Part shown: positions 1 through 64,000 of the stretch, in pieces
Layout of the letters: each line of letters starts with the position of its first letter
How positions within the stretch are numbered: position 1 is the stretch's first letter
Assembly: GCA_018401275.1 (NCBI GenBank)
Contig: JAGYKW010000001.1
Coordinates: forward strand, 310,001-374,000
DNA from: Nitriliruptoraceae bacterium
Lineage (GTDB): Bacteria; Actinomycetota; Nitriliruptoria; Nitriliruptorales; Nitriliruptoraceae
Direction: 5' to 3'
Length of the DNA: 64,000 bases
Notes under the pieces: model-generated
The model's input: only the letters and a program-made list of their open reading frames with translations
The model's database searches: none
Told to the model about the DNA's origin: nothing
Translations under genes and position numbers: made by a program

Positions 1-43
1 CGACGAGCGCGGCGACGACGACAGATGCGTCGAGGACGGTCAG
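1..43 (-). CDS. PIN-domain toxin (VapC/FitB-like), 5' end only
   Basis: Only the first 14 codons lie in the window; the gene runs off its left edge. They read L-T-V-L-D-A-S-V-V-V-A-A-L-V, the usual first strand of PIN-domain ribonuclease toxins with the first acidic metal ligand (Asp5). The gene follows the antitoxin with a CTGA overlap: the only plausible start is CTG (positions 43-41), seven bases after a GAGG Shine-Dalgarno sequence. No ATG, GTG or TTG is in frame nearby. Family and pairing are well supported by context. The CTG start is inferred and the rest of the protein cannot be seen. Confidence 0.6.
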   Translation of the reverse strand, partial: MTVLDASVVVAALV

Positions 44-276
44 GACCGTGCCTCGTCGAGCAGCGCGATGATGTCGCGCGCCGGCAACGAGGTGCCCAGT
101 GCCGCCGTGCGGGCACGGACCTCGCTCATGAGCAGCGCTGGGTCGGGCCGGGACGCGAGGTCGATGAGCGCGCCGCGGAGGTACTCCTGGAGCGATCGAC
201 CGCTGCGACCCGCCCGCGCGGCGAGCTCGTCCCGGACGTCGTCGGGGACGTTCCTGATGGAGATGACGGTCGGCAT
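40..276 (-). CDS. Ribbon-helix-helix antitoxin (FitA/VapB-like)
   Basis: A 78-residue protein starting MPTVISIRNVPDD. The strand followed by a DVRDELAARAGRSGRSLQEYL helix-turn-helix region (about residues 12-33) is typical of FitA-type antitoxins, which bind their own promoter and neutralise a PIN toxin. The C-terminal part would wrap the toxin. The start at 276 is preferred over ATG 315 and upstream codons because a TANNNT box (TACTCT, 283-288) ends six bases before it, as in leaderless actinobacterial genes, and no Shine-Dalgarno sequence is present. It is co-transcribed with the toxin at the window edge. Confidence 0.8.
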   Translation of the reverse strand: MPTVISIRNVPDDVRDELAARAGRSGRSLQEYLRGALIDLASRPDPALLMSEVRARTAALGTSLPARDIIALLDEARS

Positions 277-282
277 GGCAGC

Positions 283-315
283 AGAGTAGCTGCGACGACT
301 GCGTTCTGCATGCAT
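283..315 (-). promoter_or_regulatory. Leaderless promoter and possible operator of the toxin-antitoxin pair
   Basis: On the minus strand TACTCT (283-288) lies at -12 to -7 relative to the antitoxin ATG. About 20 bases further upstream is the perfect palindrome TGCATGCA (307-314). RHH antitoxins usually bind palindromic half-sites near the -10/-35 region, so this is a reasonable autoregulatory operator. No good -35 hexamer is visible. The remaining sequence to 460 shows no gene. Confidence 0.4.
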
Positions 316-460
316 AATGGCTCCTTGGACTCGGGCGGCTCGGAGGTGCTGTCGCGAGAGCCAGTCTCGCCTCCTGTCGTGCTGGTCGATCGATCCGTCT
401 CGAGGCTGTGGATGAGCGCGACGCGGGGTGTGCGCGCAAGCCTGAACCGCAGGGTTCTCC

Positions 461-497
461 ACAGGTGCCCGTCGGGGTCTTCCCGGCGGGCACCTGT
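461..497. other. Strong 37-nt inverted repeat before the MBL gene
   Basis: An 11-bp perfect stem (461-471 with 487-497), a T-G wobble and four more G-C pairs close a five-base loop (GTCTT, 477-481). It ends just before the candidate GTG (500) and 18 bases before ATG 515 of the metallo-hydrolase gene. There is no T-tract, so a classical terminator is doubtful. An mRNA structure at the ribosome-binding region or a protein-binding palindrome is equally possible. Confidence 0.5.
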
Positions 498-499
498 GC

Positions 500-1372
500 G
501 TGCAGGCTCAGGGCATGCCCGCCCTCCTGCTGCTCGTCGTCCTCCTCGTCCCGCTGCTCGCGGGGTGCGTGCCGGGTGGCGCGCGCAGCGACGGGGTCCC
601 GACGGCGGACGCGCCGTTCACGCTGACCGCTCTGGACGTCGGGCAGGGTGACGCGACGCTCCTGCGGACGGCGCAGGTGGCAGTGCTCGTCGACACGGGT
701 GACCCCGACGCGGACGTCGTGCGGTTGCTGCGTCGCGAGGGCGTCGACCGGCTGGATCTCCTCATCGTCACGCATGCGCATCTCGATCACGTCGGGGGCG
801 CGGCGGCGGTGCTCGCCGCGATGCCCGTCAGCGTCGTCTGGATGCATCCGGTCCCCGACGCTCACCCCGTCGTCGCCGAGCATCATGCTGCGCTCAGAGA
901 GGCCGAGCTGCGTGGTGTCCCGGTCCGCGGCCCGCCCGAGGGAGCAAGCGTCGCACTCGGTGACCTGGTCCTCGAGGTCCTCGGTCCACCGCCGGGCCGC
1001 CCCTACGACTGGACCCGAGGCGAGCTCAACAACACGTCGATCGTGCTGCGTGCCACCGTCGCGGGCGCAGGCTCCGTGCTGCTCGCAGGGGACGCGGAGC
1101 GTGAGGCGCAGGCGGATCTGCTCGCGAACCATCGGGACCGCCTCCGTGCCGATGTCCTGGTCGTCCCGCACCACGGCTCGCGCACGTCCGATCCGGAGTT
1201 CCTCCTCGCCACCGGAGCCTCGCTCGCGATCATCAGCGTGGGCCGGGGCAACCGTCACGGTCATCCGGCCGTCGAGATCGTCGACGCCCTCGAGGCGGCC
1301 GGGATGGACGTCCGGCGCACCGACCGTGACGGCACGGTCCGCATCGGACTGGCCGGGATCGCTGCCGGTTAG
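500..1372 (+). CDS. Stand-alone ComEC-type metallo-beta-lactamase-fold lipoprotein
   Basis: This 290-residue protein has a hydrophobic leader ending in a lipobox (LLAGC, Cys23), so it is probably a lipoprotein on the outer face of the membrane. The rest is the ComEC/Rec2 C-terminal hydrolase domain: DVGQGDA (46-52), metal motif THAHLDH (91-97), VVPHHGS and SVGRGNRHGHP. The DNA-channel (Competence) and OB parts of ComEC are absent. It sits directly before holA, where actinobacteria and many others keep comEC, so it may be a reduced descendant with a nuclease or phosphodiesterase role. The start could be GTG 500 or ATG 515; neither has a strong Shine-Dalgarno sequence. Confidence 0.8.
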   Translation: MQAQGMPALLLLVVLLVPLLAGCVPGGARSDGVPTADAPFTLTALDVGQGDATLLRTAQVAVLVDTGDPDADVVRLLRREGVDRLDLLIVTHAHLDHVGGAAAVLAAMPVSVVWMHPVPDAHPVVAEHHAALREAELRGVPVRGPPEGASVALGDLVLEVLGPPPGRPYDWTRGELNNTSIVLRATVAGAGSVLLAGDAEREAQADLLANHRDRLRADVLVVPHHGSRTSDPEFLLATGASLAIISVGRGNRHGHPAVEIVDALEAAGMDVRRTDRDGTVRIGLAGIAAG

Positions 1373-1428
1373 CCTCCCTCCGGAGCGTCCCGCACAGGGG
1401 ATGCTCGACGCCGGGACGGGAGGCAGGG

Positions 1429-2406
1429 ATGTCGCAGGTGCTGCTCGTCGTCGGTGCGGACCCGCTGCTGTGCGACCGTGAGGTCGAGCGTCGACTCGCC
1501 GACATCGCGGCCGACGGCGTCCTGACCCACGTGCTGCGGCTCGACGCGTCAGAGCTCGAGCAGCTGCCGGAGATGCGCACCGCCTCGCTGCTCGAGGAAC
1601 GCACCTGCGTGGTGATGCGCAGCGTCGAGGCGCTCTCCGGGGAGAACAACCGGGCGCTGCGTGAGCAGATCGAGCACTACGTCGCGAGCCCCGACCCGAT
1701 GAACGTGCTGATCCTCGTCGCGCGCAACGTCGGGCGCATCCCCACGCTCGCGAAGGCTGTCGCGGCGGCAGGGGAGAAGATCGACGTCGCGATCCCCGCC
1801 GAGCATGACGGCCGCGCGTGGGACCGGCTCATCGCCGAGGAGTTCGCGCGGCTCGAGCGTCAGGCGGAGCCGGCTGCGATCGCCGCCGTGCTCGAGCATG
1901 CGGGGCATGACGCGACCGTGATCGCCTCGCAGGTCGCCACCGTGTGCCATGCGACGGAGGTCGGGCGTGTCATCACCGTCGAGGACGTCGAGGCGGTCGT
2001 CGCTGGTCAAGGGCGAACCTCGGCGTTCGCCATCGCCGACGCGATCGATCGGCGTGATCCGGCCGGCGCACTGATGGCGCTGCGCGGCGCGATGGGGTCG
2101 GGAGAGGCGCCGCTGCGCATCGTCGGTGCGCTCACGTTCCGCCTCCGGCAGCTGCTGCAGGCCAGGGCCGGCGCGGACGCGCGCGACATCGGGATCCCTC
2201 CGGGCCGTCTGCAGCACCTGCGACGATCCGCCCAGGCCTTCCTGCCCGGGGAGCTCGCGTGGTGCCACGACCGGCTCGCGCAGCTCGATGTGGCGCTGAA
2301 GGGCAGTGACCTGCCCGACGACGTGCTCATGGACGTCGCGGTCATCGAGCTCGCGACGTCACGCGCCCCGGGCGCACCGTTCGACCCGACGGTGCCACGC
2401 GACTGA
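1429..2406 (+). CDS. holA: DNA polymerase III subunit delta
   Basis: A 325-residue HolA, the clamp-loader subunit that opens the beta sliding clamp and works with delta-prime and tau/gamma. It begins SQVLLVVGADPLLCDREV, the usual strand-loop of the HolA N-terminal domain, with the TASLLEERTCVVMRSVEAL region near residue 55 and the helical collar domain after residue 210 (TSAFAIADAIDRRDPAGAL). Length matches the family. A TAGCCT box (1370-1375) overlapping the stop codon of the previous gene could give it its own promoter. It is followed by 15-bp tandem repeats and a bidirectional terminator shared with rpsT. Confidence 0.93.
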   Translation: MSQVLLVVGADPLLCDREVERRLADIAADGVLTHVLRLDASELEQLPEMRTASLLEERTCVVMRSVEALSGENNRALREQIEHYVASPDPMNVLILVARNVGRIPTLAKAVAAAGEKIDVAIPAEHDGRAWDRLIAEEFARLERQAEPAAIAAVLEHAGHDATVIASQVATVCHATEVGRVITVEDVEAVVAGQGRTSAFAIADAIDRRDPAGALMALRGAMGSGEAPLRIVGALTFRLRQLLQARAGADARDIGIPPGRLQHLRRSAQAFLPGELAWCHDRLAQLDVALKGSDLPDDVLMDVAVIELATSRAPGAPFDPTVPRD

Positions 2407-2414
2407 CGCTCCTC

Positions 2415-2459
2415 GTCGCGACGCTGCGGGTCGCGACGGTGCGGGAGCGCGACGGTGGG
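2415..2459. repeat. 15-bp tandem repeat after holA
   Basis: Units at 2415-2429 and 2430-2444 match at 14 of 15 positions (GTCGCGACGCTGCGG and its variant). A third, more diverged unit follows at 2445-2459. The repeat starts nine bases after the holA stop codon and lies before the shared terminator. Confidence 0.7.
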
Positions 2460-2489
2460 GGTCGGCGACCGGGCCTGCAACGAGAACGA

Positions 2490-2505
2490 CCCCGCCGGAG
2501 CGGGG
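2490..2505. terminator. Bidirectional hairpin between holA and rpsT
   Basis: A six-pair stem (CCCCGC / GCGGGG) closes a CGGA tetraloop between the convergent ends of holA (2406) and rpsT (2529). No T-run follows on either strand, as is common in high-GC actinobacteria. Confidence 0.6.
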
Positions 2506-2528
2506 CCGTCACGTGTGAGACCGGGTCC

Positions 2529-2798
2529 TCAGTTCGAGCGCAGCGCCTGCAGGGCCTTGGCCATCCCCGACTTGCGGTTGGCGGCCTGGTTGCGGTGGAT
2601 CACGCCCTTCTGCGCGGCCTTGTCGAGCTCGCGAGCGGCCTCGCCGTAGGCGCTCTCCGCCGTCGCAGCGTCACCAGCATCGATGGCGGCGCGGAAGCGG
2701 CGCACGAAGGTGCGGGTGCGCGAGCGCACGATGATGTTGCGCTGGCGCGCCACCTCGTTCTGACGGTTGCGCTTGACCTGCGACGCGATGTTGGCCAT
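2529..2798 (-). CDS. rpsT: 30S ribosomal protein S20
   Basis: An 89-residue basic protein starting [21 protein letters not shown] and ending [12 protein letters not shown], with the [20 protein letters not shown] signature of S20. It binds 16S rRNA early in 30S assembly. The start at 2798 is fixed by family alignment and a GAGG Shine-Dalgarno sequence. It is encoded opposite to holA and lepA, as in many actinobacteria. A possible sigma-A promoter (TTGGTC 2947-2952, 18-bp spacer, TACGCT 2923-2928 on the minus strand) would leave a leader of about 115 bases, in keeping with S20 leader autoregulation known in other bacteria. Confidence 0.96.
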
Positions 2799-2922
2799 CG
2801 GGGACCTCGTGGGGCATATGGCACCGCAGTGCCGGTTCTGTGGCGTGCTCGGAGACGTGCAGGTGACACCGGGAGCAGCTGGGCTGCGAGGTGAAGCGCT
2901 GCCCGAGGGCGGCACGAGGGGG

Positions 2923-2952
2923 AGCGTAGCGCCTCAGCGGCCCTGCGACCAA
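2923..2952 (-). promoter_or_regulatory. Probable rpsT promoter
   Basis: On the minus strand TTGGTC and TACGCT are separated by 18 bp, upstream of rpsT. The predicted transcript has a 5' leader of about 115 bases (2799-2915), in which no ORF is evident. Confidence 0.4.
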
Positions 2953-2980
2953 CCGATGCGGATCGAGCGGTGACATGCAA

Positions 2981-3002
2981 GAGCCCCGCCTGAGCGGGGC
3001 TC
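2981..3002 (-). terminator. Terminator of the cold-shock gene
   Basis: A perfect nine-pair stem (GAGCCCCGC / GCGGGGCTC) with a four-base loop lies 60 bases downstream of the csp stop codon and upstream of the rpsT promoter, so it separates the two leftward units. Confidence 0.7.
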
Positions 3003-3060
3003 GAGCCGACCGGCAGCCGTACGACCACAGATGGAGCGAAGGACGCCGGTCCCAGAAGCG

Positions 3061-3264
3061 TCAGCCCTGACGGACGTCCGCGGCCTGGAGGCCCTTCTGG
3101 CCATTTGTGACCTCGAAGACGACCTTCTGACCCTCATCGAGGGACTTGTAGCCATCCATCTGGATCGCGGAGAAGTGGACGAAGACATCGTCCCCACCGT
3201 CATCGGGCTGGATGAATCCGAAGCCCTTGTCGGCGTTGAACCACTTTACGGTGCCTGAAGGCAT
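3061..3264 (-). CDS. cspA: Cold-shock domain protein
   Basis: A 67-residue single cold-shock domain starting [18 protein letters not shown], with RNP1 (KGFGFI, about 13-18) and RNP2 (DVFVHF, about 26-31) complete. Proteins of this type bind single-stranded nucleic acid and melt RNA secondary structure. The start is fixed by family length and an AGGGA Shine-Dalgarno sequence. The 250-bp gap up to lepA (3265-3517) holds both upstream regions and no gene. A TATCGT box on the minus strand (3349-3354) would give csp a leader of about 80 bases, usual for temperature-responsive csp mRNAs. Confidence 0.93.
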
Positions 3265-3517
3265 TGATCTTTTCCCTACGTGACCACGCTCGTCGGAGGG
3301 TTTCCGGTTTTCGGAGACGCGACACCCCGACCGGGTGTGGAAGCACGAACGATACCCCACGCGGGTGCGGTCCGCCACCGTCCGGTTGGCGAGGTGGGCA
3401 CGACCGGTCCGTGCTGGCCGTAGTCTGCCGTCCTCAGGCGCCCTCTCGCGTCCTCGCGCGCCCTCGCGGCGCATCCCCCTCCGCCCGACCTGACCACCCG
3501 GAAGGACCTCGGCCACC

Positions 3518-5362
3518 GTGACCTACCCGCAGGAGCGCATCAGGAACTTCTGCATCGTGGCCCACGTGGACCACGGGAAGTCCACCCTGGCCGACCGCAT
3601 GCTCCAGGTGACCGGCCTCGTCGACCCCCGCAAGATGCGCGACCAGTACCTCGACCGCATGGACATCGAGCGCGAGCGGGGCATCACCATCAAGGCCCAG
3701 ACGGTCCGCATGCCCTACCGGCCGCTCGGCGACGTCGGCGACGAGTTCCTGCTCAACCTCATCGACACGCCCGGTCACGTCGACTTCTCCTACGAGGTCT
3801 CGCGCGCCATCGCCGCCTGCGAGGGGGCGGTGCTGCTCATCGACGCGGCGCAGGGCCTCGAGGCGCAGACGCTCGCGAACCTCTACCTCGCCCTCGAGGC
3901 GAACCTCGAGATCATCCCGGTCCTCAACAAGATCGACCTGCCCGCCGCCCGGCCCGAGGAGGTCGCCGAGGAGATCGGGTCGGTCCTCGGTGTCGAGCCG
4001 ACGGGCGTGATCCGCATCAGCGCGAAGGACGGCACCAACGTCGACGCGGTGCTCGACGCGGTCGTCGACCGCGTGCCGCCGCCGTCGGGTCGTGCGGACG
4101 CACCGACGCGTGCGCTCGTGTTCGACTCCGTCTACGACCCCTACCGCGGCGCGCTCGTCTACGTCCGGGTCGTCGACGGTCGCATCCGCCTCAACGACCG
4201 CATCCGCATGCTCGCGACCGGCTTCGAGGGCGAGGTCGACACGCTCGGCGTGCAGTCGCCCGAGGAGACCGAGGTCCTCGAGCTCGGTGTCGGCGAGGTC
4301 GGCGTGCTGTCCGCGTCGATCAAGTCGGTGGAGAACGCGAAGGTCGGCGACACGGTCACGACCGCCGGGCGCGGCGCGGCCGACGTGCAGCAGCTGCCCG
4401 GCTACCAGGAGCCGCTCGCGATGGTGTTCTCCGGGCTGTTCCCGCTCGACTCGGACGACTTCCCGCTGCTGCGTGACGCGCTCGACAAGCTGCGGCTCAA
4501 CGACGCATCGTTCAGCTTCGAGCCCGAGACGTCCGTCGCGCTCGGCTTCGGCTTCCGCTGCGGGTTCCTCGGGCTGCTCCACCTCGAGATCGTGATGGAG
4601 CGCATCGACCGCGAGTTCAACATCCCGCTCGTGACGACCTCGCCATCGGTGCGCTACCGGGTGACGCTGACCGACCCGCCCGACGCGCAGGGTCGTCCGC
4701 GGATCCTCGAGGTCCCCAACCCGCAGGACATGCCCGACTCCGGTCGGATCGCGTCGGTCGCCGAGCCGACCGTCACCGCCCGCATCCTCACGCCCAAGGA
4801 GGCGCTGGGTCCGATCATGCAGCTGTGCGAGCAGCGCCGCGGCGAGATGCTCGCCATGGACTACCTGACGCCCGAGCGCATCGAGCTGAAGTACCGCCTG
4901 CCGCTGGCCGCCACGATCACCGACTTCTTCGACCAGCTCAAGTCGCTCAGCCGCGGCTACGCGTCGATGGACTACGAGCTGTCGGAGTACGTCGAGGCGC
5001 CGCTGGTGCGCGTCGACCTGCTGCTGCACGGCGAACCGGTCGACGCGTTCAGCGCGATCGTCCACCGCGACGACGCCTACCACTTCGGGCGCGCGATGGT
5101 CGAGAAGCTCAAGGAGCTGATCCCGCGCCAGATGTTCGACATCCCCGTGCAGGCCGCCATCGGCGCGAAGGTCATCGCGCGCGAGACGATCAAGGCCAAG
5201 CGCAAGGACGTGCTCGCCAAGTGCTACGGAGGGGACGTGTCGCGCAAGCGCAAGCTCCTCGAGAAGCAGAAGGAGGGCAAGAAGCGCATGAAGTCCGTCG
5301 GGTCGGTCGAGATCCCGCCGGAGGCGTTCGTGTCCGCCCTGCGGGTGTCGCGCGATGGCTGA
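3518..5362 (+). CDS. lepA: Elongation factor 4 (LepA), back-translocase GTPase
   Basis: A 614-residue translational GTPase. Motifs visible: G1 AHVDHGKST (15-23), G3 DTPGH (83-87), G4 NKID (137-140), then domains II and III, the EF-G domain V-like segment, and a C-terminal domain with the conserved lysine-rich tail ([21 protein letters not shown] split over about 560-580). LepA remodels stalled ribosomes and influences 30S assembly. It starts at GTG 3518 behind GGAAGGA. It overlaps the next gene by eight bases and is followed by hemW, the usual neighbour order. Confidence 0.97.
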
Positions 5363-5996
5363 CGTCGAGCGCCAGCCCGACCCGACGACGCCGCCACCGG
5401 TCGTGCCCGATCGTCCCCCGGCCGACGCTGGGGGCGGAGCTGCGAGCGGCGCTGGGGCCGACGCTGACGTGCAGCGGTCGGGCATCCCGGACGGTTCCGA
5501 CGCGGACCTGTGGGTGTTCTCCTTCGACGGGCTGATGCGGGCGCAGGAGGCGATGCTCGCCGTGTCGCGCCTGAGTGCTCGCCGCCACCTCGACCTCGAG
5601 GACGCGGCCATCGTGACGCTGCGACGCGGTCGCGTGAGGCTGCTGCAGACGCGCGACATGAACCCCGCCCAGGGCGCGATCGGGGGTGCGTGGCTCGGCA
5701 CGATCGCCGGGCTGTTCGCGGGTCTCCCGCTGGTCGGGGCGGCGCTCGGAGCGGTGGCGGGCGGGGCCTACGCGCGGCTGCGCGACTTCGGGATCGATGA
5801 CCAGGCGATGAAGGAGTTCGGCCGCAGCCTCGCGGGCGAGCGCTCGGCGCTGTTCCTGCTCGTGCGCGACTGCCACCGCATGCGGGCGCTGCACGAGGTC
5901 TCGCGCTTCCCGGCCCGCCTCGAGCGCTCCAGCGCCGACCCTGCGCTCATCGCCGAGGTCCGTGCGCGGCTCCCGATCGACCCGTGGGACGGCTGA
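5355..5996 (+). CDS. DUF1269-family membrane-associated protein
   Basis: A 213-residue protein inserted between lepA and hemW. The first 45 residues are proline/alanine-rich and disordered. The remainder matches the DUF1269 pattern: an N-terminal [16 protein letters not shown] strand-helix, a glycine-rich hydrophobic hairpin (about 107-136, [16 protein letters not shown]) and a [13 protein letters not shown] segment, then a LFLLVRD strand. The family has no defined biochemical role; stress or membrane functions have been suggested. The eight-base overlap with lepA suggests translational coupling. Confidence 0.75.
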
Positions 5997-6010
5997 GCGG
6001 CGTGTCGGGC

Positions 6011-7243
6011 ATGACGGACCAACGACGCAGCACGCACGCCTGGCTGACGACGCCGCTCGAGTCCGGCACGGCCGCCGGCTTCGGCGTCTACCTCCACGTC
6101 CCGTTCTGCCACCACCGCTGCGGCTACTGCGACTTCGCCACCGAGGCGGTCGGCGGACTCGCGGCGGACGAGCGTGAGGCGCTGATGCAGCGCTACGTGC
6201 GCGCGCTCGAGGCCGACCTCGCCGCCCAGGCCGCGGTCGGCGAGCTCCCGACGGTCACGTCCGTGTTCATCGGCGGTGGGACGCCGACGCTGCTGCCGCC
6301 CGACGAGCTCGCTCGTCTGGTGCGCGCCGTGTCACGCGAGCTCGACGTCGCCGACGGCGTCGAGATCACCGTCGAGTGCAACCCGGAGACCGCGGACGAG
6401 GAGCTCTTCGGTGTGCTGGCCGAGGCGGGCGTGGACCGGCTGTCGATGGGTGCGCAGTCGTTCGATCCTGCGGTGCTCGGCGTGCTCGACCGCCTCCACC
6501 GTCCGGAGCGCACCGCGGAGGCGGTCCGCCTCGCCCGCGCGGCCGGCATCCCGCGCATCGGGCTCGATCTGATCTACGGCACGCCGGGGGAGGACGACGC
6601 GTCGTGGCGCGCGAGCCTCGCCGCGGTGCTCACGATCGGCGTCGACCACGTCTCGGCGTACGCGCTGGGTGTGCACGCGAACACCCCGCTGGGGCGCGCG
6701 GTCGCCGCCGGGCTCGTGCCGCCGCCGGACGATGACGTGCAGCGTGAGCGTTTCGACGAGGCACGCGAGCTGCTGCGTGGAGCGGGCTTCGTGCACTACG
6801 AGGTCGCGAACTTCGCGCGCTCCGACGCGCTGCGCTCGCGTCACAACGTCCTCTACTGGCGCCACGGTGACTACCTCGGCGTCGGCGTCGGGGCGCATGC
6901 GCATCGCGACGGTCGTCGCTGGTGGACGACGCGCTCGACGTCGCGCTACCTCGATGCCGCCGAGGCGTCAGTCGCGGACCGCGACGCACGTGACGACATG
7001 GGGCGTATGCGGACGGTGACCGAGGAGGAGCAGCTCGATGTCGACGCGCGCGCGCTCGAGCGACTGATGCTCGGGCTGCGGCTCGTCGAGGGACTCCACC
7101 CGTTCGACGTCCCGCCGCTGGCCGTGGAGGCGCTCGACGACGCGGTCCGACTCGGTCTCATCACGATGTCGTGCGGCAGGCTGCAGGCGACCGAGAGCGG
7201 CTGGTACCTGCTCGACGAGACGGTGCGCCGACTCGCGGCCTGA
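6011..7243 (+). CDS. hemW: HemW-like radical SAM protein (heme chaperone)
   Basis: A radical SAM protein of about 410 residues with the cluster motif C33-x3-C37-x2-C40 (HVPFCHHRCGYCDF), GGGTPTLL, the ITVECNPET strand and the SMGAQSF motif of the HemN/HemW group. The extra HemW C-terminal winged-helix region is present. HemW delivers heme to membrane targets and is not a true coproporphyrinogen oxidase; a HemN role cannot be excluded from sequence alone. ATG 6011 is chosen; GTG 5984, overlapping the previous gene, would add nine residues. The lepA-hemW-hrcA order is typical, but here hrcA is 6 kb further on. Confidence 0.9.
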   Translation: MTDQRRSTHAWLTTPLESGTAAGFGVYLHVPFCHHRCGYCDFATEAVGGLAADEREALMQRYVRALEADLAAQAAVGELPTVTSVFIGGGTPTLLPPDELARLVRAVSRELDVADGVEITVECNPETADEELFGVLAEAGVDRLSMGAQSFDPAVLGVLDRLHRPERTAEAVRLARAAGIPRIGLDLIYGTPGEDDASWRASLAAVLTIGVDHVSAYALGVHANTPLGRAVAAGLVPPPDDDVQRERFDEARELLRGAGFVHYEVANFARSDALRSRHNVLYWRHGDYLGVGVGAHAHRDGRRWWTTRSTSRYLDAAEASVADRDARDDMGRMRTVTEEEQLDVDARALERLMLGLRLVEGLHPFDVPPLAVEALDDAVRLGLITMSCGRLQATESGWYLLDETVRRLAA

Positions 7244-7275
7244 GCCGGAGGGCTGGGGCGGACAGGGCGCGGTGG

Positions 7276-7818
7276 CTAGTCGAGCGCGGTGCCGCAGTGC
7301 GCGAGCGCCCGGCGGACGAGCCGCGCATGGCCCTCGGACAGCTCCGAGGCGACACCGTTGCCCACGGCCTCCTCGGGGGTCAGCCAGGAGAACTCGAGCG
7401 CGTCCTGCGAGGGACGGCACTCGCCCTCGACGGGGACGACGAAGCAGAGCGCGACGGCATGCTGACGAGGGTCGTGGAAGCCGCTGCGCGCGGGGTCCGG
7501 GAAGTACTCGACGACGGTGAAGGGGGCGGTGCCCGTCGGGAGCTGCGGTTCCGCGTCGGGGCCGAGGTCCTTGGTGAGGTGGCGCCACAGCGCGTCGCGG
7601 ATGGTCTCGTTGTGCAGGATGCGACCGGAGACGATCTCGCGCGACATCGAGCCGTCCGCCTGCGGGCGCAGGAGCAGCCCGATGCGTTCGATGCGGCCGA
7701 GGTGGTCGACACGGACCGGGACGGCCTCGACGTAGACCATGGGGACCTGGCCGCGAGCCGCGTCGAGACCCTCGGGCGCGAGCCAGCCGTGACGGGTCTC
7801 GACGGTCCCAGTGCTCAT
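7276..7818 (-). CDS. DUF4916 Nudix-like protein with degenerate Nudix box
   Basis: A 180-residue protein with the Nudix fold pattern of the actinobacterial DUF4916 group. The box region keeps G65-x5-E71-x7-R79 but then reads H-L-T-K-D-L-G, so the usual REUxEExGU glutamates that bind magnesium are replaced (E to H at 80, EE to KD at 83-84). Hydrolase activity is therefore doubtful; it may bind a nucleotide or act on another substrate. A TACGCT box (7847-7852, minus strand) lies about 30 bases before the ATG. It is convergent with hemW. Confidence 0.75.
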   Translation of the reverse strand: MSTGTVETRHGWLAPEGLDAARGQVPMVYVEAVPVRVDHLGRIERIGLLLRPQADGSMSREIVSGRILHNETIRDALWRHLTKDLGPDAEPQLPTGTAPFTVVEYFPDPARSGFHDPRQHAVALCFVVPVEGECRPSQDALEFSWLTPEEAVGNGVASELSEGHARLVRRALAHCGTALD

Positions 7819-8570
7819 GCGCGTCTCCCGAGGTCGATGGGTCGGGAGCGTAGGTCAGTCGGGAGCCAGGAGCAGGCCTGCGTCCGTCCCCGGACGCACG
7901 AACGCCCCGGGCGCCCTTACGGGCCCACCGGGGCGTCGCGGGTGGATGCGCGCCTCTGGAGTACGCACCCACCGCCCGGGTCGCGATCCCGAGGGATCCC
8001 TCACCAGGTCGGACCTCCGTCGGTCGCGTCCGAGCGCGTCCCGCCGTCGATCCTGACGGTCCCGTCCTCCGCGGGGGAGGAGCGGTGCAGCTCCCGCCCG
8101 TCGCACCACCCGGAGGTGGGCGCCGAGGCGCTCGCTCGGGGCAGCTCGCGCTGCTCCGTCCGCCTGCACGGGCCCGCTGCGTCGGGCCGTGCGATCCTTC
8201 CGGCGGTGACAGCCGCCTCCGGATCGTGATGGTCCGCCTCACGGCGGTCCCATCCGGTGTCGTTTCGGCCCCCGAAGGAGCTTCTTACGGTCATCTCACC
8301 CCGTGGCCACGGGACGGTGACGGCCGCGGTCCCGAAGGACCCTTCACCTCCGCTGTCGGGGACTGTCCCCCCCTCGAGCGACCCGGCAGGGTGTCGCAGT
8401 TCCGTTCCCACCGGGAATGCGACCGTACGCACGATCGGAGGCCGTGTCCAGCGGTCCTACGAAAGACACAGGAAAGACACAGGATGTCCGCAGGAGTTCC
8501 CCAGCATGTGGACGCTGGACGCGCAGTCGATGCGCTCATCGCTCCGGTCGGAGCGGCGTCCGCGTCCGGA
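7819..8570. other. Gene-free, hairpin-rich region
   Basis: No ORF here has convincing coding character. The stretch holds many short perfect stems: 7880-7897, 7903-7935 (eight outer pairs plus an inner GCCC/GGGC stem), 7941-7973 (10 pairs, one mismatch), palindrome 7991-8002, 8106-8119 with a CGGA loop, 8141-8154 with a TCGC loop, 8167-8191, 8202-8217, 8229-8255 (10 pairs with a small internal loop), 8264-8276 and 8316-8348. It lies between two leftward genes, so it would be transcribed as the leader of the Nudix gene or the tail of the winged-helix gene. I could not assign a known RNA family. Confidence 0.45.
7903..7935. terminator. Large hairpin upstream of the Nudix gene
   Basis: CGCCCCGG (7903-7910) pairs with CCGGGGCG (7928-7935), with a second inner stem GCCC/GGGC closing a TTAC loop. 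It lies 85 bases upstream of the Nudix start on the minus strand. It may end leftward transcription arriving from the winged-helix gene or act as an attenuator; no T-run follows. Confidence 0.45.
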
Positions 8571-8792
8571 TCAGCGGACGCGGTAGAGGTGTGCCGGGCG
8601 GCCACGCATCGGCCTGCCCTCGTCGTCGACGTACTGGAGGACCTCAGTGGTCCGTTCGACGAGGCCAGCGTCGAGGTAGCGGGAGAGTCGCCCGCGCGCC
8701 GCCTCGATCGACAGTCCGGTGCGGTCCGACATCTGCCGGACGGTGAACTCCGTGCGACCCAGGTCGCGCAGGAGCGTGCTCCGATTCGCCAT
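8571..8792 (-). CDS. Small winged-helix DNA-binding protein
   Basis: A 73-residue protein that is essentially one winged helix: LLRDLGRTEFTVRQMSDRTG (helices 1-2), LSIEAARGRLSRYLDAGLVE (recognition helix and wing start), then a basic wing RPMRGRPAHLYRVR. It resembles the DNA-binding half of DeoR/FeoC-like or phage-type regulators but has no effector domain. The start is supported by a GGAAGG Shine-Dalgarno sequence. It is bordered by the hairpin-rich gap downstream and by two inverted repeats upstream (8885-8915, 8984-9013), one of which could be its operator. Confidence 0.7.
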   Translation of the reverse strand: MANRSTLLRDLGRTEFTVRQMSDRTGLSIEAARGRLSRYLDAGLVERTTEVLQYVDDEGRPMRGRPAHLYRVR

Positions 8793-9084
8793 CGTGCTGC
8801 CTTCCTTCGTGGTCGTGACTGCGGGGCACCCGGGCCGGGGAGTTCCCGACCTCGGTGCGTCTCGCGCATGCCCCGCTCACGACACCGGAGCGAGGACCGC
8901 TACGGTCCGCTCCGGCGCCCGGCACCCGCAGAACGGTTCCACGGGTGCGCCAGCAATGTTTGGTCAGTCTACAGAGGGCCCTGCGAATTCCCTGCATCTC
9001 GCGCAGGAATTCGTCCACCGTCCGATCTCCCACGGCGTGCGATCGGCCGCCGATCCCGTGCACAGGGGTGCAGGAGGGCCGAGG
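8793..9084. other. Divergent intergenic region with two inverted repeats
   Basis: This 292-bp region separates the leftward winged-helix gene from the rightward DUF3293 gene. It contains a 13-pair hairpin with a two-base bulge at 8885-8915 (loop CTA). It also contains an AT-richer inverted repeat CGAATTCcCTGC / GCAGGAATTCG at 8984-8995 and 9003-9013, with a seven-base spacer and one bulged base. The second has the look of a regulator operator; the first of an RNA hairpin in the winged-helix gene leader. No gene is seen. Confidence 0.5.
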
Positions 9085-9603
9085 ATGAGCGACCAGGGAC
9101 CCGATCCGACGGTCGCGCCGTGGCCGCAGTACGCCGAGGCGATCGTCGAACTGATCCTCGACGGGCGCCACCTCGTGCTGACCCCCGACGACGCTGTGGC
9201 GCAGGGCGACGCATGTGACGAGCTGGCCGGGTCCGCGACGCCCATCTGGGTGCTCACCGCCGGCGACCCCTACCCGGCCGAGCTCGGTGCGGTGGAGAAC
9301 GCGGCGCGGCTGCAGCGTCTGTGCGACGAGCTCGACGCGCTGGGGCTGCAGCATCATCCGGCGCTGGGTCGCTCGCGCGACGGCGCAGCGAGCGAGGTCT
9401 CGCGCGCGGTCCGCGGTGCTGAGCGCGCGAACGTGCTCGCCATCGCCGCACGCCACGGGCAGCTCGCCGTCTACGAGATCGCTGCGCGCATCGACTGCGT
9501 GGACGTCGCGAGCAGCAGCGTCGTGACCTCACGCGCCTACGTGGTGTCCTCGGCGCCGGCCGGGAGCGACGAGCTCATCGGGCCGACCGGCTGGCGCGGA
9601 TGA
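9085..9603 (+). CDS. DUF3293 domain protein
   Basis: A 172-residue protein starting MSDQGPDPTVAPW. The WVLTAGDPYPAELGAVENAARLQRLCDELDALGL segment (in parts, about residues 53-90) followed by EVSRAVRGAERANVLAIAARHGQLAVYEI is the DUF3293 pattern, a small fold of unknown function in many bacteria. ATG 9085 has an upstream GAGG. It is monocistronic and convergent with the next gene. Confidence 0.7.
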   Translation: MSDQGPDPTVAPWPQYAEAIVELILDGRHLVLTPDDAVAQGDACDELAGSATPIWVLTAGDPYPAELGAVENAARLQRLCDELDALGLQHHPALGRSRDGAASEVSRAVRGAERANVLAIAARHGQLAVYEIAARIDCVDVASSSVVTSRAYVVSSAPAGSDELIGPTGWRG

Positions 9604-9685
9604 GCGCGTCCGCGGGCGCGATGCGCTCCGCTACGCACGAACACACCTGATCCTGGCGGCGCGCGGCGCCCCTCGACTCAGCTGC

Positions 9686-10285
9686 TCAGCGCAGCTCGCC
9701 CGCGCCGGCCAGTGCGCACCACAGGCCCCAGGCCAGCGACGTGCGCCGACCGAGGTCGTCGAGGCGGTGCGTGACGCAGGCGTCGAGCACGACGGGTTCC
9801 TCCTCGCCGTGTCCGATGCGCAGCCGCAGGGTGACGAAGCGCATGTCCGCGGTCGCCGCGGTCACGCGCCGTTCGATGCCGTCGAGCAGTGTCACGTCGT
9901 CGAAGGCGATCAGCGCGAGATGCCACGGGCGGGCGAGGACCGAGGTCGTCGCGCCCACGAGGTCGTCGTGCGAGGTGACGCTCAGCAGCTCCCAGCCGGT
10001 CAGCAGGGGGAGTCCGTCGTCCGAGACCGCGCCGCTCCCGCCGGTCATGCCGAGCCCGCCGGCCATGCCCATCAGTTCGACGGCCGCCCTGTCGAGCACG
10101 GCAAGTGCATCGATGCCTGCGGTCCGCGCGCGGTCGGGCTCGACCGCGAGCAGCGCCTGGGAGGCCACGGTCTCGAGCAGGCGCGGGTTCGCGATGCCCC
10201 TGAGCACGTCGAGCGCGCAGCGAGCGTCGTGCTCCGCCGCGCGGGCGAGCAGCTCGTCGGGAGAATCGAGCAGGTCGTCGAGCAC
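9686..10285 (-). CDS. Hypothetical protein
   Basis: I do not recognise this 199-residue protein. The N-terminal half is helical (LDDLLDSPDELLARAAEHDARCALDVL). A glycine/methionine-rich linker lies near 72-85 (MGMAGGLGMTGG), followed by a beta-rich part ending LAWGLWCALAGAGELR. No signal peptide or membrane segment is evident. It starts at GTG behind GGAGG. It is in line with the J-domain gene on the same strand, 147 bp apart, so the two may be one unit. Confidence 0.55.
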   Translation of the reverse strand: MLDDLLDSPDELLARAAEHDARCALDVLRGIANPRLLETVASQALLAVEPDRARTAGIDALAVLDRAAVELMGMAGGLGMTGGSGAVSDDGLPLLTGWELLSVTSHDDLVGATTSVLARPWHLALIAFDDVTLLDGIERRVTAATADMRFVTLRLRIGHGEEEPVVLDACVTHRLDDLGRRTSLAWGLWCALAGAGELR

Positions 10286-10432
10286 GCAGGACCTCCGTCC
10301 ATCCGGACCGACACGACAACTGTCACGAATGATGCCCGACGGGTGTTCGCGAACGGCGGAGGTGTGACCGGTGCCGTGGCGACGTCTGCGCGGCCCCCGT
10401 GGGCCACAGGTTCGCCGGACGCAGGCTCAGGC

Positions 10433-11173
10433 TCAGGAGCGTTGCTGGTCGACCCGCCATGATCCGAGCGGCCACGCGAGCGCATCGAGCAGCGTCGTCA
10501 CCGCACCAGCTATCGAGCGCAGCCGAGCAGCGTCAGTCCCGCCGAGGGTGAACGACGCGCTGAGCGTGGTCCGGGAGTCGCCGCGTCGACGCGACCACGC
10601 TGCGCCCGTGACGACGGAGAGGTCGAGCGCGCTCACGGCGCGCCGAGCGGCTCGCGACCGGGCCGTGAGGTCCGCCCGCGTGCTGCCCACGGTCAGGATG
10701 CTCGTGCCACCGGTCCCCAGCAGCGTCGAGAGGCGGTTCGTCGCCGATCCCGGAGCGCGTGAGGCGAGCCGGACGTCGCCGTCGAGCAGCAGTCGCGCGA
10801 GCAGCTCGGTGTCGAGCCTCGGCGAGCCACCACGCGCTGACACCAGCGCGTCGTGCTCCGACACCGTCAGCCGAGCGAGGGGTCCGGTCGACGCTGACGT
10901 GTCGACCTCTTCCCGCTGCTCGCGTGACGGTCGACCGCGAGCCACACGCGGCGCTGAGGGGACAGCGCGACGCTCGCGACGAGCGACGAGGAGCCGGTAG
11001 GCGACATGGAGGTCGCTGAACGCGCGCGGATCGCCACCACGGTCGGGATGGAGGTCGTGGGCGAGGGTGCGGAACGCGCGCTTGACCGCGTCGAGGTCCG
11101 CACCCGCATCGATCCCGAGGAGCTCGTGCGCGCGGTCCTCATCCATGTCGGCCATGCCTGCCATGTCAGCCAC
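10433..11173 (-). CDS. J-domain protein with uncharacterised C-terminal domain
   Basis: The N-terminal 65 residues form a J domain with an intact HPD motif (LHPDRGGD, about 38-45), so it should stimulate an Hsp70 partner. There is no Gly/Phe linker, zinc finger or DnaJ substrate domain. The remaining 170 residues are an unrecognised alpha/beta domain (LARLTVSEHDALVSARGG, later GAAWSRRRGDSRTTLSASFTL split). The N terminus has a repeated MADMAGMADMDEDR; ATG 11146 is an alternative start. A TAGCCT box on the minus strand (11261-11266) may be the promoter. Confidence 0.7.
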   Translation of the reverse strand: MADMAGMADMDEDRAHELLGIDAGADLDAVKRAFRTLAHDLHPDRGGDPRAFSDLHVAYRLLVARRERRAVPSAPRVARGRPSREQREEVDTSASTGPLARLTVSEHDALVSARGGSPRLDTELLARLLLDGDVRLASRAPGSATNRLSTLLGTGGTSILTVGSTRADLTARSRAARRAVSALDLSVVTGAAWSRRRGDSRTTLSASFTLGGTDAARLRSIAGAVTTLLDALAWPLGSWRVDQQRS

Positions 11174-11363
11174 GCCTGTCCGTCCACGCCGCCGCGCTCG
11201 TGCGAGCCGACCGGTCCTGTCGATCGCTGCGTCATCGCGTGACGCGTGCGGCTCGACGAGAGGCTAGGCCGGTCGCCTACTGTCGCGGGCACGGTCCGGG
11301 CACGCGCCGGGGCGCGCTGGACGTCATGGGTCCGTCGGTGCAGCGAGCAGCGGAGGTCGTGGA

Positions 11364-12329
11364 GTGAGCGAGACGGTGAGCGGGACGCAGGGGTCGCAGG
11401 GTCCGTCGGGAACTCCTGACGTCGACGTCGCGGGCATCCTCGCGGGGCTCGCCGAGCGGCGGCCGGATCCCGCTGACGCGCCGGCCGTCTCCGGCTGGAT
11501 GCTCGGTGCACTCGGCGTCCTCCATGCGCCCGTCTACCGCTCCCGCGAGCTGCGGGGACGGCTCGCGGACCGGGGCGTCACCGAGGCGATGGCCGCCTAC
11601 CTCGCGCAGCGCTCGGCCCCGCTCGGCCCTGCCGGACCGCAGCTCGTCGCAGCGACCTTCTACGGCTTCTCGCCCACCGCGATCGCGACGCATCTGCCCG
11701 CGGTGTGGGACCTCGTCCCTCCCGACGAGGTCGTCGCGCTCACGCTCGACGCGATGCGCGAGCTGCTCGGACGTCTGATCGGGGACCGCGTCGCGACGGT
11801 CGCGGAACTCGCCGCGCTGCTCGCGCCCGTCGCCGACGCGCATGCGATCGTCGGACGTCCGCTGGCAGCGGCGTGGGCGTCGGTCCCGCGCACCGGTGAA
11901 CCGCTGCTCGACCTGTGGCTCGCGACCAGCGTCATCCGCGAGTCACGTGGCGACGGTCACATCGCACTCCTCGTGGCTGAGGACATCGGACCGATCGAGT
12001 CGCACCTCGTGACCGCGGGCGACGACCCGGAACGGCGTGCGGCGTTCCAGGCGCTGCGGGGATGGACCGCGGCCGAGGTCGACGCGGCCGCGGCGCGCCT
12101 GCGCGAACGTGGACTGCTGGGCGAGGACGGACGTCGGACCGACGCGGCCCGCGAGCTGCGCGGGCGCATCGAACGTCGGACCGACGAGCTGTCCGCCGCA
12201 CCGTGGGCGCAGGCCGGGCCGGAGGCCGTCACGCGGATCGCGGACCTGGCGCTGGAGCTGCTGCCGCCGGTGCTGACGTCCGGCGCGCTGCCGCCGCCGG
12301 TCCTCGAAGGGCTCCGGCCGCGCCGCTGA
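11364..12329 (+). CDS. SCO6745-family protein
   Basis: A 321-residue actinobacterial protein matching the SCO6745 family layout: an N-terminal helical domain with the GALGVLHAPVYRSRELRGRL pattern, a central FYGFSPTAIATHLPAVW motif, a LWLATSVIRESRGDGHIALL helix (about 180-200), and a C-terminal winged-helix-like part (FQALRGWTAAEVDAAAARL then RGLLGEDG). The architecture recalls a MarR-like fold used as an enzyme or sensor; no function is established. It starts at GTG behind GGAGG. Confidence 0.7.
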   Translation: MSETVSGTQGSQGPSGTPDVDVAGILAGLAERRPDPADAPAVSGWMLGALGVLHAPVYRSRELRGRLADRGVTEAMAAYLAQRSAPLGPAGPQLVAATFYGFSPTAIATHLPAVWDLVPPDEVVALTLDAMRELLGRLIGDRVATVAELAALLAPVADAHAIVGRPLAAAWASVPRTGEPLLDLWLATSVIRESRGDGHIALLVAEDIGPIESHLVTAGDDPERRAAFQALRGWTAAEVDAAAARLRERGLLGEDGRRTDAARELRGRIERRTDELSAAPWAQAGPEAVTRIADLALELLPPVLTSGALPPPVLEGLRPRR

Positions 12330-12338
12330 GCCTGCGCG

Positions 12339-12917
12339 TCAGGACGGTCCGGCGGTCCGCTCCGGTAGCCAGAGGTCGTCGGGGTCGATCGGCGCCTGCT
12401 GGCTCTGGCGGACGAGGGCGGTCGCACCGATCGCCGCGCCGACCGCGAGCACGACGATCAGCCCGCCACGACCGCGACGACGCCCGTCGGTGCGTGCGCG
12501 GCCGCCCGTCGTGGAGCCCGCAGAGCCGGAGTTCGCCCGTGCGGCCTGCTCGGCGAGGGCGGCGGCGAGCGCCGCGGCCTGCTTCTGGATGGCGCGCCGT
12601 CCGACGCGCCCGGTCACCGCGCTGCGTGCGGCGAGCCCGGTGCCGATGAGGGCGCTGAGCGCCACGCCGCCTGCCAACGCCATCGTCCCCGCCCTGCGAC
12701 GGGCGTCCGTGTCCGCGCTGGTGGCGCGGCCCTTGAGGCTGTGCAGGTCATCGGCGATCGCTGCGCGCAGGGCGTGGAGCTGCTGCTCGGCCTGGCGGGC
12801 GTTCCTGGCCGGACCGCCGGAGCGTTCCTGGCGGGATGACGCGACGGCGTCGCGGGCCTCGCGCACCTGCGCGCGTGCGTCCTCGGTCGCCCGAGTGAGA
12901 TCGTCGCGAACGCTCAT
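12339..12917 (-). CDS. Membrane-anchored coiled-coil protein (DUF3618-like)
   Basis: A 192-residue protein with an N-terminal helix (VRDDLTRATEDARAQVREARDAV in parts), a hydrophobic segment at about 76-97 (AGGVALSALIGTGLAARSAV), a basic/alanine-rich stretch and a second hydrophobic segment near 150-168. DUF3618-type proteins commonly follow a Holin-X gene in actinobacteria, as here. The start codon overlaps the stop of the upstream holin-family gene (TCAT at 12914-12917), so the pair is translationally coupled. The role is unknown, probably in the envelope. Confidence 0.6.
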   Translation of the reverse strand: MSVRDDLTRATEDARAQVREARDAVASSRQERSGGPARNARQAEQQLHALRAAIADDLHSLKGRATSADTDARRRAGTMALAGGVALSALIGTGLAARSAVTGRVGRRAIQKQAAALAAALAEQAARANSGSAGSTTGGRARTDGRRRGRGGLIVVLAVGAAIGATALVRQSQQAPIDPDDLWLPERTAGPS

Positions 12918-13417
12918 GCTCGCCGCCCTGCGTCCCGTGCGACTCCATCATCGGTGCCCGCACCGGAGCCGGCACCGTCGGGGTCCGCGGTGAGCTCGGA
13001 GCCGAGGCTCCGGAGCCACTCGGTGGTGGAGGTGGCGTCACGACGTCCGGCACGCGGTGACCAGCGGCGGGCCAGCAGGCGCGCTGCGACCGCGACGAGG
13101 ATCAGCGCGACGACGGCCGTCGCGAGCGTGACGACGCCCCAGGCCATCCACCGCTCGTCGAAGCTGCTCTCGAGCGCGAGCGCGGCCGTCACGGCACCGA
13201 GCACCAGCACGCCTGCGAGCACGAGCGCGCCGGCGAGCATGAGCGCGATGGCCGCGACCTTGCGTCCGACGATGCGCTTGAGCTCGAGACCGAGGAGCTC
13301 GACCTCCTTCGCGACCATCGCCTGCGTGTTGACGACGAGCGAGGCGATGACCTCACCGGTCGAACGGGCGTCCTGCCCGTCCGACCCATCCAGTGCGGCG
13401 CTGCCTCGACGGGGCAT
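12914..13417 (-). CDS. Actinobacterial Holin-X family membrane protein
   Basis: A 167-residue protein starting MPRRGSAALDG. The STGEVIASLVVNTQAMVAKEVELLGLEL helix is followed by two hydrophobic segments (about 55-80 and 92-116) with a short charged loop, the pattern of the Holin-X/phage holin superfamily III. In chromosomal settings these are envelope proteins rather than phage lysis proteins, and no phage genes are near. ATG 13417 follows GGAGG. It is coupled to the DUF3618-like gene. Confidence 0.7.
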   Translation of the reverse strand: MPRRGSAALDGSDGQDARSTGEVIASLVVNTQAMVAKEVELLGLELKRIVGRKVAAIALMLAGALVLAGVLVLGAVTAALALESSFDERWMAWGVVTLATAVVALILVAVAARLLARRWSPRAGRRDATSTTEWLRSLGSELTADPDGAGSGAGTDDGVARDAGRRA

Positions 13418-13500
13418 GACGCCTCCTTGTCCATGCGTGTGTTCTGCGACACGGTACGCGCTCGTCCGCAGCCCTGCGCCGGGGCGCCGCAGGGCCGTCC

Positions 13501-13529
13501 TCGGTCGGGCCAGAGGCCGCCGATAGCAT
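13501..13529 (+). promoter_or_regulatory. Possible hrcA-operon promoter
   Basis: TCGGTC (13501-13506), a 17-bp spacer and TAGCAT (13524-13529) precede the hrcA start by about 60 bases. No CIRCE element (TTAGCACTC-N9-GAGTGCTAA) is visible in this gap, so HrcA autoregulation by the usual operator is not apparent. Confidence 0.35.
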
Positions 13530-13587
13530 CGAGGCACGCAGCATCACCAGGTCGCCGCCGTGCGGCCTGTCCCCGTCGGAGAGGTCG

Positions 13588-14742
13588 GTGAGCGCGGCCA
13601 TGAGCGGTCCAGATCGTCGCACCGCACCCGTCCAGGTCACCGGGACGGTGATCGTCGACGTGCCCGTGGCCGCGCCCGTCGTCATGGCCGCGGAGGCCAG
13701 CGTCGTCGAACTCGACGAGCGCAAGCGCATCGTCCTGCGAGCCGTCGTCACCGAGTACGTCGCGACCGGCCAGCCGGTCGGGTCGGCCCATGTCGTCGCG
13801 GCGACCGGTCTCGAGGTCTCCTCCGCGACGGTCCGCAGCGACATGGGTGCGCTCGAGGAGCTCCAGCTCATCGCGCAGCCCCACACGTCCGCCGGTCGCA
13901 TCCCCACCGACCGCGGCTACCGCTGGTTCGTCGACGACCTGCGCAACGCGCCGGAGCTCGACAGCCGGCAGCGCGAGGTCATCGAGGAGCTGCTGGGGTC
14001 GGCTCGTGACGTCGAGGACCTGCTCGCCCGGACCACGACCGTGCTCAGCCAGCTGACCCGCCTCGTGTCGCTCGTCATCTCGCCAGCGATCGAGACGTCA
14101 CGCCTCCGGCTCATCGAGCTCGTCGGGCTCGGACCGCTCAGCGCGCTGCTCCTGCTGGTGTCCGACACCGGACGCGTCGAGAAGCACACCGTCGACCTGC
14201 CCGTCGGGACCGACGAGCGCGACGTCGACCGCGTGCGCAGCATGCTGGCCGACCGGCTCGTTGGCCGCCGCTTCGGCGACGTCGGACCAGCGCTGCGACT
14301 CCTGTCGGACGAGGCGCCCTCCGACCTGCGCGCGATCGTGCGCAGCGTCGCGGAGGTCGCGGTCGACGTCCGCGAGGACCGCGTCCACCAGGTGTTCGTC
14401 GGTGGTCAGTCGGCGCTCGTCGACGACCTGTCGTTGCAGCGTGAGGAGCTGTCGCGTCTGCTGCAGCTGCTCGAGGAGCGCGACACGCTCGCACGGATGC
14501 TCGAGGAGGCGGCACAGGGCCCGGACGAGGGCAGCCCGACGGTGCGCATCGGCGGCGAGAACGCCATCGCGGACCTGCGGACGACGTCGCTCGTCGCGCA
14601 GCGCTACCGCCTCGTCTCCGCCGGGTCGCTCGGTGTCCTCGGGCCGACCCGCATGGACTACGGCAGTGCGCTCTCGACCGTGCGCGCCGTCTCCGACCAG
14701 CTCCAGCGCACGCTCGACGACCTGGCCGAACATGGCGGCTGA
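13588..14742 (+). CDS. hrcA: Heat-inducible transcription repressor HrcA
   Basis: A 384-residue HrcA, repressor of groE/dnaK-type operons through CIRCE operators. The winged helix spans about 45-110 (ERKRIVLRAVVTEYVATG-type start, SSATVRSDMGALEEL, HTSAGRIPTDRGYRWFVD), followed by the GAF-like dimer domain and the GPTRMDYG motif near the end. The N terminus carries about 40 extra residues; ATG 13684 would remove 32 of them. The gene overlaps dnaJ by 11 bases and heads the dnaJ-rsmE-phoH-ybeY-corC-cdd-era series. CIRCE sites must be elsewhere if used. Confidence 0.93.
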   Translation: MSAAMSGPDRRTAPVQVTGTVIVDVPVAAPVVMAAEASVVELDERKRIVLRAVVTEYVATGQPVGSAHVVAATGLEVSSATVRSDMGALEELQLIAQPHTSAGRIPTDRGYRWFVDDLRNAPELDSRQREVIEELLGSARDVEDLLARTTTVLSQLTRLVSLVISPAIETSRLRLIELVGLGPLSALLLLVSDTGRVEKHTVDLPVGTDERDVDRVRSMLADRLVGRRFGDVGPALRLLSDEAPSDLRAIVRSVAEVAVDVREDRVHQVFVGGQSALVDDLSLQREELSRLLQLLEERDTLARMLEEAAQGPDEGSPTVRIGGENAIADLRTTSLVAQRYRLVSAGSLGVLGPTRMDYGSALSTVRAVSDQLQRTLDDLAEHGG

Positions 14743-15835
14743 CCTCTACGGCGTCCTGGACCTGCGTCCGGACGCGGCCTCCGACGACATCAAGCGCGCG
14801 TACCGACGCAAGGCGCGCGAGCACCACCCCGACGCGGGTGGTGATGCGGAGCGTTTCAAGGAGGTCACCCACGCCTACGAGGTGCTCAGCGACCCCGAGC
14901 GTCGCGCCCGCTACGACCGCTTCGGCGACGACGGCACCACGCAGAGCCGCAGCGGCTCCGCGGACCCGTTCGGCTTCAGCGGCGGGATCGGCGACGTGCT
15001 CGACGCGTTCTTCGGCTCCGGGTTCGGCAGCTCGGGCTTCGGTGGTGCCCCACAGCGGGAGAGCAAGGGCCGCGACGTGCTCGTCGGCGTGGAGATGACC
15101 TTCGAGGAGGTCCTCACCGGCGTGACGCGGCGGGTCAGCGTCGAGGTCGCCTCCGCCTGCGACACGTGCGCCGGCCAGGGCTCCGCGGACGGATCGGCCC
15201 CGGTTCGCTGCTCGGGCTGCGGCGGTTCGGGACGCGTGCAGCGCATGGTCCGCACCCCGCTCGGACGGATGGCCACCGCAGCAGGCTGCGACGCGTGCGG
15301 CGCGACGGGACGCAGCGTCAGCGACGCGTGCCGCGACTGCCGGGGCGAGGGTCGGCGCGTCCAGCGGCGCGAGCTCGACATCGACATCCCGGCAGGGCTC
15401 GAGGACGGCGACCGCATCCCGCAGCGTGGCCAGGGCGAGTCGGGCCGGCAGGGTGCGCGCGCCGGCGACCTCTACATCCAGGTCCAGGTCGCGCCGCATC
15501 CGTTCCTCGCGCGCGAGGGTCGCTCGCTGCACACGCGCGTGAAGCTCCCGCTCACGACCGCGCTGCTCGGTGGCACGGTGCGCGTCCCTGCGCTCGGTGG
15601 GGGCGAGCACGAGGTCGAGGTGCCCGCCGGCATCCAGCCCGGCGAGATCCTGCTGGTCACTCGCGCCGGGCTCCCCGTGCGCGGCGGTGGGCGTCGTGGC
15701 GACCTGCACCTGCACATCGACGTCGAGGTGCCGCGCCGGCTCGGACGCGACGAGCGTGCGCTCGTCGGTCAGTGGGCCGAGCAGCGTGGCGAGGCTCCGG
15801 GTGAAGGACGGGTCGTCGAGGTCGTGCGCCCGTGA
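14732..15835 (+). CDS. dnaJ: Chaperone DnaJ
   Basis: A 367-residue full-length DnaJ: J domain with HPD (32-34), Gly/Phe-rich region (about 70-105), a zinc domain with all four CxxCxGxG-type repeats (CDTCAGQG, CSGCGGSG, CDACGATG, CRDCRGEG) and the two beta-sandwich substrate domains. It delivers substrates to DnaK and stimulates its ATPase. This is the DnaJ2-type copy linked to hrcA, not to dnaK-grpE. ATG 14732 overlaps hrcA and the 3' end overlaps rsmE by four bases (GTGA). Confidence 0.95.
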   Translation: MAADLYGVLDLRPDAASDDIKRAYRRKAREHHPDAGGDAERFKEVTHAYEVLSDPERRARYDRFGDDGTTQSRSGSADPFGFSGGIGDVLDAFFGSGFGSSGFGGAPQRESKGRDVLVGVEMTFEEVLTGVTRRVSVEVASACDTCAGQGSADGSAPVRCSGCGGSGRVQRMVRTPLGRMATAAGCDACGATGRSVSDACRDCRGEGRRVQRRELDIDIPAGLEDGDRIPQRGQGESGRQGARAGDLYIQVQVAPHPFLAREGRSLHTRVKLPLTTALLGGTVRVPALGGGEHEVEVPAGIQPGEILLVTRAGLPVRGGGRRGDLHLHIDVEVPRRLGRDERALVGQWAEQRGEAPGEGRVVEVVRP

Positions 15836-16662
15836 GCATCGCCCCGCACGTGCTCGTGACCGAGCCGCTCGCGGGCCGTGTCGCAGGAGCGGTCGTCGCC
15901 CTCGCGGAGGACCGGGTCCATCATCTTCGTCGCGTGCTCCGACTCGCGGAGGGGGACGCGCTCAGCCTGACCGACGGGGCCGGTGCGTCAGCCGACGCGC
16001 AGCTCGTGGGTGACGGTGCCCGGCTGAGCGCAGACGCTGTCGTCGCGCCGACGTCCGGGATGCGGCTCGTGCTCGCCCAGGCGCTCTCGAAGGGACGTCG
16101 CGCCGAGGACGCCGTGCGCACCGCCTGCGAGCTGGGGGTCGATCGGCTCGTCCCCGTCGTCGCTGAGCGCACGCAGGGTCGGCCGGACGCGCGCGGAGCG
16201 GAGGCCGTCGTCGAGCGCTGGCGCGCGGTCGCTGCCGCCGCGCTCGAGCAGTCGCGCGGCGTGCGACTCGCTGCGGTCGATGAGCCGATCGCGACCCGGG
16301 CGCTCGCGACCCGCCCGGTGGAGGCCGGTGCGGTGCGCCTCGTCGCCGTGCCCGGTGCGGCACCGCTGCCCGACGTCCTGCGTGACGCGCTGGCCCACGT
16401 CCTGAGCGACGTCCTGCGTGACGCGCTGGCGGGGGAGGTCGTGGTCGCGATCGGGCCGGAGGGTGGATGGTCCCCGCAGGAGGTCGACGGGTTCGTCGCG
16501 GCCGGATGGCTCCCGATCGGCCTCGGACCGACCGTGCTGCGCACGGAGCACGCAGGGCCGGCCGCCGTCGCCGTCATCGCCGCAGCGGCGGGTCGCTGGA
16601 GCGCTGCCGCCGCGCCGCAGCAGGACACCGCCGGGGAGCCCTCGACGGGCGGTACGCTCTGA
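15832..16662 (+). CDS. rsmE: 16S rRNA (uracil-1498-N3)-methyltransferase RsmE
   Basis: A 276-residue SPOUT-fold methyltransferase that modifies U1498 of 16S rRNA. It has the N-terminal PUA-like part (DRVHHLRRVLRLAEGD, about 28-43), LAQALSKGRRAEDAVRTACELGV (about 80-103, in parts) and the knot motifs IGPEGGWSPQEVD (about 205-217) and LGPTVLRTEHAGPAA. About residues 180-205 contain an in-frame duplication of DVLRDALA that the family lacks. The gene is coupled to dnaJ and followed by phoH after 29 bases. Confidence 0.93.
   Translation: MSIAPHVLVTEPLAGRVAGAVVALAEDRVHHLRRVLRLAEGDALSLTDGAGASADAQLVGDGARLSADAVVAPTSGMRLVLAQALSKGRRAEDAVRTACELGVDRLVPVVAERTQGRPDARGAEAVVERWRAVAAAALEQSRGVRLAAVDEPIATRALATRPVEAGAVRLVAVPGAAPLPDVLRDALAHVLSDVLRDALAGEVVVAIGPEGGWSPQEVDGFVAAGWLPIGLGPTVLRTEHAGPAAVAVIAAAAGRWSAAAAPQQDTAGEPSTGGTL
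16372..16430 (+). repeat. 36-bp in-frame duplication inside rsmE
   Basis: A 23-bp sequence at 16372-16394 is repeated exactly at 16408-16430, with a 36-bp period (12 codons). The protein therefore reads DVLRDALAHVLS followed by DVLRDALA. The period and identity indicate a recent slippage or duplication event that kept the frame. Confidence 0.85.
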
Positions 16663-16691
16663 GACCGCCCGTCCAGGAGCACCGACGCCCT

Positions 16692-17741
16692 GTGAGCATC
16701 ACTTCGCCGTCCGCGCCGTCCGTCGGCGCGACGAGCATCCGGCGTGACGGCGGTGTCCTGACCGTGAGAGTCATCGATCCTGCACTGATGCCCTCGCTGC
16801 TCGGCAGCGGCGACGAGCACCTCCGGGTCGTGGAGAGCGTCTTCTCCGCCCGCATCCATGCGCGCGGCAACGAGATCACGATCGCCGACGGCCCCGGTGC
16901 GGACACCGACATCGACCAGGTCGCGCGCGTCATCGATGAGCTCACCGAGCTGGTCGCGCGGGGTCAGGTGCTCGATCGTCGCCTCGTCGAGCAGACGATC
17001 CGCATCGTGCGCGAGGGCGTGCCCGGGCGAGCTGCGGACGTGCTCGGGGAGCACCTCGTCACCCATCGTGGCCGCACGATCCGACCCAAGACCATCGGGC
17101 AGCGGCGCTACCTCGATGCCATCGGACAGAACACGGTCACGTTCGGGATCGGGCCGGCCGGCACCGGCAAGACGTACCTCGCGATGGGTGCTGCGGTGCG
17201 GTCGCTGCGCGCGCGCGAGGTCAACCGCCTCATCCTCACCCGGCCCGCCGTCGAGGCGGGCGAGCGGCTCGGTTTCCTCCCGGGGACGCTGCACGAGAAG
17301 ATCGACCCGTACCTCAAGCCGCTGTGGGACGCCCTGCAGGACATGATGGACGCTGCAGAGCTCGTGAACCACGTCGAACGCGGGGTCATCGAGGTCGCAC
17401 CGCTCGCGTACATGCGTGGCCGCACGCTCAACGATGCGTTCATCGTGCTCGACGAGGCGCAGAACACGACACCGGAGCAGATGAAGATGTTCCTCACGCG
17501 CATCGGCTTCAACGCGCGCGCGGTGGTCACCGGCGACGTCAGCCAGACCGACCTCCCGCACGGGAAGCGTTCCGGCCTGCTCGTCGCGCGCGAGATCCTG
17601 CGCGACATCGACGGCATCGCGTTCGCCGAGTTCGGCAACGAGGACGTCGTGCGTCACCCGATCGTCCAGCGCATCGTCGAGGCGTACGACCGTCACGCTG
17701 CCGCGGCGGATGCGTCGCCGACCACCGCGACGAGGGCCTGA
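16692..17741 (+). CDS. phoH: PhoH-family ATPase/RNA helicase-like protein
   Basis: A 349-residue PhoH-like protein: a KH-like N-terminal segment (VVESVFSARIHARGNEITI), Walker A GPAGTGKT (154-161), Walker B region VLDEAQNT (Asp254-Glu255) and sensor motifs VVTGDVSQTDLP. PhoH-like proteins linked to ybeY act in RNA/ribosome metabolism. The start GTG 16692 follows CAGGAGC; upstream codons in the same frame lie inside rsmE. A TACGCT box at the end of rsmE could give an internal promoter. The stop codon is one base from the ybeY start. Confidence 0.93.
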   Translation: MSITSPSAPSVGATSIRRDGGVLTVRVIDPALMPSLLGSGDEHLRVVESVFSARIHARGNEITIADGPGADTDIDQVARVIDELTELVARGQVLDRRLVEQTIRIVREGVPGRAADVLGEHLVTHRGRTIRPKTIGQRRYLDAIGQNTVTFGIGPAGTGKTYLAMGAAVRSLRAREVNRLILTRPAVEAGERLGFLPGTLHEKIDPYLKPLWDALQDMMDAAELVNHVERGVIEVAPLAYMRGRTLNDAFIVLDEAQNTTPEQMKMFLTRIGFNARAVVTGDVSQTDLPHGKRSGLLVAREILRDIDGIAFAEFGNEDVVRHPIVQRIVEAYDRHAAAADASPTTATRA

Positions 17742-17742
17742 G

Positions 17743-18195
17743 ATGCCGGTCTTCCTCGCGGACGAGCAGGACAGCGACGTCGACGTCGACGACCTCGTCG
17801 CCCTCGCGCACCGCGTCCTCGCCGAGCGCCGCGTCCCTGCCGACATGGAGGTCGCCCTGCTGCTCGTCGATGAGGACACGATCGCCGGGCTGAACCTGCA
17901 GCACCTGGGTCACGAGGGCCCGACCGACGTGCTGGCGTTCCCGATGGACGAGCCGGGCGAGTCCCCGCCGGCAGGCCCTGCGATCCTCGGCGACGTCGTC
18001 ATCTGTCCCGCGGTCGCGCACCGCCAGGCGACCGAGCGTGGCATCGCCATCCACGCCGAGCTCCAGCTCTTGACCGTCCACGGGCTGCTGCATCTGCTCG
18101 GGATGGACCATGCGGAGCCTGACGAGGAACGGGAGATGTTCGCACTGACCGACCGACTGCTCGCGCTGCATCGCGAGGAGGTGGGCCGCCCGTGA
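17743..18195 (+). CDS. ybeY: Endoribonuclease YbeY
   Basis: A 150-residue metalloprotein needed for 16S rRNA 3'-end maturation and 70S quality control. The zinc motif HGLLHLLGMDH is complete (His113, His117, His123), preceded by the TDVLAFPMD and LGDVVICPA signatures. ATG 17743 is the family start. It sits in the classic phoH-ybeY-corC order and overlaps corC by four bases (GTGA). Confidence 0.96.
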   Translation: MPVFLADEQDSDVDVDDLVALAHRVLAERRVPADMEVALLLVDEDTIAGLNLQHLGHEGPTDVLAFPMDEPGESPPAGPAILGDVVICPAVAHRQATERGIAIHAELQLLTVHGLLHLLGMDHAEPDEEREMFALTDRLLALHREEVGRP

Positions 18196-19445
18196 CGCCT
18201 GTCGAACTCACGCTTGCCGGGCTGGCGTTCGTCGTCGCCGTCCTCTCCGCGGCGATCACGGCCGTGGTGCGCGAGGTCGACGCCGTGCGCGCGCTCAGCC
18301 TCGCCGATGACGGTGTCCGTGGCGCGGACGCGCTGCTGTGGCTGACCGAGCGGCCGCTGACGACCCACCGCATCTCGGCCGTCATCGGGATCCTCGCTGC
18401 GGTCGTCGTCGGGATCGCTGCGCCCTTGCCCGATGCGGCCGCAGCGACGTTCGCGGTCATCGCGACCGTCGTCCTGGCACCGCTGGTCGCGCGTCCCCTG
18501 GTCGGCCGTCGCATCGAGCGCACCGGACTGCGGCTCGCCCGTGTGGCGCGCCCGATCGTCGCCGTGCTCGCCAGGCCGCTCGAGCTGCTCGACCCGTCCG
18601 CGCGTCGTCCCGACGAGGACGCGGACGTGACCGGCAGCGACGACGAGGACCGCAACGGCTCCGGCGATGAGGACACGGTGCTCGATGCCGGTGAGCGCCG
18701 GATGATCCTCTCCATCCTCGAGCTCGACGACACGACCGCACGCGAGATCATGGTCCCGCGTCCCGACGTGATCGCCGTCGCCGCGGACGTGCCGTTCGCC
18801 GACGTGGTCGACCTCGCACTCGATCACGGGCGCTCGCGTCTGCCGGTGCATGACCCGTCGGATCCCGATCTCATGACCGGCGTCGTCCACGCGCGCGACC
18901 TGCTCGCCCGCATGCGCAAGGACCCGGGCGTGCTCGAGCGTGACGCCAGCGCGTGGAGCGACCTCGTCCGCGAGCCGTACCACGTGCCCGAGTCGCGTCG
19001 TGCGGACGACCTGCTGCGTGACCTGCAGGCCGCGGCGGTCCATCTGGCGCTCGTGGTGGACGAGTACGGGGAGATCGTCGGCATCGTCACCATCGAGGAC
19101 GTGCTCGAGGAGATCGTCGGCGAGATCGTGGACGAGCACGACGACGAGCGCCCACAGATCGAGCCGCTGCCCGGAGGAGGGTGGCGCGTCGACGGCGGCA
19201 TGAACGTCGTCGATCTGGGTGACGCGCTCGACGTCGAACTGCCCGACGAGGCGTGGGACACCGTGGGTGGCCTGGTGCTGGGCACGCTCGGTCGGCTCCC
19301 TCGGGTCGGCGACCGTGTCGAGGTCGACGGCATCGTGCTGACCGTGACGGTCCGGCGTGGCCGGCGCGTCGTCGAGGTCCGCGTCGAACGTGCCGGTGCG
19401 TCCGAGGCCGCATCGGACGTCGCCGCCGACGCCGCGCGCGGCTGA
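18192..19445 (+). CDS. CorC/HlyC-type hemolysin-like transporter protein
   Basis: A 417-residue membrane protein: three or four N-terminal hydrophobic segments (about 5-25, 60-80, 85-110; a divergent CNNM/DUF21 region), an acidic linker (about 137-160), a pair of CBS domains (IMVPRPDVIAVAADVPF to IVTIEDVLEEIVGEIVDE, about 175-315) and a C-terminal CorC_HlyC domain. Family members take part in magnesium/cobalt export. The N-terminal part is shorter than a full DUF21 domain. It is coupled to ybeY. Confidence 0.88.
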   Translation: MTPVELTLAGLAFVVAVLSAAITAVVREVDAVRALSLADDGVRGADALLWLTERPLTTHRISAVIGILAAVVVGIAAPLPDAAAATFAVIATVVLAPLVARPLVGRRIERTGLRLARVARPIVAVLARPLELLDPSARRPDEDADVTGSDDEDRNGSGDEDTVLDAGERRMILSILELDDTTAREIMVPRPDVIAVAADVPFADVVDLALDHGRSRLPVHDPSDPDLMTGVVHARDLLARMRKDPGVLERDASAWSDLVREPYHVPESRRADDLLRDLQAAAVHLALVVDEYGEIVGIVTIEDVLEEIVGEIVDEHDDERPQIEPLPGGGWRVDGGMNVVDLGDALDVELPDEAWDTVGGLVLGTLGRLPRVGDRVEVDGIVLTVTVRRGRRVVEVRVERAGASEAASDVAADAARG

Positions 19446-19555
19446 CCGGAAACGCGAGCGAGCGCCAGGGCGCAAGGGCTCGCCTGCGGCCGGCACCTAT
19501 GCTCCGTCGAGCGACGCATCGACCCGGTGCGAGCGGGACGAGGGGAGAGCTGCGG

Positions 19556-19993
19556 ATGCGACCGGACACGGCGGGCCGCTCGGTGCCCTACGACGAGGCG
19601 GATCTGCTGCGCCGCGCCCGTGCGGTGCGCTCGCGCGCCTACGCCCCGTACTCCCACTTCCACGTCGGAGCGGTCGTGGTCACGCCGACCGGTACCTACG
19701 AGGGCGTGAACGTCGAGAACGCCTCGTACCGGATGACGACCTGCGCCGAGCAGACCGCCATCGCGCGCATGATCGCCGAGGGCGATCGGGGCCCGATCAT
19801 CGCGGTCGCGGTCGTCGGTGACGGTGCGGACCCGTGCACGCCGTGCGGCGCCTGCCGCCAGACCATCTTCGAGTTCGGGCCCGATGCGACCGTCTACGCG
19901 TCCGGCGACGGTGGGAACCCCCTCATCGCGCGCATCTCGGAGCTCCTCCCGCACGGCTTCGGGCCGCATCGCCTCGCGCAGGGTCAGCGCTGA
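19556..19993 (+). CDS. cdd: Cytidine deaminase
   Basis: A 145-residue homotetrameric-type cytidine deaminase that converts (deoxy)cytidine to (deoxy)uridine in pyrimidine salvage. Zinc ligands Cys63, Cys97 and Cys100 and catalytic Glu65 are visible (TTCAEQTA, PCGACRQ), with the substrate motif YAPYSHFHVGA (about 28-38). ATG 19556 follows GAGGGGAGAG. A TATGCT box at 19498-19503 may be its promoter. The stop codon overlaps the CTG start of era. Co-location with the deo operon 8 kb away fits nucleoside salvage. Confidence 0.95.
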   Translation: MRPDTAGRSVPYDEADLLRRARAVRSRAYAPYSHFHVGAVVVTPTGTYEGVNVENASYRMTTCAEQTAIARMIAEGDRGPIIAVAVVGDGADPCTPCGACRQTIFEFGPDATVYASGDGGNPLIARISELLPHGFGPHRLAQGQR

Positions 19994-20955
19994 GCGCGCG
20001 CGAGGGGCGCGAGCTCGACGTCGCCGCCATCCTCGGTGGGCTCGATGACGTCGTCGCCGAGGGGCACCGTTGCGGACTCGTCGCGCTCGTCGGGCGTCCC
20101 AACGTCGGGAAGTCGACGCTGATCAACCGGCTCGTGGGCGAGAAGGTCACCATCGTCACGAAGGTGCCGGGCACGACCCGCACCACGATCCGCGCGGTCG
20201 TGACCCGGGAGGACGCGCAGGTCGTCCTGCTCGACACGCCCGGGCTCGGCAAGCCGCGCACCACCATGGGCCAGCGCATGAACCAGCTCGTGCGCGACAC
20301 GTGGGCGAGCGTCGACGTCATCGCGATGCTCGTCGACGCGGAGGCCGGCATCGGTGGCGGCGACGAGTACCTCGTGCGCGAGCTCTCGACGCTGCGCACG
20401 CCCGTGGTCACCGTCCTCAACAAGATCGACACGCTCGACGACGACCGCCTCCTCCCGGTGCTGGAGCGGATCGGACGCATGACGGCCGAGGCACCGTTCG
20501 TCGACGTCGTGCCCGTCTCCGCGCTCGCCGGCAGCAACGTCGATCGGCTCATCGACGTGCTCGTCGGGCATCTGCCCGAGGGTCCGCGGCTGTTCGCCGC
20601 AGGTCGGGTCAGCGACCAGCCGGAGGCGCAGCTCGCGTCCGAGATCGTGCGCGAGAAGGTCATCGCCGACCTCGCGCAGGAGCTCCCGCACTCGGTCGCC
20701 GTCACCGTCGACGGCATCGAGCCCGACCCGGACCGTGACGACCTCGTCCACATCGACGCGGTCATCCACGTCGAGCGCGAGTCGCAGAAGGGCATCATCA
20801 TCGGGAAGGGCGGGGCGCGATTGAAGGATGCGGCGACCGCCGCACGGCTCGAGCTCGAGGTGCTGCTCGGCGTGCGCGTGCACCTCACGACCCGCGTCAA
20901 GGTCGCGAAGGACTGGCAGCGCGACCCGAAGCAGCTCGGACGCCTCGGCCTGTGA
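19990..20955 (+). CDS. era: GTPase Era
   Basis: An approximately 321-residue Era: G1 GRPNVGKS, G2 TTRTTIR, G3 DTPG, G4 NKID and a C-terminal KH domain with GKGGARLK. Era binds the 3' end of 16S rRNA and checks 30S assembly. In this frame no ATG, GTG or TTG occurs between the cdd stop and the P-loop. The best start is CTG 19990, which overlaps the cdd stop (CTGA) and follows AGGG at a normal distance; this would put 34 residues before G1. ATC 20029 is a remote alternative. The stop codon lies in a tandem repeat. Confidence 0.9.
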   Translation: MSAREGRELDVAAILGGLDDVVAEGHRCGLVALVGRPNVGKSTLINRLVGEKVTIVTKVPGTTRTTIRAVVTREDAQVVLLDTPGLGKPRTTMGQRMNQLVRDTWASVDVIAMLVDAEAGIGGGDEYLVRELSTLRTPVVTVLNKIDTLDDDRLLPVLERIGRMTAEAPFVDVVPVSALAGSNVDRLIDVLVGHLPEGPRLFAAGRVSDQPEAQLASEIVREKVIADLAQELPHSVAVTVDGIEPDPDRDDLVHIDAVIHVERESQKGIIIGKGGARLKDAATAARLELEVLLGVRVHLTTRVKVAKDWQRDPKQLGRLGL

Positions 20956-20989
20956 CGGGCGGGCCTGTGACGGGTCTGTGACGGGCGGG
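20949..20989. repeat. Tandem repeat spanning the era stop codon
   Basis: Three copies of CTGTGACGGG(CGGG) occupy 20949-20963, 20964-20974 and 20975-20989; the first and third are 15 bp and differ at one base. The first copy contains the era TGA. Confidence 0.8.
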
Positions 20990-20994
20990 CGCGG

Positions 20995-22542
20995 TCAGAG
21001 CGTCCCGTCGGAGAGCATCGAGCGCACCTGCGCGGCGCGGGTGCGCACCTCGTCGAGATCGCTCAGCCGGTCGAGGTTCGCGTAGGCCCGGCCGATGCGG
21101 TGGTTCGCACCGAGCGTCGCGCGGTTGCGATCGAGGAAGTCCCAGTACAGCGTCGTGAAGGGACAGGCGTCCTCGCCGGTCCGCTTCGTGCGGTCGTAGC
21201 GGCACGGTCTGCAGTAGTCGAGCGACATCCTGTCGATGTAGGCGCCGCCCGACACGTAGGGCTTGGTCGCGACCTCGCCGCCGTCCGCGAACGTCCCCAT
21301 GCCGATGACGTTGGGCACCATGACCCAGTCGTAGGCGTCGATGAACGATCCGTGCATCCAGTCGGTCATCGCGTCGGGGCGCACCCCGGCGAGCGTCGCG
21401 AGGTTCGCGAGCACCATGAGCCGCTGGATGTGATGCGCGTACGCGTGCTGGCGCACCGACGTGATCGAGTCGTCCACGCAGCGCATCGCGGTCGGCGCAG
21501 CACCGGTGAAGGCCGGTGGCAGCGGCTCCTGGGCGTCGAGCGCGTTGCGCTGCGCGTACCCCGCGTCCGCGGTCCGGTAGACGCCCCAGAGGAACTCGCG
21601 CCATCCGAGGACCTGGCGCACGAACCCCTCGACCGCGTTGAGCGGTGCGCGACCGTCGGTGTGCGCGGCGACGGCGGCCTCGATGACCTCGCGCGGATGG
21701 AGCAGTCCGAGGTTGAGCGCGTGCGAGAGCAGCGAGTGGTTCAGATGCCACGCACCGGTGACCATGGCGTCCTGATGGTCACCGAAGCGCGGGAGCACCC
21801 GGGTGGTGAAGCGCTCGAGTCGCGCGAGCGCACCCTCGCGACTCGTCGCCCACGTGCCGTCGTGGCCGTCCCCGAACAGCCGGAGGTCCTCGGGCAGCCA
21901 GTCGTCGAGGGAGGCGTCGAAGCCGTCGGGCGCGTCGATGACCGGCGGGTCGGCGGCTGCGGTCGGCGCGAGCGCTGCGTCCGGAGGTTCACGGTTGTCG
22001 GCATCGAGGTTCCAGCGGCCTCCGACCGGCTCCTCGCCCTCCATCAGCCAGCCGGTGCTGCGCCGTCGCCAGCGGTAGAAGTCCTCCATCGTGGTGCGAC
22101 CACGGCCCGCACGGAACGTCGCGAACTCGCTCCAGTGACACAGGAAGTGGTCGTTGTCGACGAGGCGTACCCCGAGTCCCTCCAGCGTGCTGGTCCCGGT
22201 GCGACTCGCCGGCTCCATCGCGACGACCTCGGAGGGATCGAACGCGTCGACGTGAGCAGCGAGCCCGGCGCGCATCGACGGGGCACGGCGCAGGTCGACG
22301 GCGAAGCCCTCCTCGGTCAGCCGGTCCGCGAAGCGTCGCATCGCGGTCACGACCAGGTGGACCTTCTGACGGTGCCAGCGCCGCTCGCCGAGCTTGCGCT
22401 CGCTCACGACCATCAGCACGCGGGTGCTGCCAGGATCGCGGCCACGCAGGTGCGCCGAGCGGAGGTCGAGCTGGTCCCCCCAGACCCAGACCGTGGTCAG
22501 GCCGCGGTCCGGGTCGCCGTCCGGGTCGCGGCCGCGGTCCAT
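20995..22542 (-). CDS. FeS-type bacterial cryptochrome/(6-4) photolyase (PhrB-like)
   Basis: A 515-residue protein of the FeS-BCP/CryPro group, which repairs (6-4) photoproducts or senses light using FAD, a ribolumazine antenna and a [4Fe-4S] cluster. Four cysteines at 355, 444, 447 and 460 reproduce the PhrB ligand spacing (89, 3 and 13 residues). The flavin-site region GSFIDAYDWVMVPNV and the N-terminal VWVWGDQLDLRSAHL are present. Start ATG 22542 has GAGGAG upstream; longer ORF extensions are spurious. It is divergent from proS. Photolyase function is more likely than pure signalling, but that is not provable here. Confidence 0.88.
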   Translation of the reverse strand: MDRGRDPDGDPDRGLTTVWVWGDQLDLRSAHLRGRDPGSTRVLMVVSERKLGERRWHRQKVHLVVTAMRRFADRLTEEGFAVDLRRAPSMRAGLAAHVDAFDPSEVVAMEPASRTGTSTLEGLGVRLVDNDHFLCHWSEFATFRAGRGRTTMEDFYRWRRRSTGWLMEGEEPVGGRWNLDADNREPPDAALAPTAAADPPVIDAPDGFDASLDDWLPEDLRLFGDGHDGTWATSREGALARLERFTTRVLPRFGDHQDAMVTGAWHLNHSLLSHALNLGLLHPREVIEAAVAAHTDGRAPLNAVEGFVRQVLGWREFLWGVYRTADAGYAQRNALDAQEPLPPAFTGAAPTAMRCVDDSITSVRQHAYAHHIQRLMVLANLATLAGVRPDAMTDWMHGSFIDAYDWVMVPNVIGMGTFADGGEVATKPYVSGGAYIDRMSLDYCRPCRYDRTKRTGEDACPFTTLYWDFLDRNRATLGANHRIGRAYANLDRLSDLDEVRTRAAQVRSMLSDGTL

Positions 22543-22626
22543 GCGCGCTCCTCGGTGACGGTGCACGCACGGCGCTGCACCCGCACCGCACGGCGCGCGC
22601 GCGGCGGGACGTGAGGGTACGACGGC

Positions 22627-24129
<1,503 letters not shown>

Positions 24130-24137
24130 GGCCTGAG

Positions 24138-24770
24138 GTGGCGGCGACGACGCTCGTGCTCCTGCGGCACGCGACGACCGCGGCGACCGGACGGCGGCTC
24201 GGAGGGCGCACTCCCGGGGTGCACCTCGACGCGCCGGGACGGGCGCAGGCCGAGGCGGCCGCCCGCCGCCTGCGTGGCCTGCCCGTGTCCGCCGTCTACG
24301 CCTCGCCGCTCGAGCGCACGCGCGAGACGGCCGCGGCCGTCGCCCGCGCGCACGGACTGCGGGTGCGCATCGAGCGCGGCATCCTCGAGGTCGACTACGG
24401 CGACTGGACGGACCGTCCGCTCGCGACGCTGCGCCGACTCGCGCTGTGGCGCACCGTCCAGCAGGCCCCCTCGCGCGTCGTCTTCCCGGGCGGCGAGTCC
24501 ATCCGTGGCGCCCAGCAGCGGGCCGTCGAGGCGACCGAGCGCCTTGCGGCGGCACATGCTGGCGAAACGATCGTGCTCGTGAGCCATGCCGACGTCATCA
24601 AGGCGGTCGTCGCGCATCACCTCGGGATGGGGCTCGACCTGTTCCAGCGGCTCGTGATCTCGCCCGCATCGTCGACGACGCTGATGCTGCCCGAGGGCGG
24701 GACGCCGGTCCTGCTCGCGATGAACGACACCTCCGACCCCGGGGCGTCCGACCCCGGTGCAGCGGCCTGA
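24138..24770 (+). CDS. Histidine phosphatase family protein (MSMEG_4193-type)
   Basis: A 210-residue protein with the phosphohistidine motif LLRHATT (Arg10-His11) and later conserved SPLERTRETA, EVDYGDW and VSHADVIK, typical of the phosphoglycerate-mutase superfamily. It is the first member of a conserved actinobacterial trio with DUF3090 and SCO1664 proteins (compare Rv2135c-Rv2133c). The physiological substrate is unknown. GTG 24138 is nine bases after proS. The C terminus is a small tandem duplication (SDPGASDPGAAA). Confidence 0.85.
   Translation: MAATTLVLLRHATTAATGRRLGGRTPGVHLDAPGRAQAEAAARRLRGLPVSAVYASPLERTRETAAAVARAHGLRVRIERGILEVDYGDWTDRPLATLRRLALWRTVQQAPSRVVFPGGESIRGAQQRAVEATERLAAAHAGETIVLVSHADVIKAVVAHHLGMGLDLFQRLVISPASSTTLMLPEGGTPVLLAMNDTSDPGASDPGAAA
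24732..24761 (+). repeat. 15-bp tandem repeat at the 3' end of the phosphatase gene
   Basis: TCCGACCCCGGgGCg (24732-24746) is repeated as TCCGACCCCGGtGCa (24747-24761), encoding two SDPGA units just before the stop codon at 24768. Confidence 0.75.
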
Positions 24771-24773
24771 GGA

Positions 24774-25286
24774 GTGGATGTGGACCTCGAGTTCGACGAT
24801 CCGAAGCGTGTCACCGTCGGCTACCTCGGCGTGCCCGGTGACCGCACCTTCCTCCTCGAGGTCGAGGACGACGTCCACCGCGCACAGTTCCAGCTCGAGA
24901 AGGCGCAGGTCGCCGGACTCGGTGACCTCGTCGCACAGCTGCTCGCACGCCTCGACGACCGCCCGCCGGCCGACTGGGACCGTGACGCGATGTCGCTCGA
25001 GCCGCCCTTCCGACCGATCTGGCGCGTCGGCGGGATCGCGGTGGGTCTGGACACGGACAGCGTCCGCCTGCTCATCGAGCTGACCGAGTTCGTCCCGGAG
25101 GGCGACACGGAGCCGCGTTCCGCGCGCATCTCGATGGACCGCGACCAGGCGCGCCGGTTCGCCGCCCATGCGGTCAGCATCGTCGGCGAGGGTCGAGCAC
25201 GCTGCCGACTGTGCAGCCGGCCGATCGAGGTCGACGGCGGTCACGTGTGCCCGGGGACCAACGGCCATGGCCCGCTCACGAGCTGA
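24774..25286 (+). CDS. DUF3090 family protein
   Basis: A 170-residue actinobacterial protein starting (GTG) MDVDLEFDDPKRVTVGYLG, with GDRTFLLEVED (about 22-32), ALLIE/RLLIELTE strands and a C-terminal CxxC...H-x-C cluster (CRLCSRPI, HVCPGTNGHGP) that could bind zinc. It is the second member of the phosphatase-DUF3090-SCO1664 trio, three bases after the phosphatase. No biochemical role is known. Confidence 0.88.
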   Translation: MDVDLEFDDPKRVTVGYLGVPGDRTFLLEVEDDVHRAQFQLEKAQVAGLGDLVAQLLARLDDRPPADWDRDAMSLEPPFRPIWRVGGIAVGLDTDSVRLLIELTEFVPEGDTEPRSARISMDRDQARRFAAHAVSIVGEGRARCRLCSRPIEVDGGHVCPGTNGHGPLTS

Positions 25287-25296
25287 CGGAGGCGCG

Positions 25297-26106
25297 GTGG
25301 GGAGCTCGACCGGAGCACGGCTCGCCGCAGCGCCGATGGAGATCGTCGGACGCTTCGCCGACGCGTCCAACGCGACCCTGCTCGCGCGCCTGCTCGATCG
25401 CGATCCGCGGCCGCTCGCCGTGCTGCGCGACGCGCTGGGTCGTGACGTCGGCATCGAGGACCTCGACCCGGTCGATCTCGTCGTCTACAAGCCGCGCGAC
25501 GGCGAGCAGCCGCTGTGGGACTTCCCCGAGGGGACGCTGCACCGTCGCGAGGTCGCGGCGGCGCTCGTGGACCGCGCGATGGGCGCGGACCTCGTCCCCG
25601 ACACCGTCCTGCGCGACGATGCGCCCCACGGTCCGGGCAGCGTCCAGCGCTTCGTGCCCCACGACATGGCACAGCACTACTTCACGGTGCGCGAGCCGGC
25701 GCTGACCGGTCAGGACGACCTGCTGCGTGAGCGGCTCATCCTGCTCGCCACCTTCGACCTGGTCATCGACAACGCCGACCGCAAGGGCGGGCACGTGCTC
25801 GTCGAGGACGGGGACGGACCGCTGGCGCTGCGGCTGCGCGCCGTCGACCACGGGGTCAGCTTCAACGTCGAGCCGAAGCACCGCACCGTGATCTGGGACC
25901 TCGCGTCGTGCGCACTGGGCCCCCAGGCGCAGGCGGCGCTCGACCGCCTGATCGTCGCGCTCGACGGCGTGCTCGGCGAGCAGCTCGCGCAGCTGCTCGA
26001 TCCCGCTGAGGTCGCGATGACGCGCGAGCGCGCGCACGCGCTGCGAGCCGTCGGCGTGCTGCCCGAGCCCGTCGGACCACGTCCGTTCCCCTGGCCACTG
26101 CTGTGA
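25297..26106 (+). CDS. SCO1664-family (PI3/PI4-kinase-like fold) protein
   Basis: A 269-residue protein with the SCO1664 pattern: EIVGRFADASNATLLARL, LVVYKPRDGEQPLWDFPEGTL split over about 60-85, then LVIDNADRKGGHVL (a catalytic-loop-like Asp-Asn) and AVDHGVSFN (metal-like Asp-His). It resembles an atypical phosphatidylinositol-kinase-like fold, but the activity is unproven. GTG 25297 has GGAGG at good spacing; ATG 25267 inside DUF3090 is an alternative. The 3' end overlaps recO (GTGA). Confidence 0.82.
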   Translation: MGSSTGARLAAAPMEIVGRFADASNATLLARLLDRDPRPLAVLRDALGRDVGIEDLDPVDLVVYKPRDGEQPLWDFPEGTLHRREVAAALVDRAMGADLVPDTVLRDDAPHGPGSVQRFVPHDMAQHYFTVREPALTGQDDLLRERLILLATFDLVIDNADRKGGHVLVEDGDGPLALRLRAVDHGVSFNVEPKHRTVIWDLASCALGPQAQAALDRLIVALDGVLGEQLAQLLDPAEVAMTRERAHALRAVGVLPEPVGPRPFPWPLL

Positions 26107-26843
26107 GCCGCGCCTACCGGGACCGCGGGATCGTGCTGCGCACCCACCGGCTCGGTGAGACCGACCGCATCCTGACGCTGCTGCTGCAGGGCCGCGGGAA
26201 GGTCCGCGCCGTCGCGAAGGGGGTCCGTCGCCCCGGGAGCCGCATCGGCGGCCGGGTCGAGCCGTTCAGCCACGTCGACCTCGAGCTGCACGAGGGGCGC
26301 AGCCTCGACATCGTGCGCCAGGTCGAGACCATCGATGCGCACGACAGCCTGCGCGTCGATGACCGGCTGCACGCTGCGGCGTCCGTGATGGTCGAGCTCG
26401 TCGACGTCGTCGCGGCGGAGGGTCAACGCGACCAGGCGCTGCTGCGCCAGCTGCAGGCCGGGCTCGCCGCGCTCGAGGCCGATCCGGACAGTGCGAGCGT
26501 GTTCGTCGACGCCTTCCTGCTGCGTGCGACGTCCATCGTCGGCTTCCCCGTCCTGACCGGCGCGTGCGCGCGCTGCCGAGCGCCGGGTCCGCACGCGCGG
26601 CTCAGCGTCGTCGGGGGCGGGACCCTGTGCGACGACTGCGGAGGCGACGGGACGCGGCAGGTCGGTTCGGACGTCATCGAGGCCGTGCGCCTGCTCGGTG
26701 ACGACGGGAGCTGGCAGGCGCTGCCCGCGCTCGCGCGTGAGCACCCCGAGGCCCGCGCGACCGCCGGCTCGTACGCTCGCGCGTTCGTCGAGCATCACCT
26801 CGATCGGCGACTGCGCAGCTATGACGCGCTCGAGCGCGGCTGA
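26103..26843 (+). CDS. recO: DNA repair protein RecO
   Basis: A 246-residue RecO that loads RecA on SSB-coated gaps together with RecF/RecR. The N-terminal OB fold begins YRDRGIVLRTHRLGETDRI, with GKVRAVAKGVRRPGSR following, and a zinc finger CxxC...CxxC lies near 157-180 (CARCRAP, CDDCGG). Length is normal. In many actinobacteria era, recO and uppS are contiguous; here proS and the trio are inserted between era and recO. Confidence 0.95.
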   Translation: MSRAYRDRGIVLRTHRLGETDRILTLLLQGRGKVRAVAKGVRRPGSRIGGRVEPFSHVDLELHEGRSLDIVRQVETIDAHDSLRVDDRLHAAASVMVELVDVVAAEGQRDQALLRQLQAGLAALEADPDSASVFVDAFLLRATSIVGFPVLTGACARCRAPGPHARLSVVGGGTLCDDCGGDGTRQVGSDVIEAVRLLGDDGSWQALPALAREHPEARATAGSYARAFVEHHLDRRLRSYDALERG

Positions 26844-26877
26844 AGCGGCCCGCCGGCCCAGCAGGACGGAGACGACC

Positions 26878-27147
26878 GTGACGAGGACACCCGCGCCCAC
26901 GCCCAACGGCTGGGCGGTCGCCGCGCTGGCGCTCGCCATCGTCGCGCTGCTCGTCGGACTCGTCCCCGGGGTCGGGTTCATCGTCGCGGTCCCGGGTGGC
27001 GCGGTCGCCGCACTCCTCGCGTTCCCCGCCCTGTCGCTCGCGGAGCGATCCGGGCGCGGGCGGGGGATGGCCTGGTCGGCACTGGCCATCGGGATGCTCG
27101 CCATGTTCATCTCCTACACGCTGGCGCTGCTCGTCCGGGTCACCTGA
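26878..27147 (+). CDS. Small two-to-three-helix membrane protein (DUF4190-like)
   Basis: An 89-residue protein starting VTRTPAPTPNGWAVAALALA (GTG 26878, GGAG upstream). Three hydrophobic segments (about 12-31, 33-50, 64-86) match the GWAxxALxLGxxxL...GxxxAxxGxxxG style of DUF4190 proteins. Function is unknown. It lies between recO and uppS on the same strand. Confidence 0.65.
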   Translation: MTRTPAPTPNGWAVAALALAIVALLVGLVPGVGFIVAVPGGAVAALLAFPALSLAERSGRGRGMAWSALAIGMLAMFISYTLALLVRVT

Positions 27148-27194
27148 GACGCCGCGGATAGCCTCCCCGGCACCGATCCTGCGCGCACGAGCAG

Positions 27195-27242
27195 GGTCGA
27201 GGCCAGGTTCGAGGCCAGGTCCGGGAGCAGGTCCGAGGTCAG
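27195..27242. repeat. Four 12-bp tandem repeats upstream of uppS
   Basis: Units at 27195-27206, 27207-27218, 27219-27230 and 27231-27242 follow the consensus GTCCGAGGCCAG and end nine bases before the uppS ATG. They are in frame with uppS (would read VRGQ repeated), but no start codon lies upstream in that frame. They are therefore probably leader sequence or the remnant of a longer N terminus. Confidence 0.75.
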
Positions 27243-27251
27243 GGGTCGGGG

Positions 27252-28022
27252 ATGGCGGCATCGGCCTCGCGGGGACGGCGTGGCGGGTCGGCGGATCGTG
27301 TCCCGGGCCATGTCGCGATCATCATGGACGGCAACGGTCGCTGGGCGAACGCGCGCGGGCTGCGGCGCAACGCCGGTCATGAGGCCGGCGAGGAGGCGCT
27401 GTTCCGCAGCGTCGAGGGCGCGCTCGCGCTCGGTGTGCGCGATCTGACGGTCTACGCGTTCTCGACCGAGAACTGGCGACGCTCGCCGGAGGAGGTCCGC
27501 TTCCTCCTCGAGTTCAACCGTTCGCTGCTGCTGCGCCGCGTCGACGAGCTCATCGACCGCGACGTCCGCGTGCGCTTCATCGGCCGTCGCGCACGGCCGG
27601 TCCCGGGACGGCTCATCGCACTGATGGAGCGCACCGAGGAGCGCACCGCACACTGCTCACGCATGACCCTGCGCATCGCCTTCAACTACGGGTCGCGCTC
27701 CGAGCTCGTCGACGCCGCCCGGCGCGCCGCGGAGGACGTGGCGTCCGGTGCGCTGCGGCGCATCGATGCCCGATCGCTCGCTGCGCGTCTCGACGACCCG
27801 GCGATGCCTGACGTCGACCTGCTGATCCGGACCTCGGGTGAGCAGCGCGTGTCGAACTTCCTGCTGTGGCAGGCCGCGTACGCGGAGCTCGTGTTCACCG
27901 ACGTGCTGTGGCCCGACTTCGACGAGGCGGAGCTGGCGCGCTGCGTCGCCGTGTACGCGGCTCGGGACCGTCGCTTCGGCGGCGCTCAGGATCGCCCGTC
28001 GAGCGCGGAGCCCGAGGCGTGA
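27252..28022 (+). CDS. uppS: Isoprenyl transferase (undecaprenyl diphosphate synthase type)
   Basis: A 256-residue cis-prenyltransferase that builds the lipid carrier for peptidoglycan or related polyprenyl phosphates. The catalytic motif AIIMDGNGRWA (Asp26), GHEAGEEAL, FSTENWRR and the C-terminal RTSGEQRVSNFLLWQ plus ELVFTDVLWPDF are all present. TAGCCT at 27159-27164 could be its promoter. The stop overlaps the MOSC gene (GTGA). Confidence 0.94.
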   Translation: MAASASRGRRGGSADRVPGHVAIIMDGNGRWANARGLRRNAGHEAGEEALFRSVEGALALGVRDLTVYAFSTENWRRSPEEVRFLLEFNRSLLLRRVDELIDRDVRVRFIGRRARPVPGRLIALMERTEERTAHCSRMTLRIAFNYGSRSELVDAARRAAEDVASGALRRIDARSLAARLDDPAMPDVDLLIRTSGEQRVSNFLLWQAAYAELVFTDVLWPDFDEAELARCVAVYAARDRRFGGAQDRPSSAEPEA

Positions 28023-28681
28023 GACGCCGGCGCGCCACCATCGTCGCCGTGTGCGTCGGTGAGGCACGCGTGCACCGGTTCGCTGGTGACCGCGAGGAAC
28101 GCACCGCCATCGACAAGCGGACCGTCGCAGGTGTCGTCGACGTCGGTCCCGAGGGTCTCGCCGGCGACACGCAGGTCGACCGCCGCTTCCACGGTGGGGT
28201 CGAGCGTGCCGTGTACGCCTACGCGCAGGACGACGCGGCGCACTGGGCGACGGCGCTCGCACGCGACGTGCCGCCCGGACTGCTCGGCGAGAACCTGCGC
28301 ATCAGCGGTCTCGATGTCTCCGGCGCGCACGTCGGTGAGCGCTGGCGCACCTCGCGCGGACTGGTCCTCGAGGTCAGCGGACCCCGCATGCCATGCCGGA
28401 CGCTCCAGGGCTTCCTCGACGTGCCCGACATGATCTCGCGCTTCACCTCGGCCGGACGCCCCGGTGCCTACCTGCGCGTCGTGGAGCCCGGCGAGGTCGC
28501 GGCAGGTGACCGCATCAGCGTCGAGCGTGACGCTCGTGCGCAGCTCGCACCGAGCGTCGCGGACATCATGGCCTGGCGGCGCGGCTCCACCTCGACCGAG
28601 CAGCTGCGCACGCTGGCCGCGCTCGACGCGCTTGCTGAGGACACGCGGCGCTGGGCAGCGGAGGCGCTGGCCGAGCGCTGA
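28019..28681 (+). CDS. MOSC domain protein (YiiM-like)
   Basis: A 220-residue protein with the MOSC pattern: GLAGDTQVDRRFHGGVERAVYAY (in parts, about 45-65), LGENLRISGLD, and the conserved cysteine of GPRMPC (Cys126) that ligates molybdenum cofactor in active members. A C-terminal three-helix tail resembles the YiiM 3-alpha domain. Such proteins reduce N-hydroxylated bases such as 6-hydroxylaminopurine. It is translationally coupled to uppS, but I see no functional link. Confidence 0.85.
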   Translation: MRRRRATIVAVCVGEARVHRFAGDREERTAIDKRTVAGVVDVGPEGLAGDTQVDRRFHGGVERAVYAYAQDDAAHWATALARDVPPGLLGENLRISGLDVSGAHVGERWRTSRGLVLEVSGPRMPCRTLQGFLDVPDMISRFTSAGRPGAYLRVVEPGEVAAGDRISVERDARAQLAPSVADIMAWRRGSTSTEQLRTLAALDALAEDTRRWAAEALAER

Positions 28682-28687
28682 GCACGC

Positions 28688-29584
28688 TCACGTCCCCTTC
28701 GGATGCCACACCGTCTTGATGTCGCACCAGGTCATGATGCGCTCGATCCCCCGTGGTGTGCGCAGGAAGTCCGGCTCGACGGACGGCGCGGCGAGCACAC
28801 GGGTCACGCCCTCCGCGGCGGCGGCCTCGAGCGCCGTCGCGTCGACGTCCGTACCCGCGTCGCTCGCCCCTGGTAGCCCGGTGAGCCCGGTGAGGTCGAG
28901 ACCGTCGACGTCGAGATGTCCGGCGAGCGTGGGAGCGAGTTCCGCGACCTGACCGGTGAGCACGTTCACGACGCCGCCCGGCACGTCGGAGGTCGCGAGC
29001 ACCTCGGTCAGGGACACGGCAGGCAGCGGACGCTGCTGGCTCGCGACGACCACGACCGTGTTGCCGGCCACGAGCGCCGGTGCGACGACGGAGACGAGTC
29101 CGAGCAGCGCCGATGCCTGCGGCGCGATGATCGCGACCACGCCGATCGGTTCGGGGACCGACACGTTGAAGAACGGGCCGGCGACCGGGTTCACGCTGCC
29201 GGCGACCTGCGCGAACTTGTCGGTCCAGCCGGCGTACCAGATCAGGCGGTCGACGGTCGCGTCGACCTCGTGCGCAGCGGCGTGCTCGTCCGCCCCGTGC
29301 GCACGCAGCTCGTCGATGAACTGCCCCCGGCGGCCCTCGACGAGCTCGGCGATGCGGTGCAGCACCTGTCCGCGGTTGAACGCGGTCGCGCCGGCCCAGC
29401 CCGGCTGCGCGGAACGGGCTGCGACGACCGCGTCCCGTACGTCCTTGCGCGATGCGAGCGCGGCGTTGGCCAGGAACGTGCCGTCGGGCGCGACGACCTC
29501 GAAGGTCCGGCCCGACTCGGAACGGGGGAACGCCCCACCGATGAAGAGCTTCGCGGTCCGGAGCACGGGGATGCGCTCAGCCAT
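28688..29584 (-). CDS. Short aldehyde dehydrogenase-like protein without catalytic domain
   Basis: A 298-residue ALDH homologue that keeps the N-terminal NAD-binding part (KLFIGGAFPRSESGRTFEVV; GVVAIIAPQ in place of IxPWN) but ends before the catalytic half. No ELGG or FxxxGQxCxA motif is present; the tail ends IERIMTWCDIKTVWHPKG. It is probably not an active dehydrogenase and may be a structural partner of the full-length ALDH, whose gene it overlaps by eight bases. deoC-ALDH-ALDH operons occur widely in actinobacteria, which argues against a recent pseudogene. Confidence 0.8.
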   Translation of the reverse strand: MAERIPVLRTAKLFIGGAFPRSESGRTFEVVAPDGTFLANAALASRKDVRDAVVAARSAQPGWAGATAFNRGQVLHRIAELVEGRRGQFIDELRAHGADEHAAAHEVDATVDRLIWYAGWTDKFAQVAGSVNPVAGPFFNVSVPEPIGVVAIIAPQASALLGLVSVVAPALVAGNTVVVVASQQRPLPAVSLTEVLATSDVPGGVVNVLTGQVAELAPTLAGHLDVDGLDLTGLTGLPGASDAGTDVDATALEAAAAEGVTRVLAAPSVEPDFLRTPRGIERIMTWCDIKTVWHPKGT

Positions 29585-31085
29585 CGATGCCACCTCCTGC
29601 GCCGGTCGCATCGTTGCTCGCAGCCTCGAGGTAGGCGAGCAGGCCCTGACGTCCGCCCTCGCGGCCGAAGCCGGAGTCCTTCATGCCGCCGAACGGGCTC
29701 GACGGATCGAAGCGGTTGAACGTGTTCGCCCAGACGACACCGGCGCGCAGCCGGTCCGCGAGCCACAGGATGCGTGACCCCTTCTCCGTCCAGATGCCGG
29801 CGGAGAGGCCGTAGGGCGTGTTGTTCGCCTTCGTCACCGCCTCCTCCGGTGTCCGGAACGTCAGCACGGACAGGACGGGTCCGAAGATCTCCTCCTGCGC
29901 GATGCGCGACGACTGCGACACGCCGGTGAAGATCGTCGGAGGGAACCAGTGGCCGCGCTCGGGCAGCGCGCAGTCGGGGGACCAGCGCTCGGCACCCTCA
30001 GCCTCACCAGCGTCAGCGAGCGCGGTGATGCGTCCGAGCTGGGCCGCGGAGTTGATCGCCCCCACGTCGGTGTTCTTGTCGAGCGGATCCCCCAGGCGCA
30101 GCGTCGCGAGCCGGCGCTTGAGCCGTTCGACGACGAGGTCGTGGACGGGCTCCTCGACGAGCAGGCGCGAACCGGCGCAGCAGACGTGACCCTGGTTGAA
30201 GAAGATGCCGTCGACGATGCCCTCGATGGCCTGGTCGATGGCCGCGTCGGCGAACACGATGTTCGCCGCCTTCCCGCCGAGCTCGAGCGTCAGGCGACGA
30301 CCCGTGCCCGCGAGCGCGCGCTGGATGTCCTTGCCGACCGCGGTCGAGCCGGTGAACGCGACCTTGTCGATACCGGGATGGCGCACGAGCGCCGCACCGG
30401 TCGCACCCGCGCCGGTGATGACGTTCACGACGCCCGGTGGGAGGTCGGCCTGCTGGCACAGCTCGGCGAAGCGCAGGGCGGTGAGCGGCGTCGTCTCCGC
30501 GGGCTTGAGCACGATCGTGCTGCCCGACGCGAGCGCTGGAGCGACCTTCCAGGCGAGCATCAGCAGGGGGAAGTTCCAGGGGATGATCGCACCGACGACG
30601 CCGACGGGTCGTGGCGACGCTCCGAGTCCCGCCCAGTCGAGCTTGTCGGCCCAACCGGCATGATGGAACAGGTGCGCGGCGGCGGTGGGCACGTCGAAGT
30701 CGCGCGTCTCGCGGATCGGCTTGCCGTTGTCGAGCGTCTCGAGCACCGCGAACTCCCGAGCACGCTCCTGAAGCATGCGCGCGAGTCGGAACAGATGCTT
30801 CGCGCGCTCCGCGCCGGGCAGCGCCGACCAGGCGGGCAGCGCGGCGCGCGCGGCCGCCACCGCGCGGTCGACGTCGACCGCTCCGGCGAGCGCCACGTCG
30901 GCGAGGTGCTCCTCGGTCGCGGGCGAGTGCGTCGCGAACGTCGCACCGTCGGCCGCATCGACCCACTCGCCGCCGATGTGCAGCCGTCCCTGCATGCCGA
31001 CGTCCAGGCGGGCGACGGCGCGGCTCTCGGGCGCGGGCGCGTAGTCCCACGCGGGTGCGCCGAGCTCGATGGGGTAGCGGGACAC
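29577..31085 (-). CDS. NAD-dependent aldehyde dehydrogenase of the deo operon
   Basis: A 502-residue complete ALDH: IIPWNFPLLMLAWK (about 165-178), FTGSTAVGK, the general-base motif LELGGKAANIV and the nucleophile at Cys302 (GHVCCAGSRLL), then EEIFGPVLSVL and the SPFGGMKDSGFGREGG tail. In this operon it likely oxidises the acetaldehyde released by DeoC. GTG 31085 with GGAGG upstream is the start; upstream codons lie within deoC. It lies between deoC (13 bases) and the short ALDH (overlap). Confidence 0.92.
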   Translation of the reverse strand: MSRYPIELGAPAWDYAPAPESRAVARLDVGMQGRLHIGGEWVDAADGATFATHSPATEEHLADVALAGAVDVDRAVAAARAALPAWSALPGAERAKHLFRLARMLQERAREFAVLETLDNGKPIRETRDFDVPTAAAHLFHHAGWADKLDWAGLGASPRPVGVVGAIIPWNFPLLMLAWKVAPALASGSTIVLKPAETTPLTALRFAELCQQADLPPGVVNVITGAGATGAALVRHPGIDKVAFTGSTAVGKDIQRALAGTGRRLTLELGGKAANIVFADAAIDQAIEGIVDGIFFNQGHVCCAGSRLLVEEPVHDLVVERLKRRLATLRLGDPLDKNTDVGAINSAAQLGRITALADAGEAEGAERWSPDCALPERGHWFPPTIFTGVSQSSRIAQEEIFGPVLSVLTFRTPEEAVTKANNTPYGLSAGIWTEKGSRILWLADRLRAGVVWANTFNRFDPSSPFGGMKDSGFGREGGRQGLLAYLEAASNDATGAGGGIDG

Positions 31086-31098
31086 GATGCCTCCGTGC

Positions 31099-32061
31099 TC
31101 AGTCGAGGGTGATGCGGTCGGCGCTGCCGTACACGCCGGTGGTGAGCTTCTGGCGCTGCATGAGCAGGTCGGTGAGCAGCCCCGATGCGCCGATGCGGTA
31201 GCGCTGCGGGGTGAGCCAGTCGGCACCGAGGGTCTCGTTGACGAGCACCAGGTGGCGCAGCGCATCCTTCGTCGTGCGGATCCCGCCGGCGACCTTCACA
31301 CCGCGGGGCTCGCCGGTGATCAGGTGGAAGTCGCGCACGGCCTCGAGCATCACGAGCGCGACGGGATGCGTCGCGGCGGGGGACACCTTGCCCGTCGACG
31401 TCTTGATGACGTCCGCACCAGCGATCAGCGCGAGCCACGAGGCGCGGCGCACGTTGTCGTAGGTCGAGAGCTCACCGGTCTCGAGGATGACCTTGAGGTG
31501 CACGTCGCCGCACACCTCCTTCACGGCGCGGATCTCCTCGAGCACCCTGCCGTAGTGGCCCGAGAGGAACGCGCCACGATCGATGACCATGTCGATCTCG
31601 TCCGCGCCGGCATCGATCGCATCACCCGTGTCGGCGAGCTTGACGGCCAGCGACGCACGACCTGACGGGAAGGCGGTCGCGACCGCGGCCACGAGCACGC
31701 CGCTGCCTGCGAGCGCATCGACCGCGGTGGCGACGAGGTCGGGGTAGACGCACACGGCTGCGACGTGCGGGACGGACGCGTCCGCCGGGTCGGGGCGCAG
31801 CGCGCGGGCGCACAGCGAGCGCACCCGCGACGGCGTGTCCGCCCCCTCGAGGGTGGTCAGGTCCATCGTCGAGATGGCGACATCGATGAGGGCGCGCTTG
31901 GTGTCGTGCTTGAGCGAACGGGTCGCGAGCCGTGCCGTGCGCGCCTCGAGCCCGACACGGTCCACGCCGGGGAGCGAGCGCAGGAACCCGGTGAGTGACG
32001 CCTCGCCGCCGTCGAGCTCGCGCGGGTCGACGGCAGCGCCGGGCAGCACGAGGGCGGACAT
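31099..32061 (-). CDS. deoC: Deoxyribose-phosphate aldolase
   Basis: A 320-residue class I aldolase that cleaves 2-deoxyribose-5-phosphate to acetaldehyde and glyceraldehyde-3-phosphate. The Schiff-base lysine is Lys220 (DVIKTSTGK), with VCVYPDLV, EIDMVIDRGAFLSGHY and the second lysine in GVKVAGGIRT. ATG 32061 has AGGAGG upstream. It is the first gene of deoC-ALDH-ALDH. A TAGTAT box on the minus strand (32109-32114), about 48 bases before the start, is the probable promoter. Confidence 0.95.
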   Translation of the reverse strand: MSALVLPGAAVDPRELDGGEASLTGFLRSLPGVDRVGLEARTARLATRSLKHDTKRALIDVAISTMDLTTLEGADTPSRVRSLCARALRPDPADASVPHVAAVCVYPDLVATAVDALAGSGVLVAAVATAFPSGRASLAVKLADTGDAIDAGADEIDMVIDRGAFLSGHYGRVLEEIRAVKEVCGDVHLKVILETGELSTYDNVRRASWLALIAGADVIKTSTGKVSPAATHPVALVMLEAVRDFHLITGEPRGVKVAGGIRTTKDALRHLVLVNETLGADWLTPQRYRIGASGLLTDLLMQRQKLTTGVYGSADRITLD

Positions 32062-32108
32062 GGTTGGGCCTCCTGGACGGCCGGGGTGGCCGGCCGAGGG
32101 CGTCCTCG

Positions 32109-32114
32109 ATACTA
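32109..32114 (-). promoter_or_regulatory. Probable -10 box of the deoC operon
   Basis: TAGTAT on the minus strand overlaps the stop codon of the upstream thioesterase gene and would give a leader of about 40 bases with the AGGAGG site. No clear -35 element is seen. Confidence 0.35.
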
Positions 32115-32966
32115 GCCCTGGGGTCCTGAGGCTCTCCCGGCGAGTGCGACCTGGCGGCTGAGCGCGACCAGTCGGCCGTCGGCGTCCCACAGGTCACCGT
32201 CCTCCTCGAAGTAGCCGTCGGTCAGCGCCTGCGTCGTGAAGCGGGTCGCCAGCCAGCCGGGCACCGGTCTCGCGCGGACCTGCACGGTCAGCTCGATCGT
32301 CGGCGCCCAAGCCAGCCCCCCGATGTCGAGGTCGTAGACCACGGGCGGGTAGGCGTCGGCGACGCACAGGAGCGCGAGGCTGTCGAAGTCGTGCCCGTCG
32401 GACCAGCGGCACCAGCCCCCATGCAACCCAGCGCCCGACGGTTGCCCGCGGGTCCAGCCGGAGGTCTCCTCCGGCATGCGGTGGTCGAGCCGGTCGAGGA
32501 ACTCGGGGAGCATCCCGCGCGCCGCGCGCCGCAGCGGCTCGTCGAGTGTGTCCACGTCGGGCCAGGGGGGAGGTTCGCGCAGGACCCGTGTGGGTCCGTC
32601 CGCTCGGGAGAGATCCCCGAACGTGCCGAGGAGGCGGACGCACTCGCGGCCGTCCTGCAGCAGGCGCCCCGCGACGGTCGCGTGACGGCGCCCGTCGCGG
32701 ACCAACTCCGTGACGACCTCCACGGGACCGAGAGCCGGAGGGGTGAGGAAGTGCGCGGTGACCGTCACCGGATCGGGGCGCTCGGCACGTTGCGCCATCG
32801 CTCGCGCGCCCAGCGCCATCAGGTACCCGCCGTTGGGTGCGGCGTCGCCGATGACGCGCCAGCCGGCCCGGCACTCGGCGTCGAAGCGGTCGACGTCGCG
32901 CCGCACGACCGCCGTGTCGAGTGCGAAGCGGCTGCGTGGCGCAGCAGTGTCGTCATGATCCGTCAC
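32112..32966 (-). CDS. Acyl-CoA thioesterase-family (TesB-like double hotdog) protein
   Basis: A 284-residue protein with two hotdog halves: [15 protein letters not shown] followed by [16 protein letters not shown] in the first, and [11 protein letters not shown]...[10 protein letters not shown]...[15 protein letters not shown] in the second. The ending [26 protein letters not shown] is characteristic of TesB-like thioesterases that hydrolyse acyl-CoAs. GTG start with GAGGG upstream. It is upstream of deoC on the same strand, but deoC seems to have its own promoter. Confidence 0.85.
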
Positions 32967-33092
32967 GTCGCCCTCGACCGGTGCGCTTGCGCCAAGGCCA
33001 GCCCCTCGACGACGGCTAGCATCCTACGTCCGCACCGAGCAGCGCCTCGTGCTCGTCCGCGCCGTCCCGCCCCTCCTGCCAGCGAGCCTCCT

Positions 33093-34484
33093 GTGACCGA
33101 TGTGACCGACCACGATCTGCCTGAGCCGACGGTCGAGGCCACGCTCCCGACCATCGTCGAGCTGTGCAAGCAGCGCGGCATCATCTTCCCGTCGTCGGAG
33201 ATCTACGGCGGGTTCCGCTCGACCTGGGACTACGGCCCGCTCGGTGTGGAGCTCAAGGAGAACGTCAAGCGGCAGTGGTGGCGCTCGATGGTGCAGCTGC
33301 GTGATGACGTCGTCGGCCTTGACGCCTCCATCCTGATGCACCCGAAGGTGTGGGAGGCGTCGGGTCACCTCGCGAACTTCTCCGACCCGCTCGTCGAGTG
33401 CACGAAGTGCCACAAGCGCTTCCGCGCCGACCACCTCGAGGAGGCCATCGCCGCGGGGACGCTCGCAGCGATGCAGTGCCCCGACTGCGGGGGGACGTTC
33501 ACCGACCCGCGCAACTTCAACCTGATGTTCAAGACGCACGCAGGGCCCGTCGACGATGATGGCGCGGTCGTGTGGCTGCGTCCCGAGACCGCGCAGGGCA
33601 TGTTCGTCGACTTCGCCACCATCCAGCGCACCAGCCGCAAGAAGGTCCCGTTCGGCATCGCGCAGATGGGCAAGTCGTTCCGCAACGAGATCACGCCGGG
33701 CAACTTCGTGTTCCGCACGCGCGAGTTCGAGCAGATGGAGATGGAGTTCTTCGTCGTGCCCGGTACCGACGAGGACTGGCACCAGTACTGGATCGACGCC
33801 CGGCGCGCCTGGTACGAGGACCTCGGGATGCGCAGCGAGAACATCCGCATCCGTGAGCACGCGGCCGATGAACTGTCGCACTACGCGAAGCGCACGGTCG
33901 ACCTCGAGTTCTACTTCCCCGACGCATCGATGGGCTGGTCCGAGCTCGAGGGCATCGCGAACCGGACCGACTTCGACCTCAAGGCGCACGAGGCGGCCAG
34001 CGGGCAGGACCTCAGCTACTTCGACCAGGCAGCGAACGAGCGCTTCCATCCCTACGTCATCGAGCCGGCGGCCGGCGCGACACGTGCGACGCTCGCGTTC
34101 CTCTACGACGCGTACCGCGTCGAGCAGGCGCCCGACGCCGACGGCACCATGCAGGAGCGCGTCGTGCTGAAGCTCGACCCGCGCCTCGCGCCCTACCAGG
34201 TCGCCGTGCTGCCGCTGTCGAAGAAGCCTGAGCTGTCCGAGGTCTCACGCCGTGTCTTCGACCTGCTCAAGGTCGACCGGATGGTCGAGTACGACGAGAC
34301 GCAGTCGATCGGGCGGCGCTACCGCCGCCAGGACGAGATCGGCACGCCGGCGTGCGTCACCGTGGACTTCGAGACGCTCGAGGACTCGGCCGTGACCGTG
34401 CGCGACCGTGACACGATGGTGCAGGAACGGGTCTCGATCGACCGGCTGCCGGCGTACCTCGACGAGCGCCTACCGCGCCGCTGA
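33093..34484 (+). CDS. glyS: Glycyl-tRNA synthetase (alpha2 type)
   Basis: A 463-residue single-chain class II synthetase. It shows the [21 protein letters not shown] start of the catalytic core, [12 protein letters not shown], motif 2 region [28 protein letters not shown] (in parts, about 190-217) and a C-terminal anticodon domain ([11 protein letters not shown]). Two CxxC pairs (Cys103/106 and Cys129/132) form the usual zinc-like insertion. GTG 33093 lacks a Shine-Dalgarno sequence; a TAGCAT box at 33018 would leave a leader of about 65 bases. The last 15 bases overlap a convergent gene. Confidence 0.95.
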
Positions 34485-34730
34485 GTCGACGGCGTCCTCG
34501 AGCGCTCGGAGCCGGCGCTCGACGTCGCGCAGTCCGCGCAGCAGCGTGCCGGTGGCGGCGAGCAGCGCTGTGACCCCGAGGGTCGGTGTGAGCACGAGCA
34601 GCGCGGCGACCACCTCGCCCTCACGCAGGGCGAGTGTGGCGCCCGCGGCACCGACGAGCGCGACCGCGTAGGCGATGATCACGGCCGCACGCGCAGAACG
34701 CTCGGTCGGGGTCCTGAGTGGGGTATCCAT
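34470..34730 (-). CDS. Small two-helix membrane protein
   Basis: An 86-residue protein with two hydrophobic helices (about 14-33 and 39-64) joined by an acidic loop, then a charged amphipathic helix ([17 protein letters not shown]). I do not recognise a family. The ATG at 34730 is supported by TAGGCT ending six bases upstream (leaderless arrangement). It faces manA across only 22 bp and overlaps the 3' end of glyS by 15 bp. Confidence 0.6.
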
Positions 34731-34736
34731 GCCCGC

Positions 34737-34746
34737 AGCCTAGGCT
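34737..34746. promoter_or_regulatory. Shared palindromic -10 for two divergent leaderless genes
   Basis: The palindrome AGCCTAGGCT contains TAGGCT on both strands (minus 34737-34742, plus 34741-34746). Each hexamer ends exactly six bases before an ATG: 34730 on the minus strand and 34753 on the plus strand. The arrangement is perfectly symmetrical about 34741.5. Confidence 0.6.
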
Positions 34747-34752
34747 GGCCGT

Positions 34753-36015
34753 ATGGATGGCTCCAGGACCCACCCCGCTGCGCCGACGGTCGTCGTGCTC
34801 GAAGGTCGACCGGTCACCGCGGACTGGGGATCGACCGCGCTGCTGGCGCCCTTCGTCGGCCGCACGAGCGCGCCCGTTGGTGGTGCACCGCACGCTGAGG
34901 TCTGGTTCGGCGCTCATCACCGTCACCCGTCGTGGGTCGTCGTCGACGGCGCGCGTGTGCCCTGCACCGAGGTCGCGGGTCTCGCGCAGCCGACGTTCCT
35001 CGTCAAGCTGCTCGCGGCGTCCGCCCCGCTGTCGATCCAGGTGCATCCTGATGCGCGCACCGCTCGGGCTGGCTTCGCTGCCGAGGAGACGGCGGGCATC
35101 GCGCGTGAGGACACCGGCCGTCGCTACGCCGATGCGTCGGGCAAGCCGGAGCTGCTGCGAGCCCTGGGTCCGATGCGAGTGCTGTGCGGTCTGCGTCCGG
35201 CGACGGCCTCCCGCAGGCTGCTCAGCGAGCTCGTCCCGTCGGGTGCGGACGCCCTGCTCGCGGGGCTGGCCCGAGGCGACGCAGCGCTCGGGGACGTCAT
35301 CGCCGACCTGCTGCGAGCGGACAAGGCGTCGTCGGCCAGACTGATCGACGCCGTCCGCTCCGGCGCTGAGGCTGTCGTCGCGCGCGGTGAGCCGGACGGT
35401 CCCGACCGGCTGCTGCGCATGGCGCATCTGGTGCTCGATCTCACGGCGCGCTTCCCGGGCGACCCCGGGGTACTCGTCGCGCTGCTGCTCGACGATCTCG
35501 ACCTCGCACCCGGCGAGGCCGTCTACGTCGGCCCCGGGACGCCGCACGCGTACCTGTCGGGGCTCGGCGTCGAGATCATGTCCTCGTCGGACAACGTGCT
35601 GCGCGGCGGCATGACCACCAAGCACGTGGACGTCGCGGCGTTCCTCGACGTCCTCGACGTCACGACGCTCGGCGCGCGTCGCGTCGGCACGTTGGCGCGC
35701 CAGTACGAAGGCTCCGGTTGGCAACGACACGTCACGCCGACCGACGCGTTCGTGCTCGACGAGGCGGCGGTCGACGGGGTCCTGCTCGTCGAACGCTCCG
35801 GCGTGGGCCCGAGTGTGCTGCTGTGCGCGGACGGTGAGGTCGTCGTCCGCGCGGGGGACGGCAGCGCAGCCGAGCTGCGACCCGGCGGGGCGGTGCTGCT
35901 CACCGGTGGGCTCGACCCCGTCGAGGTGCGTGGCCGTGGACTCGTCCTGCATGCCGGCGCCGGGCGCACGATCCTCGCCGGCGCGGCCGTGCAGCGTCAG
36001 TCCGCAGCGGCCTGA
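34753..36015 (+). CDS. manA: Mannose-6-phosphate isomerase, class I
   Basis: A 420-residue zinc enzyme interconverting mannose-6-phosphate and fructose-6-phosphate, for GDP-mannose supply or mannose use. Zinc ligands are visible as Gln96 and His98 (IQVHPD), Glu133 (KPEL) and His265 (PGTPHAYLSG), followed by the NVLRGGMTTKHVD motif. Transcript and coding start probably coincide (TAGGCT at -12 to -7). Its 3' end overlaps the convergent M61 peptidase gene by 19 bp. Confidence 0.95.
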   Translation: MDGSRTHPAAPTVVVLEGRPVTADWGSTALLAPFVGRTSAPVGGAPHAEVWFGAHHRHPSWVVVDGARVPCTEVAGLAQPTFLVKLLAASAPLSIQVHPDARTARAGFAAEETAGIAREDTGRRYADASGKPELLRALGPMRVLCGLRPATASRRLLSELVPSGADALLAGLARGDAALGDVIADLLRADKASSARLIDAVRSGAEAVVARGEPDGPDRLLRMAHLVLDLTARFPGDPGVLVALLLDDLDLAPGEAVYVGPGTPHAYLSGLGVEIMSSSDNVLRGGMTTKHVDVAAFLDVLDVTTLGARRVGTLARQYEGSGWQRHVTPTDAFVLDEAAVDGVLLVERSGVGPSVLLCADGEVVVRAGDGSAAELRPGGAVLLTGGLDPVEVRGRGLVLHAGAGRTILAGAAVQRQSAAA

Positions 36016-37787
36016 CCGGCCCACCGGCTGAACCGGGCCCGGGCGGTCACGTCAGCGTCAGCATCGATGCGCAGCCGACGACGCGGCTGCGCGGGCATGA
36101 GCCGGACCGCACGCTCGATGAGGCGCGGTCCTCGCTGCAGCGTCACCGTGACCGTGCTCTCCGCACCGTGGCGACGCAGCACCGTCGGGAGCTCGTCGGG
36201 GGTCAGCGTCTCACCGTCGATGGCCAGCAGCACGTCGCCACCACTGACGCCGGCATCCCAGGCGCTGCCGCCGCGGAGCACCGTCCGCAGCACGATGCGT
36301 CCACCGTCGGTCCCTGCGAGCACGCCCAGACGGGGCGCGTCGTCGCTCGGGTCGACGACCTCGCGCAGGCCGAGCACGGACAGGTCGGGGGTCGGGTCGG
36401 GGACTCCGGGAACGGTCGTGAGCATCACGGCGAGCTGCGCGACATCAGCCCCGCCGGCGCGCTCCAGCGCATCGAGCACGTCCTGCTCGGTGTAGCCACG
36501 GGGCTGACCGGACGCGTCAGGACCGTGGCGTCGCCACAGGTCCCGCAGCACGTCATCGAGCCCGTCGCCATGCGGTGCCAGCGTCCGCAGGCGCAGGTCG
36601 AGCGTGAACGCGACCAGCGCACCATGGGCGTAGTAGTCGGTGCCGGCGTTGGGCGAGTTCTCGTCGCGTCGGTAGTGCTTCGTCCATGCCGTGCGTGACG
36701 CGTCATGCAGCGACTGCAGCAGCGCGCCCGGCATGCCGTCGACCGCTTCACGCAGCCTGTCGAGCGCTGCCAGCAGTTCGGAGACCCGCCACAGTCCGGC
36801 CCGCGCGGGCAGCAGCCGGTCGTAGTAGGACGTCCAGCCCTCAGCGATCCACAGGGACGTGGTCAGCACGGGCCGGTCGAGCGGTGGGGCGAGCAGATCG
36901 ACCGGGACGAGTCGTCGGACGTTCCAGAGATGGAAGTGCTCGTGGGCGAGCAGGCCCTGGAGTCGGCGACGACGCTCCGGGTCGGTGCTCGCATGCGGCG
37001 GGAACGCCACGACGCAGCCGTCACGGTGCTCGAGGCCACCGCCCTCGCCGTCGACGGCGAGCACGGTGAAGCGCGTGGCGGGCAGCTCGCCGCCGAACAG
37101 TGCGGTCGCCGCGTGCGCGATGCGTCCGAGGTCGTCAGTGAGACCACGGACGTCCACGCCATCACCGTGACCCGACCACACGATGCGATGCTCGACCCCG
37201 TGCACGTCGACCGATGAGCTGCGCAGGACACCGACCTCGAACGCCGCGTCGACGAGGTGCTCGTGATCGTCGGCGACGTAGGGACCCGGTCCCTCACCGG
37301 GCAGCAGCGAGGCCACCTCGTGGTCGTGCGCGACGCCCGTCAGGTGCACGTGATGCGCACGCGAGCGCGCACCTTCGAGGCACGGGAACGTCGCCGCACC
37401 GACCAGCAGGGCATGGCGGTCGTCGACATGGTTGGTGCGCACCGACGCCTCGTACGCGTACCACTCGAGCTCGACGGTGACGTCGTTGTCGACGGCCGGC
37501 AGCAGCCAGGCGGACAGCCCGTCGGGCGTGAGCGTGAGCGCTGCACCCATCGCGTCGCTCGCGCTGATGCGCTGGAGGTGGTGCACGTAGTCGCGGACGA
37601 CGTAGCTGCCCGGCGTCCACGTCGCGATCGTCAGGCGCCCGCCGTCAGCGATGGCGTCGGCCGGGATGCGCATGCGCACCCCGACGAGGTGCTGGTCACG
37701 ACCCGACAGGTCGACGAGGTAGGTGATCGGCTCGGGCTCCACCGCTGAGGGCAGTGCGCCCGTGGGCAGCGCGCCGGTCCCGTTCAT
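35997..37787 (-). CDS. M61-family (glycyl aminopeptidase-like) metallopeptidase with PDZ domain
   Basis: A 596-residue protein: an N-terminal beta domain (YLVDLSGRDQHLVGVRMRI), a thermolysin-like catalytic domain with HEHFH (His282, Glu283, His286) and the downstream glutamate in WIAEGWTSYY, and a C-terminal PDZ domain (GSAWDAGVSGGDVLLAIDG). No signal peptide is evident, so it is likely cytosolic like other bacterial M61 enzymes. ATG 37787 has GGAG upstream; a TAGCCT box (37820-37825, minus) is the likely -10. Confidence 0.9.
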   Translation of the reverse strand: MNGTGALPTGALPSAVEPEPITYLVDLSGRDQHLVGVRMRIPADAIADGGRLTIATWTPGSYVVRDYVHHLQRISASDAMGAALTLTPDGLSAWLLPAVDNDVTVELEWYAYEASVRTNHVDDRHALLVGAATFPCLEGARSRAHHVHLTGVAHDHEVASLLPGEGPGPYVADDHEHLVDAAFEVGVLRSSSVDVHGVEHRIVWSGHGDGVDVRGLTDDLGRIAHAATALFGGELPATRFTVLAVDGEGGGLEHRDGCVVAFPPHASTDPERRRRLQGLLAHEHFHLWNVRRLVPVDLLAPPLDRPVLTTSLWIAEGWTSYYDRLLPARAGLWRVSELLAALDRLREAVDGMPGALLQSLHDASRTAWTKHYRRDENSPNAGTDYYAHGALVAFTLDLRLRTLAPHGDGLDDVLRDLWRRHGPDASGQPRGYTEQDVLDALERAGGADVAQLAVMLTTVPGVPDPTPDLSVLGLREVVDPSDDAPRLGVLAGTDGGRIVLRTVLRGGSAWDAGVSGGDVLLAIDGETLTPDELPTVLRRHGAESTVTVTLQRGPRLIERAVRLMPAQPRRRLRIDADADVTARARFSRWAGQAAAD

Positions 37788-37896
37788 GCGCGCTCCACAG
37801 TTCTTCAGGGTGGCCCCGGAGGCTAGCGACGCTCCGGCTACCTTCCCTGAGCCGGGCCCGTCCGGACCGAGCGACGAACGACCGAGGAGCATCACG

Positions 37897-38331
37897 ATGC
37901 CGAGCCTGCCGCTCGCCGACCGGCACGAGACCGTCCTCCCGCAGGTCGCACCGGCGCTGCACGACGCCTACCAGTCAGCGCTGACGCTCGATCCTGCGGC
38001 CCGCAAGGTCGCGCTCGGTGAGGTCGTCGCGGGCGACCCGTCGTTCATCGCGGGCTGGGCGGCCCTGTCCGTGCTGGGTGTCGAGCCCGTCGAGCGCTAC
38101 GCCTACGCGCGTGTCGGTTACCACCGTGGACTCGATGCACTGCGCGCGAGCGGCTGGGGCGGGAGCGGTCTCGTGCGCTGGTCGCAGGCCTCGAACCGGG
38201 CGTTCCTGACCTGCCTCGTGCGCCTGCGCGAGGCGGCCAGGACCATCGGGGAGACCGCGGAGGTCGAGCGCATCGACCTGTTCCTGCGCGACCTCGATCC
38301 TGACTGGACCGACGACAACCTGCCCGTCTGA
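37897..38331 (+). CDS. DUF3151 family protein
   Basis: A 144-residue, mostly helical actinobacterial protein starting MPSLPLADRHETVLP. Typical DUF3151 features are the early LPxxP...L segment, ALGEVVAGDPSFIAGWAALS, VERYAYARVGYHRGLDALR and WGGSGLVRWSQASNRAFL, with a C-terminal FLRDLDPDW. The function is unknown; the helices resemble TPR-like packing. ATG 37897 has GAGGAG. It is divergent from the M61 gene and just ahead of dnaG. Confidence 0.85.
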   Translation: MPSLPLADRHETVLPQVAPALHDAYQSALTLDPAARKVALGEVVAGDPSFIAGWAALSVLGVEPVERYAYARVGYHRGLDALRASGWGGSGLVRWSQASNRAFLTCLVRLREAARTIGETAEVERIDLFLRDLDPDWTDDNLPV

Positions 38332-38361
38332 ACCGGACGGTAGGACGGGAGCGGGGGACGG

Positions 38362-40242
38362 GTGGCCGGCAGGATCCTCAAGGAGGACATCGACGCGCTG
38401 CGGCAGCAGGCCGACATCGTCGCGGTCATCGGTGACTACACGAGCCTGCGGCGCGCCGGGAAGTCGTTCAAGGGCCTGTGCCCGTTCCATACCGAGCGCA
38501 CGCCGTCCTTCACCTGCACACCGGACGGCAACTTCTTCCACTGCTTCGGCTGTGGCGCGAGCGGCGACATCTACGACTTCCTCCAGCGTGTCGAGGGGAT
38601 GGACTTCCCCGAGGCGGTCGAGACGCTGGCACGCCGGACCGGGTTCCCGCTCCGCTACGAGCAGCTCACCACCCGTGAGCGTCGAGCCATCGGTGAACGG
38701 TCGCGACTCGTCGCCGTGTCGCACCTCGCGCGCGATCACTTCGTGCGTCGGCTGCTCGCCGACGAGGGCACCGTCGCGCGCGACTACCTCAAGGGTCGTG
38801 GGTTCGGACGTCCCGAGGCCGATGCGTTCGAGCTCGGCTTCGCACTCGAGGCGTGGGACGACCTGAGCCGGGCCCTGCTCGCCGACGGTGTCGAGGCGGA
38901 GGACCTCATCGCGATCGGCGTGAGTGTGCGCAACGACCGCGGCGGGCTGCGCGACCGGTTCAGGGGTCGCCTGATCTTCCCCATCCATGATCCTGGCGGC
39001 GACGTCATCGGGTTCGGTGGCCGCGTGCTGCCCGAGATCGACTACGGAGACTTCGAGCCGCCGAAGTACCTCAACTCGCCGGAGACGCCGCTCTACCACA
39101 AGTCGAAGGTGCTCTATGGCGTCCCGCAGGCCCGCTCGGAGATCGTCTCCCGCGACCAGGTGCTGATCTGTGAGGGCTACACCGACGTGATCGCGCTGCA
39201 CCAGGCCGGTTTCGCCAACGCGGTCGCGACCTGTGGGACCGCCGTCGGCGTCGAGCACCTGCGTGCGCTCGCGCGCTACACGCGGCGCGTGGTCCTCGCC
39301 TTCGATGCGGACCGCGCGGGGATCCAGGCCGCCGAACGGGCCTGGGACGCCGTCCGGGAGCTCGCTGGGGCGGGCACGTCAGGGCTCGACCTCTCGGTGC
39401 TGCCACTTCCCGACGGTCGGGACCCGGCCGACCTCGTGCGTGACGTCGGTGCGGACGGACTGCGCGAGGCGGTCGCCGGTGCCCGGCCCGTCGTGCCGTT
39501 CCTCATCGCGACGCGCATCGAGCAGGCCGACCTGACCACCGAGCAGGGCCGGGTCGCGGCGCTGCGCGAGGCCCTGACCGTGCTGGGGCGGGAGCAGGAC
39601 CCGGAGCTGCGCCGCGGCTGGGCACGCAGCGAGATCGCGCGACCGCTCGGGCTCGCCTACGACTTCGTCGTCACGTCCGCCGCGCGGCAGGGCGTGGTGC
39701 TCGACTCCGTCGAGGGGGTCGCGTCGACCCGTGCGGCGCGGCCGGTGCGTCGCGACGTCGCGCCGGACGCCCCGGCGGCCGGGGTCGTCGACGCGCGCCT
39801 CGAGCGTGCGGTGCTGCGTGCGGTGCTGCAGGACCCCACGCTGCTGCCCGAGGCGGCAGGGGAGCTGGACGGCGGCAGCTTCCTGCATCCGTCCGCGGCG
39901 GCGGTCTGGCGCGCCATCGCTGCAGCGGGCGGTGTGGGCGTGACCCCGGAGGCGGTCCTCGTCGCAGCCGAGGACGACATGGTCCGCGACGTGATCCGTG
40001 GGCTGATGCTGGAGGAGGACCCGGCGGCCGTGGACGTCGAGCCTGAGGTTCGCCGCCGTGCCGCTCGCGACCTCGTCCACCGGCTGCTCGCCCGCAGCCT
40101 CGCCGCGCACGAGCAGGAGCTGCGGGACCGGCTCTCTCGGCTCGATGCGGTCGGTGACCCCGATGCGGTCCTCACCCTCCAGCGCGAACTGCAGGGCCTC
40201 AGCGCGCGTCGTCGGGCGATGCGGGAGTCCACGGACGCCTGA
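38362..40242 (+). CDS. dnaG: DNA primase
   Basis: A 626-residue DnaG that synthesises RNA primers at the fork. The zinc ribbon is Cys40-His43-Cys61-Cys64 (CPFHTERTPSF, HCFGCGASGD), followed by the RNA polymerase domain with KSKVLYGVPQAR and the TOPRIM motif CEGYTDVIAL (Glu271) and FDADRAG. The C-terminal helicase-binding region spans about 470-626. GTG start. The stop codon sits in a 10-bp tandem repeat and a terminator hairpin. Confidence 0.96.
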   Translation: MAGRILKEDIDALRQQADIVAVIGDYTSLRRAGKSFKGLCPFHTERTPSFTCTPDGNFFHCFGCGASGDIYDFLQRVEGMDFPEAVETLARRTGFPLRYEQLTTRERRAIGERSRLVAVSHLARDHFVRRLLADEGTVARDYLKGRGFGRPEADAFELGFALEAWDDLSRALLADGVEAEDLIAIGVSVRNDRGGLRDRFRGRLIFPIHDPGGDVIGFGGRVLPEIDYGDFEPPKYLNSPETPLYHKSKVLYGVPQARSEIVSRDQVLICEGYTDVIALHQAGFANAVATCGTAVGVEHLRALARYTRRVVLAFDADRAGIQAAERAWDAVRELAGAGTSGLDLSVLPLPDGRDPADLVRDVGADGLREAVAGARPVVPFLIATRIEQADLTTEQGRVAALREALTVLGREQDPELRRGWARSEIARPLGLAYDFVVTSAARQGVVLDSVEGVASTRAARPVRRDVAPDAPAAGVVDARLERAVLRAVLQDPTLLPEAAGELDGGSFLHPSAAAVWRAIAAAGGVGVTPEAVLVAAEDDMVRDVIRGLMLEEDPAAVDVEPEVRRRAARDLVHRLLARSLAAHEQELRDRLSRLDAVGDPDAVLTLQRELQGLSARRRAMRESTDA

Positions 40243-40252
40243 GGACGCCTGA
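40233..40252. repeat. 10-bp tandem repeat over the dnaG stop codon
   Basis: GGACGCCTGA occurs twice head to tail (40233-40242 and 40243-40252). The first copy ends in the dnaG TGA; the second provides the left arm of the terminator stem. Confidence 0.8.
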
Positions 40253-40268
40253 CGGCGCTGGGGCGTCC
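40243..40268 (+). terminator. dnaG terminator hairpin
   Basis: GGACGCC (40243-40249) pairs with GGCGTCC (40262-40268) around a 12-base loop immediately after the dnaG stop. The left arm was created by the 10-bp duplication. Confidence 0.55.
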
Positions 40269-40298
40269 TGCGCCGAACCCGATGTCACACCCCATGCG

Positions 40299-40313
40299 TA
40301 CGGTTCGCCCATG
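40299..40313 (+). promoter_or_regulatory. Leaderless promoter of the HTH gene
   Basis: TACGGT (40299-40304) ends six bases before ATG 40311, the -12 to -7 position for a leaderless transcript. There is no Shine-Dalgarno sequence. Confidence 0.45.
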
Positions 40314-41213
40314 GACACACCCATGCGGACAGAGGCGGGGACAGCGGCGCGGGCAGCCTTGCGGCCCGGGGCGTGGTCGGACGCGGTCGGCCGCGGGCCC
40401 GGAGGCGCCGTCGCTCAGGCGGTCCCGATCGCGCTCCCGCTGCCGTTCGATGATGGTGCGGACGACGCGGTCCCGTTCGTCCTCACCGCCGCAGCGCACC
40501 GCGAGGTGCTGGGCCGCGAGGTCCCGCCACTCGTCGTGGTCGCGCGGGACGCGGCTGGCCCGGTTCCACGGGTCGGTCCGGAGGCCGAGACCAGTGCCGC
40601 CGAGACCGAGCAGGCCTCCGACACGCGTCGGGTGCAGGCACGCGCACTGCTGCGCAGCGGGATGCCCGTGGCGACGATCGCCGCCGCACTGGACGTCGCG
40701 GATGCGGATGTCGAACGCTGGACGCACGACCTCGGTGATGAGCTCGCGCGTCGGAGGCGTCGCGTCGCGGCTCGCCACCGTGCGGTATCGGCGGCCGTCG
40801 TGCAGACCCGACCGCAGCAGCTGTCGACGCGATCCATCGGCGATCAAGCTCGGCTGCTGCCCGGTCTTGCCTACGCGATCGCTGAGGTCGATGACTCAGG
40901 CGTCGCGCTCGTGCATGACGACGTCGAGGTCGTCGCCGTGCTGCTCGACGCGCTGCGCGCGCAGGTCGATCTCCCTGCCGGTCGCATCCGTGTCGCCGTA
41001 CGGCTCGCGCCTGACGTCCCAGCGGATCGCATGCGCACGTCGCTCGCCGTGCGGCTGGGTGTCGAGGCGCCGAGCATCATCGTGGGCCGCGCGGGTGCGG
41101 ATGCTCCACGGGCGCTCGAGCTCCGCGTCGACGTGCGTGACGCCACTGCGGCGCAGCTGATGCGCGCATGGCGTGAGGGCCGCCAGCTCGGCATGGCCGT
41201 CGGGAGCGCCTGA
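40311..41213 (+). CDS. Putative helix-turn-helix protein of unknown function
   Basis: A 300-residue protein I cannot place in a named family. Residues about 106-140 (QARALLRSGMPVATIAAALDVADADVERWTHDL, in parts) look like a resolvase/Sigma-type helix-turn-helix. The C-terminal half is alpha/beta with regular strands (VALVHDDVEVVAVLLDALRAQV; IIVGRAGADAPRALELRVDV) and may be a ligand or dimer domain. It is transcribed alone after dnaG and is convergent with tRNA-Asn. Confidence 0.6.
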   Translation: MDTPMRTEAGTAARAALRPGAWSDAVGRGPGGAVAQAVPIALPLPFDDGADDAVPFVLTAAAHREVLGREVPPLVVVARDAAGPVPRVGPEAETSAAETEQASDTRRVQARALLRSGMPVATIAAALDVADADVERWTHDLGDELARRRRRVAARHRAVSAAVVQTRPQQLSTRSIGDQARLLPGLAYAIAEVDDSGVALVHDDVEVVAVLLDALRAQVDLPAGRIRVAVRLAPDVPADRMRTSLAVRLGVEAPSIIVGRAGADAPRALELRVDVRDATAAQLMRAWREGRQLGMAVGSA

Positions 41214-41231
41214 CACGCGCTGCGGACTGCG

Positions 41232-41305
41232 CTCCGGGGGTGGGACTCGAACCCACAAACCTTTCGGTTAACAGCCGACTGCTCTGCCAATTGAGCTACC
41301 CCGGA
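41232..41305 (-). tRNA. tRNA-Asn (anticodon GTT)
   Basis: A 74-nt cloverleaf on the minus strand: acceptor TCCGGGG/CCCCGGA with discriminator G, D arm AGCTCAATTGGCAGAGC, anticodon loop CTGTTAA (anticodon opposite plus-strand 41270-41272) and the T arm GTGGGTTCGAGTCCCAC. CCA is not encoded. Confidence 0.96.
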
Positions 41306-41313
41306 AAGGGACG

Positions 41314-41330
41314 GCCCGCCTGAGGCGGGC
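41314..41330 (-). terminator. Hairpin between the DsbA-family gene and tRNA-Asn
   Basis: A perfect seven-pair stem GCCCGCC/GGCGGGC with a three-base loop lies 54 bases after the DsbA-family stop and nine bases before the tRNA 5' end. It probably terminates the leftward transporter-DsbA transcript; its closeness to the tRNA also makes a processing signal possible. Confidence 0.5.
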
Positions 41331-41383
41331 AGCGGACGGAGTGTAGCAACGGCCTCTGTCCGGCCTCTGACGGCACCAGTCCG

Positions 41384-41983
41384 TCACTGTGGCAGGTCGA
41401 CCTGCTTGAACTCGTGGAGCATCGGCTCTGACTCGAGCAGTCGGACGATGTCGCTCACGCGGCTGACGGAGAGCGCCGGGTCGTCGCCGGCACGGTCGAG
41501 CAGTCGGACGAAGACGGCACGACGTGAACCGACGAACGTGGGCACGCCCCACACCTCACGCGCGACCATGTCCTCGTGCCCACGCCGCAGCATGTCCACC
41601 CCGTCCGCCGCCGCATCGACCAGACCCGGCTCGACCCCCGCCCGTCCGAGGGCCTCGGCGACCCGACTCGGGTCACGCAGGTCCTCGCCACGGTCGTGAC
41701 GGAGCGCGAACAGCTCGAGGTGGACGTCGAGGAAGCGCTCCGGATCGCGTGCACGGACGACCTCGGCGACCGAGAGCGCGAGACCGCCACTGCGCCGCAG
41801 GACCTGGGCCGGGTCCCAGCGGATCTCGCCGGACTCCGCCGCCTTCGCCTGCGTCAGGCTGAACGGGATGAACGTGACGTCCCATGGCGCACCGGAGCGC
41901 AGCCCGGTGACGACGTGCTCGTTGGCGTTGCGCGCGAACGGGCACAGGTAGTCGTAGGTGAGCGCGAACCGCAGTGACGTCAT
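41384..41983 (-). CDS. DsbA-family thioredoxin-like oxidoreductase with a single active-site Cys
   Basis: A 199-residue cytosolic DsbA-fold protein (no signal peptide). The active site reads C14-P-F-A instead of CxxC, so only the N-terminal cysteine remains, as in monothiol or mycothiol-linked members. The helical insertion and the cis-Pro loop VWGVPTFV (about 160-167) are present. Start ATG 41983 has GGAGGG upstream. It is the last gene of a leftward unit with two membrane proteins. A role in nitro-compound or disulfide reduction is a guess. Confidence 0.8.
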   Translation of the reverse strand: MTSLRFALTYDYLCPFARNANEHVVTGLRSGAPWDVTFIPFSLTQAKAAESGEIRWDPAQVLRRSGGLALSVAEVVRARDPERFLDVHLELFALRHDRGEDLRDPSRVAEALGRAGVEPGLVDAAADGVDMLRRGHEDMVAREVWGVPTFVGSRRAVFVRLLDRAGDDPALSVSRVSDIVRLLESEPMLHEFKQVDLPQ

Positions 41984-42011
41984 CGTTCCCTCCGAGTCGA
42001 TGCTCCGACCA

Positions 42012-42425
42012 TCAACGGACCATGCAGGACGCGAGCTCGGCCAGTCCCACACCGCAGGCCGTCTGGACCGCACGCAGTGTCAGGCCGAACGCGAAGAACG
42101 CGCCCCACGCGAAGCCGATGTACTGGCGCGTCTCCCGACGCAGCGCCGCCAGTCGACCACCGATGACGGCGACCAGTGGGAACAGCGACCCGTAGAGCGA
42201 GTGCAACCACGCATCCGCAGGTCCGACCACGCGGCGGCCGACCAGCAGCAGGCCGATCCCGAACACGGTCTGCACGACCAGCAGGTTCTCGGTCCAGTGC
42301 TGCAGTGCGCGCATGCCGAGTGGCGTCTCGCCACGCCGCAGCACCAGCAGGAGGAGCGACCACACCATCGTCGCGACGAACATCAGCACGATGACGGTCC
42401 CGAGCCACCGGTGGGCGACGGTCAT
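42012..42425 (-). CDS. Four-helix membrane protein
   Basis: A 137-residue protein with four predicted transmembrane helices (about 9-29, 44-62, 72-93, 106-128) and conserved-looking histidines in helix boundaries (AHRWLG, QHWTENL, LHSLYG). This might mean heme b or quinone contact, as in small cytochrome-like proteins, but I do not recognise a family. Its start overlaps the upstream transporter stop (ATGA). Confidence 0.6.
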   Translation of the reverse strand: MTVAHRWLGTVIVLMFVATMVWSLLLLVLRRGETPLGMRALQHWTENLLVVQTVFGIGLLLVGRRVVGPADAWLHSLYGSLFPLVAVIGGRLAALRRETRQYIGFAWGAFFAFGLTLRAVQTACGVGLAELASCMVR

Positions 42426-43378
42426 CGTGCGACCTCACGCCGCGATGTCAACCATGCACCCAGGATGATGAGCAGAGCGCCGGTGAACGCGAGCGGATGG
42501 ACCTGCTCGCCGAGGAGGGTGACACCGAGCACGATCGCGACGATCGGGACGAGGTAGACGGCGACGGAGCCGCGCGGTGCGCCGACCCGACCGATCAGCG
42601 TCGCGATGGCGATGAACGCGAGCGCGGTGCTCAGGACGCCGAGCGGGATCATGGCGAGCAGGGCTGGTGCGCTGAACGATGAGTCGCGCAGGCCGAGCAG
42701 TGCGAACGGCGCGACGAACACGAGCGCCGAGCGCTGCGCGCGGTACATCACGGCGAGTGACCCGTAGCGCTGCTGCAGCGGCGTGACGAGCGTGGCGGCC
42801 AGACCGTAGAGCGACGCAGCGGTCAGGGCGAGTGCAGCGCCCAGCAGCGTGGTACGAGTACCCAGCGCACCGGTCGGGATCTCGGGGAGTGCGACCGCGA
42901 CGATGCCGACGAACCCGACCGAAAGCCCGAGAGCCTGGCTGCGCCCGGGGAGTGTGCGAGCGAGGAGGACGGTCCAGCCGACCGTCATCAGCGGCATCGC
43001 CCCGTTGAGCATGCCTGCGACCGACGTATCGATCCACAGTTGCGCGACAGGGAACAGCATGAGTGGGATGGCCAGCCACACGAGGCCGATCGCTGCGACG
43101 CGCCGGCCGTCCTCGCGCGTGAGCTCCGCGTCGCGCGCGCGTGAGAACAGCGAGAGGGTGAGGTAGCCCAGCGCGAGCCGGATGAACGTGATGACCGCGG
43201 GCGAGAGCGCCGTCAGGCCGACCTCGATGAAGAAGAACGAGGAGCCGAAGACGAGCCCGACGAACAGCAGCAGCGCCCAGTCCCGTGCGGTGAACGCGGT
43301 GTCGGAGCTCCCGCGAGCGGTCATGGGCGTGCGAGCGGCAGCGCCCTCGACCTCCGGTACTGCTTCCATCACCAGCAC
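42422..43378 (-). CDS. EamA/DMT-superfamily transporter
   Basis: A 318-residue, ten-helix permease of the drug/metabolite transporter superfamily. Two EamA repeats are visible: LLFVGLVFGSSFFFIEVGL to NGAMPLMTVGWTVLLAR, then a second from LLGAALALTAASLYGLAATL to EQVHPLAFTGALLIILGAWL. The substrate is unknown; relatives export amino acids or nucleosides. ATG 43369 is an alternative start. It is coupled to the four-helix membrane protein and divergent from the acyl-CoA dehydrogenase. Confidence 0.88.
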   Translation of the reverse strand: MLVMEAVPEVEGAAARTPMTARGSSDTAFTARDWALLLFVGLVFGSSFFFIEVGLTALSPAVITFIRLALGYLTLSLFSRARDAELTREDGRRVAAIGLVWLAIPLMLFPVAQLWIDTSVAGMLNGAMPLMTVGWTVLLARTLPGRSQALGLSVGFVGIVAVALPEIPTGALGTRTTLLGAALALTAASLYGLAATLVTPLQQRYGSLAVMYRAQRSALVFVAPFALLGLRDSSFSAPALLAMIPLGVLSTALAFIAIATLIGRVGAPRGSVAVYLVPIVAIVLGVTLLGEQVHPLAFTGALLIILGAWLTSRREVAR

Positions 43379-43464
43379 CGTCCATCCGCATCGACCGCTA
43401 GCGTGAGGCTATCCCTCGTGCTCCCGCGCATCGTTCCCGCGGACCGCTCTCCGGAGGTCACCAC

Positions 43465-44718
43465 GTGGATCTGAGTCCGACCGCTCGAGGGCAGACGCTC
43501 CTCGACCGCATGCGCACCTTCGTCGAGGAGGACGTCCTCCCCGCCGAGTCGCGCCATGCTGCCGAGCTGTCGACACTGGGCCTGGGTGCGGACCGCCACG
43601 GCGAGCCGGGTGTCCTGGCGGAGCTGAAGGTCCGTGCACGCCAGCTCGGGCTGTGGAACCTGTTCCTCGCGCAGGACGTGCCCGCACACCTCGGCGTGGG
43701 TGGCGGCGTCAGCGTCCTCGACTACGCCCATCTCGCGGAGCAGACCGGTCGCTCACCGCTGCTCGCCCCTGAGGCGACCAACGGTGCCGCCCCAGACACC
43801 GGAAACATGGAGCTGCTGCTCGACCACGGCACGCCCGAGCAGCAGTCCGCCTGGCTGGCGCCGCTGCTCGCAGGGGAGATGCGCTCGGCGTTCCTCATGA
43901 CCGAGCCGGACGTGGCATCGTCGGACCCGCACAACATCCGGACCAGCATCAGACGCGAGGGCGACGAGTTCGTCATCGACGGACGGAAGTGGTGGTCCTC
44001 GGGCGCGGCGTCACCGCGCTGCGGCATCACCATCGTGATGGGCGTGACCGACCCCGATGCCCCGCGCGGTCAGCGCCATTCGATGCTGCTCGTCCCACCC
44101 TCCACGCCGGGCTTCACCGTCGTGCGCGAGGTCCCGGTGTTCGGTCGCTTCGACCAGGCCGGTGGGCACCCGGAGGTCCGGCTCGACGACGTACGGGTCC
44201 CCATCGCGAACCTGCTCGGAGCGCAGGGCGAGGGCTTCCGTATCGCGCAGGCCCGGCTCGGGCCAGGGCGGATCCACCACTGCATGCGGCTGCTCGGCAT
44301 GGCCGAGCGGGCTCTCGAGCTGATGTGCGTCCGGGCGCTCGAGCGCGAGGCCTTCGGTGCGCCGGTCGCGGATCAGGGCATCGTGCGCCACCGCATCGCG
44401 CAGGCGCGCGTGCGCATCGACCAGGCCCGTCTGCTCACGCTCCGGGCCGCTGCGCGCATCGACGCCGAAGGCGCGCGGGCAGCACGCGATGACATCGCAG
44501 CGATCAAGATCGTCGCACCGTCCACGGCGCTGTGGGTCATCGACGAGGCCATCCAGGTCCATGGCGGTGCCGGCGTCAGCGATGACACGCCGCTCGCGAT
44601 GATGTGGGCGCATGCGCGCACGCTGCGCATCGCGGACGGCCCCGACGAGGTCCACGAGATGGTCCTGGCGCGCCGCGAGCTCGCGCGCCATCAGCGGCCA
44701 TCGCGCACCGATGCCTGA
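43465..44718 (+). CDS. Acyl-CoA dehydrogenase family protein
   Basis: A 417-residue flavoenzyme of the ACAD10/11-like subgroup: an N-terminal helical domain, the FAD/substrate region AFLMTEPDVASSDPHNI (about 148-164), WWSSGAASPRCGI, FDQAGGHPEVRLDDVRVP, and the C-terminal helical domain with QVHGGAGVSDDTPLA. It introduces a double bond into an acyl-CoA; chain specificity is unknown. GTG start after GGAGG. It overlaps the DUF429 gene by eight bases. Confidence 0.92.
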   Translation: MDLSPTARGQTLLDRMRTFVEEDVLPAESRHAAELSTLGLGADRHGEPGVLAELKVRARQLGLWNLFLAQDVPAHLGVGGGVSVLDYAHLAEQTGRSPLLAPEATNGAAPDTGNMELLLDHGTPEQQSAWLAPLLAGEMRSAFLMTEPDVASSDPHNIRTSIRREGDEFVIDGRKWWSSGAASPRCGITIVMGVTDPDAPRGQRHSMLLVPPSTPGFTVVREVPVFGRFDQAGGHPEVRLDDVRVPIANLLGAQGEGFRIAQARLGPGRIHHCMRLLGMAERALELMCVRALEREAFGAPVADQGIVRHRIAQARVRIDQARLLTLRAAARIDAEGARAARDDIAAIKIVAPSTALWVIDEAIQVHGGAGVSDDTPLAMMWAHARTLRIADGPDEVHEMVLARRELARHQRPSRTDA

Positions 44719-45424
44719 GGCGCGAGCCGGCAGGGTCGTCCTCGGTCTCGACGGATGCCCGAGCGGTTGGGTCGCGGTCACGCTGCGCGACGGCCGTGTG
44801 GCCGACGTCCGCGTCGTCGCCCAGGTGGCGGATGCGATCGCGCTCCACGACCCGGCCGCGATCGCGATCGACATGCCGGTGGGGCTGGTCGACGGGCCGC
44901 GTGACACCGACGCCGCTGCGCGAGCGTTGCTGCCCGGTCGGGCCTCCAGCGTGTTCTCCACCGCACCGCGCGCGGTCGTCGAGGGCTGGGTGTCGGGCGA
45001 GCTGACCACGCATGCGGCTGCGACGGCGCTGAGTGTGGCCGTGAGCGGAGTCGGGCTGAGCCAGCAGGCCTGGCGGCTCGTCCCGAAGATGGCGGAGGTC
45101 GAGGCGCTCGCACGCCAAGGCGTCGTGCTCACCGAGGTGCACCCCGAACTCGCGTTCGCCGTCGTCACCGGGTCGCCGTTGCCGCGCAAGCGCTCGTGGC
45201 CCGGGTTGATGCGGCGGCGCGAGGTCCTGAGCGAGCTGGGCGTGGAGCTCCCCACGCGCTTCGACGGAGATGCGGCTGCGGCTCCCGACGACGTCGTCGA
45301 CGCGGCGATCTGCGCCTGGGTCGCCGACGGGTCGGTCTCGGGAGCGGTGATGCGCAGCGTGCCCGACCACACCGCACAGCGGGCTCATGGCCGGCCGATC
45401 ACGATCAGCGTGCGCGAGCCCTGA
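44711..45424 (+). CDS. DUF429 family protein
   Basis: A 237-residue protein with the DUF429 pattern: VLGLDGCPSGWVAV (about 10-23), IDMPVGL, LLPGRASSVFSTAPRAVVE, GLSQQAWRLVPKMAEV, EVHPELAFAV and a C-terminal DDVVDAAICAW. The acidic motifs suggest an RNase H-like fold with a nuclease or hydrolase site (Asp14, Asp-Met-Pro, Glu of EVHPE, Asp-Ala-Ala). The function is not established. It is translationally coupled to the acyl-CoA dehydrogenase and convergent with the next transporter, three bases away. Confidence 0.88.
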   Translation: MPEARAGRVVLGLDGCPSGWVAVTLRDGRVADVRVVAQVADAIALHDPAAIAIDMPVGLVDGPRDTDAAARALLPGRASSVFSTAPRAVVEGWVSGELTTHAAATALSVAVSGVGLSQQAWRLVPKMAEVEALARQGVVLTEVHPELAFAVVTGSPLPRKRSWPGLMRRREVLSELGVELPTRFDGDAAAAPDDVVDAAICAWVADGSVSGAVMRSVPDHTAQRAHGRPITISVREP

Positions 45425-45427
45425 GGC

Positions 45428-46261
45428 TCAGCCGGCGACGAGCAGGCTCATGGCGACGAGCGCGCCGACGACACCGCTGCCTTGGACCGGGTTGAGACGT
45501 TCCTTGAGCAGACGGCGTGCGAGCAGCAGCGCGACCACCGGGTAGAGCGAGGACAGCAGCGCGGAGATGCTGAGCAGACCGCCGCGGGTCGCCAGGAGGA
45601 AGAGCACGTTCGCGCTCATGTCCGTCGTCCCGGCGAGCAGGATCTGTGGGAGCGCGGCGCCGGGATGGACGGGGCGGGAGACGAGTCGGAGCAGGAGCAG
45701 CACGCCGATCGCGGACGCGACCCTCGCGCCGACGAGCGGCCACATCCCCGAGTCCGCCGGGGTCGCATCGAGAGCGATGAAGAAGCCTCCGAAGAGCACC
45801 CCACTCGCGAGGCCACCGATCACCCCGCGCACGTCGGCTGCACCGACCGCGGAGCCGGGGACCCAGGCGACGACGACGACGCTGACGAGCGCGAGCAGCA
45901 CGCCGAACGTCTGCAGTGAGGAGAGCTCGTCACCGAGGACGAACGCGCCCCAGGCGACGGGGACGGCCGCACCGCTCACGGCGGCCAGCGGGCTGACCAC
46001 GCCGATGGGGCCGATCGCCATGGCACGCAGGTAGATGACGAGGCCGGCGGTGCCCGCAGCTCCGGAGACCGCACCGATGACGATCGCGGCGGTCGATGGC
46101 CGCCCGGGGAGGAACGGGAGGAAGGGCAGCAGGACGAGGAGCCCGACGGTCTGCATGCCGAGGGTCACGGTCAGTGCGGAGGCGCGCCGCGCTGCCAGCG
46201 CACCGACGAAGTCAGCGACGCCGTAGCTCAGGCTTGCACCCAGAGCGAAGAACGGGCTCAT
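45428..46261 (-). CDS. EamA/DMT-superfamily transporter
   Basis: A 277-residue ten-helix permease with two EamA repeats (ALGASLSYGVADFVGALAA to VVVAWVPGS, then GVIGGLASGVLFGGFFIAL to LNPVQGSGVVGALVAM). It is distinct from the DMT protein 2 kb upstream and closer to the small-multidrug/EamA group with a SLYP...LLARRLLKERLNPVQ motif. The substrate is unknown. ATG 46261 has GAGGA upstream; a minus-strand TAGGCT (46326-46331) is a likely -10. Confidence 0.88.
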   Translation of the reverse strand: MSPFFALGASLSYGVADFVGALAARRASALTVTLGMQTVGLLVLLPFLPFLPGRPSTAAIVIGAVSGAAGTAGLVIYLRAMAIGPIGVVSPLAAVSGAAVPVAWGAFVLGDELSSLQTFGVLLALVSVVVVAWVPGSAVGAADVRGVIGGLASGVLFGGFFIALDATPADSGMWPLVGARVASAIGVLLLLRLVSRPVHPGAALPQILLAGTTDMSANVLFLLATRGGLLSISALLSSLYPVVALLLARRLLKERLNPVQGSGVVGALVAMSLLVAG

Positions 46262-46337
46262 GACGTCCTCAGGGCCGGTCGTGACGTCGGGAGCGTGCGA
46301 GGGGAGCGTGCGAGCCGGACGGTGGAGCCTAGCGCTC

Positions 46338-46343
46338 TACCCT
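46338..46343 (+). promoter_or_regulatory. Possible -10 of the CAT tRNA
   Basis: TACCCT lies 28 bases before the mature tRNA 5' end, next to the divergent transporter promoter. Evidence is limited to the hexamer and its position. Confidence 0.3.
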
Positions 46344-46370
46344 CATGGGTCCGGGGCCTGACGGGTCCGG

Positions 46371-46444
46371 GGGCCGGTAGCTCAGCTGGTCAGAGCACTC
46401 GACTCATAATCGAGGGTGCGCGGGTTCGAGCCCCGCCCGGCCCA
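46371..46444 (+). tRNA. tRNA with CAT anticodon, probably tRNA-Ile2 (lysidine type)
   Basis: A 74-nt cloverleaf: acceptor GGGCCGG/CCGGCCC with discriminator A, D arm AGCTCAGCTGGTCAGAGC, anticodon arm CTCGACTCATAATCGAG and the T arm CGCGGGTTCGAGCCCCGC. A CAT anticodon can mean elongator Met or Ile2. The C4-G69 and C5-G68 pairs are those used by TilS to select tRNA-Ile2 in E. coli, so Ile2 is favoured over Met. It is not an initiator, which would lack the 1-72 pair. Confidence 0.88.
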
Positions 46445-46478
46445 CCGGGACCGCAGCGGCGACAAGGACGCGAGCACG

Positions 46479-47180
46479 ATGCCCGACACGTACCTCAAGC
46501 GGTCGTTCAACACCGAGTATGCGATGACGGCGCCCCGGCCGCGGCTGCGCGGGCGCTCCCATCAGCTCGCAGGGATCATCAGCCTCCCCGTCGCGATCAC
46601 AGCGACGCTGCGTGCGCCCGCCGGGGAGGTGCGGCTCGCGGTCGCCGCCTTCGCGTTCGGCGTCACCATCATGCTGCTGTGCTCCGGGCTGCTGCACCTG
46701 CGGCGCTGGGACGCGATCGTGCACGAGCGCCTGCTGCGCCTGGATCACTCAGGGATCTACTGCACGATCGGTGGGAGCGCTGCAGCCATCGCGCTGCTCG
46801 CTCTGGACGGCTGGCCGAGGCTCGTCCTGCTGCTGGGGACCGTCCTCGGCTCCCTCATCGGCATCGTGCTCGAATGGCTCCCGTTCGCGGCCCCTCGTGG
46901 CGTCTCGAACACCGTCTACATCAGTCTGGGCTGGCTGCCGGTGCTGCTGCTGCCGTGGGTCTGGGTCGCGGCCGGACCTCTTGTCGTCGTCCTGATCGTG
47001 CTGGGCGGCGTCCTCTACACGTCCGGGGCCATCATCGTCGCGCTGCGACGACCCGACGTGCTGCCCGGCTGGTTCGGCTACCACGAGCTCTTCCACGTCC
47101 TGGTGCTCGCTGCCGTGCTCCTGCACGCGTGGGCGATCGGACGCCTGATCGTCGTGGCGACCGGATCGCCGTTGTGGTGA
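46479..47180 (+). CDS. Hemolysin III family (YqfA/PAQR-like) membrane protein
   Basis: A 233-residue seven-helix protein of the HlyIII/PAQR superfamily. Conserved polar residues typical of the family appear: SHQLAG in helix 1, SGLLHLRRWDAIVHERLLRLDHSGIYCTIGGS in parts around 70-100, and the C-terminal WFGYHELFHVLVL with two histidines that could bind a metal. These proteins may be hydrolase-like membrane enzymes. ATG 46479 has AAGGA upstream. It is 34 bases after the tRNA. Confidence 0.88.
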   Translation: MPDTYLKRSFNTEYAMTAPRPRLRGRSHQLAGIISLPVAITATLRAPAGEVRLAVAAFAFGVTIMLLCSGLLHLRRWDAIVHERLLRLDHSGIYCTIGGSAAAIALLALDGWPRLVLLLGTVLGSLIGIVLEWLPFAAPRGVSNTVYISLGWLPVLLLPWVWVAAGPLVVVLIVLGGVLYTSGAIIVALRRPDVLPGWFGYHELFHVLVLAAVLLHAWAIGRLIVVATGSPLW

Positions 47181-47254
47181 TCGGGCGGCCAGCGGAGCCT
47201 GTCGAACGTGCGATCGCGTGCTCGGCCAGCGACTCGGCCTACAGCTCGGTCCGC

Positions 47255-48475
47255 TCAGACGCAGCGACCGGCGTCACCCGGGACGCGAGGTGACGCGAGG
47301 AGCGTCTCGACCTCGTCGATGGCGAGTGCGTAGGCGACGGTGCTGACGTCGGGGCTGATGGCGAACACGACCGCGACCACGTCGCCAGATGCGTCGATGA
47401 CCGCGGCGCCGGAGTCGCCGGACCTCAGTTCGGACGCGAGGAAGAACAGCGAGCGTTCTGTCGCATCGCGGCCGTAGATGTCGCGACCGACGCCCGTCAC
47501 CCAGCGGTCGATGCGTGCGGACGCCACCCGGTGCTCCGCCTGCCCGCCCGGGTAGCCGACGACCGCGGTCACGTCGCCGACCTCGGCGCGACCGAGCTCC
47601 AGCACGTCGAGCCCGTGCGCTGGAGCGTGCAGCAGCGCGAGGTCACGGTCCTTATCGAACACGACCACCTCGGCGGCCACCCGTCGGCCATCGTGCGTCT
47701 GCAGGTGGAGCTCGCGTGCTCCGGCGACGACGTGCGCGTTCGTGACGATGTGCTCCGTGTCGATGGCGAAGCCGGACCCGGAGTAGCTGCGGCCACAGCC
47801 GACGACGCGGACGCTGGTCGAGGCCGTGATCGCCCGTGCCAGTACCTCCGGTGCGATGCCGATGGTCGTCGGCGGTGTCGAGGGCTCCGGTGTCGGGGCG
47901 AGCGTCGCGAACACGTCCGGGAAGCGTTCGCCACCGAGCAGCGTCCGGAGTGCGCGGCCGACGTCGGGCTGGGGCGGCGTGGCGGCGTCGAGCGTGCCGA
48001 GCACGCTGCTCGCCCGCACCTCACTGCTGACCCGCCCCGGGACGGCGGCGGCGGTGGGGATGAGCAGCCACAGCAGCAGGGTGAACGCGACCACGCTGGC
48101 GACGGCGCCGAGGGCCCGGTCGAGCACGGAGAGTGGGCCGAGCGTGAGCAGTCGTCGGATCGGAGCGGTCACGGCCTGGAGTCCGATGGAGGAGATCGAC
48201 ACCGTGGCGGTGAGGGTCAGGACCGCGAGGAACGTCCGGGCGGGAAGTCCTGCTCCTTCAGCGACCGCGAGCGCTGCGGGCACGGTGCGTCCCGACAGCG
48301 CGAGGCCGGCGATGAGTCCTGCCCAGGCGGCCGCTCGGGCGAGCAGTCCGGTCCGCAGACCGCCGAGCGCGATCAGCGCGGCCACGGCCAGGAGCACGAG
48401 GTCGAGACCGGTCAGGTCGGAGGCGAGCACCTCGGTGACGGAGCGTGAGAGCATCCCGATCGGGTCGGCGGACAT
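47255..48475 (-). CDS. MarP-like membrane serine protease (CvpA plus trypsin-like domain)
   Basis: A 406-residue protein: an N-terminal CvpA-like domain with four transmembrane helices (about 20-145), a linker, and a chymotrypsin-fold protease with His248 (VTNAHVV), Asp278 (DRDLALL) and Ser355 (RSGDSGAAV). The layout matches mycobacterial MarP (Rv3671c), a periplasmic protease for acid and oxidative stress and peptidoglycan-hydrolase processing. The protease domain has a single early cysteine (GCGRSY), so the redox disulfide of MarP may be absent. GGAGGAG precedes the ATG. Confidence 0.9.
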   Translation of the reverse strand: MSADPIGMLSRSVTEVLASDLTGLDLVLLAVAALIALGGLRTGLLARAAAWAGLIAGLALSGRTVPAALAVAEGAGLPARTFLAVLTLTATVSISSIGLQAVTAPIRRLLTLGPLSVLDRALGAVASVVAFTLLLWLLIPTAAAVPGRVSSEVRASSVLGTLDAATPPQPDVGRALRTLLGGERFPDVFATLAPTPEPSTPPTTIGIAPEVLARAITASTSVRVVGCGRSYSGSGFAIDTEHIVTNAHVVAGARELHLQTHDGRRVAAEVVVFDKDRDLALLHAPAHGLDVLELGRAEVGDVTAVVGYPGGQAEHRVASARIDRWVTGVGRDIYGRDATERSLFFLASELRSGDSGAAVIDASGDVVAVVFAISPDVSTVAYALAIDEVETLLASPRVPGDAGRCV

Positions 48476-48500
48476 CCCTGCTCCTCCGCGACGGTGACGC

Positions 48501-48521
48501 GGGCCGCGCCATGCGCGGCCC
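48501..48521 (-). terminator. Terminator downstream of the small 48.6-kb gene
   Basis: A nine-pair perfect stem GGGCCGCGC/GCGCGGCCC with a three-base loop lies 40 bases after the small hypothetical gene and just upstream of the MarP-like gene, separating the two leftward units. Confidence 0.6.
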
Positions 48522-48560
48522 GTCCTGCTTCAGGTCCGACCGCGCGGGGGGCGGGTGACG

Positions 48561-48827
48561 TCAGTTGCGCGACGGGTTGCGGCGGTCCTCACGGTCGAGG
48601 TAGTCGGCGAGCCGGGAGTGCAGCTTCGCAGCGCTCAACTCGGACTGTGGGTGGTGGCCCTCACGCAGAGCGATCCACAGGGGCCGCTCCTGGCCATCGA
48701 CGGTCGAGGTCCGCTCGATCCGGACGTCCCAGTCGGGGAACTCGGCGCGCAGCCAGTCGAGGACCGGAGGTGACTCCGGCTCCGAGATGCGGTCGAGGGT
48801 CTGCGCGCCAGTCTGCTGCTCGCTCAT
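48561..48827 (-). CDS. Small hypothetical protein
   Basis: An 88-residue soluble protein starting MSEQQTGAQTLDR, with a compact alpha/beta pattern (PPVLDWLRAEFPDWDVRIERTS then RPLWIALREGHHPQSELSAAKL). It has no membrane segment or cysteines. The third of three consecutive ATGs (48827) has GGAG at ideal spacing and is taken as the start. No family is recognised. It has its own terminator. Confidence 0.6.
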   Translation of the reverse strand: MSEQQTGAQTLDRISEPESPPVLDWLRAEFPDWDVRIERTSTVDGQERPLWIALREGHHPQSELSAAKLHSRLADYLDREDRRNPSRN

Positions 48828-48994
48828 CATCATCTCCGTGCTCTCTTCGACGTCCGGCGCATCCGGCCGTGCCTGTGGCTCTGGTTCGCCGCAGGGAACC
48901 GGACGGACGGTGCGTGACCATACGACCTGCGCGGGTCCGGCTCAGGGAGGTGGCGCCGGCCTCCTGACGGTGGCCGACGGAGCGATACCGGCGC

Positions 48995-49663
48995 TCAGCG
49001 TGGCGTGCCGCCGAGAACGCGGGGGTGCGCTCCGGGCGGGTACCACGGGGCCCGCAGGCGCGGGAGTGCGAACTGCATCATCGGTCCCGAGGCCAGCGCG
49101 AAGTAGACGGTCCCCACTCCGACCGTTCCACCCAGGGCCCAACCCAGCCACAGCGCAGTGAGCTCGATGCCCGTGCGGGCGACCGCGATCGGGACCCCGA
49201 GTCGGTTCAGACCAGTCATGAGGCCGTCGCGCGGACCTGAACCGACCCCGGCCCCGATGTAGAGCGCGACGCCGACGGAGAACAGCGGGGTGCTGAGCGC
49301 GAGCAGTACCCAGCGCACCCAGGTCGCGCTCGGGGCCGTTGTGACGGCCAGCGTCGCATCGATCACGAGACCGATGGTCACGATGTTCGTGATCGTGCCG
49401 ACACCGGGCCGTTCGCGCAGCGGGAACCACAGCACCAGCACGAGGAAGCCGACCAGGATCGATGCGACCCCAATACTGATTCCGGTGACCACCGCCAGTC
49501 CTTGATGCAGTACGTCCCACGGGCCGAGTCCGAGATCGGAGCGGACGAGCATCGCGACCGCGACGCCGCACAGCGCGAGGCCGCTCAGCAGTCGCGGCAT
49601 CACCTGGAGGACGCTCGTGGGACCGGTGACAGGAGGCATAGGGAGTGGGCTCGAGGTCGGCAT
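48995..49663 (-). CDS. YczE/YyaS/YitT-family membrane protein
   Basis: A 222-residue protein with five hydrophobic helices. Two internally similar signatures, SDLGLGPWDVLHQGL (about 42-56) and GVGSGPRDGLMTGL (about 132-145), mark the YczE-like group of integral membrane proteins with unknown transport function. ATG 49663 has TAGCGT seven bases upstream on the minus strand (49671-49676) and no Shine-Dalgarno sequence, so it is probably leaderless. It is divergent from the lipid-modification operon. Confidence 0.8.
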   Translation of the reverse strand: MPTSSPLPMPPVTGPTSVLQVMPRLLSGLALCGVAVAMLVRSDLGLGPWDVLHQGLAVVTGISIGVASILVGFLVLVLWFPLRERPGVGTITNIVTIGLVIDATLAVTTAPSATWVRWVLLALSTPLFSVGVALYIGAGVGSGPRDGLMTGLNRLGVPIAVARTGIELTALWLGWALGGTVGVGTVYFALASGPMMQFALPRLRAPWYPPGAHPRVLGGTPR

Positions 49664-49772
49664 GGCGGGGACGCTAGTCGTGCCAGCGTGCAGAGCCGCT
49701 CGAGCCCGTGTCCAGGCGCTCGTCCTACGCTTCGACTCGGTCAAGGGCCAGGATGGGGACGAGGAGGTCGGC

Positions 49773-51113
49773 ATGCGCATCGCGGTGGTGGGGACGGGGA
49801 TCGCGGGTTCCTCCGCCGCATGGCTGCTCTCGCGGCGTCATCAGGTGACCGTGCTCGAAGGCTCCGCACGCGCCGGTGGTCACACGGACACCATCGGCGT
49901 CCGCCTCGGCGATGCTGGGTCACGGGACGCCTTCGAGCGGCCGATCGATACGGGGTTCATCGTCTACAACGAGACGACCTACCCCCTGCTCGTGCGACTC
50001 TTCGACGAGCTCGGCGTCGAGACGCAACCGTCCGACATGTCGTGGGCCCTGCGCTGCGAACGCTGCGACCTCGAGTACGCCGGGGACGCTCGCGGTGCGT
50101 TCGCGCAGCCACGCCGGCTGCTCGACGCCGAGCATCTGCGCATGCTGGGTGACATCGCTCGCTTCAACCGGCGTGGTCGTGAGGCGATCGGGGTCCTCGA
50201 CGGTGCGGGGATCCACGGCGCGCTCGATGCTCGCACGCATGGCGGACGGGTGCTCGACGACGGGACCGCCGGCGACGTCGGGATCGGCGAGTTCATCACG
50301 CGCCATCGACTCGGTGACGCCTTCCGACGTCACTACCTCCTGCCGATGGCAGCAGCCATCTGGTCGTCGGGCACGTCGGCTGTCGAGCGGTTCCCGACCC
50401 GGAGCCTGCTCGCGTTCTTCGCGAACCACGGCCTGCTCGGCGTGCGGAGCCACCTCGCGTGGCGGACCGTGACAGGAGGGTCCAAGCGCTATCTCGATGC
50501 GCTGCTGGCGCCACTGGAGGGCAGTATCGAGCTGGGGAACGCCGTCACCGGCGTGCGTCGCGCACCGGACGGCGTCGTGATCGCGACCGCCGACGGACGA
50601 CGCCGGGACTTCGATGCCGTCGTCATCGCCACGCATCCTGATGACGCGCTCCGTCTGCTCGTCGACCCGTCGGACGACGAACGCGACCTGCTCGGTGCGT
50701 GGACGGCGAGCGACAACGAACGCGTCGTGCACACCGACGCATCGCTCCTGCCCCGACGGCGCAGGGCCTGGGCCAGCTGGAACTACCACGTCGAGGACTG
50801 TGCGGCACCGGCCGACTCCGCCTCGTTGAGCTACCACATGAACCGGCTCCAGCGCATCGATGCGCCGGAGGAGATCATCGTCTCGATCAACCCGCCGCGT
50901 CCGCCCGCCCCCGGGACCGTCCTGCGACGCGATCGCGTCACGCACTCGACGTTCAGTCCGGCCGCGGTCGCGACCCAGCCCGATCTCGATCGTCTCAACG
51001 GTCCGCGCCGGACGTACTTCGCGGGTGCATGGCAGCGGTGGGGGTTCCACGAGGACGGTCTGTGGTCGGCCGTGCGCGTCGCGGCGCATCTCGGTGTCGA
51101 GTGGCCACGATGA
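49773..51113 (+). CDS. FAD-dependent oxidoreductase (amine-oxidase fold) of the CFA cluster
   Basis: A 446-residue flavoprotein with the dinucleotide motif VVGTGIAGSSAAWLL (5-19), then EGSARAGGHTDTI and DTGFIVYNETTYP, and a C-terminal FAD motif YFAGAWQRWGFHEDGLWSA. The group always appears next to DUF1365 and cyclopropane-synthase genes and is thought to desaturate or oxidise modified fatty-acyl chains. Start ATG 49773 with GAGGAGG. The stop overlaps the DUF1365 start (ATGA). A TACGCT box near 49724 may be the operon -10. Confidence 0.9.
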   Translation: MRIAVVGTGIAGSSAAWLLSRRHQVTVLEGSARAGGHTDTIGVRLGDAGSRDAFERPIDTGFIVYNETTYPLLVRLFDELGVETQPSDMSWALRCERCDLEYAGDARGAFAQPRRLLDAEHLRMLGDIARFNRRGREAIGVLDGAGIHGALDARTHGGRVLDDGTAGDVGIGEFITRHRLGDAFRRHYLLPMAAAIWSSGTSAVERFPTRSLLAFFANHGLLGVRSHLAWRTVTGGSKRYLDALLAPLEGSIELGNAVTGVRRAPDGVVIATADGRRRDFDAVVIATHPDDALRLLVDPSDDERDLLGAWTASDNERVVHTDASLLPRRRRAWASWNYHVEDCAAPADSASLSYHMNRLQRIDAPEEIIVSINPPRPPAPGTVLRRDRVTHSTFSPAAVATQPDLDRLNGPRRTYFAGAWQRWGFHEDGLWSAVRVAAHLGVEWPR

Positions 51114-52000
51114 ACGCTCATGAGGATGCGGACGGCCCGGGTCGGTCACGGCGCTCGGCGCTCGCGATCACCGAGGTGCGCCACCGGCGTCATCGTCCTG
51201 CGACCCATCGCGTGGGACTGTCGACGTTCCACGTCCTCGTCGACGTCGACGAGCTCCCACGCCTGGACCGCGAGGTCCTGGGCTTCGGGCACAACCGTCG
51301 TGCACCGGTCGCAGTCCACGACGACGATCATCTCGACGGTCCGCGCACAGGGTCCGTGGCCGCTCCGGACGGGACGACGCTGCGCGCACGGGCGGAGACG
51401 CTGCTGCGCGAGCGCGGGATCGCTCTGCCCGCAGGTCCGCTGCTGCTGCTGTGCCACCCGCGCGTGTTCGGGCACGTGTTCAACCCGGTCTCCTGGTGGT
51501 TCGCGCACGATGCGGCTGGTGAGCTCGCGCTGGTCCTCGCCGAGGTGTCGAACACGTTCGGGGATCGCGTCGTGTACGTGCTCGACACGCTCGAGCCCGG
51601 AGCGCAGGGCACGGTGCGCGCCACGACGACCAAGACCCTGCACGTGTCCCCGTTCCTGCCCGTCGATGGCCTCACCTACCACTTCGTCATCCGACCGCCC
51701 GGTGACACGCCGGGCACGCGCGTGCTGGTGCACATGGAGGTCGAGGATGCGCAGGGGACCGTGCTGGACGCGACGCAGGATGCGAGGCTGGTCCCCTTCA
51801 CCTCCGGGCGCCTGCTGCGCCTCATGCTGCGGTTCCCGCTGGTGTCGCTGCGCAGCATGGCCCACATCCACGCGCATGCTCTCGGGTTGTGGCGCAAGCG
51901 CGTACCGTTCCACCGCCGTCCGGTCCCGCCGGCCGACGCGGTGAGGACCCGGCGCTCGCCTGCGTCACGGGTCGGACGAGGGGAGCGACGTGAGCACTGA
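51110..52000 (+). CDS. DUF1365 family protein
   Basis: A 296-residue protein with the DUF1365 pattern: ITEVRHRRHRPATHRVGLSTFHVLVDVDELP in parts, LLLLCHPRVFGHVFNPVSWWFA (about 112-133), LAEVSNTFGDRVVYVL, KTLHVSPFLPVDGLTYHFVI and the tail HIHAHALGLWRKRVPFHRRP. It is found only with CFA-type lipid-modification genes; its role is not known. It is coupled to both neighbours (ATGA before; the next gene starts 11 bases inside). Confidence 0.92.
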   Translation: MNAHEDADGPGRSRRSALAITEVRHRRHRPATHRVGLSTFHVLVDVDELPRLDREVLGFGHNRRAPVAVHDDDHLDGPRTGSVAAPDGTTLRARAETLLRERGIALPAGPLLLLCHPRVFGHVFNPVSWWFAHDAAGELALVLAEVSNTFGDRVVYVLDTLEPGAQGTVRATTTKTLHVSPFLPVDGLTYHFVIRPPGDTPGTRVLVHMEVEDAQGTVLDATQDARLVPFTSGRLLRLMLRFPLVSLRSMAHIHAHALGLWRKRVPFHRRPVPPADAVRTRRSPASRVGRGERREH

Positions 52001-53315
52001 CACGCAGCTGCGCGACCGCACGTCGCGCCCCTCGCGCCCCTCGCGGTCGCAGCGCACCGTCGAGCAGCTCCTCGATGGCATCACGGTGGGGGGGCTCGAG
52101 CTGTGCGCCCCGGACGGCACCCTGCGACGCTGCGGGGATCCGGACCATCCGCTGCAGGCCCGCATCGACGTCCACGACCGCAGGTTCTACTCGCGGCTCG
52201 TGCACGGTGGATCGGTCGGTCTCGGTGAGTCCTTCGTCCGTGCGGAGTGGTCCTCGCCCGACGTCGCGGCGACGATCCGTCTGCTCATCGCGAATCGACC
52301 GACCCTGCGCCGCATCTCGCCGGCCGCGTTGGGCAACGTCGTGCTCGACCGGATGGCGCACCTCGCTCGCGGGAACCGTCCGGGAAGAGCGCGACGCAAC
52401 ATCCTCGCGCATTACGACCTCTCGAACGAGATGTACGCGACGTTCCTCGACGGATCGATGACGTACTCGTGCGCGCGCTTCGAGCATGTCGGGCAGTCGC
52501 TCGAGGACGCGCAGCGCGCCAAGCTCGTCGGGATCGCCGAGCGCGCGATGCTCGAGCCGGGTCTCGAGGTGCTCGAGATCGGCTGCGGCTGGGGAGCGTT
52601 CAGCGTGCTCGCGGCTCGTGAGTACGGGTGTCGGGTCACCGCGATCACGCTCTCCGACGCGCAGGCGGAGTACGTCCGCGAACTCGTCGCCCGCGAAGGG
52701 CTCGAGGACCGCATCGAGGTCCGCATCCAGGACTACCGCCACGTCGAGGGGCAGTTCGACCGCATCGTGTCGATCGAGATGCTCGAGGCGGTCGGGCACC
52801 GGTACCTCGGCACGTACTTCCGCAGCGTCGATCGGCTCCTCGCTCCTGATGGTCTCGCTGTCGTGCAGGTCATCACGATCCCTGACCAGCGCGAGCGGAG
52901 CTATCGACGCCGACCGGACTTCATCCAGCGCGCGATCTTCCCCGGCGGCCACCTGCCCTCGCTCACGACGATGACGCGAGCGATGACGAGGTCATCGAGG
53001 CTGACCGTCGAGGCGCTCGAGAACCTCGGTCCGCACTACGCCGAGACGTTGCGGGTGTGGCGTGAGCGGTTCCTCTCACGGACCGAACGGGTGCGGTCGC
53101 TCGGATTCGACGACACGTTCGTGCGCCTGTGGGAGTTCTACCTCGCTTACTGCGAGGGGGCGTTCCTGTCGCGCTACCTCAACGACCTCCAGCTCGTGCT
53201 GACGCGCAGCTCGAACGGCACCCTGGGCACCGCTCCGTACGGTGCGGCGCATGCTCCGTTGACGGAGCGCGATCACCTGGGGACGGCGCTCGAGCAGCGT
53301 CCGGCTACGACGTGA
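51990..53315 (+). CDS. cfa: Cyclopropane-fatty-acyl-phospholipid synthase family methyltransferase
   Basis: A 441-residue CFA synthase-type enzyme. It has an N-terminal lipid-binding domain (about 20-140), HYDLSNEMYATFLDGSMTYSCARF (about 150-170, in parts), SAM motif I VLEIGCGWG (194-202), IVSIEMLEAVGHRYLG and a C-terminal aromatic-rich segment. It transfers a methylene or methyl group from SAM to unsaturated acyl chains in membrane phospholipid; whether the product is cyclopropane, 10-methyl or a furan precursor cannot be read from sequence. GTG start within DUF1365. Confidence 0.92.
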   Translation: MSTDTQLRDRTSRPSRPSRSQRTVEQLLDGITVGGLELCAPDGTLRRCGDPDHPLQARIDVHDRRFYSRLVHGGSVGLGESFVRAEWSSPDVAATIRLLIANRPTLRRISPAALGNVVLDRMAHLARGNRPGRARRNILAHYDLSNEMYATFLDGSMTYSCARFEHVGQSLEDAQRAKLVGIAERAMLEPGLEVLEIGCGWGAFSVLAAREYGCRVTAITLSDAQAEYVRELVAREGLEDRIEVRIQDYRHVEGQFDRIVSIEMLEAVGHRYLGTYFRSVDRLLAPDGLAVVQVITIPDQRERSYRRRPDFIQRAIFPGGHLPSLTTMTRAMTRSSRLTVEALENLGPHYAETLRVWRERFLSRTERVRSLGFDDTFVRLWEFYLAYCEGAFLSRYLNDLQLVLTRSSNGTLGTAPYGAAHAPLTERDHLGTALEQRPATT

Positions 53316-54355
53316 GCGCGTCCTCACGACTCGACGCACTCGTCGACGGCGGGCGCGTCCCGGACACGGTGCTGCGTGGCGCGATCCGCGGCCTCCTGAG
53401 GACCCGTCGCAGGGCCGAGGGGTCCGATCCCGAGCTGCTCGCCGAGCGACTGTGGGCCGGGCCCGTGACCGTCGCCGTCGATGCCGCGAACGTGCAGCAC
53501 TACGAGGTCCCGGCGGCCTTCTTCTCGCTCATCCTCGGTCCGCGACTCAAGTACTCGTCGGCCTGGTGGCCGGAGAGCGTGACGACGCTCGACGCGGCCG
53601 AGGAGGCGATGCTCGAGCTGACGTGCCGACGCGCCGGTCTCGCGGACGGGCAGGACATCCTCGAGCTGGGCTGCGGCTGGGGCTCGCTCACGCTGTGGAT
53701 GGCCGAGCGGTATCCCCAGGCCCGCATCGTCGCCGTCTCGAACTCGTCGACGCAGCGGAAGCACATCCTCGACCGGGCGGCGCAGCGCGGACTCACCAAC
53801 GTCACGGTCCTCACCGCGGACGTCGGCGAGCTCGGCATCAGTGCGCACACCGACGAGGTCGCAGCCGGACGGTTCGACCGCGTGATCAGCGTCGAGATGT
53901 TCGAGCACGTGCGCAACCACCGCGAGCTCGGACGTCGCATCGCACGCTGGCTGCGCCCGGGAGGCGAGCTGTTCGTGCACGTGTTCGCCCATCGTTCGCA
54001 GCCGTACCTCTTCGAGGTCGGCGGGACCGGCGACTGGATGGCGCGGAACTTCTTCACCGGGGGGATGATGCCGTCCGAGGACTGGATCCCGCAGGCCATC
54101 GACGCCCTCGACCACCGACAGACCTGGCGCTTCGACGGGCGGCACTACACCCGCACGCTGGCCGCGTGGCGCGAGCGCCTCGAGACGCTCCGCGCAGAGA
54201 CGCTCGAGGTGCTCGGGGCAGGCGTGACCACCGCCGAGGCGGAGCGACGGTGGCACCGTTGGCGCACCTTCCTCATCGCCTGCGAGGAGCTCTTCGCGGC
54301 CCGAAGCGGGCGTGAGTGGGGCGTGGTGCACCACCGCCTGAGCCGACCCGCCTGA
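53312..54355 (+). CDS. Second CFA-superfamily methyltransferase (coclaurine-N-methyltransferase-like)
   Basis: A 347-residue SAM methyltransferase, only distantly similar to the preceding one. It has VQHYEVPAAFFSLILGPRLKYSSAWW (about 66-91, in parts), motif I ILELGCGWGS (116-125), SNSSTQRKHIL, ISVEMFEHVRNH and TGGMMPSED. This is the CFA-superfamily branch that includes coclaurine N-methyltransferase-like proteins in bacterial CFA clusters; its substrate is unknown. GTG 53312 overlaps the cfa stop. The reading frame ends in a 14-bp repeat (LSRPA then TGA). Confidence 0.88.
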   Translation: MSASSRLDALVDGGRVPDTVLRGAIRGLLRTRRRAEGSDPELLAERLWAGPVTVAVDAANVQHYEVPAAFFSLILGPRLKYSSAWWPESVTTLDAAEEAMLELTCRRAGLADGQDILELGCGWGSLTLWMAERYPQARIVAVSNSSTQRKHILDRAAQRGLTNVTVLTADVGELGISAHTDEVAAGRFDRVISVEMFEHVRNHRELGRRIARWLRPGGELFVHVFAHRSQPYLFEVGGTGDWMARNFFTGGMMPSEDWIPQAIDALDHRQTWRFDGRHYTRTLAAWRERLETLRAETLEVLGAGVTTAEAERRWHRWRTFLIACEELFAARSGREWGVVHHRLSRPA

Positions 54356-54384
54356 GCCGACCCGTTCTCGCCTGAGCCGGCCCG
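54337..54384. repeat. 14-bp repeat at the end of the second methyltransferase gene
   Basis: CCTGAGCCGACCCG occurs at 54337-54350 and 54351-54364, and with one change at 54371-54384. The gene is read through copy 1 and stops at the TGA of copy 2, because the 14-bp shift moves TGA into frame. Confidence 0.85.
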
Positions 54385-54410
54385 CTCCCGCACGGCTCCA
54401 CGTCCGGACG

Positions 54411-55214
54411 TCAGCCGACGGGCGCGTCGACCCTTCGCAGCCGTGTGCGCCACCACAGCACGTACGCGACGACTGCGAGCAGCGCGAACAGGTGCCACTG
54501 GGCCGCGTAGGAGAGGTGGCTGCCCTCGTCGAGCCCCGGAGCCTCCGGTGCGGTGGGCAGCGTCGTCGCGTCGGCGCCCGGCAGCGCGTCCATGCGCAGC
54601 ACGACGGGCAGCAGGGTGCCACTCATCTGACGGTCGAGCCGTGCGGTGTCCGGATGGAAGATGCGCTCGAGCACCCCGTCGTCGGGGTCACGTGCGCCGA
54701 ACGACGGCTGCGTGACGCTGCGTTCGAGGATGCCGGTGATCGTGACGAGGCCGGACGGCGGTGGGGCGTCGGAGACGGGCGGTGTATCCATCGTCGTGGG
54801 CACCCACCCTCGACGCACGAGCAGGGTCAGGCCGTTCCCGAGGTCGAGCGGCGTCAGCACGTCGAGTCCCTGCAGTCCGCGCTGGATGCGGTTGCGCTGC
54901 ACGACCTCCTCGTCGGGACGGAACACGCCGGTGGCGCTGACGCGACGGAACTCGACTGCACGCTCGTCGATCGTCGTTCCGGTGAGCAGGTCGGTCACAT
55001 CGACCGGGGTGGCGGCCGCGCGCTCGGCGAGCAGGGCGTTGCTGGTGCGCACCTGGTCGAGCCGCTCGACCTGCCACTGGCCGAGGGCGATGAGGACCGC
55101 GACGACGCCGAGGACGATGGCGTGGGACACCAGCGCCCAGGGGTGCAGCAGCGCGCGGAGCGAGGAGCGACCTCGCCGCTGGGCGGCCGGTGGCGCCGCT
55201 TCGGTGCCGATCAC
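54411..55214 (-). CDS. SURF1-family cytochrome oxidase biogenesis protein
   Basis: A 267-residue SURF1 homologue with the two flanking transmembrane helices (about 28-45 and 238-256) and the conserved LGQWQVERLDQ, FRRVSATGVF, RGWVP and SYAAQWHLFALLAVVAYV motifs. SURF1 proteins help insert heme a into cytochrome c oxidase, which points to aerobic respiration. Its start overlaps the glpD stop (ATGA), so the two form one leftward unit. Confidence 0.92.
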   Translation of the reverse strand: MIGTEAAPPAAQRRGRSSLRALLHPWALVSHAIVLGVVAVLIALGQWQVERLDQVRTSNALLAERAAATPVDVTDLLTGTTIDERAVEFRRVSATGVFRPDEEVVQRNRIQRGLQGLDVLTPLDLGNGLTLLVRRGWVPTTMDTPPVSDAPPPSGLVTITGILERSVTQPSFGARDPDDGVLERIFHPDTARLDRQMSGTLLPVVLRMDALPGADATTLPTAPEAPGLDEGSHLSYAAQWHLFALLAVVAYVLWWRTRLRRVDAPVG

Positions 55215-56911
55215 GCGCCGGAGACGGCACGGACGTCGGGTGCGCCCAGTCGGGCCGCATCGGCCGAGAGGTCGTCGACCTGCCGCTGCGACTCACGCTC
55301 GGCGGTCACCCTCGCCTCGTAGTGGGCGACCTCGCGGGCGACCCGGTCGTCGTCCCAGCCGAGCACGCCGGCCATCAGGCGGGCGACGGCGGGTGCAGCA
55401 CCCACCCCGCGGTCGAACGTCTCGATGGAGATGCGCGTCCTCCGCGTCAGGACGTCGTCGAGATGCAGGGCACCCTCGTGGCTGGCCGCGTAGACGGCCT
55501 CGACCCTGAGATGATCCTCCGCTCCCGTGATCGGGTCGCCGAGCGACGGGTCGTCGGCGATCATCTCCAGCAGCTCCTCGGTCAACGAGCCGTAGCGGCC
55601 GAGCAGATGCTCGATGCGCACGATGTGCAGGCCGGACGCGGCTGCGAGGTCGTAGCGTCGGTTGTGCAGCGCGAAGTAGCCGATGGCACCGAGCAGCGGC
55701 GTGCGGTCGGTGACGCTGTCGGGGACGCGGCCCGGCAGCGAGCGCGCCGCGAGGTCGACGGCGTCCTCGGCCATGACGCGGTACGTCGTGTACTTCCCAC
55801 CGGCGACCGTGACGAGCCCAGGGGCCGTCGTCGCGACCGCATGCTCGCGCGAGAGCGTCGAGGTCGCGTCCGACTCGCCGGAGAGCAGCGGGCGCAGCCC
55901 CGCGTAGACGCCCTCTACGTCCTCGTGGGTGAGCGGCTGCCTCAGGACCTGGTTGACCTGGTCGAGCAGGTAGTCGATGTCGGAGCGTGACGCGGCCGGG
56001 TGGGCGAGATCGAGGTCCCACTCGGTGTCGGTGGTGCCGATGATCCAGTGGCGACCCCACGGGATCACGAACAGCACGGACCGCTCGGTACGCAGGATCA
56101 GTCCGGAGTCCGCGATGATGCGGTCGCGCGGTACGACCAGGTGGATGCCCTTCGAGGCGCGGACACGGATGCGTCCACGACCCACGAGCTCCTGCACCTC
56201 GTCGGTCCAGACGCCGGTCGCGTTGATGACCTGGCTCGCGCGCACCGTCAGCGTCTCGCCGGTCTCGAGGTCGGTGACGTGCGCGCCGATGACGCGCTCG
56301 CCCTCGCGCAGGAAGCCCGTGACGCGGGTCGACGTCGCGATCGCCGCGCCGTAGCTGGCGGCGGTCCGAGCGATCTCCATCGTGTGGCGGGCGTCGTCGA
56401 TCTGCGCGTCGTAGTAACGGATCGCGCCGCGCAGCGCATCGGCGCGCAGCGCCGGGACCAGCCGCAGTGCGCCGGTGCGCGTGAGATGCCGGTGCGCGGG
56501 CATGTTGCGCGCGCCTCCGAGGATGTCGTAGAGCGCGATGCCGGCGCCGACGTAGAAGCGCTCCCAGGGCGCGCCGGTCAGGGGGAACAGGAACGAGACC
56601 GGACGCGCGAGGTGCGGTGCGAGCGTGGTGAGGTGCAGGTCGCGCTCACGCAGCGCCTCTCGGACCAGCCCGAAGTCGTACTGCTCGAGGTAGCGCAGGC
56701 CGCCATGCAGCAGCTTCGACGAGCGACTCGAGGTCCCCGAGGACAGGTCGCGCTGCTCGACGAGCGCGGTCGTGAGGCCACGGGTCGCCGCGTCGAGGGC
56801 GATGCCGGCTCCGGTGACACCGCCGCCGATGACGAGGATGTCGTGCGTCATCGTCCGCATGCGCTCGAGCGCCGCGCTGCGGTAGGTCGGGTCGAGCGCG
56901 ATCGGTCGCAC
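55211..56911 (-). CDS. glpD: Glycerol-3-phosphate dehydrogenase/oxidase
   Basis: A 566-residue FAD enzyme converting sn-glycerol-3-phosphate to dihydroxyacetone phosphate at the membrane. It has the FAD motif LVIGGGVTGAG (26-36), SSGTSSRSSKLLHGGLRYLEQ, INATGVWTD, GRHWIIGTTDTEWD and the C-terminal helical DAO_C domain. GTG 56911 has AGGAGG at ideal spacing and is preferred to GTG 56935. No glycerol kinase or facilitator is nearby. Confidence 0.94.
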   Translation of the reverse strand: MRPIALDPTYRSAALERMRTMTHDILVIGGGVTGAGIALDAATRGLTTALVEQRDLSSGTSSRSSKLLHGGLRYLEQYDFGLVREALRERDLHLTTLAPHLARPVSFLFPLTGAPWERFYVGAGIALYDILGGARNMPAHRHLTRTGALRLVPALRADALRGAIRYYDAQIDDARHTMEIARTAASYGAAIATSTRVTGFLREGERVIGAHVTDLETGETLTVRASQVINATGVWTDEVQELVGRGRIRVRASKGIHLVVPRDRIIADSGLILRTERSVLFVIPWGRHWIIGTTDTEWDLDLAHPAASRSDIDYLLDQVNQVLRQPLTHEDVEGVYAGLRPLLSGESDATSTLSREHAVATTAPGLVTVAGGKYTTYRVMAEDAVDLAARSLPGRVPDSVTDRTPLLGAIGYFALHNRRYDLAAASGLHIVRIEHLLGRYGSLTEELLEMIADDPSLGDPITGAEDHLRVEAVYAASHEGALHLDDVLTRRTRISIETFDRGVGAAPAVARLMAGVLGWDDDRVAREVAHYEARVTAERESQRQVDDLSADAARLGAPDVRAVSGA

Positions 56912-56959
56912 GTCGGGCCTCCTGCTCCGGCTCACCGCTGGGGGTCCAACGGTACGGCC

Positions 56960-57826
56960 TCAGCCGACGGATGCGGTGACGAGCTGCCGGGCGATGAGCG
57001 TGGCGACGAGCAGCAGCGCGAGCGCGAGTCCCACGGTGCGAAGCGTGTCCCCACCGCGGCGCGAGGTGACCAACGCTGCCGCCGCACCGCCTCCCAGGAG
57101 CCCTCCGAGGTGCCCGCCGACGGAGATGCTCGGGATGGCGAACGTCAGGACCAGGTTGAGGAGCACGAGGGCTCCGACGGTCGAACCGTCGCTCGTGCTC
57201 CAAGGGTCGACGCCACGACGGCGGAGCAGGACGAGGACGGCGCCCATCAGGCCGAAGACGGCCCCGCTCGCACCGACCGTGATCGTGAGCGGACCGGCTC
57301 CGAGCAGCCAGCCTGCCGCCGGGAACGAGGCCAGCGGCGTCGCGACCACGACCCAGGACAGGCCGACGACGCCGAGGCCGCCGCCGGCCATCCCGCTGGC
57401 GGCGAGGCCGAGGAACGTGCCGGGTCCGACCAGCGGCTCGAGCATCTGGCCGAGGCGCCACAGGAGCAGCCCGTTGAAGGCGAGGTGCGTGAGGCCACCA
57501 TGGAGGAACGCGCTCGTGACCAGGCGCCACCACTCGCCGACACCGACGAACACCGGGATGAGCCCGAACGTGCGGGCATCGACCGCACCGGTCGTGCCCA
57601 GGGCGGCGACGGCGACGATCGCGACGACCAGGGCGCGGGTGACCGTCGGTGTCGGGTGCGCGTCACCCAGTCGCCGGACCGGCGGGGCGGAACGGGCGCA
57701 GTCGACGCACTGCCGTCCGACCGGCGCCTCGATCAGGTCGTCGTGGCACATCGGCCGGTCGCACCGGTTGCAGATCGTCAGTGCGGGTCGCCCGGGATGG
57801 CGGGCGCACTCAGCGTCTGGGTCCAT
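56960..57826 (-). CDS. Rhomboid-family intramembrane serine protease with N-terminal zinc-binding box
   Basis: A 288-residue protein. Residues 1-45 contain a B-box-like set CARHPGRPALTICNRC, PMCHDDL and CVDC that could bind zinc. Then six or seven helices with the rhomboid dyad Ser187 (GASGAVFG) and His239 (VGGHLGGL), plus WWRLVTSAFLHGGLTHLAFN. The active site is complete, so proteolysis of membrane substrates is expected. ATG 57826 has TAGGTT at -12 to -7 (leaderless). Confidence 0.92.
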   Translation of the reverse strand: MDPDAECARHPGRPALTICNRCDRPMCHDDLIEAPVGRQCVDCARSAPPVRRLGDAHPTPTVTRALVVAIVAVAALGTTGAVDARTFGLIPVFVGVGEWWRLVTSAFLHGGLTHLAFNGLLLWRLGQMLEPLVGPGTFLGLAASGMAGGGLGVVGLSWVVVATPLASFPAAGWLLGAGPLTITVGASGAVFGLMGAVLVLLRRRGVDPWSTSDGSTVGALVLLNLVLTFAIPSISVGGHLGGLLGGGAAAALVTSRRGGDTLRTVGLALALLLVATLIARQLVTASVG

Positions 57827-57838
57827 GCCGAGAACCTA
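57824..57838 (-). promoter_or_regulatory. Leaderless promoter of the rhomboid gene
   Basis: TAGGTT on the minus strand (57833-57838) ends six bases before the ATG at 57826. TCGGTC (57856-57861) at a 17-bp spacing may be the -35 element. Confidence 0.5.
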
Positions 57839-57965
57839 CTCGGAGGCCCTGAGCCGACCGACTACCGTTGCGCCTCCGGAGCCCGTAAGGCGCGACGTGC
57901 TGACCGTCCGCTCGTCGGTTCCGTCCGCCCTTCCGTTCCGTCCGCCGCGACCCTCGGAGAAGACC

Positions 57966-58436
57966 ATGTCCCTCGCCATCGGTGACGAAGCTCCTGACTT
58001 CACGCTCAACGATCAGACGCGGACGCCGGTGACGCTGTCGGACCTCCGTGGACAGAAGCACGTCCTCATCATCTTCTACCCGCTGGCGTTCTCGGGCGTC
58101 TGCACCGGCGAGCTGTGCTCCCTGCGCGACTCGATCGACAGCTTCCGCTCCGACGAGGTCGAGACGTTCGCGATCTCGGTCGACTCGAGCGCTGCGACCG
58201 CTGCCTTCGCCGCGAAGGAGGGGTATGACTTCCCGCTGCTGAGCGACTTCTGGCCCCACGGCGCGGTCGCCGACCGGTACGGCGTGTTCGACGCGCAGAT
58301 CGGGCTCGCGATGCGTGGCACGTTCCTGGTCGACAAGCAGGGCATCGTCCGCTTCGCCGAGACGAACGCGATCCCCGACGCGCGCGACCAGCAGCGTTGG
58401 CGCCAGGCCCTCACCGACCTCGGCGTCGCGGTCTGA
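57966..58436 (+). CDS. AhpE-like one-/two-Cys peroxiredoxin
   Basis: A 156-residue thioredoxin-fold peroxidase that reduces hydrogen peroxide and organic peroxides. The peroxidatic Cys46 sits in FYPLAFSGVCTGEL; Cys51, five residues later, may resolve the sulfenic acid as in the bacterioferritin-comigratory/AhpE group. The DFTLNDQTRTPVTLSDL and DFPLLSDFWPHGAVADRYGV segments fit AhpE. ATG 57966 has GGAGAAG. It lies two bases before guaB. Confidence 0.92.
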   Translation: MSLAIGDEAPDFTLNDQTRTPVTLSDLRGQKHVLIIFYPLAFSGVCTGELCSLRDSIDSFRSDEVETFAISVDSSAATAAFAAKEGYDFPLLSDFWPHGAVADRYGVFDAQIGLAMRGTFLVDKQGIVRFAETNAIPDARDQQRWRQALTDLGVAV

Positions 58437-58438
58437 CG

Positions 58439-59926
58439 GTGACGTTCCCCGAGGCCCTCAGCTACGACGACGTCCTGCTCCTCCCGGGGCCGTCGTCGGT
58501 CCTCCCGCGCGACGTCGACGTCACCGCACGGCTGCACGACAGCATCCTGCTCGAGATGCCCATCCTGTCCGCGGCGATGGACCGGGTCACCGAGGCGGAG
58601 ATGGCGGTCGCACTCGCACGTCAGGGCGGACTGGGGATCGTGCACAAGAACGCGACGATCGCGCAGCAGGCGTCGATGGTCGAGACCGTGAAGCGCTCGG
58701 AGTCAGGGTTCATCACCGAGCCGGTCACGCTCCTCCCTGACGATCGGGTCGCACGCGCCTACGAGTTCATGGACCGCTACCGGGTCTCGGGGTTCCCGGT
58801 GGTCGACGCGGACGGGCGGCTCGTCGGGATCGTCACGAACCGTGACCTGCGACTCGATGCGCCCGCGGAGTCGTTCATCCGCGAGCACATGACGTCGGAC
58901 GGGCTGGTCACCGGCGCACGTGGGACGACGCTCGAGGCTGCGCGTGACCTCATGCAGCAGCACCGCGTGGAGAAGCTCCCCGTCGTCGGTGACGATGGAC
59001 GCCTGATCGGGATGTTCACCTTCAAGGACATCGAGAAGGTCCGTCGCTACCCGAACTCCGCGAAGGACGCGCGCGGGCGGCTGCTGTGCGGGGCTGCGGT
59101 CGGAGCGAGTGCGGACGGCGAGGACCGCGCCGCGGCCCTGGTCGAGGTCGGGGTCGATCTGCTCTCGATCGACTCGGCGCACGGGCACTCGCAGGGCGTG
59201 CTCGACTTCGCCCGCCGCCTCAAGGGCCAGCACCCGGACGTGGCACTCATGGTCGGCAACGTCGCCACGGGGGACGGGGTCCGAGCGTGCGCCGATCACG
59301 GTGCGGACGTCGTCAAGGTCGGTGTCGGGCCGGGGTCGATCTGCACGACACGCATCGTCACCGGCGTCGGCGTCCCGCAGTTCACCGCCGTGAAGGAGGC
59401 CGCGATCGTCGGCCGCGAGCTCGGCGTCCCCGTCATCGCCGACGGTGGCCTGCGCAGCTCCGGCGACATCGTGAAGGCGCTCGCGATCGGTGCGACGGCC
59501 GTGATGATCGGGAACCTGCTGGCCGGGACCGACGAGTCGCCGGGCGAGCTCGTGCTGGTCGGAGGACGTCGCTACAAGGAGTACCGAGGCATGGGGTCGA
59601 TCGACGCGATGCGCGACGGCTCCGCCGACCGCTACTTCCAGGGCGACCGCATCGGCGCGAAGGCGCAGGGACCCAGCGGCGTGAAGCTCGTTCCCGAGGG
59701 CGTGTCCGGCCTGCTCCCGTACCGCGGTGCGGTCTCCGAGGTGACCGACCAGCTCGTCGGCGGACTGCGCTCCGGGATGGGCTACGTCGGCGCACCCGAC
59801 CTCGCCGAGCTCACGACGCGAGCGAGCTTCGTCCGGCAGACGGCGGCCGGCACGCGCGAGTCGCACGTCCACGACCTCGAGGTCGTCCACGAGGCCCCGA
59901 ACTACCAGGTGCCGGGCGCGCGCTGA
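58439..59926 (+). CDS. guaB: Inosine-5'-monophosphate dehydrogenase
   Basis: A 495-residue enzyme that oxidises IMP to XMP, the rate-limiting step of GMP synthesis. It has YDDVLLLP at the start, two CBS domains (about 95-205), the catalytic Cys302 loop [10 protein letters not shown], the DGGLRSSGD phosphate site and the [11 protein letters not shown] flap. Start GTG 58439; a CTG two codons earlier overlaps the peroxiredoxin stop. It is convergent with the HAD gene (three bases). Confidence 0.96.
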
Positions 59927-59929
59927 ACG

Positions 59930-60823
59930 TCAGTCGCGCGCGAGTGCGATGAGCGCCTCGAGCGCGACGACCGTCCCGGCGCTGTCGAACCTCGGTGCGA
60001 CGAGATGCGCGTGCTCACGCACTGCAGGACGGGCGTCCCCCATGACGATCGCGGTGCCGATGCGGTCGAACATCGGGATGTCGTTCGTCTCGTCGCCGAT
60101 CGCTGCGACGGCTGCCGGGTCGGTGCCGATCAGCCGCGCGGCCGCCACGACGCCAGAACCCTTGTCGACCCCCGCGCGCGTGACGTTCACGTAGCGCAGG
60201 TGCGGTGTCGCTGGCGACGCCGCCGGCCCGGCCGCCATCCCGAGGCCCGTCACCGCTGCGATCGTCGCGGCCGCCGCCTCAGCGTCGAAGCACACGGCCA
60301 CCGCCTTGACCGCCGGTCGGCCGGCGAGGTCGTCCACGCTCCCGATGCGGCCCTCGGGCGCAGCTCGCAGCAGACGCGCATGCGCGTCGGAGCGTGGATC
60401 GGTGCGGTCCGCGAGGTAGCTGCGCCCGACGTAGACCTCGATCGTGAGGTCCTTGCGGTCGCGGCCGAACTCGAGCAGCGCGGCGACCTCGGGGTCCGTC
60501 AGGCCCTGCACGATCCGCTCGACGCCCGTCGCGTCACTCACGACCGCACCGTTGTGGAACACGTGCGGGCCGCCGAACACGCCCGTCGCCAGGATCGCGT
60601 CGGCACCGGCCGCCATGCGGCCCGTCGCGAGCCCGACCTGCACGCCCGTCGCGCCCAGCCGGACGATGGCATCAAGGATGTCCGCGTCGGGGACCTCGTC
60701 GCCGCTGACGAGCGTGCCGTCGACGTCGAGTGCGACGTACACGGGTCGCACGGGGACCCAGTCGCCGCCTCGCCCACCTGCCGTGAGTCCGTGGGGGAGC
60801 GGCGGTGCGGAGGTCTGCGTCAT
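59930..60823 (-). CDS. Cof-type HAD-superfamily phosphatase
   Basis: A 297-residue HAD IIB (Cof) hydrolase. Motif I DVDGT (nucleophile Asp33, acid Asp35), motif II in VGLATGR, motif III Lys near DKGSGV, and motif IV GDETNDIPMF are present, with an alpha/beta C2 cap. Such enzymes dephosphorylate sugar phosphates or FMN-like substrates. A minus-strand TAGCCT (60897-60902) lies about 75 bases upstream of the ATG. It is divergent from the isomerase gene. Confidence 0.9.
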   Translation of the reverse strand: MTQTSAPPLPHGLTAGGRGGDWVPVRPVYVALDVDGTLVSGDEVPDADILDAIVRLGATGVQVGLATGRMAAGADAILATGVFGGPHVFHNGAVVSDATGVERIVQGLTDPEVAALLEFGRDRKDLTIEVYVGRSYLADRTDPRSDAHARLLRAAPEGRIGSVDDLAGRPAVKAVAVCFDAEAAAATIAAVTGLGMAAGPAASPATPHLRYVNVTRAGVDKGSGVVAAARLIGTDPAAVAAIGDETNDIPMFDRIGTAIVMGDARPAVREHAHLVAPRFDSAGTVVALEALIALARD

Positions 60824-60904
60824 CGCTCACCCGTCCTGGCCGTCCCGGCCGCCGCACCCGGCTGAGCGTGCCGCGGGAGCGGACCGGACGCGGCGCAGGC
60901 TAGT

Positions 60905-60942
60905 CCCGGCCGCTCAGCACCCGGCCGCTCAGTACCCGGCCG
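60905..60942. repeat. 15-bp tandem repeat between the HAD and isomerase genes
   Basis: CCCGGCCGCTCAGCA (60905-60919) is followed by a copy with one change (60920-60934) and a partial third unit (60935-60942), directly next to the TAGCCT box of the HAD gene. Confidence 0.8.
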
Positions 60943-61007
60943 GCGGGCTCCCTGCGCCGCATGCCAGGCCTACGCTCGAGCGTGGACACCGGACGCCAGG
61001 AGCTCGC

Positions 61008-62600
61008 GTGGGACCCGACAGCAGCGCGGGGCAGGGGAGTGCAGGGCGCGCGACCTCACGCCTGGCCGGACTCGCCGACCGTGTGGCGGCCCGGGAGGCT
61101 GACGCGCGCTCCGAGTATGCCCGCCTGCTCGAGCGCGATACCACGCTGTGGCCCCAGGCGTCCGAGAGCTCCGGGTCGTGGCTGGGCTGGCTCGCCTCGC
61201 TCGACCGGGCGGACGCGCATCTTGCGCGCATCCGTCCACTCGTCGCGCAACTGCTCGCGGAGGGCATCACCGATGTCGTGCTCGTGGGGATGGGTGGCTC
61301 CTCGCTGTTCCCGATGGTCCTCGACGGCGTGAGCGGATCGGCCCTCGGACATCCCCGACTGCACGTGCTCGACTCGACCGATCCGGCTGCGGTCGCTCGC
61401 GTGGAGGCCGACGTCGACTGGACGTGCACCGTCGTCGTCGCCGCCTCGAAGTCGGGCACGACCGTCGAGACGCGGGCCCACCTCGACCGCTTCCGTTCCC
61501 GGTTGGACGGAGCGATCGGGCAGCGGGCCGGTGAGCGTGTGGTCGTCGTGACCGATCCCGGTTCGGCGCTCGAGGAGCTCGCGCGTGCGGCCGGCTTCCG
61601 GGCGGTCGTCCATGGTGATGCCGACGTCGGCGGTCGGTACTCGGCGCTGTCGCCCTTCGGACTCCTCCCCGCGGTCCTGCTCGGCCTCGACGTCGATCGC
61701 CTGCTCGGGAACGCGCGTGATGCGGCGTCGCGCTGGGTGCTCGACCCGTGGTCCGGCGCGGGACCGGCGCTGCTGGCCACGGTGCTCGCCGTCGCGGCGC
61801 AGCATGGTCGCGATGCGCTCCATCTCCTCGTCCCCACCGAGGCCGGGATGTTCGGGTCGTGGGTCGAGCAGCTCGTCGCGGAGTCGAGCGGGAAGGACGG
61901 GGTCGGGGTGCTGCCCGTCGTGTGCACGGATGTGGACGATGTCATCGCGCACGAGCGTGCTGTCGTCGTCGCGTTGGGCCCCGCACCCGGAGCGGTGGCG
62001 CTCGCGACGCTCGAGGCGCACGGCGTCCCGGTCCTCGTCGTGCCCTGGTCGGGTCCGGACGACGTCGCTGCTGAGGCGCTGCGCTGGATGCAGGCCGTCC
62101 CGCTCCTGTGCGCGCAGCTGGGTGTCGACCCGTTCGACCAGCCGGACGTCGCGGCGGCGAAGGCGGCGACCGCACAGGCGCTCGCGAGCGGCATGGAGCC
62201 TGACACCGCCCGACCGCTCGAGGAGCTGTACGCCGCGCTCGATGCGGCGGGCTACGTGGCGCTGCTCGGCTACGTCGACCCTGAAGGTCCCGACGCGGTG
62301 ACGCTCGGCTCGGTGGCCGGAGTCCTCGCCCGGCGTCACGGCGTACCCGTGACGGTCGGGATCGGTCCGCGCTACCTGCACTCGACGGGGCAGCTGCACA
62401 AGGGCGGCCGTGACGACGGGGTGTTCCTCGTGGTCGTCGGTGATGACCCTGAGGACGTGTCGATCCCCGGCCGTGACCACGGCTTCGCGCGGCTCAAGCG
62501 AGCGCAGGCCGCTGGGGACCTCGTCGCACTCAGGGGCGCCGGACGTCGGGCCGAGCACGTCACGCTCGACGACCTCGTCCGGACGGTCGCTGCCGGCTGA
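61008..62600 (+). CDS. pgi: Glucose-6-phosphate isomerase
   Basis: A 530-residue SIS-domain isomerase. It has the DVVLVGMGGSSLFPMVL strand-loop, VVAASKSGTTVETRAHL (the SKSGTTxET phosphate site), GGRYSALSPFGLLP, GIGPRYLHSTGQLHKGG near the end and GDLVALRGAGRR. It matches the PGI type that in many actinobacteria is fused behind transaldolase (TAL-PGI); here the transaldolase part is absent. GTG 61008 with AGGAG upstream. Confidence 0.92.
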   Translation: MGPDSSAGQGSAGRATSRLAGLADRVAAREADARSEYARLLERDTTLWPQASESSGSWLGWLASLDRADAHLARIRPLVAQLLAEGITDVVLVGMGGSSLFPMVLDGVSGSALGHPRLHVLDSTDPAAVARVEADVDWTCTVVVAASKSGTTVETRAHLDRFRSRLDGAIGQRAGERVVVVTDPGSALEELARAAGFRAVVHGDADVGGRYSALSPFGLLPAVLLGLDVDRLLGNARDAASRWVLDPWSGAGPALLATVLAVAAQHGRDALHLLVPTEAGMFGSWVEQLVAESSGKDGVGVLPVVCTDVDDVIAHERAVVVALGPAPGAVALATLEAHGVPVLVVPWSGPDDVAAEALRWMQAVPLLCAQLGVDPFDQPDVAAAKAATAQALASGMEPDTARPLEELYAALDAAGYVALLGYVDPEGPDAVTLGSVAGVLARRHGVPVTVGIGPRYLHSTGQLHKGGRDDGVFLVVVGDDPEDVSIPGRDHGFARLKRAQAAGDLVALRGAGRRAEHVTLDDLVRTVAAG

Positions 62601-62601
62601 A

Positions 62602-63345
62602 TCAGGCGCGCGGCCGCGGGTGGACCTGGCCGAGGCCGCCGTCCACGCCGATCGTCTGGCCCGTGACCCACGTGGTCGCTGGGTCCATCAGCCACGCCAC
62701 CAGCGACGCGACGTCCTCAGGCTCGCCGAGGCGTCCGAGCACGTGCATGCGTCGACTCGCCTCCGCCTGGGCCTCGTTGTCGACGAGGCGCGCGGTCATC
62801 CGAGCACGCGTCAGCCCCGGGGCGACCGCGTTGACCCGCACGCCGTTCGCGCCGTAGGTCGCGGCCGCGGAGCGCACGAGCGCGATGATGCCGCCCTTCG
62901 CCGCCGCGATCGCCTCGTGGTTGGCGACGCCGGTCTGTGCGGCGGCTGACGAGGCGAGCACGATCGAGCCGCCGTGCTCGCGCATGTGCGGCGCCGCCGC
63001 GCGGACCACCGCGAACGCGGACGTCAGGTTCGCGGCGATCGTCTCCTCCCACTCGTCGGCGGTCGTGAGGTGCGCGGGCTTGAGCAGCAACGTGCCGACG
63101 AGGTTCGCGACGGCGTCGAGACGACCCTCCGCGTCCACGACCGAGTCGACGAGCGTCTTCACGGCGGCGATGTCGCGCGCGTCGACCTCGTGGACGCTCG
63201 CTGCACCGATCTCGGCCGCGAGCGCATCGAGTGCCGTCCGGTCACGTCCGGCGAGATGCACCCGCTGACCGGCAGCGGCGAGCAGGCGCGCTGTCGCTCC
63301 ACCGGTCGCGCCGGATGCTCCGAGGATGAGGCTGATGGTGGCCAT
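62602..63345 (-). CDS. Short-chain dehydrogenase-like protein lacking the catalytic Tyr
   Basis: A 247-residue classical SDR scaffold: LILGASGATGG cofactor loop (7-16), Asn106 (AANLTSA), Ser133 (VLASSAAAQ) and Lys150. The position of the catalytic tyrosine (S-x12-Y-x3-K) is Ile146 (HEAIAAAKGG). It also has the PGLTRARMTARL and DGGLGQVHP ends. Without Tyr the usual hydride-transfer chemistry is unlikely; it may be a binding or regulatory protein or use other residues. It starts at ATG 63345 and is convergent with pgi (one base apart). Confidence 0.85.
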   Translation of the reverse strand: MATISLILGASGATGGATARLLAAAGQRVHLAGRDRTALDALAAEIGAASVHEVDARDIAAVKTLVDSVVDAEGRLDAVANLVGTLLLKPAHLTTADEWEETIAANLTSAFAVVRAAAPHMREHGGSIVLASSAAAQTGVANHEAIAAAKGGIIALVRSAAATYGANGVRVNAVAPGLTRARMTARLVDNEAQAEASRRMHVLGRLGEPEDVASLVAWLMDPATTWVTGQTIGVDGGLGQVHPRPRA

Positions 63346-63467
63346 GATGTCGCTGCCCTCCGTGACGGGGTGGACGGGGTGTTCGGACTCGTGGTGCAGG
63401 TTCGGCACACCGGGGTGGCGTGGACGGGCGAGGCCGCGTCGGGGACCGGGTCGTGCGGAGGGGTCGG

Positions 63468-64000
63468 TCAGGCGGTCGTGCCCGGGGGCACGACCCCGGC
63501 GTCGGCGACGAGGCGGTCCCACAGGGCGGCCCGCTCGGCGTCGTCCGCCACCGTGCGGGAGAGCCGGTCGGTGGTCCGAGGGCTGCGGTCCGCCCAGAAC
63601 CGACCCCCCGCGAGCGGATCATCGTCCGCCCCGCTGCGCGCGGTCAGCGCGAGGTGCAGGATCGTGTCGGCACCCTCCGCCGGGCTGCGCAGCAGCGGGC
63701 CCACGATCCGCGCGAACGTCGGCAGCGACGTCCGCAGTCCCGGGGTGCGCGCCCAGCCCGGGTGCATCGCGTGGAACGCGATGCCGGTGGACCCACCGAG
63801 GCGGCGGTGCAGCTCGCGTGCGAGCTCCACCTGGGCGCGCTTCGCCCGTGCGTACGCGACCGACGGGCGATAGCCGCCGGGTGAGTCGACCCGGCGCACG
63901 ACGAGGCGTTCGGTGTACATCCCGCCGGAGGAGACCCAGACCACGCGCGCGTCCGGCCGCATCGTCAGGTGCGGGACGAGCAGCATCGTCAGCAGGAACG
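63468..64000 (-). CDS. SDR-family oxidoreductase, 5' end outside the window
   Basis: The C-terminal 177 residues of an SDR of the retinol-dehydrogenase/oxidoreductase-like group, open to the window edge (the reading frame continues through F-L-L-T-M-L-L-V-P-H-L). The serine strand RVVWVSSGGMYTERL and the catalytic YARAK (Tyr-x3-Lys) are intact, followed by FHAMHPGWARTPGL and a FWADRSPR tail. Unlike its neighbour it has a complete active site. The 122 bases between the two genes contain nothing notable. Confidence 0.88.
   Translation of the reverse strand, partial: FLLTMLLVPHLTMRPDARVVWVSSGGMYTERLVVRRVDSPGGYRPSVAYARAKRAQVELARELHRRLGGSTGIAFHAMHPGWARTPGLRTSLPTFARIVGPLLRSPAEGADTILHLALTARSGADDDPLAGGRFWADRSPRTTDRLSRTVADDAERAALWDRLVADAGVVPPGTTA

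Follow-up and report, generated by a model that had tools for sequence, protein, structure and literature searches.

A predicted large folded RNA of the Nitriliruptoraceae with two covarying loop-loop contacts and a DnaA-box-like upstream array

Ornate large RNAs build their tertiary and quaternary structure with covarying kissing loops (PMC12286853). Based on sequence comparison, we propose that a previously undescribed RNA gene of the Nitriliruptoraceae (class Nitriliruptoria, Actinomycetota in the NCBI placement) finds its nearest kind among them, in OLE, ROOL and GOLLD, a likeness that would lie in the way of working and not in homology. Like these, the RNA is predicted to be long, stand-alone and highly structured, its kissing loops covarying as do many of its stems, and OLE too occurs in extremophiles (PMC12286853). 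Unlike them, it is found only in Nitriliruptoraceae, consists of a core of ~260 nt and a 3′ part of variable length between genera, and has its own DnaA-box-like array; it has no Rfam match to any of the three and no phage copies were found. 6S RNA and the actinobacterial Ms1 are likewise independently transcribed structured RNAs (PMC9130861), but differ in length, hairpin-chain shape and loop-loop contacts. The upstream DnaA-box-like repeats in 11-bp phase resemble those of oriC, datA and DARS, whereas the array described here precedes the promoter of a structured RNA that is conserved, and lies away from the dnaA–dnaN origin.

The locus was identified in a 64-kb piece (hereafter the window) of a 1.73-Mb high-G+C genome (39 contigs; 72% G+C), between a Nudix gene (7276–7818, minus strand) and a winged-helix-like frame of 73 aa (8571–8792, minus strand) with a sub-threshold Pfam match only. 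This small protein is kept within the genus, with a nucleotide identity of 62–79% and mostly third-position excess. The Nudix gene, taken for degenerate in an earlier note on this DNA, matches DUF4916 over nearly its full length (E 3.7e-72). The same note had described the gap as unmatched in the window for its density of hairpins, and here it was right: when perfect hairpins with 5 or more Watson–Crick pairs and a loop of 3–8 are counted without overlap, positions 7899–8417 hold 14 per 520 nt, the top of the window, compared to a mean of 5.5 ± 2.3, and the count reaches 16 in segments overlapping the RNA region and 12 elsewhere (near 47.1 kb). The second-highest density, 11–12 perfect hairpins per 520 nt at 47001–47640, lies 3′ of a tRNA (46371–46444). 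In correction of the extent originally given, 7819–8570, the predicted functional unit is narrower, comprising 7899–8417 plus the promoter and array up to 8503, with the following features:

8460–8503, minus strand: four 11-bp-phased direct repeats, TGGGGAACTCC TGCGGACATCC TGTGTCTTTCC TGTGTCTTTCG, in register 5′ of most homologues
8445–8450, minus strand: predicted −35 element TGGACA; CTGGACA or CTAGACA in 12 of 13 aligned homologues (G015 differs)
8422–8427, minus strand: predicted −10 element TACGGT, 17 nt from the −35 element; CGTANNNT in 13 of 13 aligned homologues and most others
7899–8417, minus strand: predicted structured non-coding RNA gene, ~519 nt, its ends placed by the promoter and the terminator-like hairpin
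8382–8415, minus strand: hairpin P1 at the RNA 5′ end, a 9-bp stem with a conserved apical loop; forms in 21 of 21 RNAs
8395–8399, minus strand: kissing contact 1, 5′ side, CUGCG in the P1 loop, predicted to pair with CGCAG in the PB loop
8351–8380, minus strand: hairpin P2; outer stem CGCU/AGCG, CGCC/GGCG or CGGU/GCCG within the genus
8363–8367, minus strand: kissing contact 2, 5′ side, GACAG in the P2 loop, predicted to pair with CUGUC in the PA loop
8328–8341, minus strand: hairpin GGUCC(UUCG)GGACC; loop GAGA or GCGA in relatives
8268–8281, minus strand: hairpin GCUCC(UUCG)GGGGC, covarying in the genus (GCUCC/GGAGC, GCCCC/GGGGU)
8234–8247, minus strand: GNRA hairpin CCGCC(GUGA)GGCGG; loop GAGA or GCGA in relatives, duplicated in G003
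8193–8225, minus strand: hairpin PA, common to 21 of 21 RNAs and covered by the arm-exchange test
8208–8212, minus strand: kissing contact 2, 3′ side, CUGUC in the PA loop, predicted to pair with GACAG in the P2 loop
8166–8192, minus strand: hairpin PB, core CCCG(ACGCAG)CGGG, common to 21 of 21 RNAs
8177–8181, minus strand: kissing contact 1, 3′ side, CGCAG in the PB loop, predicted to pair with CUGCG in the P1 loop
8141–8154, minus strand: GNRA hairpin GCAGC(GCGA)GCUGC; four pairs changed on both sides within the genus
8106–8119, minus strand: UNCG hairpin CCACC(UCCG)GGUGG, from the tetraloop and hairpin counts
7902–7936, minus strand: GC-rich terminator-like hairpin ACGCCCCGG...CCGGGGCGU at the RNA 3′ end, without a long U run

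The RNA occurs in each of the four genomes of the genus at the same, syntenic place, where it is 72–84% identical compared to 23–69% in the gaps on either side. Its differences are spread over the codon phases (34/42/34), unlike the third-position excess of the neighbouring Nudix gene (11/11/68), and indels of 1, 2, 4 and 23 nt break any frame. Together, the lack of codon phase, the frame-breaking indels and the conservation indicate a conserved, non-coding region. Folded as a single sequence, 7819–8570 is more stable than its dinucleotide shuffles, though modestly so (z −2.6 on the minus and −2.4 on the plus strand); since this is unremarkable on either strand, comparison with relatives has to decide. 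The RNAalifold consensus of the four sequences reaches −477 kcal/mol on the minus strand, as opposed to −382 ± 8 for column shuffles (z −11.8), and 27 pairs have both sides changed among only these four sequences. It is scarcely credible that the locus represents chance palindromes, a coding gene or a mobile-element relic: high G+C content makes hairpins and long open frames common, and the single-sequence z is only −2.6, but family-wide conservation with covariation, the missing codon periodicity, the lack of any phage, viral-contig or plasmid match for the RNA region and the one clear copy per genome refute such an origin. The earlier note had offered a long structured non-coding RNA on a leftward transcript as one of its readings, and this is supported by the shuffled controls, by covariation in several stems and by conservation in relatives.

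The minus strand is also indicated as the RNA strand by its loops. In 21 RNAs, a GNRA or C(UNCG)G cap closes a stem of 4 bp or longer 122 times on the RNA strand and 10 times on the reverse strand, with 11.6 expected. Loops swap between UUCG and GNRA within the genus (for example GGUCC-UUCG-GGACC and GGAUCC-GAGA-GGAUC), and G–U pairs are present that would read A–C on the opposite strand, on which the consensus fold of the four sequences is weaker (z −6.7 against column-shuffled controls).

Homologues were recovered from 22 of 35 Nitriliruptoraceae genomes in 11 of 14 genera, each genome having one clear copy. A second genus, g11, was matched in five of five genomes by a covariance model (R1) built on the middle segment of the RNA, and its refinement (R2, middle segment with structure) added G015 and suggested G011. 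A pattern built from the shared upstream repeats returned the same loci plus two more MAGs from the GTDB collection. A sequence-only profile of the array, promoter and 5′ end (R3) matches 21 of the 35 family genomes at E < 1e-10; neither the other families of the class nor a phylum-wide sample of 396 genomes gave a comparable match. In seven loci outside its training set, R2 scores directly 3′ of the R3 promoter on the same strand, so that two independent models agree. The compact member in G004 was recognised by a marginal R2 score and by inspection (promoter, ACUGCGG loop, CGCAG loop, terminator-like hairpin); at this locus (L118), the 11-bp-phased array 5′ of the promoter is seemingly inverted (CCCACAGG units). 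Thirteen of the 35 genomes, including the nearly complete G043 and G005, gave no match. Several candidates were discarded: those inspected among the short BLAST matches L005–L030 (query 268–345) were chance matches in other sequence, and confirmation came later for no others than the terminator matches of G024, G013 and G015; covariance-model matches in G042 (acyl-CoA synthetase gene) and G044 are coding; and weak matches in G064, G030, G005, G046, G047 (C246) and G012 (C150) were rejected on inspection. No member matches Rfam: models of OLE, ROOL and GOLLD gave no hit at the gathering threshold in the window and 14 other loci, nor in the RNA region even at E up to 10; weak 6C and sX13 matches in G010 were below threshold and on the strand opposite to the RNA.

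Complete RNAs measure 283–668 nt (the copy in G006 is cut by a contig end). Hairpins P1, P2, PA and PB are common to 21 RNAs, with loops near nt 18, 51, 204 and 234 in 16 of them (exceptions G021/G009, G010 and G008/G020), and pairing is better between the arms of one RNA than after swapping arms across genera (means of 21–23 compared to 15–19). A comparable GC-rich hairpin closes every complete homologue, and a simple scan found no classical terminator at the RNA 3′ end. The GNRA hairpin in G003 (L004, 1269–1856) is tandemly duplicated via a 23-nt insertion containing GGACCGCCGCGAGGCGGACC.

A higher-order fold is indicated by two predicted loop-loop contacts. Across the RNAs, CUGCG(G/A) in the P1 loop complements (C)CGCAG in the PB loop, and CUGCG/CGCAG is replaced by the compensatory CUACG/CGUAG in G015, G041 and G021/G009; by genus, the change is present in g13, in g7 and in one of two g9 genomes. 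The P2 and PA loops, GACAG/CUGUC in the window, read GUGCAG/CUGCAC, GUACAG/CUGUAC or GAUGCAG/CUGCAUC in other genera, although their pairing is weak in G021/G009 (a 4-bp run) and bulged in G008/G020. Of six possible loop pairings, only P1 × PB and P2 × PA clearly pair better within than between genomes, and in each case 0 of 5000 permutations did as well; since the loop windows were picked by eye before testing, the genomes are related and permutation does not correct for ancestry, these counts are strong but are not calibrated probabilities. A third contact seen by eye, GCUCGG × CCGAGC, was dropped as it fails in G048 and G049. Covariation thus argues strongly that P1 × PB and P2 × PA hold the RNA together. 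Their nested order (P1...P2...PA...PB) fits one compact molecule, while contacts between two molecules would be compatible with the same pairings.

Most members have a predicted promoter in common, TGGACA followed by an N17/18 spacer and TANNNT, which lies too far from the E. coli consensus to be detected by an E. coli-type promoter scan. Beyond the 13 aligned homologues, CTGGAC is found in most others (G021, G009 and G007 differ). Four to five direct repeats in 11-bp phase precede most RNAs, and their distal units (TGGGGACA, GGTGGACA) differ from a DnaA box by one or two changes, whereas the promoter-proximal units of the window genus (TGTGTCTT) are far from such a box. DnaA-box-like 9-mers occur at 20.3 per kb upstream of the RNAs compared to 1.3 per kb in their surroundings (15-fold), so that by sequence resemblance the region has the upstream box cluster of a DnaA-regulated promoter; the 271-bp dnaA–dnaN gap of the source genome holds four such 9-mers. 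Furthermore, R3, which contains the array, weakly matches oriC, i.e. the dnaA–dnaN gap, of G012 (L112, 2738–2791) and G047 (L115, about 1501–1636); these matches were set aside as homologues, but support the likeness of the RNA array to origin DnaA boxes. A 25-bp DnaA-box-like array matching the RNA array was also seen in Nostocoides sp. F2B08 (L063, around 3030). The published MtrA repeat is KTRACC-N5-GTKACN (PMC5650626), and the promoter-proximal GTGACT-N5-GTGACT resembles it; MtrA was considered as the sole regulator, but the GTGAC pair fits strictly in two members only.

The box density, similar to that of the genome's own oriC, and the weak profile matches at oriC could also mean that the DNA matters and the RNA is secondary, the locus serving to titrate or reactivate DnaA in the manner of datA or DARS, or else being an origin-like element from which a primer is transcribed. 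We give this little probability: strand-specific tetraloops, G–U pairs and compensatory loop pairs lie well 3′ of the array and indicate that selection acts on the RNA, the structure spans 280–670 nt, a separate oriC lies between dnaA and dnaN, and GC skew does not switch at the RNA locus.

Gene neighbours bear on whether the RNA acts in cis or in trans. In the window genus it lies between the Nudix and winged-helix-like genes, in g11 beside an AAA ATPase gene in divergent and a TauE-type exporter gene in convergent orientation, and in other genera, as far as neighbours were named, next to other, unrelated genes. The RNA shares its strand with the Nudix (DUF4916) gene and, in the window genus, ends ~80 nt before its start codon, as would be expected of a cis-acting leader or attenuator. 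However, the downstream gene is not constant between genera, being convergent in g11, and a terminator-like hairpin closes the RNA, which largely refutes a leader and makes it very improbable. The differing neighbours, the RNA's own promoter and its 3′ hairpin instead argue that it probably acts in trans. Two further suggestions of the earlier note, an unusual leader and the remains of a mobile element, find no support, the latter in view of the single clear copy per genome and the synteny within the genus.

The main rival to our interpretation, which we regard as rather unlikely, is that the RNA is the lineage's 6S/Ms1-type molecule, present in abundance and tuning transcription by binding to RNA polymerase. 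It would account for the single copy with its own conserved promoter, and for the lack of any match to the 6S RNA covariance model (RF00013) in nine family genomes (E 0.001) or in the RNA region, given that Ms1 fills the place of 6S in other Actinobacteria and can escape sequence detection between genera (PMC9130861). However, 6S RNA and Ms1 were searched for in that work as RNAs of ~180 and ~300 nt (PMC9130861), with a range of 220–300 nt for Ms1, compared to 283–668 nt here, the predicted RNA is a hairpin chain with two loop-loop contacts, and the HAD hydrolase and oxidoreductase that neighbour Ms1 were not seen among the neighbours named above. RNase P RNA and tmRNA were found elsewhere in the genome, so the locus would not be its only copy of either.

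We therefore consider it likely that 7899–8417 encodes a stand-alone, trans-acting large folded RNA with an array-controlled, kissing-locked 5′ scaffold domain. A chromosomal replication regulator would bind the 11-bp-phased array and set transcription; DnaA is the likeliest candidate, the alternative being that MtrA or another regulator of the OmpR type occupies the promoter-proximal GTGAC units. Locked by both kissing contacts, the 5′ domain would form a stable and compact body, which, by analogy with ornate large RNAs, may serve as a scaffold that probably works together with proteins or in oligomeric form, and the 3′ part, whose length varies by genus, may be a less essential extension. 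The contacts rest on covariation, whereas we infer the DnaA link as well as the scaffold role, the latter from the kind of RNA that this is, since no partner gene was seen to travel with it. A replication-linked variant, in which DnaA on the oriC-like array controls an ornate RNA whose kissing loops, pairing inside a single molecule or from one copy to another, assemble it into a compact or multimeric particle, is possible but rather improbable.

Ornate large RNAs are few and the function of most is open. The present one is single-copy and family-wide in a family that includes a cultivated species, and its predicted tertiary contacts are testable by compensatory mutants. The origin-like array at its promoter offers a concrete first handle on when and why the RNA may be made. 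The finding adds an unannotated, predicted RNA gene to the genomes of the Nitriliruptoraceae and, if the replication-linked reading were true, would couple an RNA-based machine, known from this family only, to the state of the replication initiator.
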